64,000 nucleotides of DNA. It comes from Lactococcus termiticola (GTDB taxonomy: Bacteria; Bacillota; Bacilli; Lactobacillales; Streptococcaceae). This document shows, piece after piece, positions 1 to 64,000 of this stretch. Under the pieces are notes generated by a model. That model did not search any database. It had not been told where the DNA came from and saw only the letters and a list, made by a program, of their open reading frames with translations. The position numbers and the translations under genes are program-made. The first letter of the stretch is position 1. Each line of letters starts with the position of its first letter. The DNA lies in contig NZ_BFFO01000008.1 of NCBI RefSeq assembly GCF_003116835.1, forward strand, positions 1-64,000, given 5' to 3'.

Positions 1-75
1 AATCGGATTCATCAAGGGCTCAATTATTTAACGCCCAATGAATTTGAACATAAACAACAAAAATTAGCCGCATAG
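1..75 (+). CDS. IS3-family transposase OrfB, C-terminal fragment
   Basis: The frame is open from the window edge to TAG at 73-75 and encodes 24 residues ending NRIHQGLNYLTPNEFEH plus a short basic tail. The R-H-x-G-L-x-Y-x-TP-x-E-F signature is the usual end of IS3-family (rve/DDE) transposases, just past the catalytic glutamate helix. The rest of the element lies outside the window. A likely terminal inverted repeat follows at 96-126. Family is assigned from this tail alone; the exact IS name cannot be given. Confidence 0.7.
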   Translation, partial: NRIHQGLNYLTPNEFEHKQQKLAA

Positions 76-95
76 GCAGAAAGGTAATTTACCCA

Positions 96-126
96 TTTTG
101 GTGTCCAGTTTCTTGACTTAATGTCA
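96..126 (+). mobile_element. Likely right terminal inverted repeat of the IS3-like element
   Basis: About 20 nt after the transposase stop there is a segment reading GGTGTCCAGTTTCTTGAC and ending near TAATGTCA. Its complement begins TGACATTAAGTCAAG and contains GGACACC, the style of IS3-family ends. The left end is outside the window, so the repeat cannot be paired here. A stop codon inside it (119-121) closes the reading frame that runs into the following antitoxin-like gene, which suggests the element inserted next to or into that gene. Confidence 0.5.
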
Positions 127-130
127 CCAT

Positions 131-319
131 TTGAATTTTGATGTTAGTGAAAAAGATATGACTATACTAGGCGTAAAGTTTGATAATTATGAAGACTTTA
201 AAGCCGTTTGGTATGTAGCTGGTTCAGCAAAATTTGAATCTTTTGAGCCTGATAAAAAATTTATTGAAACTCTCAAAAAGCATAGTCAAGAAAAAAGGTT
301 AGAACTAGCCAATGCCTAA
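131..319 (+). CDS. Small Fic-antitoxin-like protein, possibly 5'-truncated by the IS
   Basis: Sixty-two residues starting with TTG. Residues 32-41 (SAKFESFEPD) resemble the inhibitory helix of VbhA-type class I Fic antitoxins, whose motif is S-x3-E-G followed by L-E-P-D; here Ser32 and Glu36 are kept and the Gly is Ser37. It overlaps the start of the downstream Fic-domain gene by 8 nt, the usual antitoxin-toxin order. The frame is closed upstream by a stop inside the IS end, and no clear ribosome binding site precedes the TTG, so the native N-terminus may be lost. Function is inferred from the motif and position. Confidence 0.5.
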   Translation: MNFDVSEKDMTILGVKFDNYEDFKAVWYVAGSAKFESFEPDKKFIETLKKHSQEKRLELANA

Positions 320-674
320 AAAACAATACGATTCTTATGAATATGTTGACCCTGAACAAATCTACACCTATCCTAATTCTACAGTTTTAATCAATATTCA
401 AGGTTACACTAGCCCTCAAGAAGCAATTAAAAATGAAAACATCTATGTCACGCAAAGAGGTCTTGAATTAATTTTCAAGCCTATTTTTGTAAAAACTATC
501 GATGATATAAAAGATATACACCGCTATCTTTTTCAAGATGTTTATAAATGGGCAGGAAGCTTTAGAAAAGTTAACATATCTAAACAAGGCGATCCATTCA
601 TTTCACTACAATCCTTTTCTACAGCTAGTCAATACCTCAATTCTCTCTTCCATTATACTCAGCACGAAACCTAA
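312..674 (+). pseudogene. Truncated Fic-domain (AMP-transferase) toxin gene
   Basis: The 120 residues match the N-terminal half of Fic proteins: an early YxYPNSTVLIN segment, then IHRYLFQDVYKWAGSFRKVNISKQGDPF near residues 68-95, which is the conserved helix pair before the active site. Fic proteins then need an HPFx(D/E)GNGRxxR loop to transfer AMP to hydroxyl groups on targets. That loop is absent: the frame stops at 674 and is followed within 20 nt by a terminator. I read it as a 3'-deleted, enzymatically dead remnant of a toxin-antitoxin pair. It may still be transcribed with the antitoxin-like gene. Confidence 0.7.
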
Positions 675-692
675 TTATACCACTCCTCTAGA

Positions 693-728
693 ACCCCACC
701 CCACCGCAAGCGGTGGGGTTCTTTTTTA
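693..728 (+). terminator. Intrinsic terminator after the Fic remnant
   Basis: CCCCACCGC (699-707), an AA loop and GCGGTGGGG (710-718) form a 9-bp perfect stem followed by TTCTTTTTTATT. Confidence 0.85.
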
Positions 729-822
729 TTGAAAGGTTTGTATCAATAAAATCGACTTTACAAACTCATAAAAGATGCTATAATATTTATAGCTTAAAAT
801 GTAACAAAAAGGAAAAAACATC

Positions 823-1091
823 ATGACTAAACTCAACAAGAAAAACCGTATCTTCTTGACCTCTGTAGCCGTAATTGTCCTCGCCGTTGGCGGAGGAATT
901 GCTTATACAAGCCACGAAGCTCAGAACGTGGGACCAATGAAAATCATAATCGCATGATTCTCAGACACCTGCCAAAAGGCACAACAAAGACGACTCCGGA
1001 AGAAGTCGCCGTTATTGAGTATTGGATAAATACTTATCCAAGGAAAATGTTTAATTATAAGAGTTCATTTGAGATGAGTTTGACCGGCTAA
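823..1091 (+). pseudogene. Frameshifted small membrane-anchored protein gene
   Basis: An extended -10 (TGC-TATAAT, 776-784) and a GGAAAAAAC ribosome site lead to ATG 823. The frame gives 44 residues: a basic N-terminus, one hydrophobic segment (about residues 10-28), then stops at 955-957. The adjacent frame from about 930 continues NENHNRMILRHLPKGT... to TAA at 1089-1091, about 50 further residues with a plausible composition (TPEEVAVIEYWINTYP). A single-base indel near 925-940 would join them into one protein of about 92 residues. I do not recognise the family. It could also be a genuine 44-residue protein followed by chance coding. Confidence 0.45.
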
Positions 1092-1126
1092 CTTGGACTT
1101 GCAATCTGCCAAAAAAATGTTAAATC

Positions 1127-1151
1127 AAAAAGACTGTTGCCAGTCTTTTTT
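1127..1151 (-). terminator. Terminator of the nrd operon
   Basis: AAAGACTG-TTGC-CAGTCTTT hairpin with T runs on both strands. It lies 8 nt past the nrdF stop on the minus strand and can serve both directions. Confidence 0.75.
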
Positions 1152-1158
1152 CATATCC

Positions 1159-2181
1159 TTATTTCTTCAACCCAATCATATAATCTTCATCAGACATGGC
1201 TTCCACTTCACCAAGCAGGTAAGAATTACCAACTTGTGAGAAGAAGTCATGGTTGCTTGAAGAGGTAGAAATACCGTTCATCACGACAGAGTTAACGTCT
1301 GCAGCAGTGTCTGGGAAGAGGGGATCTTGGCCGAGGTTCATGAGGGCTTTATTGGCGTTGTAGCGGACGAATTTCAAGACTTCATCAGTCCAGCCGATTT
1401 CATCGTAAAGCAGGTGTGAGTAGGCTTCTTCATTCTCATAAAGCGTATAGAGGAGGTCATACATCCAGTCTTTGAATTCAGACTGCTCTTCATCTGTGAG
1501 TTCGTTGAAACCGAGTTGGAACTTGTAGCCAATGTAGGTTCCGTGGACAGATTCATCACGGATGATAAGTTTGATGATTTCAGCTGAGTTGGTCATCTTG
1601 TTGTTACCAAGATACCAGAGAGGCGTATAGAAACCAGAGTAGAAGAGGCAGGTTTCAAGGAAGACTGAGGCAACCTTTTTCTTGAGGCCAACGATAAGCT
1701 TTTCGTGCTCGCTTGCATCAGCAGGCGCTTCAGCCTCATAGTAAGAGTTGATGATTTCAGCCTTCTTTTGCATGAAGCTGTTGGTGTCGACCCAGTCGAA
1801 GAGTTCTTCAATCTCAGCCTTGGTGTTCAAGGTTGAAAAGATGGTTGAGTAAGACTTGGCGTGGACGGACTCCATAAACTGGATGTTATTGAAGCAGGCG
1901 ATTTCCTGAGGGGTCCGGGCATCAGCCTTGAGGACTTCAGCACCGTCGACAGATTGGAGGGTATCGAGCAATGTCAGACCGGCAAAGGCTTTGGCAAAGG
2001 TGTCCTGCTCAACCTTAGGGAGTTTCCGCCAGTCGTCCAGGTCGTTAGAGACTGGGATACGGGTATCCAGCCAGAATTGGCTGGTCAGCTTTTCCCAGGT
2101 GTGCTTATCAAGCGCGTCTTCGATGGCATTCCAGTTGATGGCTGAGTAGTAGGTAGAGACTTTTTGGTTTTGTTCAGACAT
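1159..2181 (-). CDS. nrdF: Class Ib ribonucleotide reductase small subunit NrdF
   Basis: The 340-residue ferritin-like subunit carries the dimetal centre and tyrosyl radical used by NrdE to make deoxyribonucleotides. Metal-ligand segments are visible in order: E-V-L-K-A-D-A-R (early helix), FMESVHAKSYS, LETCLFYSGFY and RDESVHGTYIGYKFQ. Length is normal for NrdF. It is the last gene of the nrdH-nrdI-nrdE-nrdF run, 137 nt after nrdE, and the gap contains two strong hairpins. A purine-rich AAAGGAAAAAACC precedes the ATG. Class Ib identity is supported by the presence of nrdH and nrdI. Confidence 0.97.
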   Translation of the reverse strand: MSEQNQKVSTYYSAINWNAIEDALDKHTWEKLTSQFWLDTRIPVSNDLDDWRKLPKVEQDTFAKAFAGLTLLDTLQSVDGAEVLKADARTPQEIACFNNIQFMESVHAKSYSTIFSTLNTKAEIEELFDWVDTNSFMQKKAEIINSYYEAEAPADASEHEKLIVGLKKKVASVFLETCLFYSGFYTPLWYLGNNKMTNSAEIIKLIIRDESVHGTYIGYKFQLGFNELTDEEQSEFKDWMYDLLYTLYENEEAYSHLLYDEIGWTDEVLKFVRYNANKALMNLGQDPLFPDTAADVNSVVMNGISTSSSNHDFFSQVGNSYLLGEVEAMSDEDYMIGLKK

Positions 2182-2202
2182 GGTTTTTTCCTTTTATTAT
2201 GA

Positions 2203-2241
2203 CGGAAAAAGATAAAAACGATCATTTTTTATCTTTTTCCT
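2203..2241 (-). promoter_or_regulatory. Long palindrome in the nrdE-nrdF gap
   Basis: GGAAAAAGATAAAAA (2204-2218) pairs with TTTTTATCTTTTTCC (2226-2240), a roughly 15-bp stem that is A/T rich and can act as a terminator or processing signal. It lies 22 nt upstream of nrdF, so it could set the ratio of NrdE to NrdF. Confidence 0.6.
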
Positions 2242-2254
2242 AATAAGGTGACTA

Positions 2255-2276
2255 GCCAGCTCATATAAGAGCTGGC
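2255..2276 (-). promoter_or_regulatory. Second hairpin after nrdE
   Basis: GCCAGCTC-ATATAA-GAGCTGGC, an 8-bp perfect stem 42 nt past the nrdE stop. It has no T run on the nrd strand, so an mRNA-stabilising or processing hairpin is more likely than a terminator. Confidence 0.55.
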
Positions 2277-2318
2277 GTTTGCTTGTTCGAGCGAAAGCGA
2301 GTTACAAGCATTGTCACA

Positions 2319-4487
2319 TTAAATGACACAAGATTCACATTGATTCGCCCCAACTTCAGCGGCATCATCAGTAAATGTACGGACATAGTAGATAGACTTG
2401 ATGCCCTTGTTAAAGGCATAGTTACGCAAGATGGAGAGGTCACGCGTGGTCATCTTATTGGTGGTCAATTTCCATTCATAGAGGTCATCAGGCATAGTAG
2501 AGCGCATGAAGAGGGTCATAGAAAGGCCTTGGTCAACGTGCTCTGTAGCGGCAGCATAGACGTCGATGACCTTACGCATGTCTGTATCGTAGGCTGACTT
2601 GTAGTAAGGAATGGTATCTGTAGAAAGTCCAGCAGCTGGGTAGTAGATCTTGCCGACCTTCTTTTCCTGGCGTTCTTCGATACGATTAACAATAGGGTGG
2701 ATAGAAGAAGAACAGTCGTTGATATAGCTGATAGAGCCGTTAGGAGCCACTGCTAAGCGGTAAGAGTTATAGAGTCCACCAGTTTGTACTTCGCTCTTAA
2801 GTTGTGCCCAATCTTCAAGACTTGGCACTTCGATGCCATCGAAAAGTCCCTTGATTTTATCAGACACAGCAGCGAAAAAGTCATGCTTGAGGTATTTATC
2901 AAAGTAGACACCAGACGCGTACTCAGAGTCCTCAAAGCCTTTGAAGCTTTCGCCACGTTCAACAGCGAGCTTGTTAGAAGCTTTCAGCGTATAGTAGTTG
3001 AGGAGCATGAAGTAAACGCTCGTGAACTCTACGGCTTCCTTGCTATCGTAGTGAATGTGGTTCATTGCGAGGTATGAGTGAAGGCCCATGGCCCCAAGAC
3101 CAATCGCACGCATTTCACTGTTTCCTTTGCGGACAGTTGGCACTGTATCAAGGTTTGAAGTCAGTGAGATGTAAGTCAGTGCACGGACCATGGCCTCGAT
3201 AGAAGGGCCGAACTCGCTACCAGCAGTCATCATGTTGATGATGTTTGTAGAGCCCAGGTTACATGCGACGTCAGTCCCGACTTGTGCGTAGGTCTGGTCG
3301 TCGTTCAATACTGAGGGGGTCTGGACTTGCAGGATTTCTGTACAGAGATTTGACATAGAAATCCGGCCGGCCACTGGATTGGCCCGGTTGGCGATGTCTG
3401 TGTTAATGATGTAGGGATAGCCTGATTCCTGCTGGAGTTTTGAGATTTCTTGTTCGAGTTCACGGGCTGAAATCTTGGTCTTGCGGATTTCATCGTCAGC
3501 CAGGAGATTGTCATATTCAGCAGTGATATCGACTTCTGCAAATGGAATCCCGTATTTCTTTTCGACAAAATATGGCTCAAAGAGGTACATGTCTTCGCCC
3601 TTTGCAACGAGTTCGTAGAACTTGTCAGGAACGTTGAGGCCGAGAGAGAGGGTCTTCACACGGATCTTTTCGTCGGCGTTTTCCTTTTTAGTCGAGAGGA
3701 ATTGCATGACGTCGGGATGGAAGATAGAGAGATAGACCACACCAGCCCCTTGGCGTTGGCCAAGTTGGTTAGCATAAGAGAAGCTATCTTCAAAGAGCTT
3801 CATGACAGGGACGACACCGGCTGCAACCCCATCGTAGCCCTTGATAGGGGCACCAGCTGCACGGAGGTTGGAGAGGTTGAGACCGACCCCACCACCGTTT
3901 TTAGAGAGCTGGAGGGCAGAGTTGATGGTCCGACCGATCGAGTTCATGTCATCTGTGAGTTGGAGCAAGAAACAGCTGACGAACTCGCCACGACGTTTAC
4001 GTCCTGCATTGAGGAAGGTTGGCGTCGCAGGTTGATAACGGCGGTTGATCATGGCAAAGGCAAGGGCCGTGGCGAGTTTTTCGTCACCGTCTGCCTGGTA
4101 GAGGGCATTCATCAGGACCCGGTCCTCGAAGTCTTCGAGGTAGAGGCTGCCGTCGTTGTTCTTCATGGCGTATTGATTGTAGAACTTGTAAGCCGCCATA
4201 AATGAATCAAAGTGGAAGCCAAAGTCAACCAGCTTTTGATGGAGACCCTCGATAAATTCAGGGCTGTAATTGCGGATGAAGGCTTCTTCGAGGTAGTCTT
4301 CAGAAATCAGGGCTTCCAGCTTTTCCATGTAGCTTGCTGCTGTAAAGCGGTTAGGGGCAACGTTTTCCTTGAAAAAAGCTACGATTGCTTCCTTGTCTTT
4401 GCCCAGTGGAATTGAGTTGTTGACCGGGATGTTGATTTCGTTGTTGAGCTTGAAATAGCTCACATCTTCGAGTGTTTTAAGAGACAT
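2319..4487 (-). CDS. nrdE: Class Ib ribonucleotide reductase large subunit NrdE
   Basis: The 722-residue catalytic subunit reduces ribonucleoside diphosphates in the cytoplasm with NrdF. Visible family features are an N-terminal helical region, PTFLNAGRKRRGEFVSCFLL (active-site cysteine region), SKNGGGVGLNLS, SNLCTEI, the APNGSISYI loop near the C-terminus and the terminal redox pair in NQCESCVI, which is recharged by NrdH. Length is standard. It follows nrdI by 54 nt and precedes nrdF. Transcription is probably controlled by the NrdR-like boxes upstream of nrdH. Confidence 0.97.
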   Translation of the reverse strand: MSLKTLEDVSYFKLNNEINIPVNNSIPLGKDKEAIVAFFKENVAPNRFTAASYMEKLEALISEDYLEEAFIRNYSPEFIEGLHQKLVDFGFHFDSFMAAYKFYNQYAMKNNDGSLYLEDFEDRVLMNALYQADGDEKLATALAFAMINRRYQPATPTFLNAGRKRRGEFVSCFLLQLTDDMNSIGRTINSALQLSKNGGGVGLNLSNLRAAGAPIKGYDGVAAGVVPVMKLFEDSFSYANQLGQRQGAGVVYLSIFHPDVMQFLSTKKENADEKIRVKTLSLGLNVPDKFYELVAKGEDMYLFEPYFVEKKYGIPFAEVDITAEYDNLLADDEIRKTKISARELEQEISKLQQESGYPYIINTDIANRANPVAGRISMSNLCTEILQVQTPSVLNDDQTYAQVGTDVACNLGSTNIINMMTAGSEFGPSIEAMVRALTYISLTSNLDTVPTVRKGNSEMRAIGLGAMGLHSYLAMNHIHYDSKEAVEFTSVYFMLLNYYTLKASNKLAVERGESFKGFEDSEYASGVYFDKYLKHDFFAAVSDKIKGLFDGIEVPSLEDWAQLKSEVQTGGLYNSYRLAVAPNGSISYINDCSSSIHPIVNRIEERQEKKVGKIYYPAAGLSTDTIPYYKSAYDTDMRKVIDVYAAATEHVDQGLSMTLFMRSTMPDDLYEWKLTTNKMTTRDLSILRNYAFNKGIKSIYYVRTFTDDAAEVGANQCESCVI

Positions 4488-4541
4488 AGTTTTTCCTTAT
4501 CGTGATAAGAATAAGCCTAGCGGAAGGCACTAGGGCTTATA

Positions 4542-4967
4542 TCAGTGATTGTGATGGCTGTGGATGCTGTGTCCGGCATCAAGCTGGTCGGCAATCTCTT
4601 CGACCTTGGCGACATCATCAGGCGTGCCTGAGAATTCAAAGTCGTAGAGGATGGGGATTTGATGCTTTGCTGAGAGCTCCTTGGCTGTGAAGATATAGAT
4701 GCCAGCAAAGTTGCGGTTACCTGTGCCGATAATGCCTCTGCAGTGCTTGACATTGTCTTTATAAGCCATGAATTCAAAGACAGGGTCCATGATTTCGATA
4801 GATTTTGAGACGGTCGGGCTTTCTTCAGCATAGCTGGGCACGACCAGCAAGAAGTCCTCGCTCATTTCCATTTCTGGGTCGTCAGCAAGGATTTCCTGTT
4901 GGCTAAGCTTGGTCTTTTCAGCAAAGCGACGGGTTTGACCAGTGACAGAAAAAAAGACAAGTTTCAT
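4542..4967 (-). CDS. nrdI: Flavodoxin-like NrdI, NrdF cofactor assembly
   Basis: 141 residues with the flavodoxin fold typical of NrdI, which supplies superoxide or peroxide to activate the dimanganese-tyrosyl cofactor of NrdF. The FMN phosphate-binding loop is near the start ([14 protein letters not shown], residues 5-18). [23 protein letters not shown] segment forms the second flavin-contacting loop. It starts 3 nt after the nrdH stop, so the two are probably translationally coupled. The tail is His-rich (HSIHSHHNH), which is slightly unusual. Confidence 0.93.
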
Positions 4968-4970
4968 GAT

Positions 4971-5189
4971 TTAAGCCAATTTTGCCAGGGCAGAAGGGTT
5001 GAAGCCTGAGAAGGCAAAGTCATCTTTTGTGATGACTGGAGCAGCCAGGAAGCCCATGTCTTTGACAGTAGCGACGTATTCTGGTTGTTCGTCAATGTTA
5101 ATTTCAGAAAAGGCAACATTGTGCTCATTGAGCCATTTCTTTACCATTTTACATTGCATGCAGTTGTTTTTTGAATAGACTGTAACCAT
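4971..5189 (-). CDS. nrdH: Glutaredoxin-like NrdH redoxin
   Basis: 72 residues with the redox motif C-M-Q-C at residues 11-14 and the FSEINIDEQPEYV...GFLAAPVI thioredoxin-fold segments typical of NrdH. It donates electrons to NrdE. It is the first gene of the nrd operon; its promoter and two NrdR-like boxes lie at 5227-5319. Confidence 0.95.
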   Translation of the reverse strand: MVTVYSKNNCMQCKMVKKWLNEHNVAFSEINIDEQPEYVATVKDMGFLAAPVITKDDFAFSGFNPSALAKLA

Positions 5190-5226
5190 CTTGATACTCC
5201 AAAATTTCTAAAATTGATATGTTCCA

Positions 5227-5255
5227 ATTCTAGTATAAAAAAAAGACTTAGTCAA
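5227..5255 (-). promoter_or_regulatory. Likely nrdHIEF promoter
   Basis: On the minus strand TTGACT (5250-5255) and TAGAAT (5227-5232) are 17 nt apart, 37 nt upstream of the nrdH start. The -35 lies inside the loop of the plsY terminator. An alternative promoter overlaps the proximal NrdR box (TTTAAT-17-TATAGT); if that one is used the terminator would sit in the leader. Confidence 0.6.
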
Positions 5256-5261
5256 GTCTTT
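5237..5261 (-). terminator. Terminator of plsY
   Basis: On the minus strand AAAGACTT-GACT-AAGTCTTT is followed by further T residues. It lies about 45 nt past the plsY stop and overlaps the likely nrd -35. Confidence 0.75.
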
Positions 5262-5263
5262 GG

Positions 5264-5279
5264 GACTATATATTGTGCT
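5264..5279 (-). promoter_or_regulatory. NrdR-like box, proximal
   Basis: GACTATATATTGTGCT on the plus strand matches the NrdR consensus ACACwATATATwGTGT in its central CTATATATTGTG. It sits just upstream of the nrd -35. NrdR is the ATP/dATP-sensing repressor of ribonucleotide reductase genes. Confidence 0.7.
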
Positions 5280-5303
5280 TTTACATAATTAAACTTTTAT
5301 CAA

Positions 5304-5319
5304 ACACTATATCTTGTGT
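5304..5319 (-). promoter_or_regulatory. NrdR-like box, distal
   Basis: ACACTATATCTTGTGT is a near-perfect NrdR box 40 nt from the proximal one. It overlaps the last codon and stop of plsY. The spacing is about four helical turns, more than the roughly three turns seen in many genomes. Confidence 0.75.
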
Positions 5320-5948
5320 TGGCCTGAAAGGTTTAAACCCCAAGGAATAAGCGATTCAGTCTTGGATTTTATCCGAGAAATGTTGGCCCGGTGTCTCAAA
5401 ATAATGATGAGGGCAAGCACTAAAATTATCAGGCTGAATAATAAATCATAGTCTTGAAGGATAAAATGAAAGGCAGGGAAAATCGCAATCCCAATCAAGG
5501 CCGAGACCGCCGCCGCAATACTCGAGAGAGAAATCATACTAAATAGGAAGAGGACGATGCCAAAGACGACCAAAATATAGACGAGAAAGAGGGGAGAAAA
5601 GCCCAGGACCACGCCACCAGAAGTCGCCACCGCCTTGCCCCCCTTGAAGCCGTCAAAGACAGAAAAGGTATGGCCAATCACAGCAAAGAGGCCAAAAATC
5701 AAGGGCGAGAGGCCGTGAAGATGAAAGAAAGTCGGCAGGAGGACAGCCAGCGTGCCTTTGAGCAGGTCAAAGGCAAAGACCCCAATCCCAGCTGTCCGGC
5801 CAAGAATCCGAAAGGTATTGGTCGTCCCGGTATTGCCAGAACCAAAGTCATGAAGGTTCTTGTTAAAGAAAATCTTCCCCACCCAAAGACCAGCAGGGAC
5901 AGCACCTAAAAGGTAGCTTATAATAAGTAGAAGAATTGTTAAGAGCAT
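5307..5948 (-). CDS. plsY: Glycerol-3-phosphate acyltransferase PlsY
   Basis: 213-residue membrane enzyme that transfers the acyl group of acyl-phosphate to glycerol-3-phosphate, the first step of phospholipid synthesis. Family motifs are visible: [14 protein letters not shown] near the start, [12 protein letters not shown] (residues 37-48) and the glycine-rich [15 protein letters not shown] (about 97-111). Several hydrophobic segments span the membrane. Length is normal. It is divergent from parE across a 279-nt gap, the same plsY/parE pairing found in other streptococci and lactococci. Confidence 0.96.
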
Positions 5949-6142
5949 GTTTTACTTTCATTGATAAAAAATATTTCTTACTATTATAACATATTCTTGT
6001 TAATGGGATTGTTGCGGTTTTGCTGCCGGCTTTTGATTGACTAGCGAAGCTGTCTGCTTCCGACCTCTCTATGCCCTTTCCAAAATGCCTGAAAGCTAGC
6101 GACTCCTCAAGAATTTACCAAAAGAAAGCCAACGACGGATTT
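5949..6142. other. Intergenic stretch, possible degenerate repeat
   Basis: No gene is seen between plsY and the parE promoter. On the minus strand a GGAAGC-agaca-GCTTCGCT hairpin near 6043-6062 resembles the core of the intergenic repeat at 17291-17323, 22252-22284 and 45338-45370, but the flanks do not align clearly. Confidence 0.3.
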
Positions 6143-6171
6143 TTGACAAACGTCATCCAAAAATATACAAT
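6143..6171 (+). promoter_or_regulatory. parE promoter
   Basis: TTGACA (6143-6148), 17-nt spacer, TACAAT (6166-6171): a near-consensus housekeeping promoter 56 nt upstream of the parE start. Confidence 0.8.
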
Positions 6172-6227
6172 AGCTAAGATGAATATTTGTATGCTAGGCC
6201 TGTTCTAGCATTGAATAGGAGAAGAAA

Positions 6228-8165
6228 TTGGCAATAAATGTAAATAATTATGATGATAGTGCAATCCAGGTCCTGGAAGGGCTGGACGCTGTTCGCAAGC
6301 GTCCTGGGATGTACATTGGCTCGACAGACGCGACTGGCCTCCATCACTTGGTCTGGGAAATCGTCGACAATGCGGTTGATGAAGCCCTCTCAGGCTTCGG
6401 GACTAAAATCGACGTGACCATCAATGCAGATGGTTCGCTCTCAGTCAGCGACGAAGGTCGTGGGATGCCGGTCGGCATGCATGCCAGCGGGATTCCTACG
6501 GTCGAGGTCATCTTCACCGTCCTCCACGCTGGTGGTAAATTTGGCCAGGGGGGCTACAAGACCTCTGGTGGTCTCCACGGTGTCGGCTCTTCAGTCGTCA
6601 ATGCCCTGTCGACTTGGCTAGAAGTAGAAGTGACCAGAGACGGCAATGTTTACCGGGCCCGCTTTGAAAACGGCGGACACCCGACTGATAAATTTACCAA
6701 AATCGGCACGGCGCCCAAGTCTAAGACGGGTACCAAGGTTACCTTCATGCCGGATGCAACGATCTTCTCAACCACCGACTTTAAGTATCAGACCATCTTT
6801 GAACGCCTTAATGAATCTGCCTTTCTGCTGAAAGACGTGACCCTCTCCCTGACTGACCTCCGTCAAGAAGAGCCTGAGAAGGCCGAGTTTCACTATGAAA
6901 ACGGCGTCCAAGACTTTGTTAAATACCTGAATGAAGACAAGGACACACTCACACCCGTCCTTGATTTTGAAGGCGACCAAGATGAATTTCACGTCGAAGT
7001 GGCCCTCCAATACAATGACGGCTACTCTGAAAACATCCTCTCCTTTGTCAACAACGTGCGGACCAAAGATGGCGGGACTCACGAAGCCGGTCTCAAGGCA
7101 GCACTGACCAAGGCGATGAATGACTACGCCCGAAAGACTAACCTCTTAAAGGAAAAAGACAAGAACCTGGAAGGCTCGGACTACCGGGAAGGCTTGACGG
7201 CCGTCCTTTCTATCCTGGTCCCAGAAGAACATCTCCAGTTTGAAGGTCAGACCAAGGACAAGCTCGGCTCCCCTCTGGCCCGTCCGATTGTTGATAATCT
7301 GATTTCTGAAAAATTAAGCTTTTACCTGCTTGAAAATGGGGACTTAGCTCAAAACCTGATTCGTAAGGCCATCAAGGCGAGGGAAGCCCGCGAAGCGGCC
7401 CGCAAGGCCCGGGAAGACTCCCGCAATGGCAAGAAGAAGAAGGACAAGGGCCTGCTTTCTGGCAAACTGACGCCTGCCCAGACCAAGAATCCAAGCAAGA
7501 ACGAGCTCTATCTGGTCGAAGGGGACTCGGCCGGTGGTTCTGCTAAACAGGGCCGTGACCGGAAGTTCCAGGCGATTTTGCCCCTGCGTGGTAAGGTCAT
7601 CAACACTGAAAAAGCGAAGATGCAAGACATCTTAAAAAATGAAGAAATCAACACCATGATTTACACGATTGGTGCAGGTGTCGGTGCTGATTTTAGCCTA
7701 GAAGACAAGAACTACGACAAGATCATCATCATGACCGATGCCGACGATGACGGCTCTCACATCCAGGTCCTCTTGCTGACTTTCTTCTATAGATATATGA
7801 AACCTCTCGTTGAAGCCGGCAATGTCTATATTGCCCTGCCGCCGCTTTATAAGCTAAGTGAGGGTAAAGGCAAGAAGGAAAAGGTCGAGTATGCCTGGAC
7901 CAACGCTGAGCTCGACGACCTCCGCAAGGACTTTGGTAAAAACGCCAATCTCCAACGTTATAAGGGACTCGGTGAAATGAACGCTGACCAGCTCTGGGAG
8001 ACGACCATGAACCCTGAAACGCGGACACTGATTCAGGTGACCATTGACGACGCAGCCCAGGCTGAAAAGCGGGTCTCTGTCCTCATGGGCGACAAGGTCG
8101 AACCTCGTCGGAAGTGGATTGAAAATAACGTCAAGTTTACTTTAGAAGAAGAGACTGTATTTTAA
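6228..8165 (+). CDS. parE: DNA topoisomerase IV subunit B
   Basis: 645 residues, the ATPase subunit of topoisomerase IV, which decatenates daughter chromosomes. GHKL ATPase motifs are visible (EIVDNAVDEALSGFG, DEGRGMPVG, GGLHGVGSSVVNALS), then the TOPRIM region (EGDSAGGSAKQGRDRKFQAILPLRGK and TDADDDGSHIQVLLLTFFYRYM) and the RYKGLGEMN segment. The start is TTG with AGGAG 6 nt upstream. ParE rather than GyrB is chosen because parC follows and the length fits; a separate gyrB is not in the window. It shares one base with the next gene (TAATG). Confidence 0.95.
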   Translation: MAINVNNYDDSAIQVLEGLDAVRKRPGMYIGSTDATGLHHLVWEIVDNAVDEALSGFGTKIDVTINADGSLSVSDEGRGMPVGMHASGIPTVEVIFTVLHAGGKFGQGGYKTSGGLHGVGSSVVNALSTWLEVEVTRDGNVYRARFENGGHPTDKFTKIGTAPKSKTGTKVTFMPDATIFSTTDFKYQTIFERLNESAFLLKDVTLSLTDLRQEEPEKAEFHYENGVQDFVKYLNEDKDTLTPVLDFEGDQDEFHVEVALQYNDGYSENILSFVNNVRTKDGGTHEAGLKAALTKAMNDYARKTNLLKEKDKNLEGSDYREGLTAVLSILVPEEHLQFEGQTKDKLGSPLARPIVDNLISEKLSFYLLENGDLAQNLIRKAIKAREAREAARKAREDSRNGKKKKDKGLLSGKLTPAQTKNPSKNELYLVEGDSAGGSAKQGRDRKFQAILPLRGKVINTEKAKMQDILKNEEINTMIYTIGAGVGADFSLEDKNYDKIIIMTDADDDGSHIQVLLLTFFYRYMKPLVEAGNVYIALPPLYKLSEGKGKKEKVEYAWTNAELDDLRKDFGKNANLQRYKGLGEMNADQLWETTMNPETRTLIQVTIDDAAQAEKRVSVLMGDKVEPRRKWIENNVKFTLEEETVF

Positions 8166-9124
8166 TGAAAAGCTATGTTGTCTTTGACTTTGAAACGACG
8201 GGTTTCTCGCCGGTCAAAAATGAAATCATCCAGATTGGTGCGGTCAAGTTTGATGCCGAGACGCATGAAGAAGTCGCCAGGTTTAATCAGCTGATTAAGC
8301 CTGAGCGGTCTTATGTGTCGACGCATATCGCTAATCTGACGGGGATTCATGGCAAGGACTTGCTGGATAAGCCGGTCATTGCTGAGGTCCTGCCGGATTT
8401 TCTGAGCTTTATTTCAGGCAGTCTCTTGATTGCCCATAATGCGAATTTTGATATGAGCTTTCTCCTACAGGAAGTGGAAGATACTGGCCTAGAGCTGACT
8501 GAGAGCTTTGAAGTCTATGACACGATGGTCGAGGCCAAGCGCTTGATTTCAGCCAAGTCTTATAAGTTGGAAAATCTTAAAAAACAGCTGGGGATGTCTG
8601 ATGTCCGGAGCCATGATGCTTTGAACGACTGCCTGATCACGGCGAAGCTTTATCAGCATTTGCTGGGATTAGTAGACGAGACTGAACGGCCGGTATCTGT
8701 GCCTGTTGCGAAGAAGATGATGAAAACTGTCGCTAAAGCTCCTAAGGCCACTGCGACTCCTGAAGACGAACAACTCGACCTCTTCTCCGACTTTTCCGTA
8801 GATCAGCCTGAGGAAGCGACTGCTAAGAAGCTCATCTACACGGCTTCTGGTTTCGTCCAGGTCCAGAAAGGTTCTCCTGACAGCATTTCTGAAGAACTCC
8901 GGCGTGAGCTGGGGCTGCCGATTACTCGTGGCCTGGTCTACTATCGTGAGGTTGAGCACAAGTCTTGGGCCATGCTGAATGTCAAGGGCATGGGCATCCT
9001 CCAGGAATACTCAAGCGGGGCCAGCCTCCTGATTGCCCTGGAAAATAACGAAGAAGTCTGCATCCACTCCGACTTCCTCAAGGAAATGCAAAAAGCGAAT
9101 TTTATTGCAGATTATAAAAAATAA
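8165..9124 (+). CDS. DnaQ-like 3'-5' exonuclease with extra C-terminal domain
   Basis: 319 residues. Residues 1-175 are a DEDDh exonuclease: ExoI DFETTG (Asp8, Glu10), ExoII HNANFD and ExoIII RSHDALNDCL, as in the epsilon proofreading family. A Pro/Ala/Lys linker follows and then a C-terminal domain of about 90 residues (KLIYTASGFVQVQKGSPDSISEELRRELGL...), seen in related streptococcal proteins but of unknown role. It is translationally coupled to parE (TAATG). The position between the two topoisomerase IV genes suggests a link to chromosome processing, but this is inference. Confidence 0.88.
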   Translation: MKSYVVFDFETTGFSPVKNEIIQIGAVKFDAETHEEVARFNQLIKPERSYVSTHIANLTGIHGKDLLDKPVIAEVLPDFLSFISGSLLIAHNANFDMSFLLQEVEDTGLELTESFEVYDTMVEAKRLISAKSYKLENLKKQLGMSDVRSHDALNDCLITAKLYQHLLGLVDETERPVSVPVAKKMMKTVAKAPKATATPEDEQLDLFSDFSVDQPEEATAKKLIYTASGFVQVQKGSPDSISEELRRELGLPITRGLVYYREVEHKSWAMLNVKGMGILQEYSSGASLLIALENNEEVCIHSDFLKEMQKANFIADYKK

Positions 9125-9137
9125 AAACAAGATGTGA

Positions 9138-9233
9138 GATGAGCCCGTTCAGAAAGTTGGTCTTTAGGAAATTTCAGGTTCTGCCAAAGGCAGGTTGTGG
9201 GATTTATCTAATTTCCCAACTTTCTGGCTCATC
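9138..9233. repeat. Large imperfect palindrome before parC
   Basis: GATGAGCC (9138-9145) and CAGAAAGTTGG (9150-9160) pair with CCAACTTTCTGGCTCATC (9216-9233), about 19 bp with a 4-nt bulge. The apex carries CTGCC-AAA-GGCAG (9181-9193). No T run follows, so it is not a simple terminator. Its apical GCC-AAA-GGC recalls the core of repeat copy A at 17233-17355, but relationship is not shown. Confidence 0.6.
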
Positions 9234-9261
9234 GAACTCAATTAATTATTAAGGAAACAAA

Positions 9262-11760
9262 ATGGCAAATGATAGAATACAGTCTCTTCCCTTAGAAGAG
9301 ATTATGGGCGACCGATTTGGTCGCTATTCTAAATACATCATCCAAGAGCGGGCCCTGCCCGATATTCGTGATGGCCTGAAGCCTGTTCAACGCCGTATTC
9401 TCTATAGCATGAACAAGGATGGCAATACCTTTGACAAGGCCTACCGTAAGTCGGCCAAGTCTGTAGGGAACATCATGGGTAACTTCCACCCCCACGGCGA
9501 TAGCTCGATTTATGACGCCATGATCCGGCTTTCACAGGACTGGAAAATGGGCGAGCCCTTAATCGAAATGCACGGGAATAACGGTTCAATGGACGGTGAT
9601 CCACCAGCTGCCATGCGTTATACAGAAGCCCGGCTTTCTGAGATTTCTGGCTATCTTTTGCAGGACATTGAAAAAGAGACGGTCAGCACGGCCTGGAACT
9701 TTGACGACACGGAAAAAGAACCAACCGTCCTGCCAGCCAGTTTCCCCAATCTCTTGGTCAATGGTTCAACAGGTATTTCTGCTGGTTATGCGACGGACAT
9801 TCCGCCCCATAATCTGAGCGAGGTCATTGATGCAACGGTCTATATGATTGACCATCCCAATGCTGACGTCGAAAAAATCATGACGCTTATGCCTGGGCCT
9901 GATTTCCCGACCGCTGCGATTATCCAAGGGCGCGATGAAATCAAAAAGGCTTACGAGACCGGAAAGGGCCGAATCGTCCTCCGGGCTCGGACCTCTATCG
10001 AGAGCATGAAGGGTGGTCGTGAGCAGATCGTCATCACTGAGATTCCTTATGAGCTCAACAAGGCCAACCTGGTCAAGCGAATCGATGAGGTCCGTGTCAA
10101 CGCCAAGGTGCCTGGCATCGCTGAAGTCCGTGACGAATCAGACCGTGAAGGCCTGCGGATTGCCATTGACCTCAAAAAAGAGGCTGACAGTCAGCTGGTG
10201 CTGAACTATCTGCTGAAGAATACCGACCTGCAGATCAACTATAACTTCAACATGGTCGCGATCGACAAGATGACCCCTGTCCAGACCGGTGTCATCCAGA
10301 TACTCAAGGCTTATGTGGCCCACAGGCAGGAAGTCATCGTCAAGCGGAGTCAGTACGACCTCCGTCGGGCTGAAAAACGCCTCCATATAGTCGATGGGCT
10401 GATCAAGATGGTCAGCATCCTCGATGAGGTCGTCGCTACCATCCGGGCCAGCGAGAACAAGTCGGATGCCAAGGAAAACATCAAGATCAGCTTTGGCTTT
10501 ACCGAAGAGCAGGCGGAGGCCATCGTGACCCTGCAACTTTATCGCCTGACCAATACCGACATCGTGACCCTGCAAGAAGAGCAAAAAGAGCTCCAGCAGA
10601 AGATTTTAGAGCTCAAGGCTGTCATCAATGATGAAGGCACACTCTTTAATCTGATGAAGCGGGAACTCCGTGAGGTCAAGAAGAAATTCGGTAAGCCACG
10701 TCGCAGTGAGCTTCAAGATGCGGTCGAAAGCATCGAAATCGAGGTCAGCGACCTGATTGTCGAAGAGGATACGGTGGTCTCTGTGACCCGCTCTGGCTAT
10801 ATCAAGCGGACCTCGCCTCGTAGCTTTGCTTCATCTAAGATTGAAGAAATCGGGAAGCGTGACGACGATGAGCTTGTTTTCTGGCAGAATGCCAAGACGA
10901 CCCAGCAACTCTTGATTTTTACAGACCGGGGAAATCTTATCTACCGGCCGATTCACGAGCTTTCTGACCTGCGTTGGAAGGACATCGGCGAGCATCTTTC
11001 TCAGACATTGAGCAATTTTGACTCTGCTGAAAAGATTATCCATGTTGAGATTGTCGGCAACTTTGATGAGGGCGTCTACACGATTGTCACCAAAAACGGT
11101 CAAATCAAGCAGGTGGAACGCTCTGCCTTTAAGCCTTGGCGGACCTATAAGAGCAAGTCGACCGTCTATGCCAAGCTCAAGTCTGAGTCAGATAAGGTCG
11201 TCCTGGTCAGCGAGAGCAAGACGAGTGACATCATGCTGGTCTCTGAGACAGGCTACGCTCTCCGATTTAATCTGGACGATGTCCCTGTCATCGGGGCCAA
11301 GGCCGCTGGCGTCAAGGCCATGAACCTCAAGGGCGACGACCAGATTGCTTCAGCCTTCTTTGTGACGGCTGACAGCTGGTATCTCCTGACCCAGCGTGGC
11401 TTTATCAAGCGGGTCAAGGCGGACGAGATTCCTGCGACATCAAGGGCAAACCGGGGACTTCAGGTCCTGCGTCCCCTCAAGACAGCTCCGCATACAGTCT
11501 TTGCGGCTGGCCTTGTGACGGCGAAACTTAAAGATGTGGCTGAGGTCATGAGCGATGAGCTGGACTTGTTTAGCCAGGAAGCAAACGTTGTGACGGAGGC
11601 TGAAAGCAGCCTTCCTTCGGTTGAAACACTGGAAATCACGACGGACCAGGCCAAGGTCTTTGACGTGATTTTGGATGACCTCAGACTTTCTGAGCGGACT
11701 TCAAACGGCCATCCGATTACAGATGAAAATATCAGACTTGTTTCTGTAAAATTGAAATAA
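9262..11760 (+). CDS. parC: DNA topoisomerase IV subunit A
   Basis: 832-residue breakage-reunion subunit. The quinolone-resistance segment reads [38 protein letters not shown], and the catalytic tyrosine lies in AAMRYTEARLS. The C-terminal part holds beta-pinwheel blades (SGYIKRTSPRSFASS, GYALRFNLDDVPVIG, RGFIKRVKADEIPATS). The Ser-Ser-Ile-Tyr-Asp sequence at the drug-contact positions is the common susceptible form. An AAGGAAAC site precedes the ATG. It follows parE and the exonuclease, and a terminator follows. Confidence 0.96.
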   Translation: MANDRIQSLPLEEIMGDRFGRYSKYIIQERALPDIRDGLKPVQRRILYSMNKDGNTFDKAYRKSAKSVGNIMGNFHPHGDSSIYDAMIRLSQDWKMGEPLIEMHGNNGSMDGDPPAAMRYTEARLSEISGYLLQDIEKETVSTAWNFDDTEKEPTVLPASFPNLLVNGSTGISAGYATDIPPHNLSEVIDATVYMIDHPNADVEKIMTLMPGPDFPTAAIIQGRDEIKKAYETGKGRIVLRARTSIESMKGGREQIVITEIPYELNKANLVKRIDEVRVNAKVPGIAEVRDESDREGLRIAIDLKKEADSQLVLNYLLKNTDLQINYNFNMVAIDKMTPVQTGVIQILKAYVAHRQEVIVKRSQYDLRRAEKRLHIVDGLIKMVSILDEVVATIRASENKSDAKENIKISFGFTEEQAEAIVTLQLYRLTNTDIVTLQEEQKELQQKILELKAVINDEGTLFNLMKRELREVKKKFGKPRRSELQDAVESIEIEVSDLIVEEDTVVSVTRSGYIKRTSPRSFASSKIEEIGKRDDDELVFWQNAKTTQQLLIFTDRGNLIYRPIHELSDLRWKDIGEHLSQTLSNFDSAEKIIHVEIVGNFDEGVYTIVTKNGQIKQVERSAFKPWRTYKSKSTVYAKLKSESDKVVLVSESKTSDIMLVSETGYALRFNLDDVPVIGAKAAGVKAMNLKGDDQIASAFFVTADSWYLLTQRGFIKRVKADEIPATSRANRGLQVLRPLKTAPHTVFAAGLVTAKLKDVAEVMSDELDLFSQEANVVTEAESSLPSVETLEITTDQAKVFDVILDDLRLSERTSNGHPITDENIRLVSVKLK

Positions 11761-11776
11761 GGAGCTGATAAATGAA

Positions 11777-11803
11777 TGGGGAACTGCGGTTTTCCATTTT
11801 TTT
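11777..11803 (+). terminator. parC terminator
   Basis: GGGGAAC-TGCG-GTTTTCC (with G-T pairs) followed by ATTTTTTT, 17 nt past the parC stop. Confidence 0.65.
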
Positions 11804-11964
11804 GATGCCTGAAAATCATGAAAGCCCTTTATAATTATTTCGCTTTCGCATCAAAAGTACCAAAAGAAATAAATATGAAATTTGCGAGACAAATTACTTG
11901 TGGTATCAAGTCTAAAGTTATAAAATAATATAATCTATAATTCTTATAAGGAATCAAAATCGTC

Positions 11965-14112
11965 ATGCTCGCTTTTAATTTGAAGACCACAGGGAAAAAA
12001 TCTGCCATTATCATCACTGGCTTGCTTTTGAGCACGGCTGTTTTGGAGGCTTATCAGATGAGCCAGGGGCAGAGTCCGGTCAGCCTTGGGCAAAGTGCCT
12101 ATGCGTCGAGCTTGAGTCAGTCGCTGATGCCTGGGCTGACGACGGATACAGGGAACCATAATTATACTGCCGGCGATGTCCAGGAGTCGAGTAACTGGAG
12201 TCTTTCAGGTTCTGCAAGCAAGACCTTGGATAGTCCTTTTACAAGCCAGCTCGTCAATGATAAGTCGCAGGCTGGCCTCGCCCTCTTTAATGGGGCCTTG
12301 GACATGACGCAGAAGGTGGCCTTTTCTGGCCAGTTCTCAGTTTCGGTTGAGAGCTCATTACTAGTCTATGACGCCAATGCCATGGACGGTGGGGATTCGC
12401 TTGGATTTATCATGACCCCTGCCAATGCCAGTCAGATTGAGGCGAACCTGTCGCATTCTGTTGGAGAAAACCTCGGGATAGGCGGACTGAGTAACTCTAT
12501 TTTTGCAGGCCGAGACTTATATAGTAACTCTGATGTCGATGAGGAGATTCCAGGGCAGACCATCAATAGCAACCGTAAAGGGGCGGACGGGATTGCCATT
12601 CGCCAGACGGATGCTACGGGCAAGCTCTTGACGTCGAGTTATCCAGCAGTCGGTGCTCCAGATGCAGGCGAAAAATCTGGCCTTTACAGCACAAACAAGA
12701 TTACTGAAAAAATGAGCCTGAGCTGGACTCCGGAGACGGTGAATCCTGACGGGACTGTGACGGGAAGCCTGAGCTATGAGCTCACGGCTTTGACTGGTAG
12801 TGATGCCGGCAAGAGATACCAGATTGAAGCCCAACAACTGACGGTCAGCAAATCATTGTCACTCGGCGTTGTCGGGGCGACCGGTGGTAATTACAGTAGC
12901 ATGACCTATGCCAATGACGGCTCGGCCTTGATTGCTGGCAAAGGAACAGGTCAAGTAGAGGTCGATTATTTGGACGATGCGACCCAGCAGGCTATTCCAG
13001 GGACTTCAGCCTCACAAATCATCGGAAATGTCGGGGACAGCCTTTCTGTCATCGCTCCTGATGCAGGCTTTGAAAGCAGGCCGACGAGCTATAGCTTTCC
13101 GGCCGTGAGTGTCCCAGGTTACAGCTATGTCAAGTCTGATCCAGCCCTGACCCTTGAAAACAACAGCCAGAGCGGACCGATAAAGGTTTATTATCAGGCT
13201 GATGAGCAGACGGCGCAGTTTAATTTCAAATGGGCGACGCCTTCCAGCGGAAAGCTGCCTGCGGATATCACAGAGCAGGGCCTGACCGATAGGACGATCG
13301 CTGAGCCTGACTTGAACCTGGCGAGTGACCAGACGCTGACTTCAGTCATTGGGCCAGATGGCAAGAGCTACAGCAGTCTGACTGAGGCCCTGGCGGCCCA
13401 TACGACTTATAGTGCGACTTCAAATGACTTCACTATCTATGTTAAGGGACCGGCTCCAACTTTGCCGACTATCCCAAGTCAGCCTACAGTACCTAGTCAA
13501 CCTACAACACCGAGCCGGCCAACGAGTCCGACAGCACCTAGTCAACCTACAGTTCCAACGCTTCCAACAAGTCCAACAACTCCAACAAGTCCGACTCAAC
13601 CAACTATAGCCGTGACTCCAACGACACCGACCCAGGCGACTAGCCCACAGGCACCAAACACACCAAACACTCCAAATAAGGTCCGCCAATCCCAGCCGGT
13701 CATTCTCCCAGACCGCTCAGACGACGATCTAACCCCAGAAACAACGGCGCCCACTGAAGCAGAAACACCTAGCACTAGCAAACCAGAGCCAAGCCAACCA
13801 AGCCCAACTCCCCAAAACAATAAGAAAAACAAGTCTAGCAAGCAGACCAGCACAGCCCAAAAGACAACGAGTCACAAAGTCGACCAGGCCAGCTTGGCTG
13901 CTGAAAAAAAAGAAAAGGAACGTAAAGCTTTGTTACATGCAATCGCTGTTGAATCAGCTGGTGGTGGCGGTGCCGTTGTCGGTATTGGCCTTTCTGCCGG
14001 CCTCTGGCTCCTTGTTGAACGCCTGATTCCTGGAGGCTTACTTGCCCTCCTCTTTGGCTGGAAACGCCGTAAAAAAGATGACGAAGAAGAAACGCCATCT
14101 AACAGCAAATAA
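11965..14112 (+). CDS. Surface protein with lectin-like, MucBP-like and Pro/Thr-rich regions
   Basis: 715 residues. A basic N-terminus and hydrophobic segment (about 10-30) form a signal peptide or anchor. Residues about 50-330 resemble bacterial L-type lectin domains (GDSLGFIMTP, KGADGIAIRQ). About 332-415 looks like a MucBP domain (VEVDYLDDATQQAIPGT ... KVYYQA). About 505-650 is Pro/Thr/Ser-rich repeats. Then come a charged segment, a transmembrane helix (about 665-697) and a basic tail. There is no LPxTG motif, so anchoring is probably by the C-terminal helix rather than sortase. It heads a four-gene operon with a PgaC-like glycosyltransferase, which suggests binding or display of that polymer. 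The extracellular role is inferred. Confidence 0.75.
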   Translation: MLAFNLKTTGKKSAIIITGLLLSTAVLEAYQMSQGQSPVSLGQSAYASSLSQSLMPGLTTDTGNHNYTAGDVQESSNWSLSGSASKTLDSPFTSQLVNDKSQAGLALFNGALDMTQKVAFSGQFSVSVESSLLVYDANAMDGGDSLGFIMTPANASQIEANLSHSVGENLGIGGLSNSIFAGRDLYSNSDVDEEIPGQTINSNRKGADGIAIRQTDATGKLLTSSYPAVGAPDAGEKSGLYSTNKITEKMSLSWTPETVNPDGTVTGSLSYELTALTGSDAGKRYQIEAQQLTVSKSLSLGVVGATGGNYSSMTYANDGSALIAGKGTGQVEVDYLDDATQQAIPGTSASQIIGNVGDSLSVIAPDAGFESRPTSYSFPAVSVPGYSYVKSDPALTLENNSQSGPIKVYYQADEQTAQFNFKWATPSSGKLPADITEQGLTDRTIAEPDLNLASDQTLTSVIGPDGKSYSSLTEALAAHTTYSATSNDFTIYVKGPAPTLPTIPSQPTVPSQPTTPSRPTSPTAPSQPTVPTLPTSPTTPTSPTQPTIAVTPTTPTQATSPQAPNTPNTPNKVRQSQPVILPDRSDDDLTPETTAPTEAETPSTSKPEPSQPSPTPQNNKKNKSSKQTSTAQKTTSHKVDQASLAAEKKEKERKALLHAIAVESAGGGGAVVGIGLSAGLWLLVERLIPGGLLALLFGWKRRKKDDEEETPSNSK
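13448..13680 (+). repeat. Degenerate CCAAC-rich tandem repeat in the surface-protein gene
   Basis: The DNA consists of imperfect short units of the type CCAACAAGTCCGACT encoding Pro-Thr-x-Pro-Thr/Ser steps. Such tracts are prone to length change by slippage and probably act as a wall-spanning spacer. Confidence 0.8.
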
Positions 14113-14132
14113 GGACAGAAAGGAAATCAATC

Positions 14133-14759
14133 ATGCTCAAAGAATATAGCTCACGCCTGATGGATGCACTGGAAGTCCTTGAAAGAGGGATTTTTGGAAT
14201 TAACGACCTCAAACGGGAATTTGAATACCGGGCGAACAAGCTGGTCAACCAGCAGGCCCTGATTGCCTGCCTGATTCTGCCCTTGATTTTGATTACGATC
14301 TACACCATCAACGGCTCAGGCCTGGTCGGAAAATCAATCGCTGAGACTAGCCCGACAGAAAGCTTCCTGCGGATGTTCGTTGCTAGCTTTGTCACAGTGA
14401 CACTAGGCATCGTGCTCAATGTCGGCTTTAAGTTTCTTTGGTATCAGGACTATCTCCCAGCCGGCAAGACAGCCAAACAACAAAAACTCATGCCTGAATT
14501 TGCCAAGGAAGTCCGACCAAAAATCCAAGAGGTTGAAGCGGTTCTCAATGATGAGGCCGTCAGCCATCCCAAACTCCCAGAAGAATTTATCAACTTCAAC
14601 GCCCTAGACCGGATTGCCCAATATGAAGCCAACGGCCAGGCTGATTGTTTTGAAGAAGCGGTCCGCCTCCTCAAAGAAGAGGAGAATCCCTTGCTGACCC
14701 AAGCACAGAAAGAGAAGTTGGTCCATCAATACCAAGAATTAAAAAACGAGGAAATTTAA
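14133..14759 (+). CDS. Membrane protein of the glycosyltransferase operon, unknown
   Basis: 208 residues. Two hydrophobic segments are clear (about 43-64, LIACLILPLILITIYTI; about 75-100, RMFVASFVTVTLGIVLNVGFKFL), and long charged helices flank them on what is probably the cytoplasmic side. It begins 20 nt after the surface-protein gene with an AAAGGAAATCA ribosome site and ends directly before the next gene. I do not recognise the family. The position suggests an accessory subunit for export or assembly of the polymer made by the PgaC-like enzyme. Confidence 0.7.
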   Translation: MLKEYSSRLMDALEVLERGIFGINDLKREFEYRANKLVNQQALIACLILPLILITIYTINGSGLVGKSIAETSPTESFLRMFVASFVTVTLGIVLNVGFKFLWYQDYLPAGKTAKQQKLMPEFAKEVRPKIQEVEAVLNDEAVSHPKLPEEFINFNALDRIAQYEANGQADCFEEAVRLLKEEENPLLTQAQKEKLVHQYQELKNEEI

Positions 14760-15281
14760 TTGTTAGCAGTCAAGAAAAAGAAATTTGACAATGTCCTAGA
14801 AGGGGGCTTTGTCGAAGATTTATTTTTTGCAAAATCAAATTGGATGTTAAAAGTCCGTGAAATTGCAGTACCAGTCATTCTCTGGGGCGGTTTCTTTTAT
14901 TCACAGCTCTCGATCATCAATTCCTACAGCCCAAAGGCCTTCATCCCCTTCATGTACCACTGGAGCAATGAAGAAGGCCACGACTTTACCAACTATGTCT
15001 CATTGGCTTTGACAGTTGGTTTTGCAGTGGTCATGGCATTTTCTATCTTTCTTTTGCTCAGAAATAATCATAATGAAAAAGTCTATTTTGAGCGACACAA
15101 GCTCTACGATGAAGCCAAGGTCAAGCAGAGAGAAGAAGCGCTCGACAGCTTTTATGAAGCCCGCTTCGGCGACCGAGAAAGCCGTGAGAGCATCCGTTTC
15201 TACAGTGTCAAGGCAGAACAAAACTTCCAAAACGGTGAAGTAGAGGGACTATTTAAGGAAAAAGGATTGGAAATCAAATGA
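14760..15281 (+). CDS. Two-helix membrane protein, PgaD-like by architecture
   Basis: 173 residues, start TTG preceded by GAGGAAATTT, immediately after the upstream stop. Two membrane helices (about 39-58, VPVILWGGFFYSQLSII; about 80-102, VSLALTVGFAVVMAFSIFLLL) followed by a charged coiled tail. PgaD/IcaD proteins, which partner PgaC/IcaA synthases, have the same size and two-helix layout, so an analogous role is plausible, but no sequence motif proves it. It overlaps the glycosyltransferase start by 4 nt, consistent with co-translation. Confidence 0.65.
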   Translation: MLAVKKKKFDNVLEGGFVEDLFFAKSNWMLKVREIAVPVILWGGFFYSQLSIINSYSPKAFIPFMYHWSNEEGHDFTNYVSLALTVGFAVVMAFSIFLLLRNNHNEKVYFERHKLYDEAKVKQREEALDSFYEARFGDRESRESIRFYSVKAEQNFQNGEVEGLFKEKGLEIK

Positions 15282-16555
15282 GTCTGATAAATTATACGGC
15301 CGACCTCCTCTTTTTTTATCCGCTGATTGGGGCCATGGCCTGGATTATCGGTGGTATTTTCTACCGTTTCTTTTATAATGGCCGGATCAAGCACTATACG
15401 AGAATCGCTCCTGAAGATGAGCCGATGATTACGATTCTCGTCCCAGCCCACAATGAAGAGCTGATGATTGAGGACACGATTGACTATCTGGCCAATGAAA
15501 TCAACTACAGCAACTACGAAATCCTGGTCTGTGATGACGGCTCAACCGATACCACTCCCTATATTCTCCAGCGTTTGATGGCAAAATACGATAAACTGAG
15601 GGTCCTCCGCATTGAAGCCAATAAGGGCAAAGCCCATGCCTTCAACGTCGCCCTGGGGTTTGCCAAAGGAGAGTTTATCCTCTCAAATGACGCCGACACC
15701 GTCCCTGAAAAAGACGCCCTCTGGAAGTACATGCAACATTTCCTGGGTAAGAAATACCAGAATACCGGTGCTGTCACCGCCAATATGGACGTGCAAAACC
15801 GGAGTCTGCTGGTCGAAAAGTCTCAGACCGTCGAATTTTCTTCGATTGTTGGCATTATCAAGCGGGCGCAGATGGGTGTCTTGGGCTCTATGTATGCCTA
15901 TTCTGGTGCCAATACCATGTACCGTAAATCAGCCGTCTACGATGTCGGCCTCTGGCGACAAGACCGGGCGACCGAGGATATTTCCATTGCCTGGGACCAG
16001 CAGTTTAACGGCTGGCATGCTGTCTTTGCTCCCAACATCATGTTTTACATGAATGTGCCCAATACCATCGACATGCTCTACAAGCAAAGAAAACGTTGGG
16101 CCAAGGGTGGGACAGAGGCCTGGATTACCAATTTCAAGCGGATTTTGAGACACCCTCTCAAGAACCTACCTAAGACCATCATGCTGCTCGATCAGACGGG
16201 CTCTATCGCCTGGGCCTTCTTTTATGTGATTGGGACCTTGATCACGCTAGCCCAGTTCGTCTACTTTATCCTGGTCGGCGATTTTCATGAGATTAACAAG
16301 TCGACCGACGTGGTCTTTATCTTCTTTAGTTTCATGATTTTCATCGGCTTCTGTCAGCTCCTTGTCAGCCTGCTTTTAGACAATCACAGGGCCAAGCTCA
16401 AGTATATCTTCTTTGCTCCCTTGTATATGGCCATGTATTGGCAGATTAATATTGTCTCCATCATTACTACCTTTATCCCAGCCATCAAGGCTGTCATGGG
16501 CATGGAAGGTGAAGGCACCTGGGTCAGCCCAGAGCGGACCAAGATGCGTCGTTAA
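15278..16555 (+). CDS. Processive family 2 glycosyltransferase, PgaC/IcaA-like
   Basis: 425 residues. An N-terminal helix (5-28) leads to a GT2 domain: LVPAHNEE, CDDGSTD, the SNDADT (DxD) sugar-nucleotide and metal site, ATEDISIAW (general base ED) and the processivity signature QRKRW near residue 275. Three or four membrane helices follow at the C-terminus. This matches synthases of beta-linked extracellular polysaccharides such as poly-N-acetylglucosamine. The substrate cannot be read from sequence. No deacetylase is in the operon. It is the last gene of the surface operon and overlaps the PgaD-like gene. Confidence 0.88.
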   Translation: MSLINYTADLLFFYPLIGAMAWIIGGIFYRFFYNGRIKHYTRIAPEDEPMITILVPAHNEELMIEDTIDYLANEINYSNYEILVCDDGSTDTTPYILQRLMAKYDKLRVLRIEANKGKAHAFNVALGFAKGEFILSNDADTVPEKDALWKYMQHFLGKKYQNTGAVTANMDVQNRSLLVEKSQTVEFSSIVGIIKRAQMGVLGSMYAYSGANTMYRKSAVYDVGLWRQDRATEDISIAWDQQFNGWHAVFAPNIMFYMNVPNTIDMLYKQRKRWAKGGTEAWITNFKRILRHPLKNLPKTIMLLDQTGSIAWAFFYVIGTLITLAQFVYFILVGDFHEINKSTDVVFIFFSFMIFIGFCQLLVSLLLDNHRAKLKYIFFAPLYMAMYWQINIVSIITTFIPAIKAVMGMEGEGTWVSPERTKMRR

Positions 16556-16577
16556 GTCAAAATAGAAAAGAGAAATT

Positions 16578-17213
16578 ATGAAAGTATTTGTCGCAGGATC
16601 TAGCGGCCGGGTTGGCCTTAAAACTTTAGAAAAATTAGTTGAAGCAGGACATACGGTCACAGCTGGGGCTCGCAAGCCTGAGCGTCTGCCAGTTATGGAC
16701 GGGATGACTCCGGTGGACTTTGACCTGACCCTGTCAGTCGATGAAATGGCCAGAGCCGTCAAAGGCCATGCCGCCATCATCGTGACCGCAGGATCAGCCG
16801 GCAAGAGCCTCCTACAAATCGACCTTTTTGGTATGACCCAGCTCATGCAGGCGAGTGAGAAGGCCGGCGTCAAACGCTTCGTCCTCCTCAGTAGCATCTT
16901 CGCCCTCGAACCAGAACGCTGGGTCGGCCCAGGCTTTGAGCAGTTGAAGGACTACTATATCGCCAAGTACTTTGCCGACCTGTATTTGACCGAGCAGACC
17001 AGCCTCGACTATACAATCCTCCAGCCAGGAAGCCTCAAAGAAGAAGCAGGCACAGGCCAAATCAGCCTAAATGACAGCCAGTCTGCTCCAGCCCATATCG
17101 AAGACGTAGCAGAAACACTTACGGCGATTCTCAACCATCCGAATACTATTGGAAAAGTGCTTGGTATGCATACAGGCGGAGAAGCAATTAGCGAGGCCCT
17201 AAAAGCCCAATAA
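16578..17213 (+). CDS. NAD(P)-binding oxidoreductase, atypical SDR/YwnB-like
   Basis: 211 residues with a Rossmann nucleotide site at the start (VFVAGSSGRVGLKTLEKL) and the RFVLLSSIFALEP strand typical of NmrA-like atypical short-chain dehydrogenases. DYTILQPGSLKEE and AHIEDVAETL are further family segments. Substrate unknown. It begins 22 nt after the glycosyltransferase with an AAGAGAAA site and may be co-transcribed with it. The intergenic repeat follows directly. Confidence 0.85.
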   Translation: MKVFVAGSSGRVGLKTLEKLVEAGHTVTAGARKPERLPVMDGMTPVDFDLTLSVDEMARAVKGHAAIIVTAGSAGKSLLQIDLFGMTQLMQASEKAGVKRFVLLSSIFALEPERWVGPGFEQLKDYYIAKYFADLYLTEQTSLDYTILQPGSLKEEAGTGQISLNDSQSAPAHIEDVAETLTAILNHPNTIGKVLGMHTGGEAISEALKAQ

Positions 17214-17232
17214 AAGGCACAAGTGGAGTGCA

Positions 17233-17355
17233 GGAAAACAGGGCGGATGCAGTGGAATAAGGCAATTTTTGAGACCTAGGCTCAAAAATTAGGGATGGAA
17301 GCCAAAGGCTTCGCTCCCGGCCCCCCCACTCCATCCGCCCTGTTTTCCGGAACGA
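17233..17355. repeat. Intergenic hairpin repeat family 1, copy A
   Basis: Outer arms GGAAAACAGGGCGGATG (17233-17249) and its exact complement (17332-17348) enclose an inner perfect pair AATTTTTGAG/CTCAAAAATT (17264-17290) and a core hairpin at 17291-17323 containing ATGGAAGCC-AAA-GGCTTCGCT. The same 33-nt core with the same spacing occurs at 22252-22284 and 45338-45370, and the right edge GTTTTCCGGAACGA resembles the right edges of the other copies. It is not a coding sequence. Confidence 0.8.
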
Positions 17356-17403
17356 AACGGACCCATACATTCAGGCACTTCCAAAAGCCTCCTAAATCCC
17401 GAT

Positions 17404-17429
17404 AAAGCTAGCAATAAGCTAGTTTTTTT
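17404..17429 (+). terminator. Terminator upstream of gyrA
   Basis: AAAGCTAGC-AATAA-GCTAGTTTTTTT: a 9-bp stem including one G-T pair plus a T run. It isolates gyrA from the upstream repeat and oxidoreductase. Confidence 0.7.
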
Positions 17430-17431
17430 GT

Positions 17432-17437
17432 TATAAT
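17432..17437 (+). promoter_or_regulatory. gyrA -10 element
   Basis: TATAAT at 17432-17437, 31 nt before the ATG. The corresponding -35 (TAGCAA at 17409) is poor and lies in the terminator stem, so transcription may respond to supercoiling, as is common for gyrA; that last point is inference. Confidence 0.5.
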
Positions 17438-17468
17438 TATAGGTAAGTTAACCTTGAAAGAGAGCAAG

Positions 17469-19940
17469 ATGGAAGATAAAAATATTGTCAACGTCAATCT
17501 AGCCGAAGAAATGAAAACAAGTTTCCGAGACTATGCCATGTCAGTCATTGTGGCCCGTGCCCTGCCTGACGTACGGGATGGTCTCAAGCCCGTCCATCGC
17601 CGGATTCTTTACGGGATGAATGAGCTGGGCACAACGCCCGATAAACCCCACAAGAAATCTGCCCGTATCACCGGTGACGTCATGGGTAAATACCACCCCC
17701 ACGGCGACAGCTCAATCTATGAAGCCATGGTCCGCATGGCCCAATGGTGGAGCTACCGGCATATGCTTGTCGACGGTCACGGGAACTTTGGTTCTATGGA
17801 CGGCGACGGGGCAGCGGCCCAGCGTTATACCGAAGCCCGCATGGACAAGATTACGTTGGAAATGCTCAAGGACATCAACAAGAACACGGTTGACTTCATC
17901 GACAACTACGATGGGACCGAGCGTGAACCAGAAGTCCTGCCAGCCCGATTCCCAAATCTCCTCGTCAACGGGACGACAGGGATTGCCGTCGGGATGGCAA
18001 CCAACATCCCGCCTCATAACCTGGGCGAAACCATCGATGCTGTCGACATGCTCATGGAAAATCCAGAAGCGACCACGCAAGAGCTCATGAGCGTCCTGCC
18101 TGGCCCTGATTTCCCTACAGGAGCTTTGGTCATGGGTAAATCCGGCATCCGTCGGGCCTATGAGACCGGGAAAGGCTCGATTACACTTCGTGCCAAGACC
18201 GAAATCGAAGAGCTTAACGGTGGCAAGGAACGCATCATTGTCACTGAGCTACCTTATATGGTCAACAAGGCCAAGCTGGTCGAGCACATCGTCCGTCTCA
18301 ACCACGAAAAACGGGTCGAAGGCCTGACCGCCGTCCGTGATGAGTCCAACCGTGAAGGAATCCGTGTGGTCATCGAGGTCCGCCGTGACATGTCAGCCCA
18401 CGTCATCCTCAACAACCTCTTCAAACTGACCAGCCTCCAAACTTCCTTTGGTTTCAATATGCTGGCTATCGAAAAGGGCATTCCTAAAATCCTCTCGCTC
18501 CGTCAAATCCTGACCGACTATATCGAGCACCAGATTGAAGTCGTCGAACGCCGGACCGCCTTTGACAAGGCCCGTGCAGAAGCCCGGGCCCATATCTTGG
18601 AAGGCCTGCGGATCGCACTGGACAACATCGACCGGATGATTAGCATTATCCGTGAGAGCCAGACCGATGCCATTGCCCAGCAGACCATGATGAGCGAGTT
18701 CAGCCTCTCTGAGAAGCAATCTCAAGCGATTCTCGACATGCGTCTCCGTCGTCTGACCGGCTTGGAACGTGACAAGATTGAAAATGAATACAATGAACTG
18801 GTTGCACTGATTGCTGACCTGGCTGATATTCTCGCCAAGCCAGAACGCGTCAAGGCTATCATCCGTGAAGAGCTGGAAGAAGTCAAACGGAAGTTTGCTG
18901 ATAAACGCCGAACAGAGCTCCTGGTCGGCGAGGTCCTCAACCTCGAAGACGAAGACCTGATTGAAGAAGAAGACGTCTTGATTACCCTCTCAAACAAGGG
19001 TTATATCAAACGCCTGCCAAACGATGAGTTCCGTGCTCAAAAACGTGGTGGCCGTGGCGTGCAAGGCATGGGTATGACCGATGATGACTTTGTGCAACAC
19101 CTGGTCTCAAGTTCGACCCATGACCATCTCCTCTTCTTTACCAATCAAGGCCGGGTCTACCGGATGAAGGGCTATGAAATCCCTGAATACGGACGGACCG
19201 CTAAGGGTCTCCCTATCGTCAACCTGCTCAAGCTCGACGATGGCGAGAAGATCCAGACCGTGATTAACGTCGATAAGTCAGAAGCCGAACGCTATCTCTT
19301 CTTTACCACAAGAAACGGGATCGTCAAGCGGACAAATATTGGCCAATTCTCCAACATCCGGACCAACGGCCTGAAAGCCCTCAACCTCCGTGAAGGCGAC
19401 GAATTGATCAATGTCCTTCTGACCGACGGCTCACAAGAAATCATCATCGGGACCCACAACGGCTACTCTGTCCGCTTTGAAGAAGGCCTCGTCCGTGATA
19501 TGGGCCGCGGAGCCACTGGGGTCAAGGGGGTGAACCTCCGTGAAGGCGACTACGTCGTTGGCACCTCAACCGTCAACAATGACCAAGAAGTCCTCGTCAT
19601 TTCAGAGAACGGTCTTGGAAAACGGACAGCTGCTGAAGAGTATCCGACCAAGGGCCGTGGCGGTAAAGGAATCAAGGTCATGAACGTGACCGAGCGGACC
19701 GGTAAACTTGCTGGACTGACCGCCATCTCAGGCGATGAAGACATCATGGTCATCACAGACACAGGTGTCATTATCCGGACCAATGTCCAAAACGTCTCTC
19801 AAACTGGCCGTGCCACTCAAGGTGTCAAGGTCATGAGACTGGACGACAAGGCTCAGATTGTAACCTTTGCCCTGGTTGAAGCTGAAGCAGAAGCTGAAAA
19901 CGAAGACGAAAAAGCCACTGAGACCACAACAGAAGAATAA
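17469..19940 (+). CDS. gyrA: DNA gyrase subunit A
   Basis: 823 residues from ATG 17469 (GAAAGAGAG just upstream; a TTG 15 nt earlier is in frame but less likely). The quinolone-resistance segment is [50 protein letters not shown], split here by description: Ser-Ser-Ile-Tyr-Glu at the drug-contact site and catalytic Tyr in QRYTEAR. The C-terminal pinwheel includes [11 protein letters not shown], the GyrA-box that wraps DNA for negative supercoiling and distinguishes it from ParC. An acidic [15 protein letters not shown] tail ends the protein. Confidence 0.96.
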
Positions 19941-19942
19941 AA

Positions 19943-19973
19943 AGGGAGGCAACGTTTTCACGTTGTCTTTTTC
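19943..19973 (+). terminator. Weak gyrA terminator
   Basis: GGCAACG-TTTTCA-CGTTGTC followed by TTTTTCC, directly after the gyrA stop. It is close to the apbE start, so read-through into apbE is possible. Confidence 0.5.
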
Positions 19974-19986
19974 CTAGGTAAAGCCA

Positions 19987-21063
19987 ATGAAAAAAACTTT
20001 AGCTATCGCACTCACAGCTGTCAGCCTCCTGCTCCTCACAGCCTGCAGCTCCCAAAAAGAAAGCAGTGAGCTCCTGACCAATCCCATCAAGGAATCGACC
20101 ACAACCATGGGGACCTATGTCCAGGTCAGCGTCTACAATCCAGGCAAACGGCCAGCTGCCCAAGAGGCCCTGCGGATCGCCGAGTCTTACAGCGACCTCA
20201 TCAGCATGAAGGCCAAGAACTCTGAAATCAAGAAGATCAATGATTCTGCTGGCGAGTCAGCCGTCCGAGTCACTGACGACGTCTACCAGCTCGTCAAGCT
20301 CGGCTACCAGTATTCTGCCAAGCATGAAGGCTACGACATTACAGTCGGCCCGTTGAGTGGCCTCTGGCACATTGGCTTCCCAGATGCCAAAAAGCCGAGT
20401 CAGGCTGAGATTGACCAGGCAGTCCATCTGATAGATTACAAAGACATTCATTTTAATGACGAGCAAAAGAGTATCGAGCTTGAGAAAGCTGGCATGTCGC
20501 TGGATTTAGGCTCGATTACAAAGGGCTATGTGGCCATGAAGATGGTTGACTATCTCAAGAGCAAGGGGGTGACCTCTGGAATTGTGGACCTGGGTTCCAG
20601 CTCGATTTATGTCATCGGCGATTCTGCCCGTGGTGCTGGTCAGCCCTGGAAAATCGGCATTAAAGACCCCAACCAGCCAAACGGCGACCAGCTCGGTGTG
20701 ATCACAGCCAGCAACCAGCACATCAACAGCTCAGGCATCTACGAACGCTATCTCCTGGCAGATGGCAAGCGTTATTCGCATATTCTGGACCCTAAGACTG
20801 GCTATCCTTTTGACAATGACCTGGCTAGCGTCACCCTCTTGATTTCTGGCGATGATCCGACCAATGGCGACGGCCTTTCTATGATGGTCTACGCCATGGG
20901 CACCAAGAAGGGCTATGATTATATCCTCCATCATGAGAAGGTCCAGGCCATCTTCATCGACAAGAAAAATCGGATTTTTTTGACGCCTGGCATGAAGGAT
21001 AAATTCACGCTTTCAAAAGACAGTCAATTTAAGATTGCTGATATTTCAGAGGCCTCTGACTGA
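19987..21063 (+). CDS. apbE: FAD:protein FMN transferase lipoprotein ApbE
   Basis: 358 residues with a lipoprotein signal peptide and lipobox LLTAC (Cys about 20). ApbE covalently attaches FMN from FAD to Thr/Ser of extracytoplasmic flavoproteins. Visible family segments are TTMGTYVQVSVYNP, SGLWHIGFP, LDLGSITKGYVAMKMVDYLKSKGV, GIVDLGSSSIYVIG and YSHILDPKTGYPFDND, with the Mg-binding acidic residues. Length is typical. No obvious flavinylation target is in the window. Confidence 0.93.
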   Translation: MKKTLAIALTAVSLLLLTACSSQKESSELLTNPIKESTTTMGTYVQVSVYNPGKRPAAQEALRIAESYSDLISMKAKNSEIKKINDSAGESAVRVTDDVYQLVKLGYQYSAKHEGYDITVGPLSGLWHIGFPDAKKPSQAEIDQAVHLIDYKDIHFNDEQKSIELEKAGMSLDLGSITKGYVAMKMVDYLKSKGVTSGIVDLGSSSIYVIGDSARGAGQPWKIGIKDPNQPNGDQLGVITASNQHINSSGIYERYLLADGKRYSHILDPKTGYPFDNDLASVTLLISGDDPTNGDGLSMMVYAMGTKKGYDYILHHEKVQAIFIDKKNRIFLTPGMKDKFTLSKDSQFKIADISEASD

Positions 21064-21078
21064 TGATTTCAGACAGGC

Positions 21079-21106
21079 AAAGGGCTAGTCTTAATGCCCT
21101 TTTTAT
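21079..21106 (+). terminator. apbE terminator
   Basis: AAAGGGC-TAGTCTTAAT-GCCCTTT followed by TTA, 15 nt past the apbE stop. Confidence 0.75.
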
Positions 21107-21149
21107 GTTAGACTTAGTATTAAGAAAAATGAACATTTAAGAGGAATGA

Positions 21150-21965
21150 ATGGAAGCAAAGAAGAAGAAAAAAAGCAGTAATGGCCTGGTCAACACGCTG
21201 ATTGTCCTCCTTTTATTGGTCGGACTCGTCCTCGTCTTTAACGAGCCTGTCCGTAATTTTTTCATTGGCCTGAACAGTGGCCTCTACCAGATTCACAATG
21301 TCAGCCGGACAGAGATTGTTAAAAATCAGGAAAAGCAGGGCAACTTCGACTTTGCCAGCGTCAAGGCGGTCAGCTTTAACGACGTGGTCAACTACCAGTT
21401 TGGCACACCGCCACTCCCTGTGATTGGCCAGATTGTCATGCCCGATGTGGGCCTGAGCCTTCCGATTTTCAAGGGGGTCGATAGTGACGCGCTCATGTAC
21501 GGGGCCGGCACCATGAAGGCCAACCAGGTCATGGGCCAAGGCAACTATGCCCTGGCCAGCCATAACGTCACCGGCTATGACAGCGACCTGAGCCTCCTCT
21601 TTACACCACTCGAGCATGCCAAGACCGGCATGAAAATCTATACCACAGATAAGGAAAATATCTACGAGTACCAGGTCTCAAGCGTGACCGTAGTCAATCC
21701 TGATGCCGTCTCCGTCATCGACGACAAGCCTGGCAAGAGCGAAATCACGCTGGTCACCTGTGCCGACCCAGAAGCCAGACAACGTATTATCGTCAAGGGC
21801 GACTTCGTAGGCAAGGGACCTTATGATGGTAGCCAGGCCCAAGCGGAGACCAAGAAGGTCTTCAGCGAACAGCACAAGGAGCTGAATCTGAATGCACAGC
21901 CCCTCAAGACGATTGTTGAGCTTTTGAATTATGCTAATAAGTATTTGCCAGTTTATAAGATGTGA
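21150..21965 (+). CDS. srtA: Class A sortase
   Basis: 271 residues: basic N-terminus, one membrane anchor (about 14-32), then the sortase beta-barrel. Catalytic residues are visible: His in LASHNVTGYD, Cys in TLVTCAD and Arg in EARQRIIVKG. SrtA joins LPxTG proteins to peptidoglycan. An AGAGGAATGA site precedes ATG 21150. Its position after gyrA is conserved in streptococci and lactococci. The C-terminal extension after the barrel (about 40 residues) is somewhat longer than usual. No LPxTG substrate is encoded in this window. Confidence 0.95.
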   Translation: MEAKKKKKSSNGLVNTLIVLLLLVGLVLVFNEPVRNFFIGLNSGLYQIHNVSRTEIVKNQEKQGNFDFASVKAVSFNDVVNYQFGTPPLPVIGQIVMPDVGLSLPIFKGVDSDALMYGAGTMKANQVMGQGNYALASHNVTGYDSDLSLLFTPLEHAKTGMKIYTTDKENIYEYQVSSVTVVNPDAVSVIDDKPGKSEITLVTCADPEARQRIIVKGDFVGKGPYDGSQAQAETKKVFSEQHKELNLNAQPLKTIVELLNYANKYLPVYKM

Positions 21966-21970
21966 TGGAG

Positions 21971-21999
21971 ATACGCCTTGCCTGAAGCAGGGCTGTTTT
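21971..21999 (+). terminator. srtA terminator
   Basis: GCCTTGC-CTGAA-GCAGGGC then TGTTTTTATTTT. Confidence 0.65.
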
Positions 22000-22029
22000 T
22001 ATTTTGCTAGCCAGTCAGTCGCATGGGGG

Positions 22030-22084
22030 TAAGGAAAGCTTCGCTTTCATTGCTAAAGGTCGATCTCTTTGGTTTCTCGTGTGC
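22030..22084. repeat. Intergenic repeat family 2, partial copy
   Basis: GGAAAGCTTCGCTTTCATTGCTAAAGG followed by a degenerate hairpin. CTTTCATTGCTAAA is shared with the copy at 45213-45226 and close to ATTTAATTGCTAAA at 34301-34314. It sits directly upstream of family 1 copy B, as the 45.2-kb copy does relative to copy C. Confidence 0.55.
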
Positions 22085-22187
22085 CTTGTTCACTATTCAA
22101 TGGGCTTTTTCTTAACTGCTGCTGAGCTCAATAGCAGATCATTCGTTCCCAAAAAAACATGAGTGGGGAGACTATACACAGTGAAGG

Positions 22188-22318
22188 AGCAGAGTGGCTG
22201 GGATTTCGCCCAGTGAAAGGCAATTTGGGAGACCGTTAGGCCTCACAAATTAGGCATGGAAGCTGGAAGCTTCGCTGCCGGCCCAGGGCCAAATCCTGGC
22301 CACTCTGCTCTGGAACGA
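22188..22318. repeat. Intergenic hairpin repeat family 1, copy B
   Basis: Outer arms AGCAGAGTGGC-TG-GGATTT (22188-22206) and AAATCC-TG-GCCACTCTGCT (22291-22309) pair over 19 nt with two mismatches. Their sequence is unrelated to the arms of copy A. The inner AATTT/AAATT pair and the 33-nt core (22252-22284, ATGGAAGCT-GGA-AGCTTCGCT) match copies A and C, as does the right edge TCTGGAACGA. Together with the family 2 copy it fills most of the gene-free 21966-22454 stretch. Confidence 0.8.
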
Positions 22319-22454
22319 CTTAAGCACAACTTACCTCATTTCTCAGCAAAGAGCTTATAAACCTTAACAACCTGTATTGACAGCAGAAAAAACTGACAAC
22401 CCTCAGTTTTTTTGATATAATTAAGTATCATTCAAAAACTTGAAAGGTGATCTG

Positions 22455-22694
22455 ATGAATATCGTTATCGTAGTTATTATTGCTATTGTTGCCCTCCTGG
22501 CTGGGACGGCTCTTGGGGTTTGGATTAGCCAACGCCAGACCAAGAAAATCCTCATGGAAAACCCGCCCCTCAATGAAGATGCGGTTCGCATGATGATGAG
22601 CTCTATGGGCCGTAAGCCTTCTGAGACTCAGGTACAACAAGTCCTCCGTCAGATTCGTCAATCAGCGAAACAGGCAGAAAAAAAGAAGAAGTAA
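22455..22694 (+). CDS. YneF family small membrane protein
   Basis: 79 residues from ATG 22455, chosen over an in-frame TTG at 22440 because AAAGGTGA lies at 22444-22451. One N-terminal membrane helix (MNIVIVVIIAIVALLAGTALG) then a conserved cytoplasmic tail: ENPPLNEDAVRMMMSSMGRKPSETQVQQVLRQI, typical of UPF0154/YneF. The function of the family is unknown. It is 70 nt upstream of murI-rdgB, with a possible operator palindrome between them. Confidence 0.9.
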   Translation: MNIVIVVIIAIVALLAGTALGVWISQRQTKKILMENPPLNEDAVRMMMSSMGRKPSETQVQQVLRQIRQSAKQAEKKKK

Positions 22695-22731
22695 GAAAAA
22701 CAGAGCAATCTGTTTTCTATTTACAGGATAT

Positions 22732-22755
22732 TTTACATAATATTAGTTATGAAAA
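22732..22755 (+). promoter_or_regulatory. 24-bp palindrome upstream of murI-rdgB
   Basis: TTTACATA ... TATGAAAA, 24 bp, ending 9 nt before the ATG. Same size and arms as the palindromes before the genes at 24218, 25494 and 59878. Here the right arm has one mismatch. Confidence 0.5.
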
Positions 22756-22764
22756 GGAGCAAAG

Positions 22765-24180
22765 ATGGACAATAGACCTATTGGATTTTTAGACTCAGGT
22801 GTTGGTGGCCTCACGGTCGTCAAAGAGCTTTTACGGCAACTGCCTAACGAAGAAGTCATCTACATCGGTGACTCAAAGCGGGCCCCCTACGGCTCAAGAA
22901 ATAAAGATGAAATTTTGGCCTTCACTTGGGAGATGGTTAATTTTCTCCTTTCTAAAAATGTAAAAATGATTGTCATGGCCTGCAATACAGCAACCGCTGT
23001 CGCCCTGGAGGACGTCAAAGAAAAACTCGACATCCCTGTCCTGGGTGTGATTCAAGCCGGTGCCTCAGCAGTGGTCCAAAAGACCCGCAGCAAGCAGGTC
23101 GCCGTCATTGCGACCGAAGCTACTGTCAAATCCTCAGCCTATAAGGACATCATTCACCGCAAGTCACCGAGTGTTGAGCTGACGAGCCTGGCCTGCCCTA
23201 AATTTGTCCCCCTGGTCGAAGCTAATATGATGGCAATGCCAGAGGCTAAGGCCGTCGTCAAAGAAAGCCTTGCTCCATTAAAAGGCAAGGTCGACAGCCT
23301 GATTTTAGGCTGTACCCACTATCCCCTGCTCAAGCCTCTGATCCAGGAGGAGATGGGCCCAGAGGTCCAGCTCATCGACTCAGGGGCTGAGACGGTCCGG
23401 GATATTTCTGTCCTGTCCAATTACTTCCTGATTTCAGGCAGCGAGCGAGAAGCTATCCAGCACCGTTTTTATACAACGGGTGACCCGGCTACCTTTAAGG
23501 CGATTGCAGGCCAATGGCTCAATATTGATGATATTAAAGTAGAAGAAGTTGACCTCAGCCAAAGTCAGCCCAAGACAAAAACTCTTATCGTCGCTACTCG
23601 AAACCAGGGCAAGGCCAGAGAATTTGAAGCCCTATTCTCAGACCGGGGCTACAGCATCAAGACCCTTAACGACTATCCTGAGCTCCCTGAAATCGAAGAG
23701 ACGGCCGACAGCTTTGAAGGCAATGCCCGCCTCAAGGCGGAGACCATCGCTGAAATCACAGGTGAGCTGGTCGTGGGCGACGACTCAGGCCTCTGTGTCG
23801 ATGTCCTCGGTGGCCTGCCTGGTGTCTGGAGCCACCGCTTTGCCGGTCCAGACCCAACAGACGAGCAAAACATGTCCAAGCTCCTTCATGAGCTGGCTTC
23901 AACAGCCCTAATACCAGAACGTCGAACCGCCCATTTCCATACGACACTCGTCGCATCCATGCCTGGAAAGGAAAGTCTGGTCATTGATGCCGACTGGCCT
24001 GGTAGAATCGCCACAGCACCTAAAGGGGAAGATGGCTTTGGCTACGACCCGATTTTCTTGGTCGGCAATGGCGACCTGACTGCAGCCGAGCTCCCCTTTG
24101 AAGAAAAGAACGAGCAATCCCACCGGGGCCAGGCCTTGCGCAAATTGATGGTCGAGTTGCCATCCTGGCTTGACAAATAA
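22765..24180 (+). CDS. Fusion of glutamate racemase and XTP/dITP pyrophosphatase
   Basis: 471 residues. Residues 1-265 are MurI, which makes D-glutamate for peptidoglycan: [23 protein letters not shown], the first catalytic Cys in ACNTATA and the second in [11 protein letters not shown]. After a linker (about 266-273) residues 274-471 are RdgB/HAM1, which hydrolyses non-canonical purine triphosphates: [51 protein letters not shown] and SHRGQAL. Both active sites look intact. The genes are adjacent but separate in many relatives. An AAAAGGAGC site precedes the ATG. Confidence 0.93.
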
Positions 24181-24181
24181 A

Positions 24182-24205
24182 TTTACATAGTGTATATTAT
24201 GTAAA
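24182..24205 (+). promoter_or_regulatory. 24-bp palindrome upstream of the phosphodiesterase gene
   Basis: TTTACATA-8 nt-TATGTAAA with 8-bp perfect arms, the best copy of this motif, ending 12 nt before ATG 24218 and overlapping the ribosome-site region (AAAGAGGA). Confidence 0.6.
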
Positions 24206-24217
24206 GAGGATAAAAAT

Positions 24218-24730
24218 ATGTTTCTTGTAATGAGTGATTCTCACTATGACCGCAAGGTCGTCGAGCAAATTAAGGCAAAATACCAAGGCCAGGTCTCAGC
24301 GATTTTTCACTGCGGAGATTCTGAGCTGGAGTCATCTGACTCTGTCTGGTCAGGCGTTCATGTTGTCGCAGGCAACTGTGACTATGACCCTGGCTATAAG
24401 GAAAGCAAGCTGGTTGAAGTCGAGGGCAAGCGTGTCCTCATTAGTCATGGCCACCTTTACAATGTCGGCTTTGGCCTAGACCGCTACAGCTATTTTGCTG
24501 AAGAGCAGAAGGCTGATATTGCCTTGTTTGGCCATATCCACCAGCCGGTTGCCCAAGTCATCGGCAAGACCCTTTTTATCAACCCGGGTTCTGTTTCACA
24601 GCCTAGGGGGCAGTACAATATAAAGATGTATGCGACTGTAGAAGTAGAGGATAACTACTACAAGGTCACATATTATACACTAGAGCATGAGCCGATTGAC
24701 GGCTTAGCATTTGAATTTACTATCGGATAA
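24218..24730 (+). CDS. Metallophosphoesterase, YfcE/MJ0936 family
   Basis: 170 residues with calcineurin-like metal sites in order: MSDSHYD (D-x-H), FHCGDSE (GD), GNCDYD (GNCD), ISHGHLYNVG (H) and FGHIHQPV (GHxH). These enzymes hydrolyse phosphodiesters in vitro; the natural substrate is unclear. It lies between murI-rdgB and the xerD-like gene in a tightly packed run, an arrangement also seen in other streptococci. Confidence 0.92.
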   Translation: MFLVMSDSHYDRKVVEQIKAKYQGQVSAIFHCGDSELESSDSVWSGVHVVAGNCDYDPGYKESKLVEVEGKRVLISHGHLYNVGFGLDRYSYFAEEQKADIALFGHIHQPVAQVIGKTLFINPGSVSQPRGQYNIKMYATVEVEDNYYKVTYYTLEHEPIDGLAFEFTIG

Positions 24731-24733
24731 TTT

Positions 24734-25456
24734 ATGAAACTACCCAATGAGGTCCAGGCTTTTCTGGAAAGCAAACAATTCTCAAAGAATACAAAGGCAA
24801 ACTACCTCTATGATCTCCGTCATCTGATGGCCTTTTTTGAGGACCAGGAGCTTTCTGATGAAAGCCTCAAGCTCTATAAAAAGAGTCTGGGAGAGCTTTC
24901 GGCAACAGCCCAACGACGTAAGATTTCATCGACCAATCAATACCTTTCTTATCTCTATCAACAGAAAAAAATTGATAGCTTTTTCAAGATGACTCAAGTC
25001 GCAGCGGCCCCTTCTGCTAGCAATCCTAGGACAGTGGCAGAAATACAGGACTTTAGTTCCTTCTATAAGCCACTGACTGTGACCTCGCCAGGCCATTTCC
25101 TGGCCCTGGTCATCCTAGAATTTGGTCTGAATTTTTCAGAAATCCAACAGCTCCGCTGGGAGGACTTCAACTGGAACTTCAAAGTCTTGACCATCGAAAA
25201 GTCTGGCATCAAGCGTGTCCTCCCCATCGACGACCGCTTTGCCCTCATGGTCAAGCAGATCAACAATGCAGACGAGCTCTTTACCAAGTCCAGACAGTTC
25301 TTATATCTGGAGCTGAAGAAGTACACGCCAATCACAGCCAAGGCCCTGCGTGAGCAATATATCTTGAGGCAGGTCGCTGAAGGAAAGACCATCTACGAAC
25401 TTGCCCAAAACCTGGGTCTGCTCACAATTTACACGCTTGAGAAATATTACAGATAA
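24734..25456 (+). CDS. XerD-like protein, catalytically degenerate
   Basis: 240 residues with the N-terminal SAM-like core-binding fold and a tyrosine-recombinase C-terminal fold. The usual catalytic Arg in TGLRxSE is replaced ([16 protein letters not shown] has Asn), and the HxLRH and LGH boxes are lost ([31 protein letters not shown]). This fits the streptococcal XerD-like family, which is known not to act at difSL. It starts 3 nt after the phosphodiesterase gene and precedes scpA. The conserved linkage to scpAB suggests a segregation role, which is inference. Confidence 0.9.
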
Positions 25457-25461
25457 GGAAT

Positions 25462-25485
25462 TTTACATTATATTTATTATGTAAA
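25462..25485 (+). promoter_or_regulatory. 24-bp palindrome upstream of scpA
   Basis: TTTACAT-10 nt-ATGTAAA, 7-bp perfect arms, starting 5 nt after the xerD-like stop and ending 8 nt before the scpA ATG. No clear Shine-Dalgarno sequence lies between it and the start. Confidence 0.55.
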
Positions 25486-25493
25486 CTCACCAG

Positions 25494-26249
25494 ATGGAAG
25501 AAATCAAAATCAAGATCAATGACTTTGAGGGGCCTCTCGACCTCCTCCTTCATTTGGTCAGCCAATACAAGATGGATGTCTTTCAGGTCCCGCTTGTCCC
25601 GGTTATCGAGCAATACCTGACCTATGTCAACACCATGAAAAATCTAGAGCTTGAGATTGCGGGCGACTATATGGTCATGGCCAGCCAGCTCATGCTGATC
25701 AAGTCCAGACGACTTTTGCCGACAGTCGCTGATGAATTTCAAGAGGACACGGAGCAGTTGGAGCAGGATATCCTGAGCCAGATTGATGAATACCGGAAGT
25801 TCAAGGCCTTATCCCAAGAGCTGGCCGGTCTTCATGAAAATCGCAGTCAATTTTATTCTAAGGCTAAGACTGAGGTCATCTCTGACGATGTTGTTCTATT
25901 AAAAGACAAGTCGACGATCGACCTTTACCTGGCCTTTAACCGCCTGCTTGAAATCAAGCAACAGATGGATACGGCCAATAATACGACGATTGAGGCGGAG
26001 AAGTACTCGATTGCAGATAAAATTGTCCTCCTGATTGAAGACTTTAAGCATTACGAGACGAGGACTTTTAGTCAGCTTTTTGCTGAAGATACCAGTCGCG
26101 AGGAGATGTTGACGACCTTCCTGGCCCTGCTGGAATTAATCAAAAACCAAGTCCTCAGTTTTGAGCAAGAAGATACCTTTGCTGAGATTAGCTTTAGAAG
26201 AAACGAACAACTACAAGAAGAGGAGGCAGACGATGGCCAAAGAGCATAA
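25494..26249 (+). CDS. scpA: Segregation and condensation protein A
   Basis: 251 residues, the kleisin that bridges SMC heads. The N-terminal motif IKINDFEGPLDLLLHLVSQYKMDVFQVPLVPVIEQYL is characteristic, and the C-terminal winged-helix part (REEMLTTFLALLELIKNQVLSFEQEDTFAEISF) is present. It overlaps scpB by 17 nt. SMC itself is not in the window. The absence of an obvious Shine-Dalgarno and the palindrome just upstream are notable. Confidence 0.95.
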   Translation: MEEIKIKINDFEGPLDLLLHLVSQYKMDVFQVPLVPVIEQYLTYVNTMKNLELEIAGDYMVMASQLMLIKSRRLLPTVADEFQEDTEQLEQDILSQIDEYRKFKALSQELAGLHENRSQFYSKAKTEVISDDVVLLKDKSTIDLYLAFNRLLEIKQQMDTANNTTIEAEKYSIADKIVLLIEDFKHYETRTFSQLFAEDTSREEMLTTFLALLELIKNQVLSFEQEDTFAEISFRRNEQLQEEEADDGQRA

Positions 26250-26811
26250 TCCCCTAGCTAGCTTTGAGCTCCTGCTTTTTGTTGCTGGCGAAGAGGGTAT
26301 CCGGCTGGACGAGCTGGCCGACCTGTCAGGACTAAAAAAGCAGGCCTGCCTCCAACAGCTGGACAAGCTCAAGGAGAAGTATGAGGCTGATAGCGACTCT
26401 GCCCTGACCATTATTGAGACGGCAGACAAGTATCGGATGGCGACCAAGCCTGATTTTGCAGACTTGCTCAAGGCCTATGCCAAGACACCGCTTAATCAAT
26501 CCCTGTCGAAGTCGGCCCTCGAGGTCCTGACCATCATTGCCTACAAACAGCCGATTACCAGGGCTGGGATTGACCAGATTCGAGGGGTCAACTCGTCTGG
26601 TGTCATTTCGACCTTGCGGGCTTTTGACCTGATTGAAAAGTCGGGGACCCTTGAGGTGCCAGGGCGCCCAGGCCTTTACAGTACGACAGAATTTTTCCTG
26701 GACTATATCGGGATCAATCAGCTTTCTGACTTGCCAGAAGTTGATGAGAGCCAATTCGAGGCCGAGCAAGCCATTTTATTTGAGGAAACAAAGACTGATG
26801 AGAATCAATAA
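26233..26811 (+). CDS. scpB: Segregation and condensation protein B
   Basis: 192 residues from ATG 26233, chosen because GAAGAGGAGGC lies just upstream and the protein then begins like other ScpB (HNPLASFELLLFVAGEEGI). Two winged-helix domains are visible; the signature LEVLTIIAYKQPITRAGIDQIRGVNSSGVISTL is in the middle. It forms the condensin complex with ScpA and SMC. Overlaps scpA by 17 nt and rluB by 14 nt. Confidence 0.95.
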   Translation: MAKEHNPLASFELLLFVAGEEGIRLDELADLSGLKKQACLQQLDKLKEKYEADSDSALTIIETADKYRMATKPDFADLLKAYAKTPLNQSLSKSALEVLTIIAYKQPITRAGIDQIRGVNSSGVISTLRAFDLIEKSGTLEVPGRPGLYSTTEFFLDYIGINQLSDLPEVDESQFEAEQAILFEETKTDENQ

Positions 26812-27517
26812 ATACCTCGCCCATGCGGGTGTCGCAAGCCGTCGTAAGGCTGAAGAGCTGATTTTAGCCGGCAAAGTCACGGTCAACAATGCGGTCATGG
26901 ACAATCTGGCCTACCAGGTTCAGGCCGGTGACCGTGTCGAAGTCGATGGCGTGGCTGTCTACAATGAAGAACCGGTTTATTACCTGCTCAACAAGCCCCG
27001 TGGCGTGATTTCTGCCGTGTCAGATGACAAGGGACGTAAGACCGTGCTTGATTTGCTTGGAGCGGTCAAAGAACGGATTTACCCGGTCGGCCGGCTTGAC
27101 TGGGATACCAGTGGTCTCTTGATTTTGACCAATGACGGCGAGTTTACCAACCTGATGACCCACCCAAGACACGAGATTGATAAGGTCTATATCGCCAAGG
27201 TCGAAGGCCAGGCCAACAAGGAAAATCTCCGACCACTGACCCTGGGTATGACCATCGAAGGCAAGAAAATCAGCCCTGCCCGCTATGAGATTTTGAAGCA
27301 GGACAAGGCTAAGAACAGCTCTGTTGTCAGCCTGACCATCCATGAAGGACAAAACCATCAGGTCAAGAACATGTTCAAGGCCGTTGGCCTGCCTGTCCAA
27401 AAGCTCAGCCGGAGCCAGTACGGCACACTGACCCTTGACGGCCTCCAGGTCGGCCAGTATCGGCGGATGACCAAGAAGGAAGTTTCCCAGCTGGTCAATG
27501 CGGCTCAGAACAAGTAA
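26798..27517 (+). CDS. rluB: Ribosomal large subunit pseudouridine synthase B
   Basis: 239 residues from ATG 26798 (the frame is open further upstream inside scpB). An S4 RNA-binding domain (MRINKYLAHAGVASRRKAEELI) precedes the RsuA/RluB catalytic domain with the catalytic Asp in YPVGRLDWDTSGLLILTNDG. Such enzymes modify U2605-type positions of 23S rRNA. The C-terminal EGQNHQVKNMF and LSRSQYGTLTL segments are conserved. The scpA-scpB-rluB order is common in Firmicutes. Confidence 0.94.
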   Translation: MRINKYLAHAGVASRRKAEELILAGKVTVNNAVMDNLAYQVQAGDRVEVDGVAVYNEEPVYYLLNKPRGVISAVSDDKGRKTVLDLLGAVKERIYPVGRLDWDTSGLLILTNDGEFTNLMTHPRHEIDKVYIAKVEGQANKENLRPLTLGMTIEGKKISPARYEILKQDKAKNSSVVSLTIHEGQNHQVKNMFKAVGLPVQKLSRSQYGTLTLDGLQVGQYRRMTKKEVSQLVNAAQNK

Positions 27518-27561
27518 AATCAAGACTTATAAAAGGGTCTAAAAAATTAAAAACAAGTCAT

Positions 27562-27590
27562 TTGCCTAGGCAATGGCTTTTTGTTATAAT
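27562..27590 (+). promoter_or_regulatory. ribU promoter
   Basis: TTGCCT (27562-27567), 17 nt, TATAAT (27585-27590). The -35 lies in a GCCTAGGC palindrome that may be part of the rluB terminator. The riboswitch starts about 7 nt downstream. Confidence 0.7.
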
Positions 27591-27596
27591 GAATTT

Positions 27597-27703
27597 ATCT
27601 TCAGGGCACCGTGAAATTCGGGACCGGCGGTTAAAGTCCGCGAGGCGAAAGCCTGATGTGGTGTAATTCCACAACCGACTGTACAGTCAGGATGGGAGAA
27701 GAT
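27597..27703 (+). ncRNA. FMN riboswitch (RFN element)
   Basis: The canonical conserved strings appear in order: TCAGGGCACCGTGAAATTC, GGACCGGCGGT, AGTCCGCGA, GAAAGCCTGA, AACCGAC and GTACAGTCAGGATGGGAGAAGA. P1 pairs ATCTTC (27597-27602) with GAAGAT (27698-27703). The 110-nt expression platform has TCCTC (27767-27771) able to pair with the GAGGA ribosome site of ribU, so translational control is plausible; no convincing terminator is seen. Confidence 0.97.
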
Positions 27704-27813
27704 GACAGTTTTTTGTCGGGCTTTTTGTGCTACCAGAAAGCTCCAACTTAATAATCTGCTATCTACTCCTCTGAATTTTGAAGAACTACTTTTTCATCTT
27801 TGGAGGATTTTTT

Positions 27814-28386
27814 ATGTCTAAAACACGTCGCATGACGCTGATTGCAGTGCTGAGTGCTGTTTCTGTGATTTTGTCACAGTTTCCGCAGTTTCCCTTGCTT
27901 CCAGGCGTCGATTTCTTGAAAATTGATTTTTCACTCATTCCAATTCTCATCGGCCTCTTTATTCTGGGCCGACTGAGAGATGGCTTTTGGATCCTGATTG
28001 TCCGGACCCTGGCCTGGTTATTCTTCTTTAACCAAGGCGTGACGACCATCATTGGCCTGCCGATGAATTTCATCGCTGTCACTGTCTTCATGGTCATTAT
28101 CTGGTTCTTCTTGAAGAAGGACTTCAGTATGAAGAAGTACATCCTGTCTGGCCTCTTGGCGACCATTGCCTTGACTGCTGTGATGTTTTTGTTGAATGCC
28201 GTCTACGCCATCCCAGCCTATGTGGCCTTTGCCCATTATCCTGCTGAGATGCTGGGCTTGGGCAATTACCTGCTCGCAGCGATTCTGCCTTTCAACCTGA
28301 TTGAGGGTGTCATCTTTACATTGGCCTTTGGAGCTGTCTACTGGGCACTTCGTGGGGCAAAGGCTGTTAAATTTGTGAATGCTTAA
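27814..28386 (+). CDS. ribU: Riboflavin ECF transporter S component RibU
   Basis: 190 residues from ATG 27814 with TTGGAGGAT 8 nt upstream. Six hydrophobic segments and the family pattern FPLLPGVDFLKIDFSLIPILIGLFILG and GLPMNFIAV identify an ECF substrate-binding subunit. The FMN riboswitch upstream fixes the substrate as riboflavin. It needs the shared EcfA/A'/T module encoded elsewhere. Confidence 0.96.
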   Translation: MSKTRRMTLIAVLSAVSVILSQFPQFPLLPGVDFLKIDFSLIPILIGLFILGRLRDGFWILIVRTLAWLFFFNQGVTTIIGLPMNFIAVTVFMVIIWFFLKKDFSMKKYILSGLLATIALTAVMFLLNAVYAIPAYVAFAHYPAEMLGLGNYLLAAILPFNLIEGVIFTLAFGAVYWALRGAKAVKFVNA

Positions 28387-28391
28387 TAATG

Positions 28392-28415
28392 AAGAACGGG
28401 GAGCCGTTCTTTTTT
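28392..28415 (+). terminator. ribU terminator
   Basis: GAACGG-GGAG-CCGTTC followed by TTTTTT, 7 nt past the stop. Confidence 0.85.
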
Positions 28416-28448
28416 AGTTAAAAACAATAGCATTTTATAACCCCAATA

Positions 28449-28457
28449 TGCTATACT
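28449..28457 (+). promoter_or_regulatory. Leaderless-type promoter of the rarD-like gene
   Basis: Extended -10 TGC-TATACT ends at 28457, exactly 6 nt before ATG 28464, so transcription would begin at or next to the start codon. No Shine-Dalgarno sequence is possible. Confidence 0.6.
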
Positions 28458-28463
28458 CTTAAA

Positions 28464-29342
28464 ATGAATAAAAAATTAGGTATCATCCTCGCCATCGCCT
28501 GCTACGTCCTCTGGGGTTCGCTCGGTCTCTTTTGGAATCTTTTGTCTGGTGTCAATTCCTACGAGGTCTTTTCTTATCGTATTTTAGCGACGGTGCTCAC
28601 GATGCTCTTATATTTCCTTTTCACAGGCCGATTTTCAAAGCTCAAAAATGAATTGAAAGAAGTTAGAAAGTCTAAAAAAGCACTCGCTTCAGGTGTGATT
28701 GCTGCCTTCTTGGTTGGGACAAATTGGCTGGTCTATATCATTGCAATTGCCAACGGCCAAGCGACAAGTGCAAGTCTGGGTTACTACATCACGCCCTTGA
28801 TTTCGGTCTTGCTTGCAGTCATTTTCCTCAAAGAAAAAATCGAGCGATATACAGTGATTGCTGTGATTGTTGCCTTTATCGGTGTCCTGCTGATGACTTT
28901 AGAAAATGGCAAACTACCCGTGATCACGCTGGTTTTAGCGATTACCTTTGGTTTGTATGGTCTTTTTAAGAAAAACATCAAGATGTCGAGTGACGTTTCA
29001 ATCACCTTTGAAGCTATCGTGATTGCCCCTTTTGTCCTCATTTTTCTGATTTTCTTTGCACAACACAGTTTCCTTTCATACTCAGTGCCAGAGATGGTTT
29101 TCCTGCTCTTGTCAGGGATTGTGACAGCGATTCCCCTCTTGCTTTTTGCTGAGAGTCTGAAAAATGCAGACCTTAACACGGTTGGTTTCCTGCAATATAT
29201 CAATCCAAGCCTGCAGCTCCTCGTTGCCCTCTTTGTCTTCAAAGAAAGCTTGACGGCCAGCAGTTTTCAGAGTCTCGCCCTGATTTTGCTGTCTATTCTT
29301 ATTTTTATCATAGGCCAGATTGTCAGCTTAAGAAGAAAATGA
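28464..29342 (+). CDS. EamA/RarD-type drug/metabolite transporter
   Basis: 292 residues with ten hydrophobic segments and two EamA halves. The start (KKLGIILAIACYVLWGSLGLFWNLLSGVNSYEVFSYRI) is typical of the RarD subfamily. Substrate unknown. It precedes murB, whose promoter lies within the last codons of this gene. The mRNA appears leaderless. Confidence 0.88.
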   Translation: MNKKLGIILAIACYVLWGSLGLFWNLLSGVNSYEVFSYRILATVLTMLLYFLFTGRFSKLKNELKEVRKSKKALASGVIAAFLVGTNWLVYIIAIANGQATSASLGYYITPLISVLLAVIFLKEKIERYTVIAVIVAFIGVLLMTLENGKLPVITLVLAITFGLYGLFKKNIKMSSDVSITFEAIVIAPFVLIFLIFFAQHSFLSYSVPEMVFLLLSGIVTAIPLLLFAESLKNADLNTVGFLQYINPSLQLLVALFVFKESLTASSFQSLALILLSILIFIIGQIVSLRRK

Positions 29343-29348
29343 TAAAAT
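29320..29348 (+). promoter_or_regulatory. Leaderless-type promoter of murB
   Basis: TTGTCA (29320-29325), 17 nt, TAAAAT (29343-29348), then 6 nt and ATG 29355. The geometry equals that of the rhomboid-like gene and places the transcript start on the second ATG of the frame. Confidence 0.65.
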
Positions 29349-29354
29349 ATGACT

Positions 29355-30242
29355 ATGATTATTCCAGAAGAATTAAAAAACTTTGAGGTCAAGTTTGATG
29401 CTCCCTTGTCAGATTACACCTTTACCAAGGTGGGTGGTCAGGCTGATATTTTAGCCTTTCCAAAGACAGTCGATGAGGTCGCCCAGCTAATCAAGTTGGC
29501 CAATAAGAGTGAAACCCCGTTGACTGTCCTTGGCAACGCCTCCAACCTGATTGTCAAAGACAGCGGGATTCGTGGCATGGTCATCCTGCTTGAAAAGCTC
29601 GACAAGGTCAACTATGCCGGCTACAGTCTTGAAGCTCAGGCTGGAGCCAAACTTATCGATGTCTCCCGCATTGCCCTCGAGCATAGCCTCTCTGGGCTTG
29701 AGTTTGCCTGCGGGATTCCTGGTTCTATCGGTGGCGCGGTCTACATGAATGCCGGTGCCTACGATGGCGAAATTTCGCATGTTCTAGCTTCATGCAAGGT
29801 CATCGACATGGAGGGCAATATCAAGGTCTTGAGCAAGGAAGACATGCGCTTTGGCTACCGCCAGTCGGCTGTTCAAAATGAAAAGCTGATTGTCTTATCA
29901 GCCAAGTTTGACCTGAAGGCCGGCGACCCGAGCCTGATCAAGGCTGACATGGACAAGTTTACCGAGCTCCGTGAGTCCAAGCAACCGCTGGAATACCCAA
30001 GCTGCGGCTCGGTCTTCAAGCGGCCGGCCGGCTATTTTGCTGGCCAGCTGATTCAAGAAGCGGGCTGCCAGGGCCACCGGATTGGTGGTGTTGAGGTTTC
30101 GACCAAGCATGCTGGCTTCATGGTCAATGTTGACCAGGGCACAGCCTCTGATTATATTGCCCTGATTGACTGGGTCATTGAGCAGGTCAAAGCCAAGTCT
30201 GGTGTGACCTTAGAGCCTGAAGTCCGGATCATCGGCGATTGA
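29355..30242 (+). CDS. murB: UDP-N-acetylenolpyruvoylglucosamine reductase
   Basis: 295 residues from ATG 29355 (an ATG two codons earlier is possible). MurB reduces UDP-GlcNAc-enolpyruvate to UDP-MurNAc for peptidoglycan. FAD-binding segments [13 protein letters not shown] and [35 protein letters not shown], the FGYRxS (RFGYRQSA) site and catalytic Ser in SCGSVFKRP are visible. No Shine-Dalgarno precedes it; see the promoter. murB followed by potABCD is a conserved streptococcal arrangement. Confidence 0.94.
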
Positions 30243-30267
30243 TTTTTGAAAAAAAATAGATTATAAT
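30239..30267 (+). promoter_or_regulatory. Promoter of the potA leader
   Basis: TTGATT (30239-30244), 17 nt, TATAAT (30262-30267). It overlaps the murB stop codon, so potABCD can be transcribed separately from murB. Confidence 0.75.
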
Positions 30268-30273
30268 AAAGAA

Positions 30274-30440
30274 AATTAAGCAGAAGAACGGGCGAAAGCT
30301 CGCTGCCGAATGAGGAGTCATCCTCAAGATTGAGTGGGGCAGCCCACTTGAAACTCACAACCGTGCTTGTGTACAATCAATTCAGTAGGATTCTGCAAGA
30401 GATTGAGTGCTAGAAGCCCGGTAAATCCGGGCATTTTTTA
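30274..30440 (+). ncRNA. Structured leader or small RNA before potA, unassigned
   Basis: About 165 nt between a strong promoter and an intrinsic terminator. Helices that can form: GGGC-GAAA-GCTC, GCTGCC with GGCAGC around TGAGGA-GTCA-TCCTCA, GTGGG-GCAG-CCCAC, CACAA-ccgtgc-TTGTG and TCAATT...AGATTGA. The 5' CGGGC (30289-30293) can pair with GCCCG of the terminator, giving an antiterminator alternative. I do not recognise it as a known riboswitch class. Confidence 0.6.
30413..30437 (+). terminator. Attenuator-type terminator before potA
   Basis: GCCCGG-TAAAT-CCGGGC then ATTTTTTATT, 18 nt before the potA start. It must be read through for potABCD expression from the leader promoter. Confidence 0.85.
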
Positions 30441-30454
30441 TTGGAGAAATACAG

Positions 30455-31606
30455 ATGGCTAAAAATATTATCGAATTCAAAAACATCCGCAAGGTCTATG
30501 ACGACAACGGCCAGGTAGTCTTAAAAGACATTAACCTGGAAATCGAAGAGGGCAAGTTTTATACGCTCCTCGGGGCTTCGGGCTCCGGTAAATCTACAAT
30601 TTTGAACATCATTGCGGGCTTTCTGGATGCGACCAGTGGCGACGTCTTTCTCGATGGCAAGCGGATCAACGACATTCCGGCCAACAAGCGGGACGTCCAC
30701 ACCATCTTCCAGAGCTACGCCCTCTTCCCCAACATGAACGTCTTTGACAATGTTGCCTTTGCTCTGAAAATCAAGGGCCGGCCAAAAGCTGAAATCGCAG
30801 AACGAGTCAGTGCCGCCCTCAAGCAGGTCCAGCTCACAGGCTTTGAAAAGCGGGGCATCAAGAAGCTCTCAGGCGGGCAACGTCAACGTGTCGCCATCGC
30901 CCGGGCCATCATCGACCAGCCCAAGGTCGTCCTGCTCGACGAGTCGCTCTCAGCCCTCGACCACAAGCTCAGAAAAGAAATGCAGTACGAGCTCCGTGAG
31001 CTCCAACAACGGCTTGGCATCACCTTTGTCTTTGTCACCCACGACCAGGAAGAGGCTCTGGCTATGAGCGACTGGATTTTTGTCATGAACGACGGCGAAA
31101 TCGTCCAATCCGGTACGCCCATCGACATCTACGACGAGCCAATCAACCATTTTGTTGCCGACTTTATTGGCGAATCCAACATCATCAAAGGGACAATGAT
31201 TCGAGACTATCTGGTCAAGTTCAACAACCAGGAATTTGAAGCCGTCGATGGCGGGATGCGAAACAACGAGCCCGTCGAAATTGTCATCCGGCCAGAAGAC
31301 CTCAGTTTTACCCTGCCTGACGAAGGTAAGTTCAACGTCAAGGTCGACACCCAGCTCTTCCGGGGGGTCCACTATGAGATTGTCGCCTATGATGATTTTG
31401 GCAATGAATGGCTGATCCACTCAACCCACAAGGCCATCGAGGGCGAGCGGGTAGGCCTCGACTTTGAGCCTGAAGCCATCCACGTCATGCGACTCCATGA
31501 GACCGAAGAAGACTTTGATGCCCGTATCGAAGAATATGTCGAAGAAGAAGAGGCGACCGTAGGTCTGGTCGCTGCCATCGAGGAGGAAGAAGCAGAAAAT
31601 GACTAG
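30455..31606 (+). CDS. potA: Spermidine/putrescine ABC transporter ATPase PotA
   Basis: 383 residues. Walker [10 protein letters not shown] (about 43-51), Q-loop [10 protein letters not shown], signature [14 protein letters not shown], Walker [13 protein letters not shown] and the H-loop THDQEEAL are intact. A TOBE-type regulatory domain follows ([14 protein letters not shown]). The last 40 residues are strongly acidic ([12 protein letters not shown]...EEEEAEND), an unusual tail also known from lactococcal PotA. It overlaps potB by 8 nt. TTGGAGAAATAC precedes the ATG. Confidence 0.95.
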
Positions 31607-32405
31607 CCTTTATAAAAAGTTATATGCCATTCCCTACTATCTCTGGCTGGGTCTCTTTGTGATTATCCCGCTGGTCATGCTCCTCTGGCAGAGCTTTTCG
31701 ACGACGGGTTCTGACACGGTCAGTTTTGACAATTACATTGCTTATTTCAGCACGCCGACCTATCTCTTGATGACCTGGAACTCGGTCGTCTACGCCCTGA
31801 TTGTGACGGTCCTGACCCTGGTCATCAGCTATCCGGTCGCCTATATCCTGACCCGGCTCAAGTACAAGCAACTCTGGCTGATGCTGATTATCCTGCCGAC
31901 CTGGATTAACCTCTTGCTCAAGACCTACGCCTTCATCGGGATTTTTGGCCAATATGGCTCTGTCAATAACTTCCTGACTTTCGTCGGCCTTGGCCGTCAT
32001 CAGATTCTCTTTACAGATGCTAGCTTTATCATTGTGGCCAGTTATATCTCGATTCCATTTATGATTTTGCCAATTTTTAATGCTTTAGAAGAAATGGACG
32101 ATAATCTGGTTGATGCTGCAAGAGACCTTGGAGCCAATGGCTTTCAGACCTTCATCAGGGTTGTCTGGCCACTGTCGCTCAACGGCGTCCGCTCGGGTGT
32201 CCAGGCTGTCTTCATTCCTTCTCTATCCCTATTTATGCTGACCCGCCTGATTGGTGGTAACAAGGTCATCACACTGGGGACAGCGGTCGAAGAGCATTTC
32301 TTGACCACACAAAACTGGGGAATGGGCTCGACCATTGCCATTATCCTGGTCCTGGCCATGGTTCTTATCATGTACCTGACCCGAGAAAGGGGGGACAAAA
32401 AATGA
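31599..32405 (+). CDS. potB: Spermidine/putrescine ABC transporter permease PotB
   Basis: 268 residues with six membrane segments and the permease EAA loop ([32 protein letters not shown]). First permease of the polyamine importer, pairing with PotC. It starts inside the end of potA and overlaps potC by 4 nt. Confidence 0.94.
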
Positions 32406-33202
32406 AGCATAAGCACAAGACCGGAAAAGTCTACCTCGCCTTTGTCCTCGTCCTCCTTTATCTGCCGATTTTCTACCTGATTTTTTACGCCTTCAATGCT
32501 GGAGGCGACATGAGCAAGTTTACCGGCTTCACTTGGGAAAATTTCCAGACCTTGTTTGCCGATAGCCGGCTGATTTTGATTGTCGTTGAGACCTTCTTTT
32601 TGGCCTTCCTGAGCTCGCTGATTGCGACCATTATCGGGACCTTTGGAGCCATCGCCATCTCAAGTCTTAGACAAAAGCGAAAGGACACGGTCCTTGGCCT
32701 TAACAATGTCTTGATGGTATCGCCAGACGTCGTGATTGGGGCGAGCTTTCTGATTCTCTTTTCAGCCCTGGGCCTCCAGCTTGGCTTTGTGTCTGTACTT
32801 TTGGCTCACATCGCCTTCAGTATACCTATTGTGGTCTTGATGGTCCTCCCCTTATATCAAGAGATGGACAAGAGCCTGGTTAATGCCGCCCATGACCTGG
32901 GAGCCAGCAGACTCCAGGCCATGAAAGAAGTGGTCGTTCCCTTCTTGACACCGGGGATTATCGCTGGCTTCTTCATGGCCTTTACTTATTCGCTCGACGA
33001 CTTTGCTGTGACCTTCTTTGTGACGGGGAATAGCTTTACCACGCTTTCTGTCGAGATTTATTCACGGGCTCGTGAAGGCATTAGCCTTGAGATTAACGCC
33101 CTCTCTGCGATTGTATTTCTCTTTTCAATCCTGCTGGTCATAGGTTATTATATGATTATGAGGGATTCTGACACCGCCGGTAAGGCACCAAATATTGGTT
33201 AG
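32402..33202 (+). CDS. potC: Spermidine/putrescine ABC transporter permease PotC
   Basis: 266 residues with six membrane segments and the EAA loop (SLVNAAHDLGASRLQAMKEVVVPFLTPGIIAG). FTYSLDDFAVTFFVTG is a PotC-type segment. It shares ATGA with the potB end and is followed 12 nt later by potD, with an AGGAGG site between. Confidence 0.94.
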   Translation: MKHKHKTGKVYLAFVLVLLYLPIFYLIFYAFNAGGDMSKFTGFTWENFQTLFADSRLILIVVETFFLAFLSSLIATIIGTFGAIAISSLRQKRKDTVLGLNNVLMVSPDVVIGASFLILFSALGLQLGFVSVLLAHIAFSIPIVVLMVLPLYQEMDKSLVNAAHDLGASRLQAMKEVVVPFLTPGIIAGFFMAFTYSLDDFAVTFFVTGNSFTTLSVEIYSRAREGISLEINALSAIVFLFSILLVIGYYMIMRDSDTAGKAPNIG

Positions 33203-33214
33203 GAGGTCTGCATT

Positions 33215-34282
33215 ATGAAAAAATTAATCTACTTTATGTCTGCCGTCCTGGTCCTTATTTTAGTCCTCGGTGGCCTTTCTTGGAAGCTGTCAACAGAAGC
33301 CCGAGGCTCTAGCGATAAGAAGAGTCTGACCATCTTTAACTGGGGCGAATACATTGACCCAGATCTCATTAGCAAGTTTGAAGCTAAGTCTGGCTACAAG
33401 GTCAACTATGTGACCTTTGACAGCAACGAAGCCATGTACGCCAAGGTTAAACAGGGCGGAACAGCCTATGATTTGGTCGTGCCGTCTGAATACATGGTCC
33501 AAAAAATGGCTGACGAAGGCCTACTCGACCAGCTCGACCACAGTAAAATCAAGGGTCTTGACAATATCGACAAGAACCTTCTCAATCCTGTTTTTGACCG
33601 GGGCAATCGCTATTCGATTCCTTATTTCTGGGGGACGCTTGGTATTGTCTACAATGACAAGTTCATCAAAAATCCACCAACAAGCTGGGAGGAGCTCTGG
33701 AAGCCTGACTACAAAAACTCAATTCTCCTGACCGATGATACTCGAGACGTCATGGGCATGGGCCTGATGACGACTGGTAGCTCCGTCAACAGTAGTAATC
33801 CCAAGGAAATCAGCAAGGCCTACGACAAGCTCAGCCAGCTCACGCCCAACGTCAAGGCCATCCTCGGCGACGAAATCATGAACTACATGGTCAACAATGA
33901 GACACCGCTTGCCGTGTGTTATTCAGGGCAGGCCTCAGAGATGATCGATGCTAACGAGCACCTGCATTATGTCGTCCCAAAGACCACCAACGTCTGGTAT
34001 GATAACCTCGCTATTCCAAAAACAGCCAAGAACATCGACGGTGCCTACGCCTTCATCAACTTTATGCTGGAGGCCAAGAACGCGGCTCAAAATGCTGACT
34101 ACGTCGGCTATTCTACCCCAAACAAGAAGGCAGAAGCCCTGCTCGACGACGATGTCAAGAACGACAAGGCCTTTTATCCAGATGAAGCAACCATCAAGCG
34201 GGATGAAGCCTACACCAATCTTAGTCAGGAGTTGACTGAGCGCTATAATGACCTTTATTTGCAGTTTAAGATGCATAGATAA
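33215..34282 (+). CDS. potD: Spermidine/putrescine-binding protein PotD
   Basis: 355 residues. A signal or anchor helix (about 4-22) is followed by an SBP fold with TIFNWGEYIDPDL, YDLVVPSEYMVQKM and IPYFWGTLGIVYND, all conserved in PotD. No lipobox cysteine occurs in the signal region, so it appears to be held by an uncleaved helix rather than as a lipoprotein, unlike many Gram-positive binding proteins. Last gene of potABCD. Confidence 0.94.
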   Translation: MKKLIYFMSAVLVLILVLGGLSWKLSTEARGSSDKKSLTIFNWGEYIDPDLISKFEAKSGYKVNYVTFDSNEAMYAKVKQGGTAYDLVVPSEYMVQKMADEGLLDQLDHSKIKGLDNIDKNLLNPVFDRGNRYSIPYFWGTLGIVYNDKFIKNPPTSWEELWKPDYKNSILLTDDTRDVMGMGLMTTGSSVNSSNPKEISKAYDKLSQLTPNVKAILGDEIMNYMVNNETPLAVCYSGQASEMIDANEHLHYVVPKTTNVWYDNLAIPKTAKNIDGAYAFINFMLEAKNAAQNADYVGYSTPNKKAEALLDDDVKNDKAFYPDEATIKRDEAYTNLSQELTERYNDLYLQFKMHR

Positions 34283-34283
34283 A

Positions 34284-34383
34284 GACCGTGCAAAGCTACG
34301 ATTTAATTGCTAAAAGGAGAGTCTTAACGGTCTCTCCTTTTGCCTTATTTCACAGTGTTTTCACAGCATTTCTTCCACTCCAC
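34284..34383. repeat. Intergenic repeat family 2, copy downstream of potD
   Basis: Aligns over about 98 bp with 45200-45300: GCAAAGC..., ATTGCTAAAAGG, a terminator-like hairpin, CCTTTTGCCTTATTTCACAG and CATTTCTTCCACT. The hairpin stems differ in sequence yet stay paired. The element sits at the end of an operon and supplies its terminator. Confidence 0.7.
34310..34343 (+). terminator. potABCD terminator
   Basis: AAAAGGAGAG-TCTTAACGGT-CTCTCCTTTT, 10-bp stem within repeat family 2. The right arm ends in TTTTG. Confidence 0.7.
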
Positions 34384-34525
34384 GATGCACATTTTTTCGA
34401 AGTTTTTCGCAAAGTTTCTAAAAAAATGCTAGAGTGAGAAAAGAAAAAAGTCTGAAAGCCAGGCTCTTTTTTTCGCCCTCCTCTATGTTATAATAAGACT
34501 TAGCGACTCAAAAAAGGAAAATAAT

Positions 34526-35740
34526 ATGGAAAATGAAAAGAAAAATCTGAAGGCTTCAGCCTTCTATAGATGGTTTATCAATAATCGAGGAGTGACGGTT
34601 CTAGCGGGGATTCTCCTCTTTTTGCTGAACATTTTTATTCTCAGCAAAATCAGCTTTGTCTTCCGGCCAGTAGCGGATTTCCTGACGACAATTTCACTGC
34701 CAGTGGTCCTGGCTGCCGTCTTTTATTATCTCTTTAACCCCATCGTTGACTTCTTCCAGAAACGAAAAGTTCCTCGGCTCGTCTCTATCATCATCATCTT
34801 CCTGATTTTGGCTGGCCTGATTGCCTGGGGCCTCATTGTTGCGATTCCGTCAATGACAGAGGGCATCATCAACTTCTCAAACCGGGTGCCTCATTATGTT
34901 AATCAAGGACAAGAGCAGATTAACCAGCTCTTAAAAAACCCCCGCTTTGAGCAGTTCCGCCCACAGATTGATAAGGCGACAGATAACATTGCCGGCAACC
35001 TGGTCGACTGGTCACGTTCCTTCTCAAAGACCGCCTTCAGCTCGATTTCAGACATCCTGAGCCAGACGGCCAGCATTGTGATTTCAATCATCATCTTCCC
35101 ATTTGTCCTTTTCTATCTCTTGAAGGACGGCGACCAGCTCAATGGCTATGTGACACGTCTTTTGCCCAATGACTGGCGGGCGGATACCAGCAAGATTCTG
35201 CATGAAATTAACAGTCAACTTTCAAATTATGTCCGGGGACAGGTCATTGTGGCCTTGTCTGTGGCCGTCATGTTCTCGATTGGCCTGCCAATCATTGGCC
35301 TGAAATATGCGATTGGCCTGGCGATTATTGCAGGTTTCTTGAATCTGATTCCTTTCTTGGGGTCATTTGCGGCGGCGATTCCGATGGTGGTTGTTGGTCT
35401 TGCGACTGGTGGTCCTTGGATGGTGGTCAAGGTCTTGATTGTCCTCGTCATTGAGCAGACCATCGAAGGTCGTTTGATTTCGCCACTGGTCCTCGGTAAA
35501 CAGCTCAGCATCCACCCAGTCATGGTCCTCTTTGTCCTCTTGACCTCAGGAAAACTCTTTGGCCTCTGGGGCGTCCTCCTTGGAATTCCCTTCTACGCAG
35601 CGGCCAAGGTTATTATCATCCACGTCTATGAGTGGTACCGTGAGATTTCCAGTCTTTATCGGAACGATGAGCGTCAGGGCCAAGAGCCAGAAGTTATGAA
35701 AGAAACAGAATCATTAGAAGAAGGAAAAGAGAAGGCATAG
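34526..35740 (+). CDS. AI-2E family transporter (PerM/YtvI-like)
   Basis: 404 residues with about eight hydrophobic segments in the arrangement of the AI-2E/UPF0118 family: ILAGLIAWGLIVAIPSMTEGI, KDGDQLNGYVTRLLP, GQVIVALSVAVMFSIGLPIIGLKYAIGLAIIAGFLNLIPFLG and GRLISPLVLGKQLSIHPVMVLF. Members export varied small molecules or ions; the substrate here is unknown. AAAAAAGGAAAATA precedes the ATG. The TPR gene follows directly. Confidence 0.9.
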   Translation: MENEKKNLKASAFYRWFINNRGVTVLAGILLFLLNIFILSKISFVFRPVADFLTTISLPVVLAAVFYYLFNPIVDFFQKRKVPRLVSIIIIFLILAGLIAWGLIVAIPSMTEGIINFSNRVPHYVNQGQEQINQLLKNPRFEQFRPQIDKATDNIAGNLVDWSRSFSKTAFSSISDILSQTASIVISIIIFPFVLFYLLKDGDQLNGYVTRLLPNDWRADTSKILHEINSQLSNYVRGQVIVALSVAVMFSIGLPIIGLKYAIGLAIIAGFLNLIPFLGSFAAAIPMVVVGLATGGPWMVVKVLIVLVIEQTIEGRLISPLVLGKQLSIHPVMVLFVLLTSGKLFGLWGVLLGIPFYAAAKVIIIHVYEWYREISSLYRNDERQGQEPEVMKETESLEEGKEKA

Positions 35741-36970
35741 ATGTCATATTCTGAAGATACCATAGATTTTCTCCATAAGGGCGACCTCATTGGCATGAAC
35801 AACATGCTGGCCAAGGCCATCGAGCACGATAGTCCCGAGCTCCTCGAAGACCTAGCCGAATATCTGCAGATGATGGGCTTTATCGATGAGAGCCACAAGG
35901 TCTACGACAAGCTCCTCAGCCAGGGAAACAACAGCTCAGCCCTGATTAACCTGGCTGAAATCGCAGAAGCAGACGGCGACCTGGACGAGGCCTTGGGCTA
36001 CCTCTATCAGGTGCCGAGCACTGATGAGAACTATCCGTCTGCCCTGATTAAAATTGCAGACATCTACCAGGCAGACGGCGACTTCGAGACCGCCCTCAGC
36101 AAGCTTGAAGAGGCTAGGCAGTTTTCAGACTCGCCACTGGTCGGCTTTGCCATCGCTGAGTCCCAGTTTGACCAGGGAGCCTACCAGGAGGCCATTCAGG
36201 AGTATGCTAAGCTTTCTGCCAAATTCATTTTTGACAATACAAAAATCTCGACCTACCAGAGAATCGGCGACGCCTATGCTAGACTAGGCAACTTTGAAAA
36301 TGCCGTCAGTTTTTTGGACAAGTCCCTCGAAGTCGATAAAAAAGCCGAGACCATTTTAGAATTGGCCGTCCTTGAAGCTGAAATCGGCAACAGCGAGCGA
36401 AGCCTCAGCTACTTCAAGCAACTCGAAGAAGACTTCGACAACGACTACCTGCCCTACGAGCTCGCCTACGCCGAAATCCTCAATGAAGACGGCCAGACCG
36501 AGCGGGCCATCGAGGTCGCACAGGAAGGCCTGGCGAAGAATCCGAACGCCGTCCCACTCTTGCATTTCCTGGCCCGGGCCTATTACCAGAAAAAGGAAAA
36601 CTCAGAGGCTGAACGCTACCTCATGCAGGCCCTCGACTTCCCTGAGCTCCACGACGAGACCGTCTTCCTGCTGGCCAATCTCTACTTCAACGAAGAAGAC
36701 TTTGAAGCCGTCATCAACCTAGAAAATCTCATCGAAGATGAACACCTCATCGCCAGCTGGCTCATCGCCCAGTCTCATGCAGCACTTGAGCAGGACAATG
36801 AAGCAGAGGCTATCTATCAGGAACTTTTGGAGACAGATTTATCTGAGAATCCTGATTTCTTGAAAGATTATATTGACTTTCTACGTAGCACTGGTAAGCA
36901 AGAAGCTGCAGAAGAATACGTCAAACGCCTTTCGATACTTTCGCCAGATGATGCAAGTGATTTATATTAA
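35741..36970 (+). CDS. TPR-repeat protein
   Basis: 409 residues, acidic, made of about ten tetratricopeptide-like helical repeats (for example GNFENAVSFLDKSLEVD, GQTERAIEVAQEGLAKNP, ENSEAERYLMQALDFP). No signal peptide, so cytoplasmic. A similar protein is widespread in streptococci without a defined function. It starts on the base after the permease stop (TAGATG) with GGAAAAGAGAAGG upstream, so the two are co-transcribed. Confidence 0.88.
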   Translation: MSYSEDTIDFLHKGDLIGMNNMLAKAIEHDSPELLEDLAEYLQMMGFIDESHKVYDKLLSQGNNSSALINLAEIAEADGDLDEALGYLYQVPSTDENYPSALIKIADIYQADGDFETALSKLEEARQFSDSPLVGFAIAESQFDQGAYQEAIQEYAKLSAKFIFDNTKISTYQRIGDAYARLGNFENAVSFLDKSLEVDKKAETILELAVLEAEIGNSERSLSYFKQLEEDFDNDYLPYELAYAEILNEDGQTERAIEVAQEGLAKNPNAVPLLHFLARAYYQKKENSEAERYLMQALDFPELHDETVFLLANLYFNEEDFEAVINLENLIEDEHLIASWLIAQSHAALEQDNEAEAIYQELLETDLSENPDFLKDYIDFLRSTGKQEAAEEYVKRLSILSPDDASDLY

Positions 36971-36993
36971 AGCCTGACTAAGGCTTTTTATTT
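36969..36993 (+). terminator. Terminator after the TPR gene
   Basis: AAAGCC-TGACTAA-GGCTTTTTA hairpin beginning at the stop codon. Confidence 0.7.
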
Positions 36994-37090
36994 CTTAAAT
37001 TGAAGCCGCAATATGTGCAATTCAGGGCTTTATCTGATAAAATATAAGTTGATGTATAGCAATTTATTTGCTGACAGTAAAGGAGAAATA

Positions 37091-38752
37091 ATGACTGAAA
37101 AAAAATACGGAGCTGACCTGCTCGTAGATTCTTTGATTAACCACGACGTCAAATATGTTTTCGGGATTCCTGGAGCTAAGATTGACCGTCTTTTTGACCG
37201 TCTTGAAAATGAAGAAGGACCTGAATTGATTGTGACTCGCCACGAACAAGGGGCGACCTTCATGGCCCAAGCCGTAGGACGTATCACTGGGAAACCCGGT
37301 GTGGTTGCTGTTACCTCTGGTCCTGGTGTCTCTAACCTTGCTACTGGCCTCTTGACTGCAACAGCAGAAGGCGACGCTGTCCTTGCCATCGGTGGTCAAG
37401 TTAAGCGTGCTGATAAGTTGAAGCGGGCTCACCAATCTATGGATAATGCCGCTCTTCTTGAACCTGTGACAAAATACTCTGCAGAAGTAGAAGATGCTGA
37501 CACACTCTCAGAAAGCTTTGCCAATGCTTGGCGTATCGCTAAGTCAGGTAAACACGGGGCTAGCTTCCTTTCTATCCCTCAAGACGTGACCGATGCAGAA
37601 GTTGAAGTCGCAGCAATCAAGCCAATGAGCGAACCAAAATTTGGTTCAGCTTCAATCGATGATATCAATTATCTGGCTCAAGCTGTGAAGAATTCAGTCC
37701 TCCCAGTCATTCTCGTTGGGGCTGGTGGTTCGACAGACAAGATTTCAGCATCACTCCGTGCCCTCTTGGCTCAAGTGAAAATTCCAGTCGTTGAAACCTT
37801 CCAAGGGGCTGGTGTGATCTCACGTGAACTTGTAGATACTTTTTATGGCCGTGTTGGGCTCTTCCGCAACCAACCAGGTGATATGCTGCTTAAGCGGGCT
37901 GACCTGGTAATCGCGATTGGCTATGACCCCATCGAATACGAAGGCCGTAACTGGAATGCAGAAATCGATAGCCGGGTAATCGTCATTGACAATGCTATCG
38001 CTGAAGTGGACACTTACTTCCAACCAGAACGTGAATTGATTGGTGATATCGCCCAAACCCTTGACAGCCTTTTGCCAGCCCTTGCCGGATACAAGCTTCC
38101 AGAAGGTTCACAAGAATACCTCGAAGGTCTTAAGAAAACTGAATCTACACAGTTTGATACTTCAAAAGCAGAGGCTGGTCGTCTCCACCCATTAGATTTG
38201 GTTGAAACCTTCCAATCTATTGTTAAAGATGACGAAACAGTAACTGTTGACGTCGGTTCCCTCTATATCTGGATGGCACGTTACTTCAAGAGCTATGAAC
38301 CACGTCATTTGCTCTTCTCAAACGGCATGCAGACCCTCGGTGTTTCACTTCCTTGGGCCATTACATCTGCTCTGCTCCGTCCTGGTAAGCGCGTCTACTC
38401 TCACTCAGGTGATGGTGGCTTCTTATTTACAGGTAACGAGCTTGAAGTGGCTGTCCGCTTGAATCTTCCAATCGTTCAGATTATCTGGGCTGACGGCCAC
38501 TATGATATGGTTAAGTTCCAAGAAGAAAAGAAATATGGCCGTAATGCCGGTGTTCACTTTGGCTACGTTGATTATGTGAAATATGCTGAGTCTATGGGGG
38601 CTAAAGGTTATCGTGCCACTTCAAAAGATGAATTCAAGTCTATTCTTGAAAGCATTCCAGAAGGCTCTGGACCAGTCGTTATCGAAGTTGCGGTTGATTA
38701 CACAGACAACATCAAGTTGGCAGATACTATTTTGCCAGATGAATTCTATTAA
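37091..38752 (+). CDS. als: Catabolic alpha-acetolactate synthase
   Basis: 553 residues from ATG 37091 (AAGGAGAAATA upstream; the frame is open earlier). A thiamine-diphosphate enzyme condensing two pyruvates to acetolactate. Catalytic Glu in TRHEQGATF, and the cofactor motif GDGGFLFTGNELEVAVRLNLP-IVQIIW followed by ADGHYDM, match the FAD-independent catabolic AlsS/Als type rather than IlvB. Codons here use more GCT, GGT and AAA than neighbours, consistent with high expression. It feeds acetoin and diacetyl formation with aldB nearby. Confidence 0.95.
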   Translation: MTEKKYGADLLVDSLINHDVKYVFGIPGAKIDRLFDRLENEEGPELIVTRHEQGATFMAQAVGRITGKPGVVAVTSGPGVSNLATGLLTATAEGDAVLAIGGQVKRADKLKRAHQSMDNAALLEPVTKYSAEVEDADTLSESFANAWRIAKSGKHGASFLSIPQDVTDAEVEVAAIKPMSEPKFGSASIDDINYLAQAVKNSVLPVILVGAGGSTDKISASLRALLAQVKIPVVETFQGAGVISRELVDTFYGRVGLFRNQPGDMLLKRADLVIAIGYDPIEYEGRNWNAEIDSRVIVIDNAIAEVDTYFQPERELIGDIAQTLDSLLPALAGYKLPEGSQEYLEGLKKTESTQFDTSKAEAGRLHPLDLVETFQSIVKDDETVTVDVGSLYIWMARYFKSYEPRHLLFSNGMQTLGVSLPWAITSALLRPGKRVYSHSGDGGFLFTGNELEVAVRLNLPIVQIIWADGHYDMVKFQEEKKYGRNAGVHFGYVDYVKYAESMGAKGYRATSKDEFKSILESIPEGSGPVVIEVAVDYTDNIKLADTILPDEFY

Positions 38753-38782
38753 TCCGTAAAAACCGAACAATAAAAAAGAAAA

Positions 38783-38808
38783 CTAGCCATTTTTGCTAGT
38801 TTTTTTAT
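38783..38808 (+). terminator. als terminator
   Basis: AACTAGC-CATTTTT-GCTAGTT then TTTTTA, 30 nt past the als stop. Confidence 0.85.
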
Positions 38809-38840
38809 AAATTCTAAATGAATTAGGTTAGAATATCCTT

Positions 38841-38915
38841 TGGAAGGTCTGCCCCACAGAGGATTTATTCTGGCAGGCTAGCGAGGTGCCTTGCACTCGG
38901 TCGGTCATCTGTGAT
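38841..38915 (+). ncRNA. Possible pseudoknotted leader of guaC
   Basis: CTGCC (38849-38853) can pair with GGCAG (38872-38876), while CACAGA between them (38855-38860) can pair with TCTGTG (38908-38913), an H-type pseudoknot arrangement. GAGGTGC-CTT-GCACTC forms a hairpin inside. It lies 31 nt upstream of the guaC start. It does not match the purine riboswitch core. A TAGAAT (38829-38834) may be the -10. Confidence 0.4.
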
Positions 38916-38945
38916 ATTTTCATTTTTTAATAGAAGAGGTCACTC

Positions 38946-39935
38946 ATGAATAACAATTTTCCTGTTTTCGATTACGAAGACATCCAACTGATTCCTAACA
39001 AATGTATTATTAACAGCCGGTCTGAGGCAGATACTACTGTGAAGTTAGGAGACTATACTTTTAAGCTTCCCGTCGTCCCTGCCAACATGCAGACCATCAT
39101 TGATGAGTCAATCGCAGAAATGCTGGCCTCAGAAGGCTATTTCTACATCATGCACCGTTTTGAAGAAGAGAAGCGGGCTGCTTTTATTGAGAAGATGCAT
39201 GGCAAGGGCCTTATTGCCTCAATTTCTGTTGGGGTTAAGGCTGAAGAAAAGGATTTTGTGAAAGCTCTTGCTGATCAAAAATTAATTCCTGAATTTATCA
39301 CTATTGACATTGCGCACGGTCACGCCAATTCAGTGATTGACATGATCAAGCTCATCAAAGAAGTCATGCCAGAAGTCTTTGTCATCGCTGGAAATGTCGG
39401 CACGCCTGAAGCGGTCCGTGAACTTGAAAACGCTGGTGCAGATGCGACCAAGGTCGGTATCGGTCCTGGTAAGGTTTGTATTACAAAGGTTAAGACTGGC
39501 TTTGGGACCGGTGGCTGGCAGCTGGCTGCTCTCCGATGGTGTGCTAAGGCAGCGAGCAAACCCATCATCGCAGACGGGGGGATCCGTACCCATGGTGATA
39601 TTGCCAAGTCTGTCCGCTTTGGAGCCAGCATGGTCATGATCGGCTCCCTCTTTGCTGCCCATGAAGAATCTCCAGGAGAGACCGTCGAACGTGATGGACA
39701 GCTCTACAAGGAGTACTTTGGCTCAGCCTCTGAGTATCAAAAGGGTGAGCACAAAAACGTCGAGGGTAAGAAAATCCTCCTGCCTCACAAGGGCTCGCTC
39801 AAGGACACACTGCAAGAGATGCAAGAAGACCTGCAAAGCTCGATCAGCTATGCAGGTGGCCGTGACCTCGAGGCCCTCCGCAAGGTCGACTATGTGGTCG
39901 TTAAAAATTCAATTTGGAATGGTGATTCAATTTAA
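38946..39935 (+). CDS. guaC: GMP reductase
   Basis: 329 residues of the IMPDH/GMPR TIM-barrel family: [20 protein letters not shown], catalytic Cys in [11 protein letters not shown] and [26 protein letters not shown]. It lacks the CBS domains of IMP dehydrogenase and has the GuaC2-type start [14 protein letters not shown]. It converts GMP to IMP in purine salvage. AGAAGAGGTCACTC precedes the ATG; the next gene shares TAATG with its stop. Confidence 0.95.
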
Positions 39936-40441
39936 TGAAGCAGCTGATAAAAAAGCTTCTCACTTTCTTACAATATATTGAAAAATGGATTGACGACCAT
40001 TTTTCTAATCGGATGGCTTTTGTCTTTCTACCAATAATGAGTTTGATTCTGATGGGCCTCCTTTGGAGCTTGCTCCATCGCTTAACTCCCCTGGGGTCAG
40101 CTCTTCTGATTGGTATCATCCAGTTTCTCATGGTACAGATCATCAGCAATAAGCTCCTGGCCGTAATTGAAAGGCGGGACAGGTCAGCCAGACACTATAT
40201 CCGCTTTGCTGGTTTCTTAAATATTTTGATTATAACCCTTCTGTTAGTTGTGACTATTGGAAGCTGGCTCTATGCCCTGTCTGAATGGAATCGCTTCACA
40301 GTTGTAGCCAGCCTCTTTTTGTCAGCTTATCTGGCCATTTCCATCTATGCCTTTATTCATCACAGCAGACGTTATCTTGGAAAATATAAGGGGAAACGCT
40401 GGAATCAATTACTTCATCAGCACGATGGACATAAAAAATAG
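39935..40441 (+). CDS. Four-helix membrane protein, unknown
   Basis: 168 residues. Four hydrophobic segments (about 28-48, 54-74, 88-110, 116-140) and a basic His-rich tail (HHSRRYLGKYKGKRWNQLLHQHDGHKK). I do not recognise the family. Start codon overlaps the guaC stop (TAATG), so it is probably translated by coupling with guaC. Confidence 0.75.
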   Translation: MKQLIKKLLTFLQYIEKWIDDHFSNRMAFVFLPIMSLILMGLLWSLLHRLTPLGSALLIGIIQFLMVQIISNKLLAVIERRDRSARHYIRFAGFLNILIITLLLVVTIGSWLYALSEWNRFTVVASLFLSAYLAISIYAFIHHSRRYLGKYKGKRWNQLLHQHDGHKK

Positions 40442-40461
40442 CCTGTAAATGAGGCTATTTT
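40435..40461. terminator. Bidirectional terminator between the guaC operon and trmL
   Basis: AAAATAGCC-TGTAAATGA-GGCTATTTT, with A and T tracts usable on both strands. It overlaps the last codons of both convergent genes. Confidence 0.85.
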
Positions 40462-40961
40462 AATTTATCTTTTTCATAAGTATGGACAAGTTCCAGCCCA
40501 GCAAAATTTTGCTGGCGGAGTGCTTCATAAACAATCATGCAGGCTGTGTTTGAGAGGTTGAGACTGCGGACATGTTCATCATTCATAGGAATCCGGATGG
40601 CTTTCTCAGCATTTTCACGCATAAATTCTTCTGGCAAACCAGTATCTTCACGACCAAAGAGGAAGTAGTAGTCCTGGTCTAGCGGGCTGTAGTCGATGTC
40701 AGAATAGACCTGCTCAGCGAACTTGCTGACGAGGAAAAGCTGGCCGTCAACAGAGGAAATAAAATCGTCTAAATTTTTATGATAGACGATGTCAACCTTG
40801 TCCCAGTAATCCAGCCCAGCCCGCTTGAGATTTTTATCCGTAATCTCAAAACCAAAGGGCTCAATCAGGTGGAGGACGGTGTTTGTCGCAGCACAAGTTC
40901 TTGCGATATTACCGGTGTTAAAGTGAATACGAGGTTCAAAAAGTGCAATGTGATTTGTCAT
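40455..40961 (-). CDS. trmL: tRNA (cytidine/uridine-34-2'-O) methyltransferase TrmL
   Basis: 168 residues of the SPOUT class: [29 protein letters not shown] at the start, [13 protein letters not shown] and [27 protein letters not shown] at the knotted cofactor site. It methylates the wobble base of leucine tRNAs. Minus strand, against its neighbours. A hairpin with a T run lies in its leader. Confidence 0.93.
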
Positions 40962-40983
40962 AGTATGCCTGATTTCTAAAATT

Positions 40984-41033
40984 GTACAAAAAAAACTGAA
41001 TTCCTCGGAGTCATCTCAGCAAGAAATTCAGTT
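40984..41033 (-). terminator. Attenuator-like hairpin upstream of trmL
   Basis: On the minus strand AACTGAATT (41023-41031) pairs with AATTCAGTT (40995 region) around an inner CTGAG-ATGA-CTCCGAG, followed by a run of T. It ends about 25 nt before the trmL start. There is no upstream minus-strand gene to terminate, so it is a leader attenuator or the end of a short RNA. Confidence 0.55.
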
Positions 41034-41202
41034 GCGGGCTTAATTCACTTTAATCATAACAGGTGTGATTGAAATAAATTAAGGTTATAGCTATATTATC
41101 ATTTTTTAAGCTTCTTGTAAAGGATAAAGTGAGAAAAATTCAGCGACTAGCCTGATTTTTGATATAATAAGAGAAGATTATAAAATGTAAAGGATTAAAA
41201 AG

Positions 41203-41910
41203 ATGACTGAAATGACGACACTTTATCAATACAACACGCTGGGAGCCCTGATGGCTGGCCTCTACAAGGGGACAATGACCATCGGAGAGCTCTTGAAGCA
41301 CGGCGACATGGGTATTGGGACGGTTGATTCCATTGATGGAGAATTGATTATCCTCGACGGTAAAGCCTACCAGGCCAAGGGTGACAAGACCATTACTGAG
41401 CTTTCAGACGATGTGACCGTCCCTTATGCAGCAGTCGTAAATCACCGGGCTGACCATCGCTTTAACCAGACAGAAAAGCTCTCTGCCGATGCCCTAAAGG
41501 CCAAGATGGAAGAGCATTTTGGTGAGAACCTTTTTCAGTCGATTAAAATCACAGGCTCTTTTAGTAAGATGCATGTTCGTATGATTCCAAGGGCAGAAGA
41601 AGGGGTGGCCTTTGTTGAAGTTGCCTCTAATCAGCCTGAATATATTGAGGAAAATGTGACAGGGACTATCGTTGGTGTCTGGACGCCAGAGCTCTTCCAT
41701 GGTGTCTCTGTGGCCGGTTATCACCTGCATTTCCTCTCAGACGACCATGTCTTTGGCGGTCATGTCCTTGATTTTGAACTTGAGTCAGGAGAGGTCGAGA
41801 TTGGACGGGTTGACGAGCTCCAGCAGGGCTTCCCAGTCAATAATGAAAACTTCCTCAAGGCCAAGTTTAATGTCAATGAGCTCAAAGCAGCGATCGATAC
41901 AGCTGAATAA
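41203..41910 (+). CDS. aldB: Alpha-acetolactate decarboxylase
   Basis: 235 residues. It decarboxylates acetolactate to acetoin. Zinc ligands are in YHLHFLSDDHVFGGHVLDF (about 175-193), and the GTVDSIDGELIILDGKAYQ and MHVRMIPRAEEG segments are family-typical. An extended AT-rich upstream region holds TATAAT at 41163-41168, and AAAGGATTAAAAAG precedes the ATG. als lies 2.5 kb upstream, separated by guaC and trmL. Confidence 0.95.
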   Translation: MTEMTTLYQYNTLGALMAGLYKGTMTIGELLKHGDMGIGTVDSIDGELIILDGKAYQAKGDKTITELSDDVTVPYAAVVNHRADHRFNQTEKLSADALKAKMEEHFGENLFQSIKITGSFSKMHVRMIPRAEEGVAFVEVASNQPEYIEENVTGTIVGVWTPELFHGVSVAGYHLHFLSDDHVFGGHVLDFELESGEVEIGRVDELQQGFPVNNENFLKAKFNVNELKAAIDTAE

Positions 41911-41920
41911 AGAAAAAAGA

Positions 41921-41948
41921 TGAAGCAAATCCCGCTTCTTTTTTTTGA
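41921..41948 (+). terminator. aldB terminator
   Basis: GAAGC-AAATCCC-GCTTC followed by TTTTTTTT. Its T run leads into TTGACA, the likely dprA -35. Confidence 0.8.
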
Positions 41949-41977
41949 CATCTGCCAAGCTTTTTCGGATAACTGTC

Positions 41978-42823
41978 ATGACGAATAACTTTGATATTTT
42001 CCGTTGGAAGATGGCCGGTCTTTCTAATCGTTCTGTGAATCGGATTTTAGATTTTTTAGCTGAAAGCCCACAAAAGCTTCCTTTGAGGCGACTTGCTGAG
42101 ATTGGTCAGCCTAAGTCTACAGTCAATTTTATAGAAGGCTATAAGTCCCAGGATGTAAAGGACTTGAGAAAGCAGTTTTCTCGCTTCCCCTCATTTTCTA
42201 TCTTAGATGAGGCCTATCCTGAAAGATTGCGACAGATTTATGACCCGCCGACATTGCTGTTTTATCTGGGCAATCTGAAGCTTCTGGAGCAGGAGAAAAT
42301 AGCATTTGTCGGAAGTCGGGAAGCGAGTTCTTCTGCTATGAAGTCGACTCAAAATTTAATCTCAGGCCTGAACGGCCGTTTTGTCATTGTGTCAGGCCTC
42401 GCCAGAGGGATCGATACAGCTAGCCATTTGTCAGCAATCAAGTCGAAATCGGGCACCATTGCCGTGATTGGTACAGGCCTCGATCAGTACTATCCTGAGG
42501 ATAATCGGAAGCTCCAGGACCATATCAGCAGACATGAGCTCTTGCTTTCAGAATATCCGGCTGGCTCAAAGGCCTTGAAGTATCATTTTCCAGAGCGAAA
42601 CCGAATCATTGCCGGCCTCTCAAAAGCTGTCGTCGTGATTGAGGCGAAAAGGCGGTCGGGTAGCCTGATCACTGCTGAGCGGGCGATGGAGGAGGGTCGG
42701 GATGTCTTTGCTGTGCCTGGCGACATCAACGAAGCCAGGTCAGAAGGTTGCCATCATCTCATTCAAGAAGGGGCAAAATTGGTTTATCAACCAAAAGATA
42801 TTATCGAAGAATATGAATCCTGA
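41978..42823 (+). CDS. dprA: DNA processing protein DprA
   Basis: 281 residues from ATG 41978. DprA loads RecA on incoming single-stranded DNA in transformation. Rossmann-type segments IAFVGSREASSSAMKST, IVSGLARGIDTASHLSAI, GTIAVIGTGLDQYYP and FPERNRIIAGLSKAVVVIEA are typical. No Shine-Dalgarno precedes the start. TTGACA (41945-41950) with GATAAC 17 nt on leaves only 4 nt before the ATG, so the mRNA is leaderless or nearly so. dprA-topA order is conserved in lactococci. Confidence 0.94.
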   Translation: MTNNFDIFRWKMAGLSNRSVNRILDFLAESPQKLPLRRLAEIGQPKSTVNFIEGYKSQDVKDLRKQFSRFPSFSILDEAYPERLRQIYDPPTLLFYLGNLKLLEQEKIAFVGSREASSSAMKSTQNLISGLNGRFVIVSGLARGIDTASHLSAIKSKSGTIAVIGTGLDQYYPEDNRKLQDHISRHELLLSEYPAGSKALKYHFPERNRIIAGLSKAVVVIEAKRRSGSLITAERAMEEGRDVFAVPGDINEARSEGCHHLIQEGAKLVYQPKDIIEEYES

Positions 42824-42905
42824 CAAAGCCATGTGATAAAAGGATAAACAGTCACTTTTCTATATCAAAAACATCTCGCTTTTCCTATAGAAAAAATGAT
42901 TTCAC

Positions 42906-42934
42906 TTGACATTAAAAACAAAAGGCATTATGAT
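42906..42934 (+). promoter_or_regulatory. topA promoter
   Basis: TTGACA (42906-42911), 17 nt, TATGAT (42929-42934). It shows that the in-frame TTG at 42906 and the ATG codons at 42930-42935 are not starts. Confidence 0.8.
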
Positions 42935-42968
42935 GAAGGAAGCAAATCCAAATAAAGGAAGGCGTCCT

Positions 42969-45137
42969 ATGCCAACAGCTACTAAAACTAAAGCAAAAAC
43001 AACGACTAAAACGACAACAAAGGCAAAATCTAAAACTGCCACAAAAACTAAGAAAAAGGCGACGAAGATTGTCAAGGGCAAGAATCTGGTTATCGTCGAA
43101 TCACCAGCCAAGGCGAAGACCATCGAGAAGTACCTGGGTCGCAACTACAAGGTCGTGGCCTCCGTCGGCCACATCCGTGACCTGAAGAAGTCTTCTATGT
43201 CTGTCGACATTGAAAACAATTACGAGCCTCAATACATCAATATCCGTGGGAAGGCTCCACTGATTAATAACCTCAAAAAAGAAGCCAAAGCTGCCAAGGC
43301 CGTCTATCTCGCAAGTGACCCGGACCGAGAAGGAGAAGCCATCTCATGGCATTTGGCCCACATTCTTGATTTGGACCTCAAAGAAAAGAACCGGGTGGTC
43401 TTCAACGAAATCACGAAGGATGCCGTCAAAGACGCCTTTAAGAGTCCTCGCTCTATCGATGTTGACTTGGTTGATGCCCAGCAGGCCCGCCGTGTCCTCG
43501 ACCGTCTGGTCGGCTACTCCATTAGCCCCATCCTCTGGAAGAAGGTCAAGAAGGGTCTTTCTGCCGGCCGTGTCCAATCGATTGCTCTCAAGCTCATCAT
43601 TGACCGTGAAAATGAAATCAACGCCTTTGTGCCTGAAGAATACTGGTCTATTGACGGTGACTTCAAAAAGGGCACTAAGAAGTTCAAGGCCAATTTCTGG
43701 GGTGTCGATGGCAAGAAAAAGGCTCTGGCTAACAATGAAGATGTCCTTACTGTCATGGAACGCCTGAGTTCTGACGAATTTAATGTTGACAAGGTAGAGA
43801 AGAAGGAACGCAAGAGGAATGCTCCTATGCCTTACACGACCTCAACCATGCAACAGGATGCGGCCAATAAAATCAACTTCCGGACCCGGAAGACCATGAT
43901 GGTCGCCCAACAGCTCTATGAAGGGCTAACCCTCGGTGCGCAAGGCCACCAAGGGCTAATCACCTATATGCGTACCGACTCAACCCGTATCTCGCCGGTC
44001 GCTCAAGGTGCTGCTGCCAGCCTCATCACTGAAAAATTTGGGGCCAAATATAGCAAGCATGGCTCTAAGGTCAAGAATGCCGCCGGCGCCCAGGATGCCC
44101 ACGAGGCCATCCGCCCTTCAAACGTCTTTAACACGCCTGAGTCAATCGCAAAATACCTGGACAAGGACCAGCTCAAGCTCTATACACTCATCTGGAATCG
44201 CTTTGTGGCTAGCCAGATGACGCCTGCTGTCTTTGATACCATGAAGGTCAACCTCTCACAAAACGGCGTGATTTTTGTGGCCAACGGCTCGCAAATCAAG
44301 TTTGACGGATACTTGGCCGTCTACAATGACACCGACAAGAACACCATGCTACCAGACATGGAAGTCGGCGATACCGTCAAGAAGGCAGCTCTGAAGCCAG
44401 AACAGCACTTCACACAGCCACCTGCCCGCTATTCTGAAGCGACCCTGATTAAGACGCTGGAAGAAAATGGCGTTGGCCGGCCTTCGACCTATGCTCCGAC
44501 ACTTGAGACCATTCAACGGCGTTACTATGTGAGGCTTGCTGCCAAGCGTTTTGAGCCAACTGAGCTGGGTGAAATTGTCAATAAACTTATTGTGGAGTTC
44601 TTCCCTAATATTGTCAATACAGAATTTACAGCAGAAATGGAGAAAGACCTGGATGCTGTCGAAGATGGTAAACGACGATGGGTAGAGGTCGTCGACCAAT
44701 TCTACAAACCTTTTGAAAAGGAACTCGTCAAGGCAGAAGATGAGATTGAAAAAATCCAAATCAAGGACGAGCCAGCCGGCTTTGACTGTGATGTCTGTGG
44801 CCACCCTATGGTCATCAAGCTCGGTCGCTTCGGCAAGTTCTATGCTTGTAGCAATTTCCCTGAATGCCACAACACCAAGGCCATCGTCAAGGAAATCGGC
44901 GTGACCTGTCCAACCTGTGGCGAAGGTCAAATCATAGAACGCAAGACCAAGAAGAACCGGCTCTTCTACGGTTGCTCACGCTATCCTGAATGTGATTTCA
45001 CCAGCTGGGACAAGCCCGTCGGCCGTACCTGCCCTAAATCTGGCCACTTCCTCGTTGAGAAGAAGGTCCGCGGTGGTGGTAAACAGGTCGTCTGTTCTGA
45101 TGCTGAGTGTGATTATCAGGAAGAGAAGATTAAATAA
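42969..45137 (+). CDS. topA: DNA topoisomerase I
   Basis: 722 residues from ATG 42969, with AAAGGAAGG 6 nt upstream. The first 36 residues are a Thr/Lys-rich tail. TOPRIM follows ([17 protein letters not shown] and [13 protein letters not shown]), then the catalytic Tyr in [14 protein letters not shown]. The C-terminus carries three zinc-ribbon-like repeats: CDVCGHP...CSNFPEC, CPTCGEG...CSRYPEC and a third starting CPKSGH that has lost a cysteine. It relaxes negative supercoils. Confidence 0.95.
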
Positions 45138-45189
45138 TTTGTTTCTTAGGTCCTACTAGTCACCGTTTCGTTACAGAAATCCCGAAAAA

Positions 45190-45300
45190 TACTGTGAGGT
45201 CGAAAGCAAAGCGTTGCTTTCATTGCTAAAAGGTGAGCCCTAGGGACTCGCCTTTTGTCTTATTTTACAGCGCTTCTCGGGATTTCTTCCACTTCATTAG
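45190..45300. repeat. Intergenic repeat family 2, copy after topA
   Basis: GCAAAGCGTTGCTTTC, ATTGCTAAAAGG, the hairpin GGTGAGCCC-TAG-GGACTCGCC, CCTTTTGTCTTATTTTACAG and ATTTCTTCCACTTCA align with the copy at 34284-34383. Stem bases differ in a compensating way. It is followed directly by family 1 copy C. The 45138-45659 stretch has no gene. Confidence 0.7.
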
Positions 45301-45309
45301 TGCCAATAG

Positions 45310-45400
45310 CTCTGGAGACCTGCAAGGCTCCGGATTTAGGAATGGATGCCAGAGACTTCGCTTCTGGCCACACAGCTTTTTCAACTGTTTTCTGGAAGCT
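45310..45400. repeat. Intergenic hairpin repeat family 1, copy C
   Basis: Core at 45338-45370 (ATGGATGCC-AGA-GACTTCGCT, then TCTGGCCA) matches copies A and B with no gaps over 33 nt. The preceding GGAGACCTGCAAGGCTCC hairpin corresponds to the inner stem of the others. The right edge GTTTTCTGGAAGC is similar. The outer arms no longer pair well, so this copy looks eroded. Confidence 0.7.
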
Positions 45401-45486
45401 AACGCCTCCTTGCTATAAGCCCAGCTTCAGCTTTCTAATAGTTCATCCAAAGCTTACAGAATTGTAAGTTTCCACACTCCTATTAC

Positions 45487-45495
45487 TGCTATACT
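45487..45495 (+). promoter_or_regulatory. Extended -10 of the DM13 lipoprotein gene
   Basis: TGC-TATACT. Transcription would start near 45502, giving a 155-nt leader. Confidence 0.6.
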
Positions 45496-45501
45496 AGCCT
45501 T

Positions 45502-45645
45502 GGGAGTCCAACTCTCAAATAAAAAATAAAAGGAGGGAGAGATTATAAGGGAAGAATCTTCTTGAGTTGTTGACCGTCTTCTCAAGGGGATGACAAGGCT
45601 TTCCGGGACTCCAAACGGGAAGCCTTGTCTTGTTTTTGACACTCA
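45502..45645 (+). ncRNA. Structured leader with terminator before the DM13 gene
   Basis: Hairpins: GGGAGT-cca-ACTCTC at the 5' end, CTTGAG...CTCAAG (45559-45584), then GACAAGGCTT...AAGCCTTGTC (45592-45632) followed by TTGTTTTTGA, an intrinsic terminator 22 nt before the start codon. GGAGTCC near the 5' end can pair with GGACTCC in the terminator loop. The layout is that of transcriptional attenuation. No known class is recognised. Confidence 0.55.
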
Positions 45646-45659
45646 TAGAAAGGATTCTT

Positions 45660-46148
45660 ATGAAGAAAAAGCATAAACTATTTGGCCTGCTCATGCTTGC
45701 CTGTGCAAGTTTCCTCTTCCTTGCGGCCTGTTCTAAGGCTGACAGCAAGGATTCGAGCAAGTCATCATCGTCGTCGACTAGCCAATCGTCCTCATCAACT
45801 TCAAGTAGCAGTAGTAGCTCTGGCTCATCAGCCTCAAAAGCGTCCACTGTCACAGATAAAAAGGGAACATTCAGTGGCCTGAACAGCAACAAGGTTTCTG
45901 GGACGGTGACGGTCTCTAAAAACAAGGTCAGCCTCTCAAACTTCAAGACTGATGAGGGGCCCGACCTCAAGATTTATCTGACCAAGGATGGCAATGTCAA
46001 AAGCGGAAAGGTCCTCAAAAAAATCGACCTGAAGGCAGAAAGCCAGAGCTTTGACGTCCCGTCAGGTGTTGATGTCAGCCAGTACAACTCTGTCGTCATC
46101 TGGTGCGACAAGGCCCACGTCGGCTTTGGAGAAGCAAAACTTGCATAA
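45660..46148 (+). CDS. DM13-domain lipoprotein
   Basis: 162 residues from ATG 45660 (GAAAGGA upstream). The signal peptide ends in lipobox LAAC (Cys about 24). A Ser-rich linker (about 28-62) leads to a DM13 domain (KKGTFSGLNSNKVSGTVTV ... DEGPDLKIYLTKDG ... VVIWCDKAHVGFGEAKL), a fold found in predicted extracytoplasmic electron-transfer or redox proteins. The single conserved Cys in IWCDK is present. Function in Gram-positives is unproven. Confidence 0.85.
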   Translation: MKKKHKLFGLLMLACASFLFLAACSKADSKDSSKSSSSSTSQSSSSTSSSSSSSGSSASKASTVTDKKGTFSGLNSNKVSGTVTVSKNKVSLSNFKTDEGPDLKIYLTKDGNVKSGKVLKKIDLKAESQSFDVPSGVDVSQYNSVVIWCDKAHVGFGEAKLA

Positions 46149-46156
46149 ATTTTCAA

Positions 46157-46186
46157 TCAATCTCAGATTAAATGAGATTGATTTTT
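46157..46186 (+). terminator. Terminator after the DM13 gene
   Basis: TCAATCTCA-GATTAAA-TGAGATTGA followed by TTTTT; 9-bp perfect stem. Confidence 0.85.
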
Positions 46187-46219
46187 CATTTTCAAAACAT
46201 TCTAATCTTGCCCTTGATA

Positions 46220-46228
46220 TGGTAAAAT
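46220..46228 (+). promoter_or_regulatory. Leaderless-type promoter of trmFO
   Basis: Extended -10 TGG-TAAAAT ends 6 nt before ATG 46235; no -35 of quality and no Shine-Dalgarno. Confidence 0.5.
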
Positions 46229-46234
46229 AAAAGC

Positions 46235-47575
46235 ATGAAAAAAACACATATCAATGTTATCGGGGCTGGCCTCGCTGGCTCTGAGGCGGCCTATCAGATT
46301 GCCAAGCGGGGCATCCCTGTCAAGCTCTATGAGATGCGGGGCGTCAAGGCAACCCCACAACATAAGACGGATAAATTTGCTGAGCTGGTCTGCTCAAACT
46401 CACTGCGGGCGGCGGCCATTACCAATGCTGTCGGCCTCCTCAAAGAAGAGATGCGACAGCTCGATTCTGTCATCATCCAGGCGGCAGAAGCGACTTCAGT
46501 CCCTGCAGGTGGTGCCTTGGCTGTTGACCGGGAGGGCTTTTCAGACTTTGTGACTAATGAGGTCATGAACCATCCCTTGATTGAAGTCATCCGGGAGGAA
46601 ATTACCAGCCTGCCCAAAGATGAGATTACTATCATTGCGACTGGTCCTCTGACAAGTGATGCACTTGCTAAAGAAATCCATGAATTTAATGGAGGCGACG
46701 GCTTTTACTTTTATGATGCGGCCGCACCGATTCTTGACATCTCGACGGTCGATATGTCGAAGGTCTACAAGAAATCCCGCTATGACAAGGGCGAGGCGGC
46801 TTATATCAACTGCCCGATGACCAAGGCTGAGTTTCAGGCATTCCAAGAGGCGCTCATCACGGCAGAAGAGGCACCCCTCAACAACTTTGAGGACAAGCTC
46901 AAGGTCTTTGAAGGTTGTATGCCTATCGAAGAAATGGCCAAGCGGGGCTACAAGACCATGCTCTTTGGCCCAATGAAGCCAGTCGGCCTTGAATACCCTG
47001 AAGACTTTGAAGGCCCACATGATGGCGACTTTAAGACACCTTATGCTGTCGTCCAGCTCCGGCAGGACAATGCAGCTGGCAGTCTCTATAATATGGTTGG
47101 CTTCCAGACCCATCTCAAATGGGGCGAGCAGAAACGGGTCTTCCAGATGATTCCAGGACTTGAAAATGCTGAGTTTGTCCGCTATGGTGTCATGCACCGC
47201 AACTCCTACATGGACTCACCAAATCTCCTGACCCAGACCTTCCGCTCTAAACAGCAGGAAAATCTCTTCTTTGCTGGCCAGATGACTGGCGTTGAAGGCT
47301 ATGTCGAGTCAGCAGCATCCGGCCTCGTTGCCGGCATCAATGCCGCCAAGCTCTTTAAGGACGAAGAAGAGGTCGTCTTCCCGAACACGACGGCTATCGG
47401 TGCCCTGCCATACTACGTGACCCACACCGACAGTAAGCACTTCCAGCCGATGAACGTGACCTTTGGAATTATGGCGGAATTGCCTGGCGAACGAATTCGC
47501 GATAAGAAGGAGCGTTATACAAATGTGGCTGAGCGCTCACTTGAGATTCTCAGTGAAATAAAAGAAAGAGTATGA
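46235..47575 (+). CDS. trmFO: Folate-dependent tRNA (uracil-54-C5) methyltransferase TrmFO
   Basis: 446 residues, FAD-binding at the N-terminus ([30 protein letters not shown]), then family segments [35 protein letters not shown] and [19 protein letters not shown]. It makes ribothymidine 54 using methylene-tetrahydrofolate. topA-trmFO-xerS is a common order in Firmicutes; here a lipoprotein gene and the five-gene envelope cluster are inserted in it. The transcript looks leaderless. Confidence 0.95.
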
Positions 47576-47593
47576 TGGTCATGCTCTTTTTTT
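47565..47593 (+). terminator. trmFO terminator
   Basis: AGAGTATGA-TGG-TCATGCTCT followed by TTTTTT, overlapping the stop codon. Confidence 0.75.
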
Positions 47594-47653
47594 ACAGAAA
47601 TATTAATAAATTATTTTTGAAACAGGTATATACTTAAATCAAATAAAAAATTA

Positions 47654-47662
47654 TGCTATAAT
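47654..47662 (+). promoter_or_regulatory. Extended -10 of the envelope cluster
   Basis: TGC-TATAAT, 128 nt before the first start codon; a hairpin ATTGTAGA/TCTATAAT with TTTTCT begins just after it (47667-47689). Confidence 0.6.
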
Positions 47663-47730
47663 TAAGATTGTAGAAATCTATAATTTTTCTGACTTTATTA
47701 AGTCATCTAAGTTATATTTCATTCTTAAAT

Positions 47731-47767
47731 AAAGGTTAACCTTTTTCTCTTGCTATGCAAGAGAAAA
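47731..47767 (+). promoter_or_regulatory. Two adjacent perfect palindromes in the cluster leader
   Basis: AAAGGTTAACCTTT (47731-47744) abuts TTTTCTCTTGC-TAT-GCAAGAGAAAA (47743-47767, 11-bp arms). Both lie between the promoter and the AGAAAGG ribosome site. They may be a protein-binding operator plus an mRNA hairpin. Confidence 0.55.
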
Positions 47768-47790
47768 GCTTGTTAGAAAGGTAGACGTCA

Positions 47791-49641
47791 ATGTCAAAAC
47801 AAGAAGATTGGCTTCAGGATTTTGAAGCAAAAAATGGTCGTAAGCCAAGTCTTGAGGAGTTCTCTGAAGCTCAGAAAAATGCTTTTGCTATCGAAGAGGC
47901 TGACCCAAAAGCCTTGTGGCTCGCTGAGTTCAAGAAAGCTGAAGGCCGTGACCCTAGCCTAGCTGAATTTGAAGCAGCTAAAAATAATGGCTTTCAAATG
48001 TCTGAAGCAAAAGCTTCAGAGGAAACAAAGGAAGTCGAAACAGCCGAGGCCGAAGCTCCAGCAGCAGCTGAAGCAGCTCCCCTCTCAACGGAAGAGCAGT
48101 GGATTCAAGACTTTGAAGCAAGAGAAGGCCGTAAGCCTGCTATGAACGAGTTTCTAGCTGCTAAGGCTAACAGCTTCTCGTCCGAAGCTAGTCCAGTAGA
48201 AGCTCAAGAGACAACGCAAGCAACAAATGCCCAGACACAAGTTGCTCCAGCAGCCGCAGCGTACGCTCAGCCTCAGCCTCAAGTGAAGCCAAAAGCTCCC
48301 CGCCAAAAGATGAAAACCAAAACCAAGCTCATCTTGACAGCTTCAGCAGTCGTCGTGGTTGCTGCGGGTCTTTGGGCTACTGGAGAATTTTGGTACTTTA
48401 GCAAGGCTGAACAGCTCAACCGCTATGTGGCAGCCTACAATAAGAACCCAGAAGCTGCGAGTATCGACGGCAAGACCTATATTTGGTCTGACACTAAAAA
48501 AGCCATTAAAAAGACGGATCTCAAGTACAGTCCTAATATGGCGGATAAGATCTCTAAGGATCACCTCTTAGCCGGAACTCAGTTCAAGCAGGATGGCTAT
48601 CAATACTTAGTCTTTCCTAAATACAAGGTCTTCGTAGACCCTGAAAGTTTGACTTTGAAAGCTAACTCTAAAGGTCTTAATCTTTCTGTCAATGGTAATA
48701 AGATTGCCAGCTCGACATCAGCAAACTTCAAGACGACGGTTGCCCGCCTCTTCCCAGGCGACTACAAGATTGATGCCGTTGGTAAAATCAATAACAAGTC
48801 TGTCAATCTCACTAAGACAGTGACCGTTGACCATGCTAATACGGTCGGCAACTTCCAACTCAGCTTCCTTACCTTTAACTTGTATAGTAATCTAGTAAAT
48901 GCGGATGTCTATTCTGGCAAGGATAAGATTGGTAGCCTGACCAACGGCCAGTATAAGTTTGTCGACCTGCCTGTCGTATCAAATGATCAGATTTCTGTTC
49001 AGAAGGCCTTTAAGTCAGGTGTTGCAAAGACCCCAGTCAAGTGGGTTTCTGACATTACAGACGGCGACTCTGTTTATTTGAACTGGGATCAGGAATTGAG
49101 CAACGATACAGCCAAGGAGCTTTTTAGTTCAGCGTTTTCTGATATTTCCTCTGATAACGGTGCTTCATCTGTATTTGAAGGCGGGTCAGATAACAGCTTC
49201 TACAAGGCATTGACTGGGCGTTTTACCCACATGAAGAGCCCTTCTGATGCTACTCACCATCAGGCTTCGAGCATCTCTGTTGAGTCTTCTAACGTGGACA
49301 GCATTACACAAAACGACATCAATGACTATACTGTAAATGTCTCAATCGTTCTGGATGTCTACTATAACAGTGAAAAACAAAACCCTTACTACGGGGACTT
49401 CTATCAAAAACGGACCTTTAGTATCCATGTGAAATATGTCCCACAATCCGATAATGATAGTGATAGTGACAGCTACTATAATAGTAGTAACGATAGTAGC
49501 GATACATCAGGTGGCAACTACAAGAATTTTGTCATTGTCAATGATGCTGGCAATGCTCAGGATGGAGATTCTACTAAGACGACTGTCAAAGACGATACAA
49601 AACATGACTCATCCTATGACGATGACGATAGCGACAACTAA
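47791..49641 (+). CDS. TcaA-like envelope protein with three N-terminal W/FE/GR/P motifs
   Basis: 616 residues. The cytoplasmic N-terminus has three copies of W-x3-F-[EK]-x3-G-R-x-P-x3-E-F-x2-A (about 7-27, 43-62, 105-125) in Ala/Glu-rich linkers, then a basic KTKTK stretch and one membrane helix (about 179-197). The outside part resembles TcaA: KYSPNMADKISKD, YKVFVDPESLTLKANSKGLNLSVNG, RLFPGDYKIDAVGKINNKSVN, and the DSVYLNWDQELSNDTAKELFSSAFSD segment. The end is Asp/Ser-rich. TcaA proteins normally begin with a zinc ribbon; here it is replaced. Role in envelope stress or glycopeptide response is inferred from the family. Confidence 0.7.
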   Translation: MSKQEDWLQDFEAKNGRKPSLEEFSEAQKNAFAIEEADPKALWLAEFKKAEGRDPSLAEFEAAKNNGFQMSEAKASEETKEVETAEAEAPAAAEAAPLSTEEQWIQDFEAREGRKPAMNEFLAAKANSFSSEASPVEAQETTQATNAQTQVAPAAAAYAQPQPQVKPKAPRQKMKTKTKLILTASAVVVVAAGLWATGEFWYFSKAEQLNRYVAAYNKNPEAASIDGKTYIWSDTKKAIKKTDLKYSPNMADKISKDHLLAGTQFKQDGYQYLVFPKYKVFVDPESLTLKANSKGLNLSVNGNKIASSTSANFKTTVARLFPGDYKIDAVGKINNKSVNLTKTVTVDHANTVGNFQLSFLTFNLYSNLVNADVYSGKDKIGSLTNGQYKFVDLPVVSNDQISVQKAFKSGVAKTPVKWVSDITDGDSVYLNWDQELSNDTAKELFSSAFSDISSDNGASSVFEGGSDNSFYKALTGRFTHMKSPSDATHHQASSISVESSNVDSITQNDINDYTVNVSIVLDVYYNSEKQNPYYGDFYQKRTFSIHVKYVPQSDNDSDSDSYYNSSNDSSDTSGGNYKNFVIVNDAGNAQDGDSTKTTVKDDTKHDSSYDDDDSDN

Positions 49642-49669
49642 TTAAATACTCAAGGAGATTTTATCAATA

Positions 49670-50296
49670 ATGGCAACACAAAAAGAATGGTCCGAATTTT
49701 TTGAAATGATGAACAACCGGCCTGCAACAGCAGAAGAACTTCAGGCCGCACTAGTAAATGGGGAATTTGATGCCCCTGCAAGTCCCGAAGCTCCTGCAGC
49801 TCCTCAAGCTGCACAAGCAGCAGCTCCAGTACAGCCCCAAGCACAAGTCCAAGCTCAAGCTGGACCAATGCAACAACAATTTTACGCTCAGCCTCAACAA
49901 GCTATGGCTCCGGGAGCAGGAAGCCTCTGGTTCAAGGACAATTGGGCTGACCTCTTCACAGCAATCGCAGCCTTTCTTGGCTTTATCGCTCTCTTTCTTC
50001 CTGCCTATTCAGGTTATGCAAGCACAGTCAGTTTGGTATCAACAGGGAGTGGTATCTTCGCGATGATTCTTATCATTGCTGTTTTGGCCCTTTCTATCGT
50101 TAGTTTGTTTGTTAAAAACACAATTTTATCTAAGGTTTCAATGATGCTGGCTCTCCTTACATCAGGTTTTGCCTTGGGTATCATTATGCCTCTGACAAAT
50201 GCCGGCGTCGGAAAAATCTTCCTCTTGATTGCTACGCTTGCGATGATTGCACTGCCAGTTGTCAAATCATTCATCGTCAAAGGTGATGCAGCATGA
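49670..50296 (+). CDS. Four-helix membrane protein with one W/FE/R/P motif
   Basis: 208 residues. Residues 7-27 carry the motif (EWSEFFEMMNNRPATAEELQAAL), then an Ala/Pro/Gln-rich linker to about 80, LWFKDNWADLFTAI and four membrane helices. It is a paralogue of the gene at 51189 (same motif, WFK-[DE]-x-W, four helices). CAAGGAGATTTTATCAATA precedes the ATG. It overlaps the carboxypeptidase gene by 4 nt. Family not recognised. Confidence 0.7.
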   Translation: MATQKEWSEFFEMMNNRPATAEELQAALVNGEFDAPASPEAPAAPQAAQAAAPVQPQAQVQAQAGPMQQQFYAQPQQAMAPGAGSLWFKDNWADLFTAIAAFLGFIALFLPAYSGYASTVSLVSTGSGIFAMILIIAVLALSIVSLFVKNTILSKVSMMLALLTSGFALGIIMPLTNAGVGKIFLLIATLAMIALPVVKSFIVKGDAA

Positions 50297-51147
50297 GTAA
50301 ACATCACTCTAAAAAAGTAAAGAAGAAACCATTATTACTTCTTGTACTTTTTTTATTTTTAGTCGCTATTGCTATCATAGCTTTTCTGGTCTGGCCTCAT
50401 CCGCAGAAGCAGGCAAAAAAGGCCAATGATACAAAGACAGAGGTGGTCCTGAAGTCTGCTCCATCTAGCTCAGATGATGCTTCAAGTGAAGTGACTAGTC
50501 CATCATCAAGTCAGGATACAGCAGAAACTAGCTCTGATACACTGCCAAGCGATGTTTCTAAGGATGATTGGGACTTGGTTTTAATCAACCTCAAGCATAG
50601 TCAAAATACAGACTTTAGCTTTCCAGACGGTTTGACGACTATTGATAATGGCCAGCAGGTCGACAGTCGGATTGCTTCAGCTGCAGAGCAATTTTTAGCG
50701 GCTGCCCGTCAGGTCAATCCTGCAGAGCACTTTGTATCTGGCTATCGAAGCTATGCGACTCAGGTTACGACCTTTAACTACTGGGTTTCAACAGAGAAAG
50801 CTAAAGGGCTGAGCCAGGCTGAAGCAGAAAAAGCTGCGATGGCTTATAGCCAACCGCCTGGATCTAGTGAACACATGACTGGTTTAGCCTTTGATATGTC
50901 TAGCGCCAATAGCTTAGGCCAAGCTGATCCTAGCCAAGTCGCTGAGCTTCAGAAAATTGCTGCTCCGCTTGGCTTCATTCTTCGTTTCCCCTATGCACCA
51001 GGCTCAAATGATCCCGGCAGCATCAATCCCTCAACGGGGATCGAATACGAAGATTGGCACTGGCGTTATGTCGGACCAGAAAGTGCAAAATACATTTATG
51101 CTCACCCCGGCATGACACTTGAAGAATACCTAGACTTACTAACTTAA
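50293..51147 (+). CDS. D-alanyl-D-alanine carboxypeptidase, VanY family
   Basis: 284 residues: basic N-terminus, one membrane anchor (about 12-34), Ser/Asp-rich linker and an extracellular peptidase M15B domain. Zinc and catalytic residues are visible in SGYRSYATQ, SSEHMTGLAFDMS (H-x6-D) and YEDWHWRYVG (E-x2-H-x-H variant: Glu, then His-Trp-Arg). It trims the terminal D-Ala of peptidoglycan stems. It starts with ATGA overlap on the preceding gene and lacks the W/FE/GR/P motif, but its place inside the cluster ties that cluster to cell-wall work. Confidence 0.9.
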   Translation: MSKHHSKKVKKKPLLLLVLFLFLVAIAIIAFLVWPHPQKQAKKANDTKTEVVLKSAPSSSDDASSEVTSPSSSQDTAETSSDTLPSDVSKDDWDLVLINLKHSQNTDFSFPDGLTTIDNGQQVDSRIASAAEQFLAAARQVNPAEHFVSGYRSYATQVTTFNYWVSTEKAKGLSQAEAEKAAMAYSQPPGSSEHMTGLAFDMSSANSLGQADPSQVAELQKIAAPLGFILRFPYAPGSNDPGSINPSTGIEYEDWHWRYVGPESAKYIYAHPGMTLEEYLDLLT

Positions 51148-51188
51148 ACAAGAGAAAATAATACAGATAATCGAAAGGAATAATTAAA

Positions 51189-51947
51189 ATGGCAACAAAA
51201 GAAGAATGGAAAAATTACTTTGAAATGATTAACGGTCGTCCACCAGTCTTGGAGGACTTTAAAGCAGCTGTGGCCGCCGGTGAGATTGATCCGGAACCAG
51301 CTGCTGCTACTAATCAAATGGCAGCCAATCAGCCTCTAGCAGCTGCAGGAGCTCAAGCACCAGTGCCAATGATGGCAACAGCTCAAGCGACTAATGGTGG
51401 CTCTAACTGGTTTAAGGAGCAATGGTTGAATCTAAGCATTGCAGTGGCTGGAGTTGTTTTATTGATTCTGCTTTTCATTCCACAACTCGTAGCAAACTTT
51501 TCGGATGGTATTCCATATAGAACATCATCAGGTGGAACAGGCATAGATAATTACAGCTTGAGTCTTGGACTTCTTAACGGTTTTAAATCGAATGATCCAT
51601 CCTTTCAAGCTGAGTCAGCTCAAAAGTATTTTGGGTATTTCAGACTTATCGGTATTTTGCTTTTGATTTTTATTCTGGTGGTCCTCGTCTTTGCTGTCAT
51701 TAACATGTTCGCTAAGCTTTCTATTCTCGATAAGCTTCAAACAGTTATGATGTCTATGACGGCAACATTCGCCTTGATTGTCTCAGTTATCTTTGTTGCT
51801 CTTGGAGGGCTTGTGACAAATCTCGCTAAAAACTCAGGCGATTTTGTAAGTTTACATATTTCTAGCACAGGCGCAATTTTCATGCTCATCTTTAGCTTGA
51901 TCCTCTTAGGTCTAGCTGTCGTACAATCTCTGCTCAGAAAAGCCTAA
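51189..51947 (+). CDS. Four-helix membrane protein with one W/FE/GR/P motif
   Basis: 252 residues. Motif at about 5-26 (EEWKNYFEMINGRPPVLEDF), Ala/Gln-rich linker to about 70, NWFKEQWLNLSIAV and four membrane helices with a larger first outside loop (about 100-145) than its paralogue at 49670. CGAAAGGAATAATTAAA precedes the ATG. Family not recognised. Confidence 0.7.
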   Translation: MATKEEWKNYFEMINGRPPVLEDFKAAVAAGEIDPEPAAATNQMAANQPLAAAGAQAPVPMMATAQATNGGSNWFKEQWLNLSIAVAGVVLLILLFIPQLVANFSDGIPYRTSSGGTGIDNYSLSLGLLNGFKSNDPSFQAESAQKYFGYFRLIGILLLIFILVVLVFAVINMFAKLSILDKLQTVMMSMTATFALIVSVIFVALGGLVTNLAKNSGDFVSLHISSTGAIFMLIFSLILLGLAVVQSLLRKA

Positions 51948-51956
51948 GGAGGCTAC

Positions 51957-53732
51957 ATGGCAACAAAAGAAGAATGGCTGGAATACTTTGAAGCTCTTCA
52001 AGGTAGAAAGCCGACTATCCAAGACTTTGAAGAAGCAGTGAGAAAGGGGGATATCGATCTTTCTCAAGCAGTGGATGAAGGGAAAACTCCATCGAGCCAG
52101 TCTACAGCAGTTTCTGAAGTTCAGCCGACAATGAGTGCTGACATGCCAGGCGATAATAGAAAGAAGAAGTCAGTCTGGAAATGGCTGATTCCTCTGATTA
52201 TTGTTCTTTTATTGGCAATCGCTGGCGGAGGTTATTACTTTTATCAGCATATCCACAGGCTTGACGGTAAGTACTATGCCTTTGACCTGAAGAAGAAGGC
52301 TTACTCGAAAGAAGTCGTCTTCACAATTTCTGGTCAGGAAGTCAAAGCCAAGCTTGCTGGAGGCAAGACCGCTTATTACAAGCTGAATTCATCAGCAACT
52401 GAGCTGAACTTTAGTCGATATGAAGCAGACAAGGACAATGCTAAAAACTTGCCTAAGGCGCCATCTATTCCCGTCAAAGAGCAGGACGGACAACTCACGA
52501 TCAACAATCAAGACTTTGTCCAAGACAGCAGTAAGGAATATAAAGTAGCCAGCAGCAACAAGTCTTATCATCAGCTGAGTGCTTCTGAAGCGAAATCTTT
52601 TAATGAAGTCGCACCCGACCCACAAGAGATCGTCATGAAGAAGCTGCTCAGCTCCATCAATGGTAAATTAACTTACTCGAGTGGTGCCGGTGGCTGGGGA
52701 AGTTCGATTTCTATCGAGCCAGATGGTTCCTTTAGCGGTAAATATGCAGACTCTGATATGGGTGGGAAAGAAGTGACTTACTCTGATTTTACAGGGCGTT
52801 TAGGCAACATCCGTCAGTTAGACGACTCCTCATATCAGTTTGATATTCTTTCGCTTGACTATGCACCGGTAGATAAGACCACATATGTCGAAGAGAACGG
52901 CTATAGTATCAAAAAGACGACGTCTTACCCTGCGGGATTCTATGATTATTCGAGTCATAAAGTTGCTAAAACAGCTATACTCTATTTGACAGGCAGAAAA
53001 GCCGGAGATATACCGAATATTCAAAAGACCGAACTGAGAAACTGGTGGTCAAATTTCATTGACCAAAAAGGAAATCTAGTGACATCTTCCGCTTTACCTG
53101 GTATCGCTCTAATCCCTCAATTTGACAGTAGCGCTAAGAATGATTCAGCACTTATACCAGCATTCTACTCTTCTCAGGTCCTCTATCCAGAGAAAGAACA
53201 AGAAGCTTATGACAAGGCGCTTTCTTTGCTGAAAGGAAATAGCTATCAAGGAAATATAGGCAACTATACATCAGTCAGCCTTTCCTGGGATAAGAATGGG
53301 AATGCATTTGTCGGCTTTGGAATGGAGGGGGATACGAGCAAGCCATTATTGACCAACCTTGCTCCGGCTGGAGCTTCGCCAAGTGATATCCGCTACGCAA
53401 TAACAGGACCAAATCAGGTGACACTGACCTATTCATTTTATCAGAGCCATATCGCTATACTCTATCCACCGGTTGTATCTGGTGTGGGTGGGTCTTTTAT
53501 AGGTGATATCATAGGTAATGCTCACATGAAACTCGTTTTTGATTTTTCTAAAGATGGTCAAGAGATGAAGTTGACACAGCATACTCAGAAATATCCTATG
53601 CAGCTTATTACTGGAGATAGTAGCAACACATTTAATTCTAATCAAGCACATCAAGCTTTTGAAAAGGAAAAAAACACCTGGTCTAAATGGCAAACTAGTA
53701 GCACGATTACTTTTGAAAAGAAGCAATCCTAG
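51957..53732 (+). CDS. Single-pass extracytoplasmic protein with one W/FE/GR/P motif
   Basis: 591 residues. Motif at 7-27 (EWLEYFEALQGRKPTIQDFE), acidic linker, KKK and one membrane helix (about 74-94), then about 490 residues outside. The outside part has repeated LDGKYYAFDLKKKAYSKEVVFTISGQ and GGWGSSISIEPDGSFSGKYAD segments, the latter like domains in streptococcal zinc-ribbon lipoprotein-type surface proteins. A long internal Tyr/Ser-rich region and an FSKDGQEMKLTQ strand follow. AAGGAGGCTAC gives a strong start. Last gene of the cluster; function unknown. Confidence 0.7.
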   Translation: MATKEEWLEYFEALQGRKPTIQDFEEAVRKGDIDLSQAVDEGKTPSSQSTAVSEVQPTMSADMPGDNRKKKSVWKWLIPLIIVLLLAIAGGGYYFYQHIHRLDGKYYAFDLKKKAYSKEVVFTISGQEVKAKLAGGKTAYYKLNSSATELNFSRYEADKDNAKNLPKAPSIPVKEQDGQLTINNQDFVQDSSKEYKVASSNKSYHQLSASEAKSFNEVAPDPQEIVMKKLLSSINGKLTYSSGAGGWGSSISIEPDGSFSGKYADSDMGGKEVTYSDFTGRLGNIRQLDDSSYQFDILSLDYAPVDKTTYVEENGYSIKKTTSYPAGFYDYSSHKVAKTAILYLTGRKAGDIPNIQKTELRNWWSNFIDQKGNLVTSSALPGIALIPQFDSSAKNDSALIPAFYSSQVLYPEKEQEAYDKALSLLKGNSYQGNIGNYTSVSLSWDKNGNAFVGFGMEGDTSKPLLTNLAPAGASPSDIRYAITGPNQVTLTYSFYQSHIAILYPPVVSGVGGSFIGDIIGNAHMKLVFDFSKDGQEMKLTQHTQKYPMQLITGDSSNTFNSNQAHQAFEKEKNTWSKWQTSSTITFEKKQS

Positions 53733-53757
53733 ACTTAGCCATTAATTATGCTTAATA

Positions 53758-53785
53758 AGAAAAGCCCTGATTTCAGGGCTTTTTA
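53758..53785. terminator. Bidirectional terminator between the envelope cluster and xerS
   Basis: AAAAGCCCTG-ATTT-CAGGGCTTTT, 10-bp perfect stem usable both ways; overlaps the xerS stop. Confidence 0.9.
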
Positions 53786-54853
53786 CAATTCATCCAAAGC
53801 ATTCTTTTGCTCCTCATCCACAATATGCGTATAGAGGTCAGTAACCTGGGTCGAAGCATGCCCCAACTGATGGCTGACCAGGACCTGAGAGTTGGTCTGG
53901 GCGTAGAGGCGGGTCGCCAGCGTGTGCCTGAGCTTGTGTGGAGTTACTCGGACCTTGAATTCTTGAGAATACTTGGCCACCATCTTCTCAACGCTCGATG
54001 CATCAATCCGACTCGCCATGCCACGATATGACGTCAAGAAGAGGGCTTTTTCAGCTTTCTCTGGCTTATAGCGTTTCTCACGAATCTCCAAATACTTAAT
54101 GAGATAAGCTTCTGCAAATCTTGCAATATTGACAGCATCACGTTTCCCGCCCTTACGAGTGACCTCAACAACCATAGTTTTAAGGTTTAGGTCTTTGACA
54201 TCTATACCGACGGCCTCTGACAGGCGGATTCCTGAGGCTAAAATCAAGGCAATAATCGCTAAATCACGTTCCTTATTCTTCAAAAAGCTTGATTTCGCGC
54301 GATTTGAAAGGGTCAGTTCATAGTCCTGATCGATATGGTCCAGGAAGTCTTGGCTTTCATCACCTAAGAAAAGCTTTCCTTTGATATTTTCAGCACGAGA
54401 AGAGAGGGTTTCAGCCTTCTTTTTAGTTTGCACCTTTTTCATGACATTACGGTAGAAGTAGGGCTCACCGTCAGGGCCCTCGACTTCCTCAGTCAAGTAT
54501 TTGTAGAGGCTAGAGAGTGCTGAGATGGTACGGTTGATGGTGGTCTGACTCACGCCACGAGCCGTCGCATTACCGTTAAGTAAAGGCCGTTCACGCAAGA
54601 AGAGGATAAAGGATTCCATGTCCTTTTTCGTCATTTTTTCGAGAAGTTCAAGGGGAATGTCAGCAATCTTTTCGCAATCAGCTACGCCTGAATCAATCAA
54701 CCAACTGAAAAAGCGTTCGTATTCCTTGAGGTATTCGTAGAGAGTGTTAAGACTATAGGGAACAGCCAGCTTGGATTGGTAGTAGTCGAGGACATAATCG
54801 GGCATGACCGCCTTGAGTTTATCGATGTTGATGATGAGTTGTTCACGTTTCAT
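53783..54853 (-). CDS. xerS: Tyrosine recombinase XerS
   Basis: 356 residues, the single recombinase that resolves chromosome dimers at difSL in Streptococcaceae. All catalytic positions are visible: Arg in [13 protein letters not shown], Lys in [30 protein letters not shown] and the Tyr nucleophile in TDLYTHIV. The N-terminal start [27 protein letters not shown] is XerS-type. Its target site lies 31 nt upstream. Confidence 0.96.
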
Positions 54854-54883
54854 ATAGATTTAGTATAGCAGAAGGATAGACAT

Positions 54884-54915
54884 TTTTCAAGAAAATTATA
54901 GTTTTTCGGAAAGAT
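54884..54915. other. dif: difSL chromosome dimer resolution site
   Basis: Read on the minus strand the site starts ATCTTTCCGAAAAACT, then ATAA, then TTTTCTTGAAAA. This matches the published lactococcal/streptococcal difSL sequence as I remember it, including the asymmetric arms. It lies just upstream of xerS, as in other Streptococcaceae, and marks the replication terminus. Confidence 0.92.
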
Positions 54916-54971
54916 GTTACTAGGCCACTATAGCATTACATAATAAAGCCTGCCATAGGCAAGATAAAAAA

Positions 54972-55000
54972 TTGTCGTTTTTTTCTTTTTCCGTTATAAT
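54972..55000 (+). promoter_or_regulatory. Leaderless-type promoter of the rhomboid-like gene
   Basis: TTGTCG (54972-54977), 17 nt, TATAAT (54995-55000), 6 nt, ATG 55007. Confidence 0.75.
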
Positions 55001-55006
55001 AAAAGC

Positions 55007-55804
55007 ATGACACTGGTTATTATACTGATATTTTTAGCATTGTTCTGGTATCTCTTCAGATTTGCTGCTCATCATATTAAAAAACTGAGGCCGATCCTCA
55101 GCTTTTTAGAAAAATATACTTCATTTTTACACCGCTGGGTCGTGTCGGCTCCGGCGACTTTTACCTATGTGGCGATTTTTGTGGCCTTTACACTGGTCCA
55201 ACGAACCTCGCCTGATCGCTTGATTAATGTCATTACCCGGGTCAATTCAACCAATATTGCGACATTAACCATTCGTCCTCTAAGTGCCCTGATTACCTCA
55301 TCCTTCTGGGTGGCTGATGGTGGGGTTGGCCTGACCATCTATGTTCTGGCCTTTATCAGCCTGATTGCCTGGGCTGAGCGGACTTACGGGACGGCGAGGA
55401 CCATTGTCATCTGGATCATGGGCCATGTGGGTGGGAGCCTGGTCACTGTGGCCATTGAGCTCTGGGCAATTCGGACAGGCCTTGCAGCGTCTACTTTGGC
55501 CCATACGACCGACGTCGGTGTTTCCTATGTGATGGCGGCAGGTCTTGCGGCGGCGATTTGGATCATGCGGGGCTGGCACCGTCCTATCGCCTTTTTGGGC
55601 ATGGCCATTCTCCTGATTAGTCCCTTCTTTTTTGGGCAAGCCATCTGGGAGGGCGGGCATCTTTACGCCTTTCTCCTCGGGCTTGCGACAGCATCTATCA
55701 GTCTGAAATTTATCCCTGGTCGGCCTGTGAAGACGCCACTTGAGGAACTTCAGGCAGGTAAACAGCCATGCCAATCAACCAAAGACCAATCAGAATCGCA
55801 CTGA
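55007..55804 (+). CDS. Rhomboid-like membrane protein
   Basis: 265 residues with six or seven membrane segments. The pair expected for rhomboid proteases is present: a Ser in DVGVSYVMAAGLAAA (GxS) and a His in EGGHLYAFLLGLATA (GHxxAFxxG), with an upstream GHVGGS loop. It diverges from classical rhomboids, so protease activity is likely but not certain. The last 95 nt overlap the convergent DUF998-like gene at 55710. It is the only plus-strand gene right of difSL. Confidence 0.65.
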   Translation: MTLVIILIFLALFWYLFRFAAHHIKKLRPILSFLEKYTSFLHRWVVSAPATFTYVAIFVAFTLVQRTSPDRLINVITRVNSTNIATLTIRPLSALITSSFWVADGGVGLTIYVLAFISLIAWAERTYGTARTIVIWIMGHVGGSLVTVAIELWAIRTGLAASTLAHTTDVGVSYVMAAGLAAAIWIMRGWHRPIAFLGMAILLISPFFFGQAIWEGGHLYAFLLGLATASISLKFIPGRPVKTPLEELQAGKQPCQSTKDQSESH

Positions 55805-56291
55805 CCTGCTGGGTCCAGTGGCCGAGCAGGTTGGGAAAGCTTGCTGAGATGCTGGATAGGCCAATCCCAACTAGATTAATCAATGAAAGTCCTGTAAAGC
55901 GGGCTTTTTTGATTTTCCATATGGCCAGTAAGACAGCAAGGACCAGGGCAATGATAGCCAAACTGCTGAACACAGCATGAATCATATTCACACCTGAGCT
56001 AAAGTCAGGATGGGCCCTTGTTTGGGGGAAGATTCCAGCTAAGATATTGAGCGTGGCAAAGACGATGAGGCTTCTCGCAAAGAGGCTCCGGAAACCCAGG
56101 ACTAGGGCCAGCAAAAAGCCTGCTGAGAGGATGTCCGTCAGGATAAAGAGATAGAAATAAGGCTGGTCGCTGGCCCCCAATGCACTGAGGAGGGCATTGC
56201 TCATGACGGCTGGATTCAGCCAATAGCCTAGCAACCAAGCGTTATAGAAAAGGGCTGAAACTAGCCCTAAAATAAGATTGTGTTTTTTCAC
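55710..56291 (-). CDS. DUF998-like membrane protein
   Basis: 193 residues with about six hydrophobic segments; start GTG sharing GTGA with the mprF stop, so it is coupled to mprF. The pattern (LLSAGFLLALVLGFRSLFARS, HPDFSSGVNMIHAVFSSLAIIALVLAVLL) resembles the DUF998 family. Function unknown; linkage to mprF suggests a membrane or lipid role. Its 3' end overlaps the convergent rhomboid-like gene by 95 nt. Confidence 0.65.
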   Translation of the reverse strand: MKKHNLILGLVSALFYNAWLLGYWLNPAVMSNALLSALGASDQPYFYLFILTDILSAGFLLALVLGFRSLFARSLIVFATLNILAGIFPQTRAHPDFSSGVNMIHAVFSSLAIIALVLAVLLAIWKIKKARFTGLSLINLVGIGLSSISASFPNLLGHWTQQVSAILIGLWLIGMAVYLPEVPQVASSQADQG

Positions 56292-59023
56292 GATTTAAGT
56301 TGCTCCCAAAGCTTTTCGAGATTGATGGTTAAGCTACTGTAGCTAGGTAGTCCTCTTTCAAGGAGCTTGAGATGCCTGCTGTCAAAGTCTTCTTCTTTGC
56401 GGTAGTTTTCAGGATTGTTCTCTTCTGCTTGCGTTTGAATTAGGCTTGAGAGGTCAACCTCAGGGAGGATGCCAGACAAGATCGTCTGTGCTTCTTCTGC
56501 TAAGGCATCAGGGCTCGTAAAGGCGGAGACAGCGGTCAGTTGACCTGCAGTCACAGCAAAGCTTGCTGTGCCCGTCTCAAAGAGCATCTCGCTGATGCTG
56601 AGACCAGCCAGGCTCTCGCTATAGCCCTTAGCCTTGAAGGCCTCACGCAGTTGACTGATGATGCCGAGAGCTTCAGCATTGAGCTGGTCTTCAAACTCAG
56701 TCAGACTCTTAGACAAGAGCTTCCAGCTGGTCGCACGGAGGCTGATTTCGCCAGTCTTAGTCATTGTCATTTCCCCGCTGACCTGGAGCATGTCGCCAGC
56801 GATGACAGCCTTCTTGAAGAGGTTAAAGTCTTCTTTGAGGCCTGTTGCTTCTGCATATTCATTGACCCGGTCGGCTCCCAGCATGACTTGGACCTTGCCG
56901 GTCGCATCTTCTAGGTCGACAAAGAAGAGCTTGCCTCGGCCACGGATGCTCTTGACCCGACCGTAGACAGAAGCAGGGCTTTCTTCAGCGAGCTGGCGGG
57001 CGGTCTGGATGCGGATAGTATCCACTGAGAGGTTAGTTGGATAAGGGTTAATCTCAGCCTCTTTGACAAGGGCCAGCTTCTCGAGGGCCGTCACCTGATG
57101 AGGGTCCAACTCTTTCTTCGCCTGCTTGGCCATAAAGTCAGCCTCCTGCTTCTGCACCTGGGCAATGAAGCTTTCAGACTCCCAGTAGTCATTTTGCTGA
57201 CTGTTTTGTTTATGACGAATAAAGAATTTCTTAATTTTGTCAAAGAAACCAAAGCTCACAAAGCCTTCAGCCCGACCCATGGCAAGGCCGACTTCAGTAG
57301 CTGAAGCCCCTCGCTCGTAGGCCAGGTAGCGGGTCCGCCATTCTGGTGCATAGATTTCATTGGAGCGATAGAGGCTCTCCAGCTGGTACCATCTTGAGAA
57401 AAAGAGGAGGACCCGTCTGGCGCGGCGTTCAAAGCTGTTGGCCTGGACCTGCTCACCCCGCTCAAAGACATGCCGCATGACAGCAAAGTTGAGGCTGACC
57501 TCATCAACGTCTAAAGCAGGACATTTCTCAATCAGCCCAGCAATCATGTAGGTCGTTACGCCGTTGGCAGAGTCAGGGTTTCGGCGCATGGTATCGAGCG
57601 AAAGGAGGCGGTCGCCTGGCACAAAGGAAAGAATCCCCTGGGCTTTGCCTTCGCTATCATAAGCGACAACGACGACCATCTGGGCATCCGTCTGATCAGC
57701 AAAACGACTCGAAGCCATAGAGAAACCACGTTCTGGCCCGTCATTTCGCCAGCTGTTGACATAGCCATCCAGCTCGCTGAGTTCATCTAGTGAAATCTCA
57801 GCTTGACGACGAATCACTAGGCTGTAGCCTTGCTTTTCGACCTTGTTGTAGACCTTATTGACTTCACGGAGGGCAGGGTCATCCAGGGCAAAGTCTTTGA
57901 CCAGGACCACGGCCTCATCGCCAAAGGTAAAGTGGGAGAGGCCTTGCTTCTTATAGACAGCAAGCCCTTCTTCAGTCACGGCGAGGACGGCAGGCGTCCA
58001 GCCTTTAGAATAGGCAAAGTTCAGATAGTTCTTGACGGCAGAGCCCCAGGATTTCTTTTCACCAATCGGGTCGCCAGAGGCCAAAAGGACAGAGCCAAAG
58101 AGCTGGTAGGCAATGGCTGCCTTACCGTTGTTGGAGAAGATTTTCGCCTTGTCACGGCGGGTCGCAAAGTAGGCCAGCGAGTCCTTGCCAGCCGACTCCA
58201 TCAGGAGCTTGCGGACCTTGAGCTCGTCTTTGGCATTGCTTTCCATCTTCTTGTTATGATTTCTCATGACCAGGATAAAGGCAATCAAGAAGCCAAGCAT
58301 GCTGACAAAGTCAACGACGAGCAAGAGGACTTGTGAGTCGAGGAATTTATTGTCAATCAAGATGGTGCCATAAGGCAGGAGATATCGGAAATTGCTGATG
58401 GATTCAAGGAAGACAGCAGACAGCAAATGAAGCGGATGATGGCCTTCGCCTAAGATAAGGCCAAGCACAAAGCCTATCAGTATCGCAACAATGAGTCCCG
58501 CCACAACAATCACAATAGCCTGTGTGGTCACTTTTTTGCTGACCTTGGTCATAAAGTAATTGTGAGCAGAGACCAGGAAAATCCCGAGCAAGAGGTTAAC
58601 CAGAATGGCTAAGCCATACCAGAGGACATCAGACAGGCTGGCATCGATTCCACCCGTTTGTGAAAGAATGATGACAATCAGGGCAATGACCACGGCTGCC
58701 AGCTGGAAGTAGAGAATCACAAACCAGAGGGCAATCCGCCTGCGATGACGAATCATGCGGGATAAAATAAAGAGGACGATGGCGTTCAAGAAGCTGAACT
58801 CGACCGGCAAACCCAGCAGGAAGAGGAGGGTCGAAATTCCATCCTCAACCGGCGGCATTAGCCAGTGGAAAAAGCCTCCCAAAAGCGACCAGACTGCTGC
58901 AAAGAGCAGGATGTCTGCCAGCCAGCGGGGGCTTGAAGCCCGGAGACCTTCTAGGAAGCTGTTCTTCTTCTTTTCTTTTTTGACGTCCTTCTTAGCGTTA
59001 TTGTTGACTTCTTTCTTAGCCAT
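56288..59023 (-). CDS. mprF: MprF-type lysyl-phosphatidylglycerol synthase fused to a LysRS OB-fold
   Basis: 911 residues. Basic N-terminus, six membrane helices (about 34-255), then a DUF2156 aminoacyl-transferase domain (about 270-590; AYFATRRDKAKIF, KAAIAYQLFGSVLLASGDPIG). From about 640 to 770 it resembles the start and anticodon-binding OB-fold of lysyl-tRNA synthetase (INPYPTNLSVDTIRI, SVYGRVKSIRGRGKLFFVDLEDATGKVQVMLG). The catalytic core of LysRS is absent, and a tail of about 130 residues of unknown type follows. LysX of mycobacteria has a full LysRS instead. Predicted to aminoacylate membrane lipids and lower sensitivity to cationic peptides. Confidence 0.85.
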   Translation of the reverse strand: MAKKEVNNNAKKDVKKEKKKNSFLEGLRASSPRWLADILLFAAVWSLLGGFFHWLMPPVEDGISTLLFLLGLPVEFSFLNAIVLFILSRMIRHRRRIALWFVILYFQLAAVVIALIVIILSQTGGIDASLSDVLWYGLAILVNLLLGIFLVSAHNYFMTKVSKKVTTQAIVIVVAGLIVAILIGFVLGLILGEGHHPLHLLSAVFLESISNFRYLLPYGTILIDNKFLDSQVLLLVVDFVSMLGFLIAFILVMRNHNKKMESNAKDELKVRKLLMESAGKDSLAYFATRRDKAKIFSNNGKAAIAYQLFGSVLLASGDPIGEKKSWGSAVKNYLNFAYSKGWTPAVLAVTEEGLAVYKKQGLSHFTFGDEAVVLVKDFALDDPALREVNKVYNKVEKQGYSLVIRRQAEISLDELSELDGYVNSWRNDGPERGFSMASSRFADQTDAQMVVVVAYDSEGKAQGILSFVPGDRLLSLDTMRRNPDSANGVTTYMIAGLIEKCPALDVDEVSLNFAVMRHVFERGEQVQANSFERRARRVLLFFSRWYQLESLYRSNEIYAPEWRTRYLAYERGASATEVGLAMGRAEGFVSFGFFDKIKKFFIRHKQNSQQNDYWESESFIAQVQKQEADFMAKQAKKELDPHQVTALEKLALVKEAEINPYPTNLSVDTIRIQTARQLAEESPASVYGRVKSIRGRGKLFFVDLEDATGKVQVMLGADRVNEYAEATGLKEDFNLFKKAVIAGDMLQVSGEMTMTKTGEISLRATSWKLLSKSLTEFEDQLNAEALGIISQLREAFKAKGYSESLAGLSISEMLFETGTASFAVTAGQLTAVSAFTSPDALAEEAQTILSGILPEVDLSSLIQTQAEENNPENYRKEEDFDSRHLKLLERGLPSYSSLTINLEKLWEQLKS

Positions 59024-59055
59024 GAGGGCTCCTTCAATCTTTTCTTTTCCCTTCT

Positions 59056-59064
59056 ATTATAGCA
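59056..59064 (-). promoter_or_regulatory. Extended -10 of mprF
   Basis: TGC-TATAAT on the minus strand, 32 nt before the mprF start; GAAGGAGCCCTC precedes the ATG. Confidence 0.65.
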
Positions 59065-59076
59065 AAAATCGAACTT

Positions 59077-59104
59077 AAAAAGCCAGGCTAGCCTGACTTT
59101 TTTA
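59077..59104 (-). terminator. Terminator of the PHP phosphatase gene
   Basis: On the minus strand GTCAGGC-TA-GCCTGGC flanked by A and T tracts, directly at the stop codon. Confidence 0.8.
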
Positions 59105-59878
59105 GATTTCGCAAGGGCTGGCCTGGCCAGCTTCGTAGACCATCAGCTCATGGATGCCCTGGGCTTTCAGCCAGGGGATGAGCTCATCGTCAAAGTTGAG
59201 CCGGAAATGCTCGAGAAAGTGGCCGTCAGAGCCTAGCGTGAAGAGCTTGCCACCAAGTTCCTGATAAAGGCCAATAGCGTACTCGTAAGCCTCCTTGTGG
59301 CCATAGAGAATGATGGACTTGCTATTGACTTCAAAGGCCAGCTCTTGATCGATGACCTTCTGGAAAATCCGACGGAGCTGGCCCTCGTAAGGCTTGATGC
59401 GGCTGACAGGAAGCTCAAAAAGGCGGAGGCCGTAGTCCCAATGGGCAAAGACATTGGCAGGAACACGCTTGACGGCGTACTCCAGCTTGTCGAGGTATTC
59501 CTGGCAGATGGCATCAAAATCCATCTCAGCGACCTTGTCTTCGAGGTAGTCAAAGTCGTCATTGTGGTGGACCGAGAGGAGCTTGAGGTCGAAGTCCCAT
59601 GGGGCAAGAATCTGCTGGATTTCTGCTTCTCTGGGCTGGTAGTAGCCGATTTCGATGCCTGAGAGCAGGCGGTCACCGTAGCTGGCCTTGAGATCATCAA
59701 GCATTTTGAAATAGGCCTTAAAATCAGGGATGTCGTCACGTCCGCCTGTGAGCGGGTTTGAGAGGTCAAAATGCTCAGTGGTCACGACTTTGCCTGGCCA
59801 GGCTTCGAGATAGGACTCAAAGTCGGCTTCGGAGTCGAAGGAGAAATGGGTGTGGAGGTGTTGGTCGTGGTAAGGCAT
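59102..59878 (-). CDS. PHP-domain histidinol-phosphatase-like protein
   Basis: 258 residues. Metal-binding residues of the PHP fold are visible: DQHLHTH (residues 5-11), TTEHFDL, GIEIGYY, VHHNDDFDY, FAHWDYG, EVNSKSI and SDGH near 220. This is the HisK/HisJ-type monofunctional phosphatase; histidine synthesis is the known role, but no other his gene is in the window, so another phosphoester substrate is possible. A 24-bp palindrome lies 10 nt upstream of the start. Confidence 0.88.
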   Translation of the reverse strand: MPYHDQHLHTHFSFDSEADFESYLEAWPGKVVTTEHFDLSNPLTGGRDDIPDFKAYFKMLDDLKASYGDRLLSGIEIGYYQPREAEIQQILAPWDFDLKLLSVHHNDDFDYLEDKVAEMDFDAICQEYLDKLEYAVKRVPANVFAHWDYGLRLFELPVSRIKPYEGQLRRIFQKVIDQELAFEVNSKSIILYGHKEAYEYAIGLYQELGGKLFTLGSDGHFLEHFRLNFDDELIPWLKAQGIHELMVYEAGQASPCEI

Positions 59879-59888
59879 GGGACTCCTT

Positions 59889-59912
59889 TTTACATAATTT
59901 TTATTTTGTAAA
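59889..59912 (-). promoter_or_regulatory. 24-bp palindrome upstream of the PHP phosphatase gene
   Basis: TTTACA...TGTAAA, 24 bp, 10 nt from the ATG on the minus strand. Same length and arms as the motifs at 22732, 24182 and 25462. Confidence 0.5.
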
Positions 59913-59920
59913 GAGCTAGG

Positions 59921-60400
59921 TTAGAAATTATTTATGAATTCAAGCAGTTGTTTTTTATTTTTGATAATGATTTGTTTTTCTGGAAATTCAACCTGAACAT
60001 CATACTGATAAATCCATTTGAACATCTGAAATAACATCTTTAAGCTTGGTTTATAGCCTGATGTTTCAAGCTTCAATTTCTGCTTGATATAGCGCTTCAA
60101 AGCTCGGAAATAGAGTTTTGTCTTCGGAAAATCAAGGATGAGGATGTAATCGGCTTCTTCTAGGGCCCTTGAGAATTTCTTTCTAGGCACGCCTTCTATA
60201 ATCCAATCTTTATCTGTCAGAATTTGATTAAATAGCGGCTCAAACTCATTAGCAGTCCGCTTTCGATTGCCCGTGAATGTGTCGGCTGCTGTATAAAGGA
60301 TTGCATCACAATCGTAAGCTGCTATGCCTGATCGCTGTGATAGTTGATGGGATAGGTAAGATTTACCTGAGGCGGGGCAACCTGCTATGTAGAGCTTCAC
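59921..60400 (-). CDS. P-loop kinase-like protein (topology modulation/FlaR type)
   Basis: 159 residues from GTG 60400, with GGAAAGGACTCC upstream. A longer open frame exists but runs through the rplL terminator. Walker A GCPASGKSYLSHQL (about 6-19), YDCDAILY, a mid-domain WIIEGVPRKKFSRALEEADYILILDFPKTKL (Walker B-like) and a basic lid RALKRYIKQKLK match small adenylate-kinase-like proteins annotated as DNA topology modulation proteins. Real substrate unknown. Confidence 0.8.
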   Translation of the reverse strand: MKLYIAGCPASGKSYLSHQLSQRSGIAAYDCDAILYTAADTFTGNRKRTANEFEPLFNQILTDKDWIIEGVPRKKFSRALEEADYILILDFPKTKLYFRALKRYIKQKLKLETSGYKPSLKMLFQMFKWIYQYDVQVEFPEKQIIIKNKKQLLEFINNF

Positions 60401-60481
60401 GTCTGGAGTCCTTTCCTTGCTTATGCTTTGAATTATAGCATAGTTCATTGTTTTCAGCGAGCATCTTCTAAAAAAGCAACA

Positions 60482-60506
60482 AAAAAACAGCCGAAGCTGT
60501 CTTTTC
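60482..60506 (-). terminator. rplJL terminator
   Basis: On the minus strand ACAGC-TTCG-GCTGT followed by TTTTTT, 14 nt past the rplL stop; UUCG-capped stem. Confidence 0.9.
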
Positions 60507-60519
60507 ATTTTTAACCGAA

Positions 60520-60891
60520 TTACTTAAGTGTAACTGATCCACCAGCTTCTTCGATCTTAGCTTTGATTTCTTCAGCTTCAGCTGTAGCAGCACCTTCTTT
60601 AAGAGGAGCTGGTGCACCGTCAACGAGTTCTTTAGCTTCTTTAAGACCAAGACCAGTGATTTCACGTACAACCTTGATAACTGCAACTTTCTTGTCGCCA
60701 GCTGATTCAAGGATAACGTCGAATGAGTCTTTAGCAGCACCAGCGTCGGCACCACCAGCAGCACCTGCTACAGCTACTGGAGCTGCTGCAGATACGTCAA
60801 ATTTTTCTTCGATAGCTTTTACGAGCTCAGAGAGTTCGAGGATTGTTGCTGTTTCAAGTTCAGCAATAATGTTTTCAATGTTCAATGCCAT
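60520..60891 (-). CDS. rplL: 50S ribosomal protein L7/L12
   Basis: 123 residues. N-terminal dimer helix ([34 protein letters not shown]), Ala/Gly hinge, and C-terminal factor-binding domain ([31 protein letters not shown]). Translation-factor stalk protein. Codon use is strongly biased to GCT/GGT/GAA as expected for a highly expressed gene. It follows rplJ by 81 nt. Confidence 0.98.
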
Positions 60892-60972
60892 TTTGTTTTT
60901 CTCCTATTATGTTTTTTGCGTTTTAACTCGCCAGTCTAATGTGTTGCAACCCAATTGGTTGCCCAGCTAGCA

Positions 60973-61488
60973 TTAAGCAGCTGGTTCTTCTTCTTTTGCA
61001 TCTGCAACCGCTTTGACAGCGTAAGCCACGTTGCGGACAGGTGCTTGAAGCACTGAAAGAAGCATAGACAAGAGTCCTTCGCGTGATGGCAGTGATGCAA
61101 TCGCTGCGATTTCTTCTTGGCTTGATACTTTACCTTCAATGATACCGGCTTTAACTTCGAGTTGGTCTGCTTCTTTAGCAAAGTCGCTCAAAATCTTAGC
61201 TGGGGCTACTGCATCTTCGTTTGAGAAAGCTACTGCTGAAGGGCCTACGAAATCAATACCGTCAAATCCAGCTTTTTCAGCTGCACGACGCAAGATTGAG
61301 TTCTTAACCACTTTGAATTCAACACCAGCTTCACGAAGTTGCTTACGGAGTTTGGTGTCTTGTTCAACAGTCAAACCACGTGAGTCAGCGACAACGATAG
61401 ATGCTGCGTCTTGGAATTTCTTCGTGTAGACATCAACCAATTCTGATTTCTTAGCAATCGTTGCTTCATTTACTTTGTAATCGCTCAT
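60973..61488 (-). CDS. rplJ: 50S ribosomal protein L10
   Basis: 171 residues; base of the L7/L12 stalk. Segments [58 protein letters not shown] and the Ala-rich C-terminal helix are typical. The leader carries the L10-binding autoregulatory RNA. AATGGAGGTAAAAAA precedes the ATG. Confidence 0.98.
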
Positions 61489-61544
61489 TTTTTTACCTCC
61501 ATTTTATTTTGTTCGCATTGATTTCCTATTTTGCAATAAAAAAT

Positions 61545-61658
61545 CTCCGCGACCAAAAGACACAGAGAGTTCAATCATTTCTAAGTTAGAAAGTTGTCCT
61601 CGGTAGGATGTTTACGGCTTTTAGCCCCCTACTGTCTTCGGTCAGTTCTTAACGAACT
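61545..61658 (-). ncRNA. Ribosomal protein L10 leader
   Basis: On the minus strand the strings GACAGTAGGGGGCTAAAAGC and CATCCTACCGAGGACA, followed by a CGCGGAGATTTTTT terminator-like end (61540 region), match the L10 leader family, through which the L10-L12 complex represses its own operon. Confidence 0.9.
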
Positions 61659-61664
61659 TTAACT

Positions 61665-61693
61665 ATTATAGCATAGGATGATTTGCTTTGCAA
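61665..61693 (-). promoter_or_regulatory. rplJL promoter
   Basis: Minus-strand TTGCAA (61688-61693), 17 nt, TATAAT (61665-61670), placing the start at the 5' end of the L10 leader. Confidence 0.85.
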
Positions 61694-61985
61694 GAGGGAG
61701 GGATGATTTTTTTAGGGCAATTCATAAAGCTGTTTTGTTAGGGGCAACTTTTCTTCATAAAGCCTTGTAGCATCAAAGTCTGGCTGTATCAAGCCAGTTC
61801 TTGGTCAGATAGGTATCACCCTAGTTTGCCCTGCCGACAGCTTCGACGAGGGTTCGTCAGGCATATTTCCCTCTCTTCTAAAGCGTAAATAAAAAAGCTA
61901 TAATCAGTCGTCTTGCCAGATGACAAGATTTACTTAATTATAACTTATTCATAACCGCAATTCAAATTACCTGCAGCATCTAGAC
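61694..61985. other. Gene-free stretch between the rplJ promoter and the GDPD gene
   Basis: No open frame of interest. On the minus strand CTTGTCATCTGGCAAG (61917-61932) then TTTTTTAT after 14 nt may end the GDPD transcript. Several short stems (TGACGAACC, GGCTTGATACAGCC) occur but form no recognised RNA family. Confidence 0.4.
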
Positions 61986-63764
61986 TTAGTCGCCGACACT
62001 GTCACCCAAGCTTGGGCTCAGGCTAAAGAGGAGGCGGAGGCGGTTGGCATAGGTCGGATGCATCTCATAGGTGATGAGCTGGCTCTTGAGCTTGTCCAGA
62101 TTGTCAGTAATGATACCGTCGACCCCGTTGAACATCATCTCCTCCATGACACCAGGCTCATTGACCGTCCAGGCAAAGACCTTCTTGTTTTGGCCATGGG
62201 CGGTGTTGACAAAGGATGAATCGAGCGTGGTCGCTTCCATAGTGTAGGCGTTTGCCACGGTCTGTGGGAAGATGGCGTTGAAGGGCAGAATAAAGCTGAC
62301 GGTCAGCTTAGGATTAAGCTTGTGGAGTTTTTCGATGACCTTATAGTCCAGCGAGTGAATCATGTCGCCATTTTTGATGATGGCTTCACCGTATTTGGCA
62401 TTGAAAATTTTAACAAGGTCTGAGCTATCGTAAGGCGTGGTCTTGATTTCGATGAGGAGCTTCTGATGGACTTCTTGTGCTGACTTGAAATAGTCATCAA
62501 AGCTGGCAACAGGAGCAGACTTGCCATTTTCATGGGCGGTCAGCTTCTTGAGCTCGGCTAAGGTCATGTCCTGTGGTTTTTTATCAACACCGGTCAGTGC
62601 CTTGAGGTTAGCATCGTGCATGACGACAAACTGATGGTCTTTACTTTCTTGAATGTCCATCTCGACGTAGTCAGGCTTGTGTTTATTGGTCGCAAGCATG
62701 GCAGGAATCGTGTTTTGCACACCGTTTTCTTCGTCGACACCCCTGTGGCTGATGGTCTGGATGTTTTTCTTGTCGGTCGCACCCAGCATATAGTAGGTAT
62801 TTGAGCCAACAAAGAGGAGGGCAATCAGGCTGAGCAGAATAATCCCGCCCCGTTTGAGTGACATCTTCGAGTTGGCATTCGCCACAGGTTCGTGCCCCAG
62901 CTCCTTCAAGAGGAAGCTAAAGAGCATGATTGAGACAAAGATAGAGGAAAGCTGGGCCAGAAGCTCCATGATGGTCATGAAGATAATCGCTGTGGTCAAC
63001 GCAAAGCCATTCGGAGCCTTATCAGCCAGGATTTGCAGGCCCCAGAGGCCATAGTTAATCAGGTCGGTCACAGCATAGACAACTATCCAAATGACGCCAA
63101 TGCTAAAGACATAACGCCAGAAGGTCCGCCATGCGCCGGTACGCTTCCAGCTTTCCTTGAGGGCTTCCCGCACGGGTTGTTTCTCAACAATGGTCAGTGG
63201 CAGTGTTAAAAGGAGACGATAGCCGATAAAGAGGATGACCGCCATAATAGCCAGCAAGAGCAGGCTGTTCTGCCACTTAGCCAAAAAGAACTCGAGGGTA
63301 AAGACAGGAATCTTGACCTTAGCGAGCAAGGGTGATGAAAAGACATAAGAGCCAAAGGGAAGGATGATGACAAAGTAAAGCAGAAAGAACAAGAGGGTCC
63401 TGAAACTGACCAATTTCAGCCGGACAGCTGTCTCATGGAAAATCTTTCTGAATGAGCCTTCTCCTTTTTGAATCATCAGGACACCCACCATCTGAAAGAC
63501 AAATTGGACATAGACCAAAAAGATGATGACCAAAAGCAGGATGATCAGGGCGATAAAACCAAGCAGATGCTGGCCGATGATACTGCCCAGGTTATTAAAT
63601 GAGATATAAGGAATCCCGCCTAGCCGCATGAGCCAGGCCGCAAGGGCGTGGAAAATCGGCACAATAATATAAGTGATGGAAAAATAAACCCCAAGAAAGA
63701 GGCTCATATAGGCGAGCCAGTTCTTACGAAACTCCTTGGCGTAAGATTTGAAAAACGAAAACAT
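61986..63764 (-). CDS. Membrane glycerophosphodiester phosphodiesterase
   Basis: 592 residues. Residues 1-330 are a membrane domain of about eight helices (GPDPase_memb type), followed by a GlpQ-like catalytic domain: ISHRGVDEENGVQNTIPAM (His-Arg), DYVEMDIQESKDHQFVVMHDANL (E-x-D and the second His), IEIKTTPYDSSD and DGIITDNLDKL. It hydrolyses glycerophosphodiesters, possibly lipoteichoic-acid or lipid breakdown products, outside the membrane. Length and layout are normal for Firmicutes. Confidence 0.92.
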   Translation of the reverse strand: MFSFFKSYAKEFRKNWLAYMSLFLGVYFSITYIIVPIFHALAAWLMRLGGIPYISFNNLGSIIGQHLLGFIALIILLLVIIFLVYVQFVFQMVGVLMIQKGEGSFRKIFHETAVRLKLVSFRTLLFFLLYFVIILPFGSYVFSSPLLAKVKIPVFTLEFFLAKWQNSLLLLAIMAVILFIGYRLLLTLPLTIVEKQPVREALKESWKRTGAWRTFWRYVFSIGVIWIVVYAVTDLINYGLWGLQILADKAPNGFALTTAIIFMTIMELLAQLSSIFVSIMLFSFLLKELGHEPVANANSKMSLKRGGIILLSLIALLFVGSNTYYMLGATDKKNIQTISHRGVDEENGVQNTIPAMLATNKHKPDYVEMDIQESKDHQFVVMHDANLKALTGVDKKPQDMTLAELKKLTAHENGKSAPVASFDDYFKSAQEVHQKLLIEIKTTPYDSSDLVKIFNAKYGEAIIKNGDMIHSLDYKVIEKLHKLNPKLTVSFILPFNAIFPQTVANAYTMEATTLDSSFVNTAHGQNKKVFAWTVNEPGVMEEMMFNGVDGIITDNLDKLKSQLITYEMHPTYANRLRLLFSLSPSLGDSVGD

Positions 63765-63802
63765 TGCTTCTCCTAAAAATAAATAATTTCAGTAAAACTT
63801 GA

Positions 63803-64000
63803 CTAGAGCTTTACAATCCAGCCTTCTGGGGCTGGAATATCCCCAAACTGAATACCGACCAGCTCGTCATAGAGCTTGCGAGTGATAGGGCCGACCTCAG
63901 TCTCAGAATAAAAGACATGGTGGTTGTCACCGTCATCAATGGCACCAATCGGTGAAATAACGGCCGCCGTCCCACAGGCACCAGCCTCGACAAAGCGGTC
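63803..64000 (-). CDS. ilvE: Branched-chain amino acid aminotransferase, C-terminal part
   Basis: The frame runs from the window edge to a TAG stop at 63803-63805 and encodes about 65 residues: DRFVEAGACGTAAVISPIGAIDDGD, then HHVFYSETEVGPITRKLYDELVG and FGDIPAPEGWIVKL. The ACGTAAVISP and GPITRKLYD elements are the PLP-phosphate loop and end of class IV branched-chain transaminases. In streptococci ilvE often lies next to parC; here it is far from parC. Confidence 0.93.
   Translation of the reverse strand, partial: DRFVEAGACGTAAVISPIGAIDDGDNHHVFYSETEVGPITRKLYDELVGIQFGDIPAPEGWIVKL

Follow-up and report, generated by a model that had tools for sequence, protein, structure and literature searches.

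A candidate transcription attenuator ahead of potABCD in Lactococcus termiticola and its possible descent from the ldcC/SpF59 RNA

What kind of RNA is encoded between murB and potA in Lactococcus termiticola, and how does it relate to the RNAs found at the same place in other genomes? The 64,000-nucleotide stretch of DNA analyzed here (the window) belongs to a genome of 1.73 Mb in 22 contigs (G000; its genus is labelled g1). An earlier reading of the sequence, the original prediction, proposed an unassigned attenuator-type leader controlling potABCD, with an independent small RNA as an alternative. We propose that this RNA attenuates transcription of potABCD and that it most likely descends, in strongly altered and shortened form, from the ldcC/SpF59 RNA (RF02440), a reading to which we assign a probability of about 0.55.

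Anatomy of the murB-potA region

The features of the locus are collected in Table 1. The -35 box (TTGATT, 30239-30244) overlaps the murB stop codon and is separated by a 17-nt spacer from the -10 box (TATAAT, 30262-30267), the two matching 10 of 12 consensus positions. The promoter elements claimed in the original prediction are thus present, but a scan of 2.5 kb lists eight promoter-like sites, of which six reach 10/12, which makes the promoter call by itself weak. A second promoter-like site lies inside the leader (TTGAAA-18-TACAAT, 30348-30377, + strand, 10/12), and a start there would yield a shorter transcript without the P5 hairpin; a further site (30442-30471, 9/12) overlaps the start of potA.

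The predicted leader of about 165 nt ending in a perfect GC-rich terminator just before potA is borne out. The terminator stem (30416-30432) is perfect, with six GC pairs, the most among the five terminator-like sites in the scan, and is followed by A and TTTTTT (T-run, 30434-30439). The T-run ends 15 nt ahead of the potA start codon (ATG at 30455), and GGAG is found at 30443-30446. The description of the leader as highly structured holds in part: the 217-nt stretch that includes the promoter and the terminator folds at z -4.07 (0/200 shuffles as good), but positions 30274-30412 alone have modest structure (z -2.1; 11/300 shuffles as good). The leader is single-copy in its own genome, where the second-best match to 30200-30480 has an E-value of 0.12. 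A leader peptide was considered and rejected, the ORFs in the leader having no obvious Shine-Dalgarno sequence by eye.

Table 1. Features of the murB-potABCD locus (window coordinates)
Feature	Position	Strand	Basis or remark
murB	29349-30242	+	Upstream of the leader; NCBIfam PRK13905 and TIGR00179 above cut-offs
Promoter-like TTGATT-17-TATAAT	30239-30267	+	Consensus match, by itself no evidence of function
Leader RNA	30274-30439	+	About 166 nt; start near 30274 inferred from the -10 box
P1 5' strand GCAGAA	30280-30285	+	Can pair with UUCUGC at 30391-30396
Small hairpin CGGGC-GAAA-GCUCG	30289-30302	+	Contains the antiterminator strand of the original prediction
Hairpin after GCCGAA	30311-30326	+	Placed as in the ldcC RNA; predicted fold
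AUUGA	30329-30333	+	Could pair with UCAAU 30377-30381; possible counterpart of the UUAUUGAU/UCAAUAA helix
Hairpin motif GAGTGGGGCAGCCCACTT	30332-30349	+	Found in two family genomes (see text)
P5 hairpin CACAA-CCGUGC-UUGUG	30356-30371	+	30360-30368 is the proposed antiterminator strand
P1 3' strand UUCUGC	30391-30396	+	Predicted fold
Terminator 5' arm region AAGCCCGGU	30414-30422	+	8/9 positions pair with 30360-30368 in the antiterminator
Intrinsic terminator GCCCGG-TAAAT-CCGGGC and T-run	30416-30439	+	Sequence; terminator scan
potA	30455-31606	+	First gene of potABCD; nearest NCBIfam name PotA, below curated cut-off
potB	31599-32405		ORF; nearest NCBIfam name PotB, below curated cut-off
potC	32402-33202		ORF; identity inferred from position
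potD	33215-34282		ORF; nearest NCBIfam name PotD, below curated cut-off

Elsewhere in the window, three RNAs score above the Rfam gathering score: an FMN riboswitch (27593-27707, + strand) ahead of a 202-aa membrane-protein-like ORF, a 23S-methyl RNA motif (40989-41084, - strand) and a ribosomal protein L10 leader (61529-61659, - strand).

Competing folds and a proposed switch

Folding predictions for the leader ahead of the terminator place a structure with P1 0.3 kcal/mol above the minimum free energy (MFE), and one that combines P1, an inner helix and P5 at -40.6 versus -42.6 kcal/mol, 2.0 kcal/mol above it. Once the terminator arm is added (the arm stage), the MFE structure, at -52.1 kcal/mol, pairs ACCG-U-GCUU of P5 (30360-30368) with AAGC-C-CGGU (30414-30422). 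The gain of 9.5 kcal/mol upon addition of the arm is equaled in 4 of 500 shuffles; all six arm letters are paired upstream in 73 of 500 shuffles, and the window pairs five. For the full transcript, the terminator (-55.7 kcal/mol) is favored by 2.1 kcal/mol over the antiterminator (-53.6 kcal/mol). As modeled, these energies have the balance expected of an attenuator.

The original prediction held that pairing of CGGGC near the 5' end with the terminator arm gives mutually exclusive folds. The calculations support mutually exclusive folds, but not CGGGC as the main antiterminator partner. CGGGC (30289-30293) does form the best isolated duplex with GCCCG of the terminator arm (-11.3 kcal/mol), but forcing this pairing at the arm stage gives -44.6 kcal/mol, 7.5 kcal/mol worse than the pairing with P5. 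We therefore rejected CGGGC in this role; judging from the predicted energies, it is probably not the main antiterminator partner.

Together, the anatomy and the competing folds support the predicted attenuator architecture upstream of potABCD. In the mechanism that we propose, RNA polymerase would initiate at the promoter that overlaps the murB stop codon. With the sensing part unengaged, the P5 strand 30360-30368 would capture the first arm of the terminator at 30414-30422 and transcription would read through into potA; a sensing fold that keeps P5 closed would allow the terminator to form and would stop transcription before potA. The signal, we infer, is likely to be a polyamine or a closely related compound, and abundant polyamine would switch import off. 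An explicit terminator/antiterminator pair is thereby proposed.

The ldcC/SpF59 RNA in relatives and its relation to the window leader

The ldcC motif was reportedly described by Weinberg et al. in 2017. Among the genomes of the genus that were drawn, PotA was found in all 18, and of the 17 besides the window genome, 16 have an RF02440 match (E <= 0.01). In each of the 16, potA is preceded on its own strand by a copy at a distance of 0.2-1.1 kb; the exception, G006 (71% complete), has a murB-potA gap of 53 nt without an RNA. The remark in the original prediction that no known class was recognized is therefore not supported for the slot, though the window itself is unmatched; likewise, the comparison with existing RNA families that it suggested is positive for the relatives but negative for the window leader. 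Three genomes (G013, G011, and G008) have two RF02440 matches each, one ahead of potA and one elsewhere. The second copy of G013 (L123) and the only copy of G018 (L126) precede a decarboxylase-like gene. G018 also has, upstream of potA, a stretch (TTTACTATGTGGACTCTAAACT, L113:848-902) similar to the 3' end of the ldcC RNA, with E-values of 0.07 when 4 kb are searched and 2.5 when 71 kb are; it is possibly a decayed ldcC copy.

In the family draw, 87/196 genomes match RF02440 at E <= 0.01 and 33/196 are over the cut-off. In the genus that we take to be Streptococcus (g5), the RNA is followed by an Orn/Lys/Arg decarboxylase-like ORF at 7/7 loci (L137, L138, L139, L142, L144, L145, and L151); PF01276 was confirmed for the decarboxylase ORFs of L126 and L138. 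In the phylum draw, E <= 0.001 is reached in 17/398 genomes, each of which also passes the cut-off. From translations read by eye, the next ORF at all 17 loci looks like a polyamine synthesis gene: a decarboxylase at four, an adenosylmethionine decarboxylase (speD) at six, and a saccharopine-dehydrogenase-like protein at seven. An HMM check places the ORF at L165 above the cut-off for SpeD; for the ORF at L156, which is truncated by the end of the locus, the closest model is carboxynorspermidine synthase, below the curated cut-off. The slot-sharing RNA family thus sits on polyamine genes in relatives, which supports the polyamine connection put forward originally. The pneumococcal namesake of RF02440 (F59/srn235/Spd_sr49) lies between SP0915 and SP0916, is 327 nt long by published coordinates and is catalogued as an sRNA in the available portions of PMC3395615 and PMC12323649. 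Given that the RNA precedes a decarboxylase-like ORF at the seven g5 loci and that F59 itself lies before SP0916, F59 probably acts in cis, as a leader, and not as a trans-acting sRNA.

RNAalifold gave few helices on an alignment of 24 ldcC sequences (A1), so we drew up the family structure, with pseudoknot-type helices, manually on the model of a single sequence (L153) and then counted its pairs. In A1, 91.2% of cells are paired versus 85.1% in shuffles, a figure that leans towards the structure because of its origin in one member, and two-sided changes occur in 50 cells versus 15; 0/500 shuffles are as high for either measure, and the number of additional pair types is at chance level (111/500). 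The CGG/CCG pairing around the core is invariant (24/24), six of the eight pairs in the UUAUUGAU/UCAAUAA helix never vary, and in L015 and L153 the conserved RNA continues for about 130-150 nt downstream of the 54 positions matched by Rfam.

The proposed pairing of the terminator with P5 has parallels in the family. In 31 of 43 elements, the first terminator arm pairs best with the P5 segment that immediately precedes UCAAU, a count in which L168 was scored with a wrong index (corrected for the swap comparison below) and the best site of L160 is at the region edge. The 43 elements are 45 ldcC RNAs, the window leader and the leader of genome G034 (see below), minus L127, L154, and L169, for which the script found no terminator, and L123, whose terminator is implausible; near-identical g5 elements are retained, the window terminator, missed by the script, was entered by hand, and the hairpins of L015, L150, L153, and L165 were trimmed by hand. 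In 25 hand-chosen representatives of the 43, native combinations of arm and P5 pair better on average than swapped ones (mean -12.4 versus -9.96, sd 0.43; 0/5000 permutations), figures that are inflated by kinship. Taken singly, many elements pair better with a foreign arm (own-arm ranks up to 24), and the window arm fits its own P5 no better than other arms do (rank 14/25). The arm-stage MFE structure has the P5 pairing in 12/43 elements, among them the window and not G034, whose arm gains nothing at this stage.

By direct test, the window RNA is not a member of RF02440. Rfam searches yield no RF02440 match in the window at the gathering cut-off (37.2 bits), none in its own genome under stricter filters, and none on the leader alone up to E 10; the leader also matches no other Rfam family at a useful score, SAM-I included. 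We thus rejected assignment to a known Rfam family. A covariance model (R1) of 15 lactococcal-type RNAs, covering 153 positions from the CGGACAG core onward, recovers members from g5 with scores of 33-35 bits (E about 1e-7) but has no match at the leader in a search of the 64-kb window; unfiltered, it places 30287-30408 at 2.6 bits (E 2.6), rank 4/16 in 5 kb. Sequence profiles, whether built on the whole ldcC RNA or on its 3' segment, give no match in the window leader. Reading of positions 30274-30412 likewise finds neither the conserved letters GGACAGCC nor the UUGACC/GGGUCAA pairing, and the window RNA differs from the ldcC RNA also in its lack of the P3 and P4 hairpins.

What the window leader has in common with the ldcC RNA is its place and an ordered series of landmarks. 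Both occupy the murB-potA slot and end in a terminator ahead of a polyamine gene, and the P5 pairing seen in the arm-stage MFE is a second family feature found in the window, with a CUU segment in P5. The P1 letters GCAGAA are those of the closing helix in several lactococcal ldcC RNAs, and the hairpin after GCCGAA is placed alike. A possible counterpart of the invariant CGG/CCG would be 30289-30291 with 30306-30308, though three pairs are weak evidence and the CGG pairs elsewhere in the predicted folds, in the small hairpin. AUUGA and UCAAU are also present, as a possible counterpart of the UUAUUGAU/UCAAUAA helix; forcing them together with P1 and P5 costs 6.6 kcal/mol relative to the MFE, and GAUUG/CAAUC costs 2.0. 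In whole-leader alignments, the window scores z 3.9 (1/500 shuffles) against 16 of the 24 sequences in A1 (the lactococcal L098 and 15 that are not from g1/g2) and z 1.8 (24/500) against the eight other g1/g2 RNAs; by the same yardstick, six known ldcC members score z 8-30.

Given that the direct match failed, the case for descent is a chain from the window to G034 to ldcC, together with the common slot. G034 is a genome of genus g2, and blastn ties its leader (L002:1477-1645), which precedes potA by about 0.9 kb, to the window leader over 50 nt (E 9.3e-4). Similar-size matches occur in two other genomes (E 0.0017 and 0.0082) on contigs without potA, so it is position that sets the G034 match apart. 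The motif GAGTGGGGCAGCCCACTT, with one mismatch allowed, is present in 2 of 245 family genomes, the window's and G034, exact and upstream of potA in both, and the two leaders align at z 5.0 (0/500 shuffles). They share 20 identical nucleotides of the hairpin, a P5-like ACAA..UUGU hairpin, a promoter-like site and a terminator, with potA downstream. Unlike the window leader, the G034 leader has no 5' domain, contains UAUAGACUC and is separated from potA by an ORF that reads by eye as an SDR enzyme. A search of 71 kb with the ldcC 3' segment finds the 3' end of the G034 leader, AGTATTAAGGGCTTTGCCGTATAGACTC, at E 0.0079 (0/1000 shuffles); the TATAGACTC part of this end is absent from the window leader. 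Whole-leader alignments of G034 to ldcC give z -0.1 (257/500 shuffles) and 1.7 (23/500), and R1 does not detect the G034 leader. On this chain we would put descent from the ldcC RNA at somewhat above even odds.

Alternative origins and the likely signal

The failure of the covariance model and of the profiles on the window, and the missing ldcC letters, would also be expected if an unrelated RNA, possibly a new riboswitch class, had replaced the ldcC RNA and the likeness reflected convergence on the slot and on terminator logic. The potA slot can hold other RNAs, given that many streptococci carry a different conserved leader there. We nevertheless consider replacement unlikely: the P1 letters, the order of landmarks, and the position of P5 are common to ldcC, the alignment to 16 ldcC RNAs stands above shuffles, and G034 provides an intermediate with the ldcC 3' end. 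The lost core can alternatively be read as decay, the aptamer having disappeared and the leader setting a fixed level of termination without sensing, and both the modest structure outside the terminator and the absence of the polyamine enzymes sought in the genome (see below) fit such a remnant. The presence of a promoter-like site, a perfect terminator and a competing antiterminator whose gain few shuffles reach, and the retention of the hairpin motif in a second genus, make this quite unlikely in our judgment. We regard as very improbable an independent trans-acting small RNA of about 166 nt, with potA expressed through low-level read-through or from a different promoter. In its favor are a promoter-like site and a terminator belonging to the leader, the 9/12 site over the potA start and the cataloguing of F59 as an sRNA, but the T-run ends just ahead of potA and the family precedes polyamine genes at the 17 phylum-sample loci.

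A strongly derived ldcC descendant thus remains the reading that we prefer. A more specific version of it, which is tentative and in our view rather unlikely, is that the window and G034 RNAs dropped the ldcC core and rebuilt a smaller polyamine sensor from the hairpin and P5, with a changed or relaxed choice of ligand, in a species that is seemingly import-only. Relatives holding GGACAGCC together with the GTGGGGCAGCCCAC hairpin would be intermediates with the ldcC RNA.

HMM searches found no OKR decarboxylase in the window genome (the same search was positive in 4/14 control genomes) and no spermidine synthase (positive in 11/14). Control of uptake makes sense in such a genome; PotABCD is likely the source of polyamine for the cell, and a switch that polyamine turns off would be the simplest logic. 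The ldcC RNA occurs on polyamine import genes (potABCD, in lactococci) and on three kinds of synthesis genes (decarboxylase, speD, and carboxynorspermidine-synthase-like), which points to a common polyamine rather than lysine as its signal. If the window RNA belongs here, it would illustrate the degree to which such a sensor can be shortened. Lactococcus potABCD is, moreover, a harmless system for laboratory work.

No ligand for the ldcC RNA turned up in the literature searched, and none of the papers in it names RF02440; the available parts of PMC5603721, PMC13109727, PMC8632094, and PMC11477304 mention no such leader. The available part of PMC10853860 describes a spermidine riboswitch that is a variant of SAM-I and expects further polyamine classes; we met no other polyamine riboswitch in the literature searched, and the terms "ldcC motif" and "ldcC RNA" are absent from that paper. 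Like the element proposed here, the spermidine riboswitch controls polyamine genes by transcription termination, as described in that portion; unlike the window leader, it has a SAM-I fold. An attenuator upstream of potABCD, the ABC-leader, has been shown in Haemophilus and Pasteurella, according to the portion of PMC2965389 available; it resembles the window leader in architecture and place but is from Gammaproteobacteria.

The streptococcal potA leader mentioned above deserves separate description. It is highly conserved, lies directly ahead of potA in many streptococci, and follows the pattern AGGGGGUGAAAGCCUAUCG...AGAGGUAG...GGCCUGACAGAGCC...UCUGU...AAAGAAGGAAU, which is found at 42/80 potA upstream loci (in L030 at about 1879-2000); related forms occur in L033, L084, and L112. 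The leader in L030 has no Rfam match better than E 1.7. It has a variable hairpin with changes that look compensatory by eye, and another hairpin near the Shine-Dalgarno sequence; a rough alignment (n=14) gives eight RNAalifold pairs, one with a two-sided change. This leader is a possible second polyamine-related regulatory RNA.
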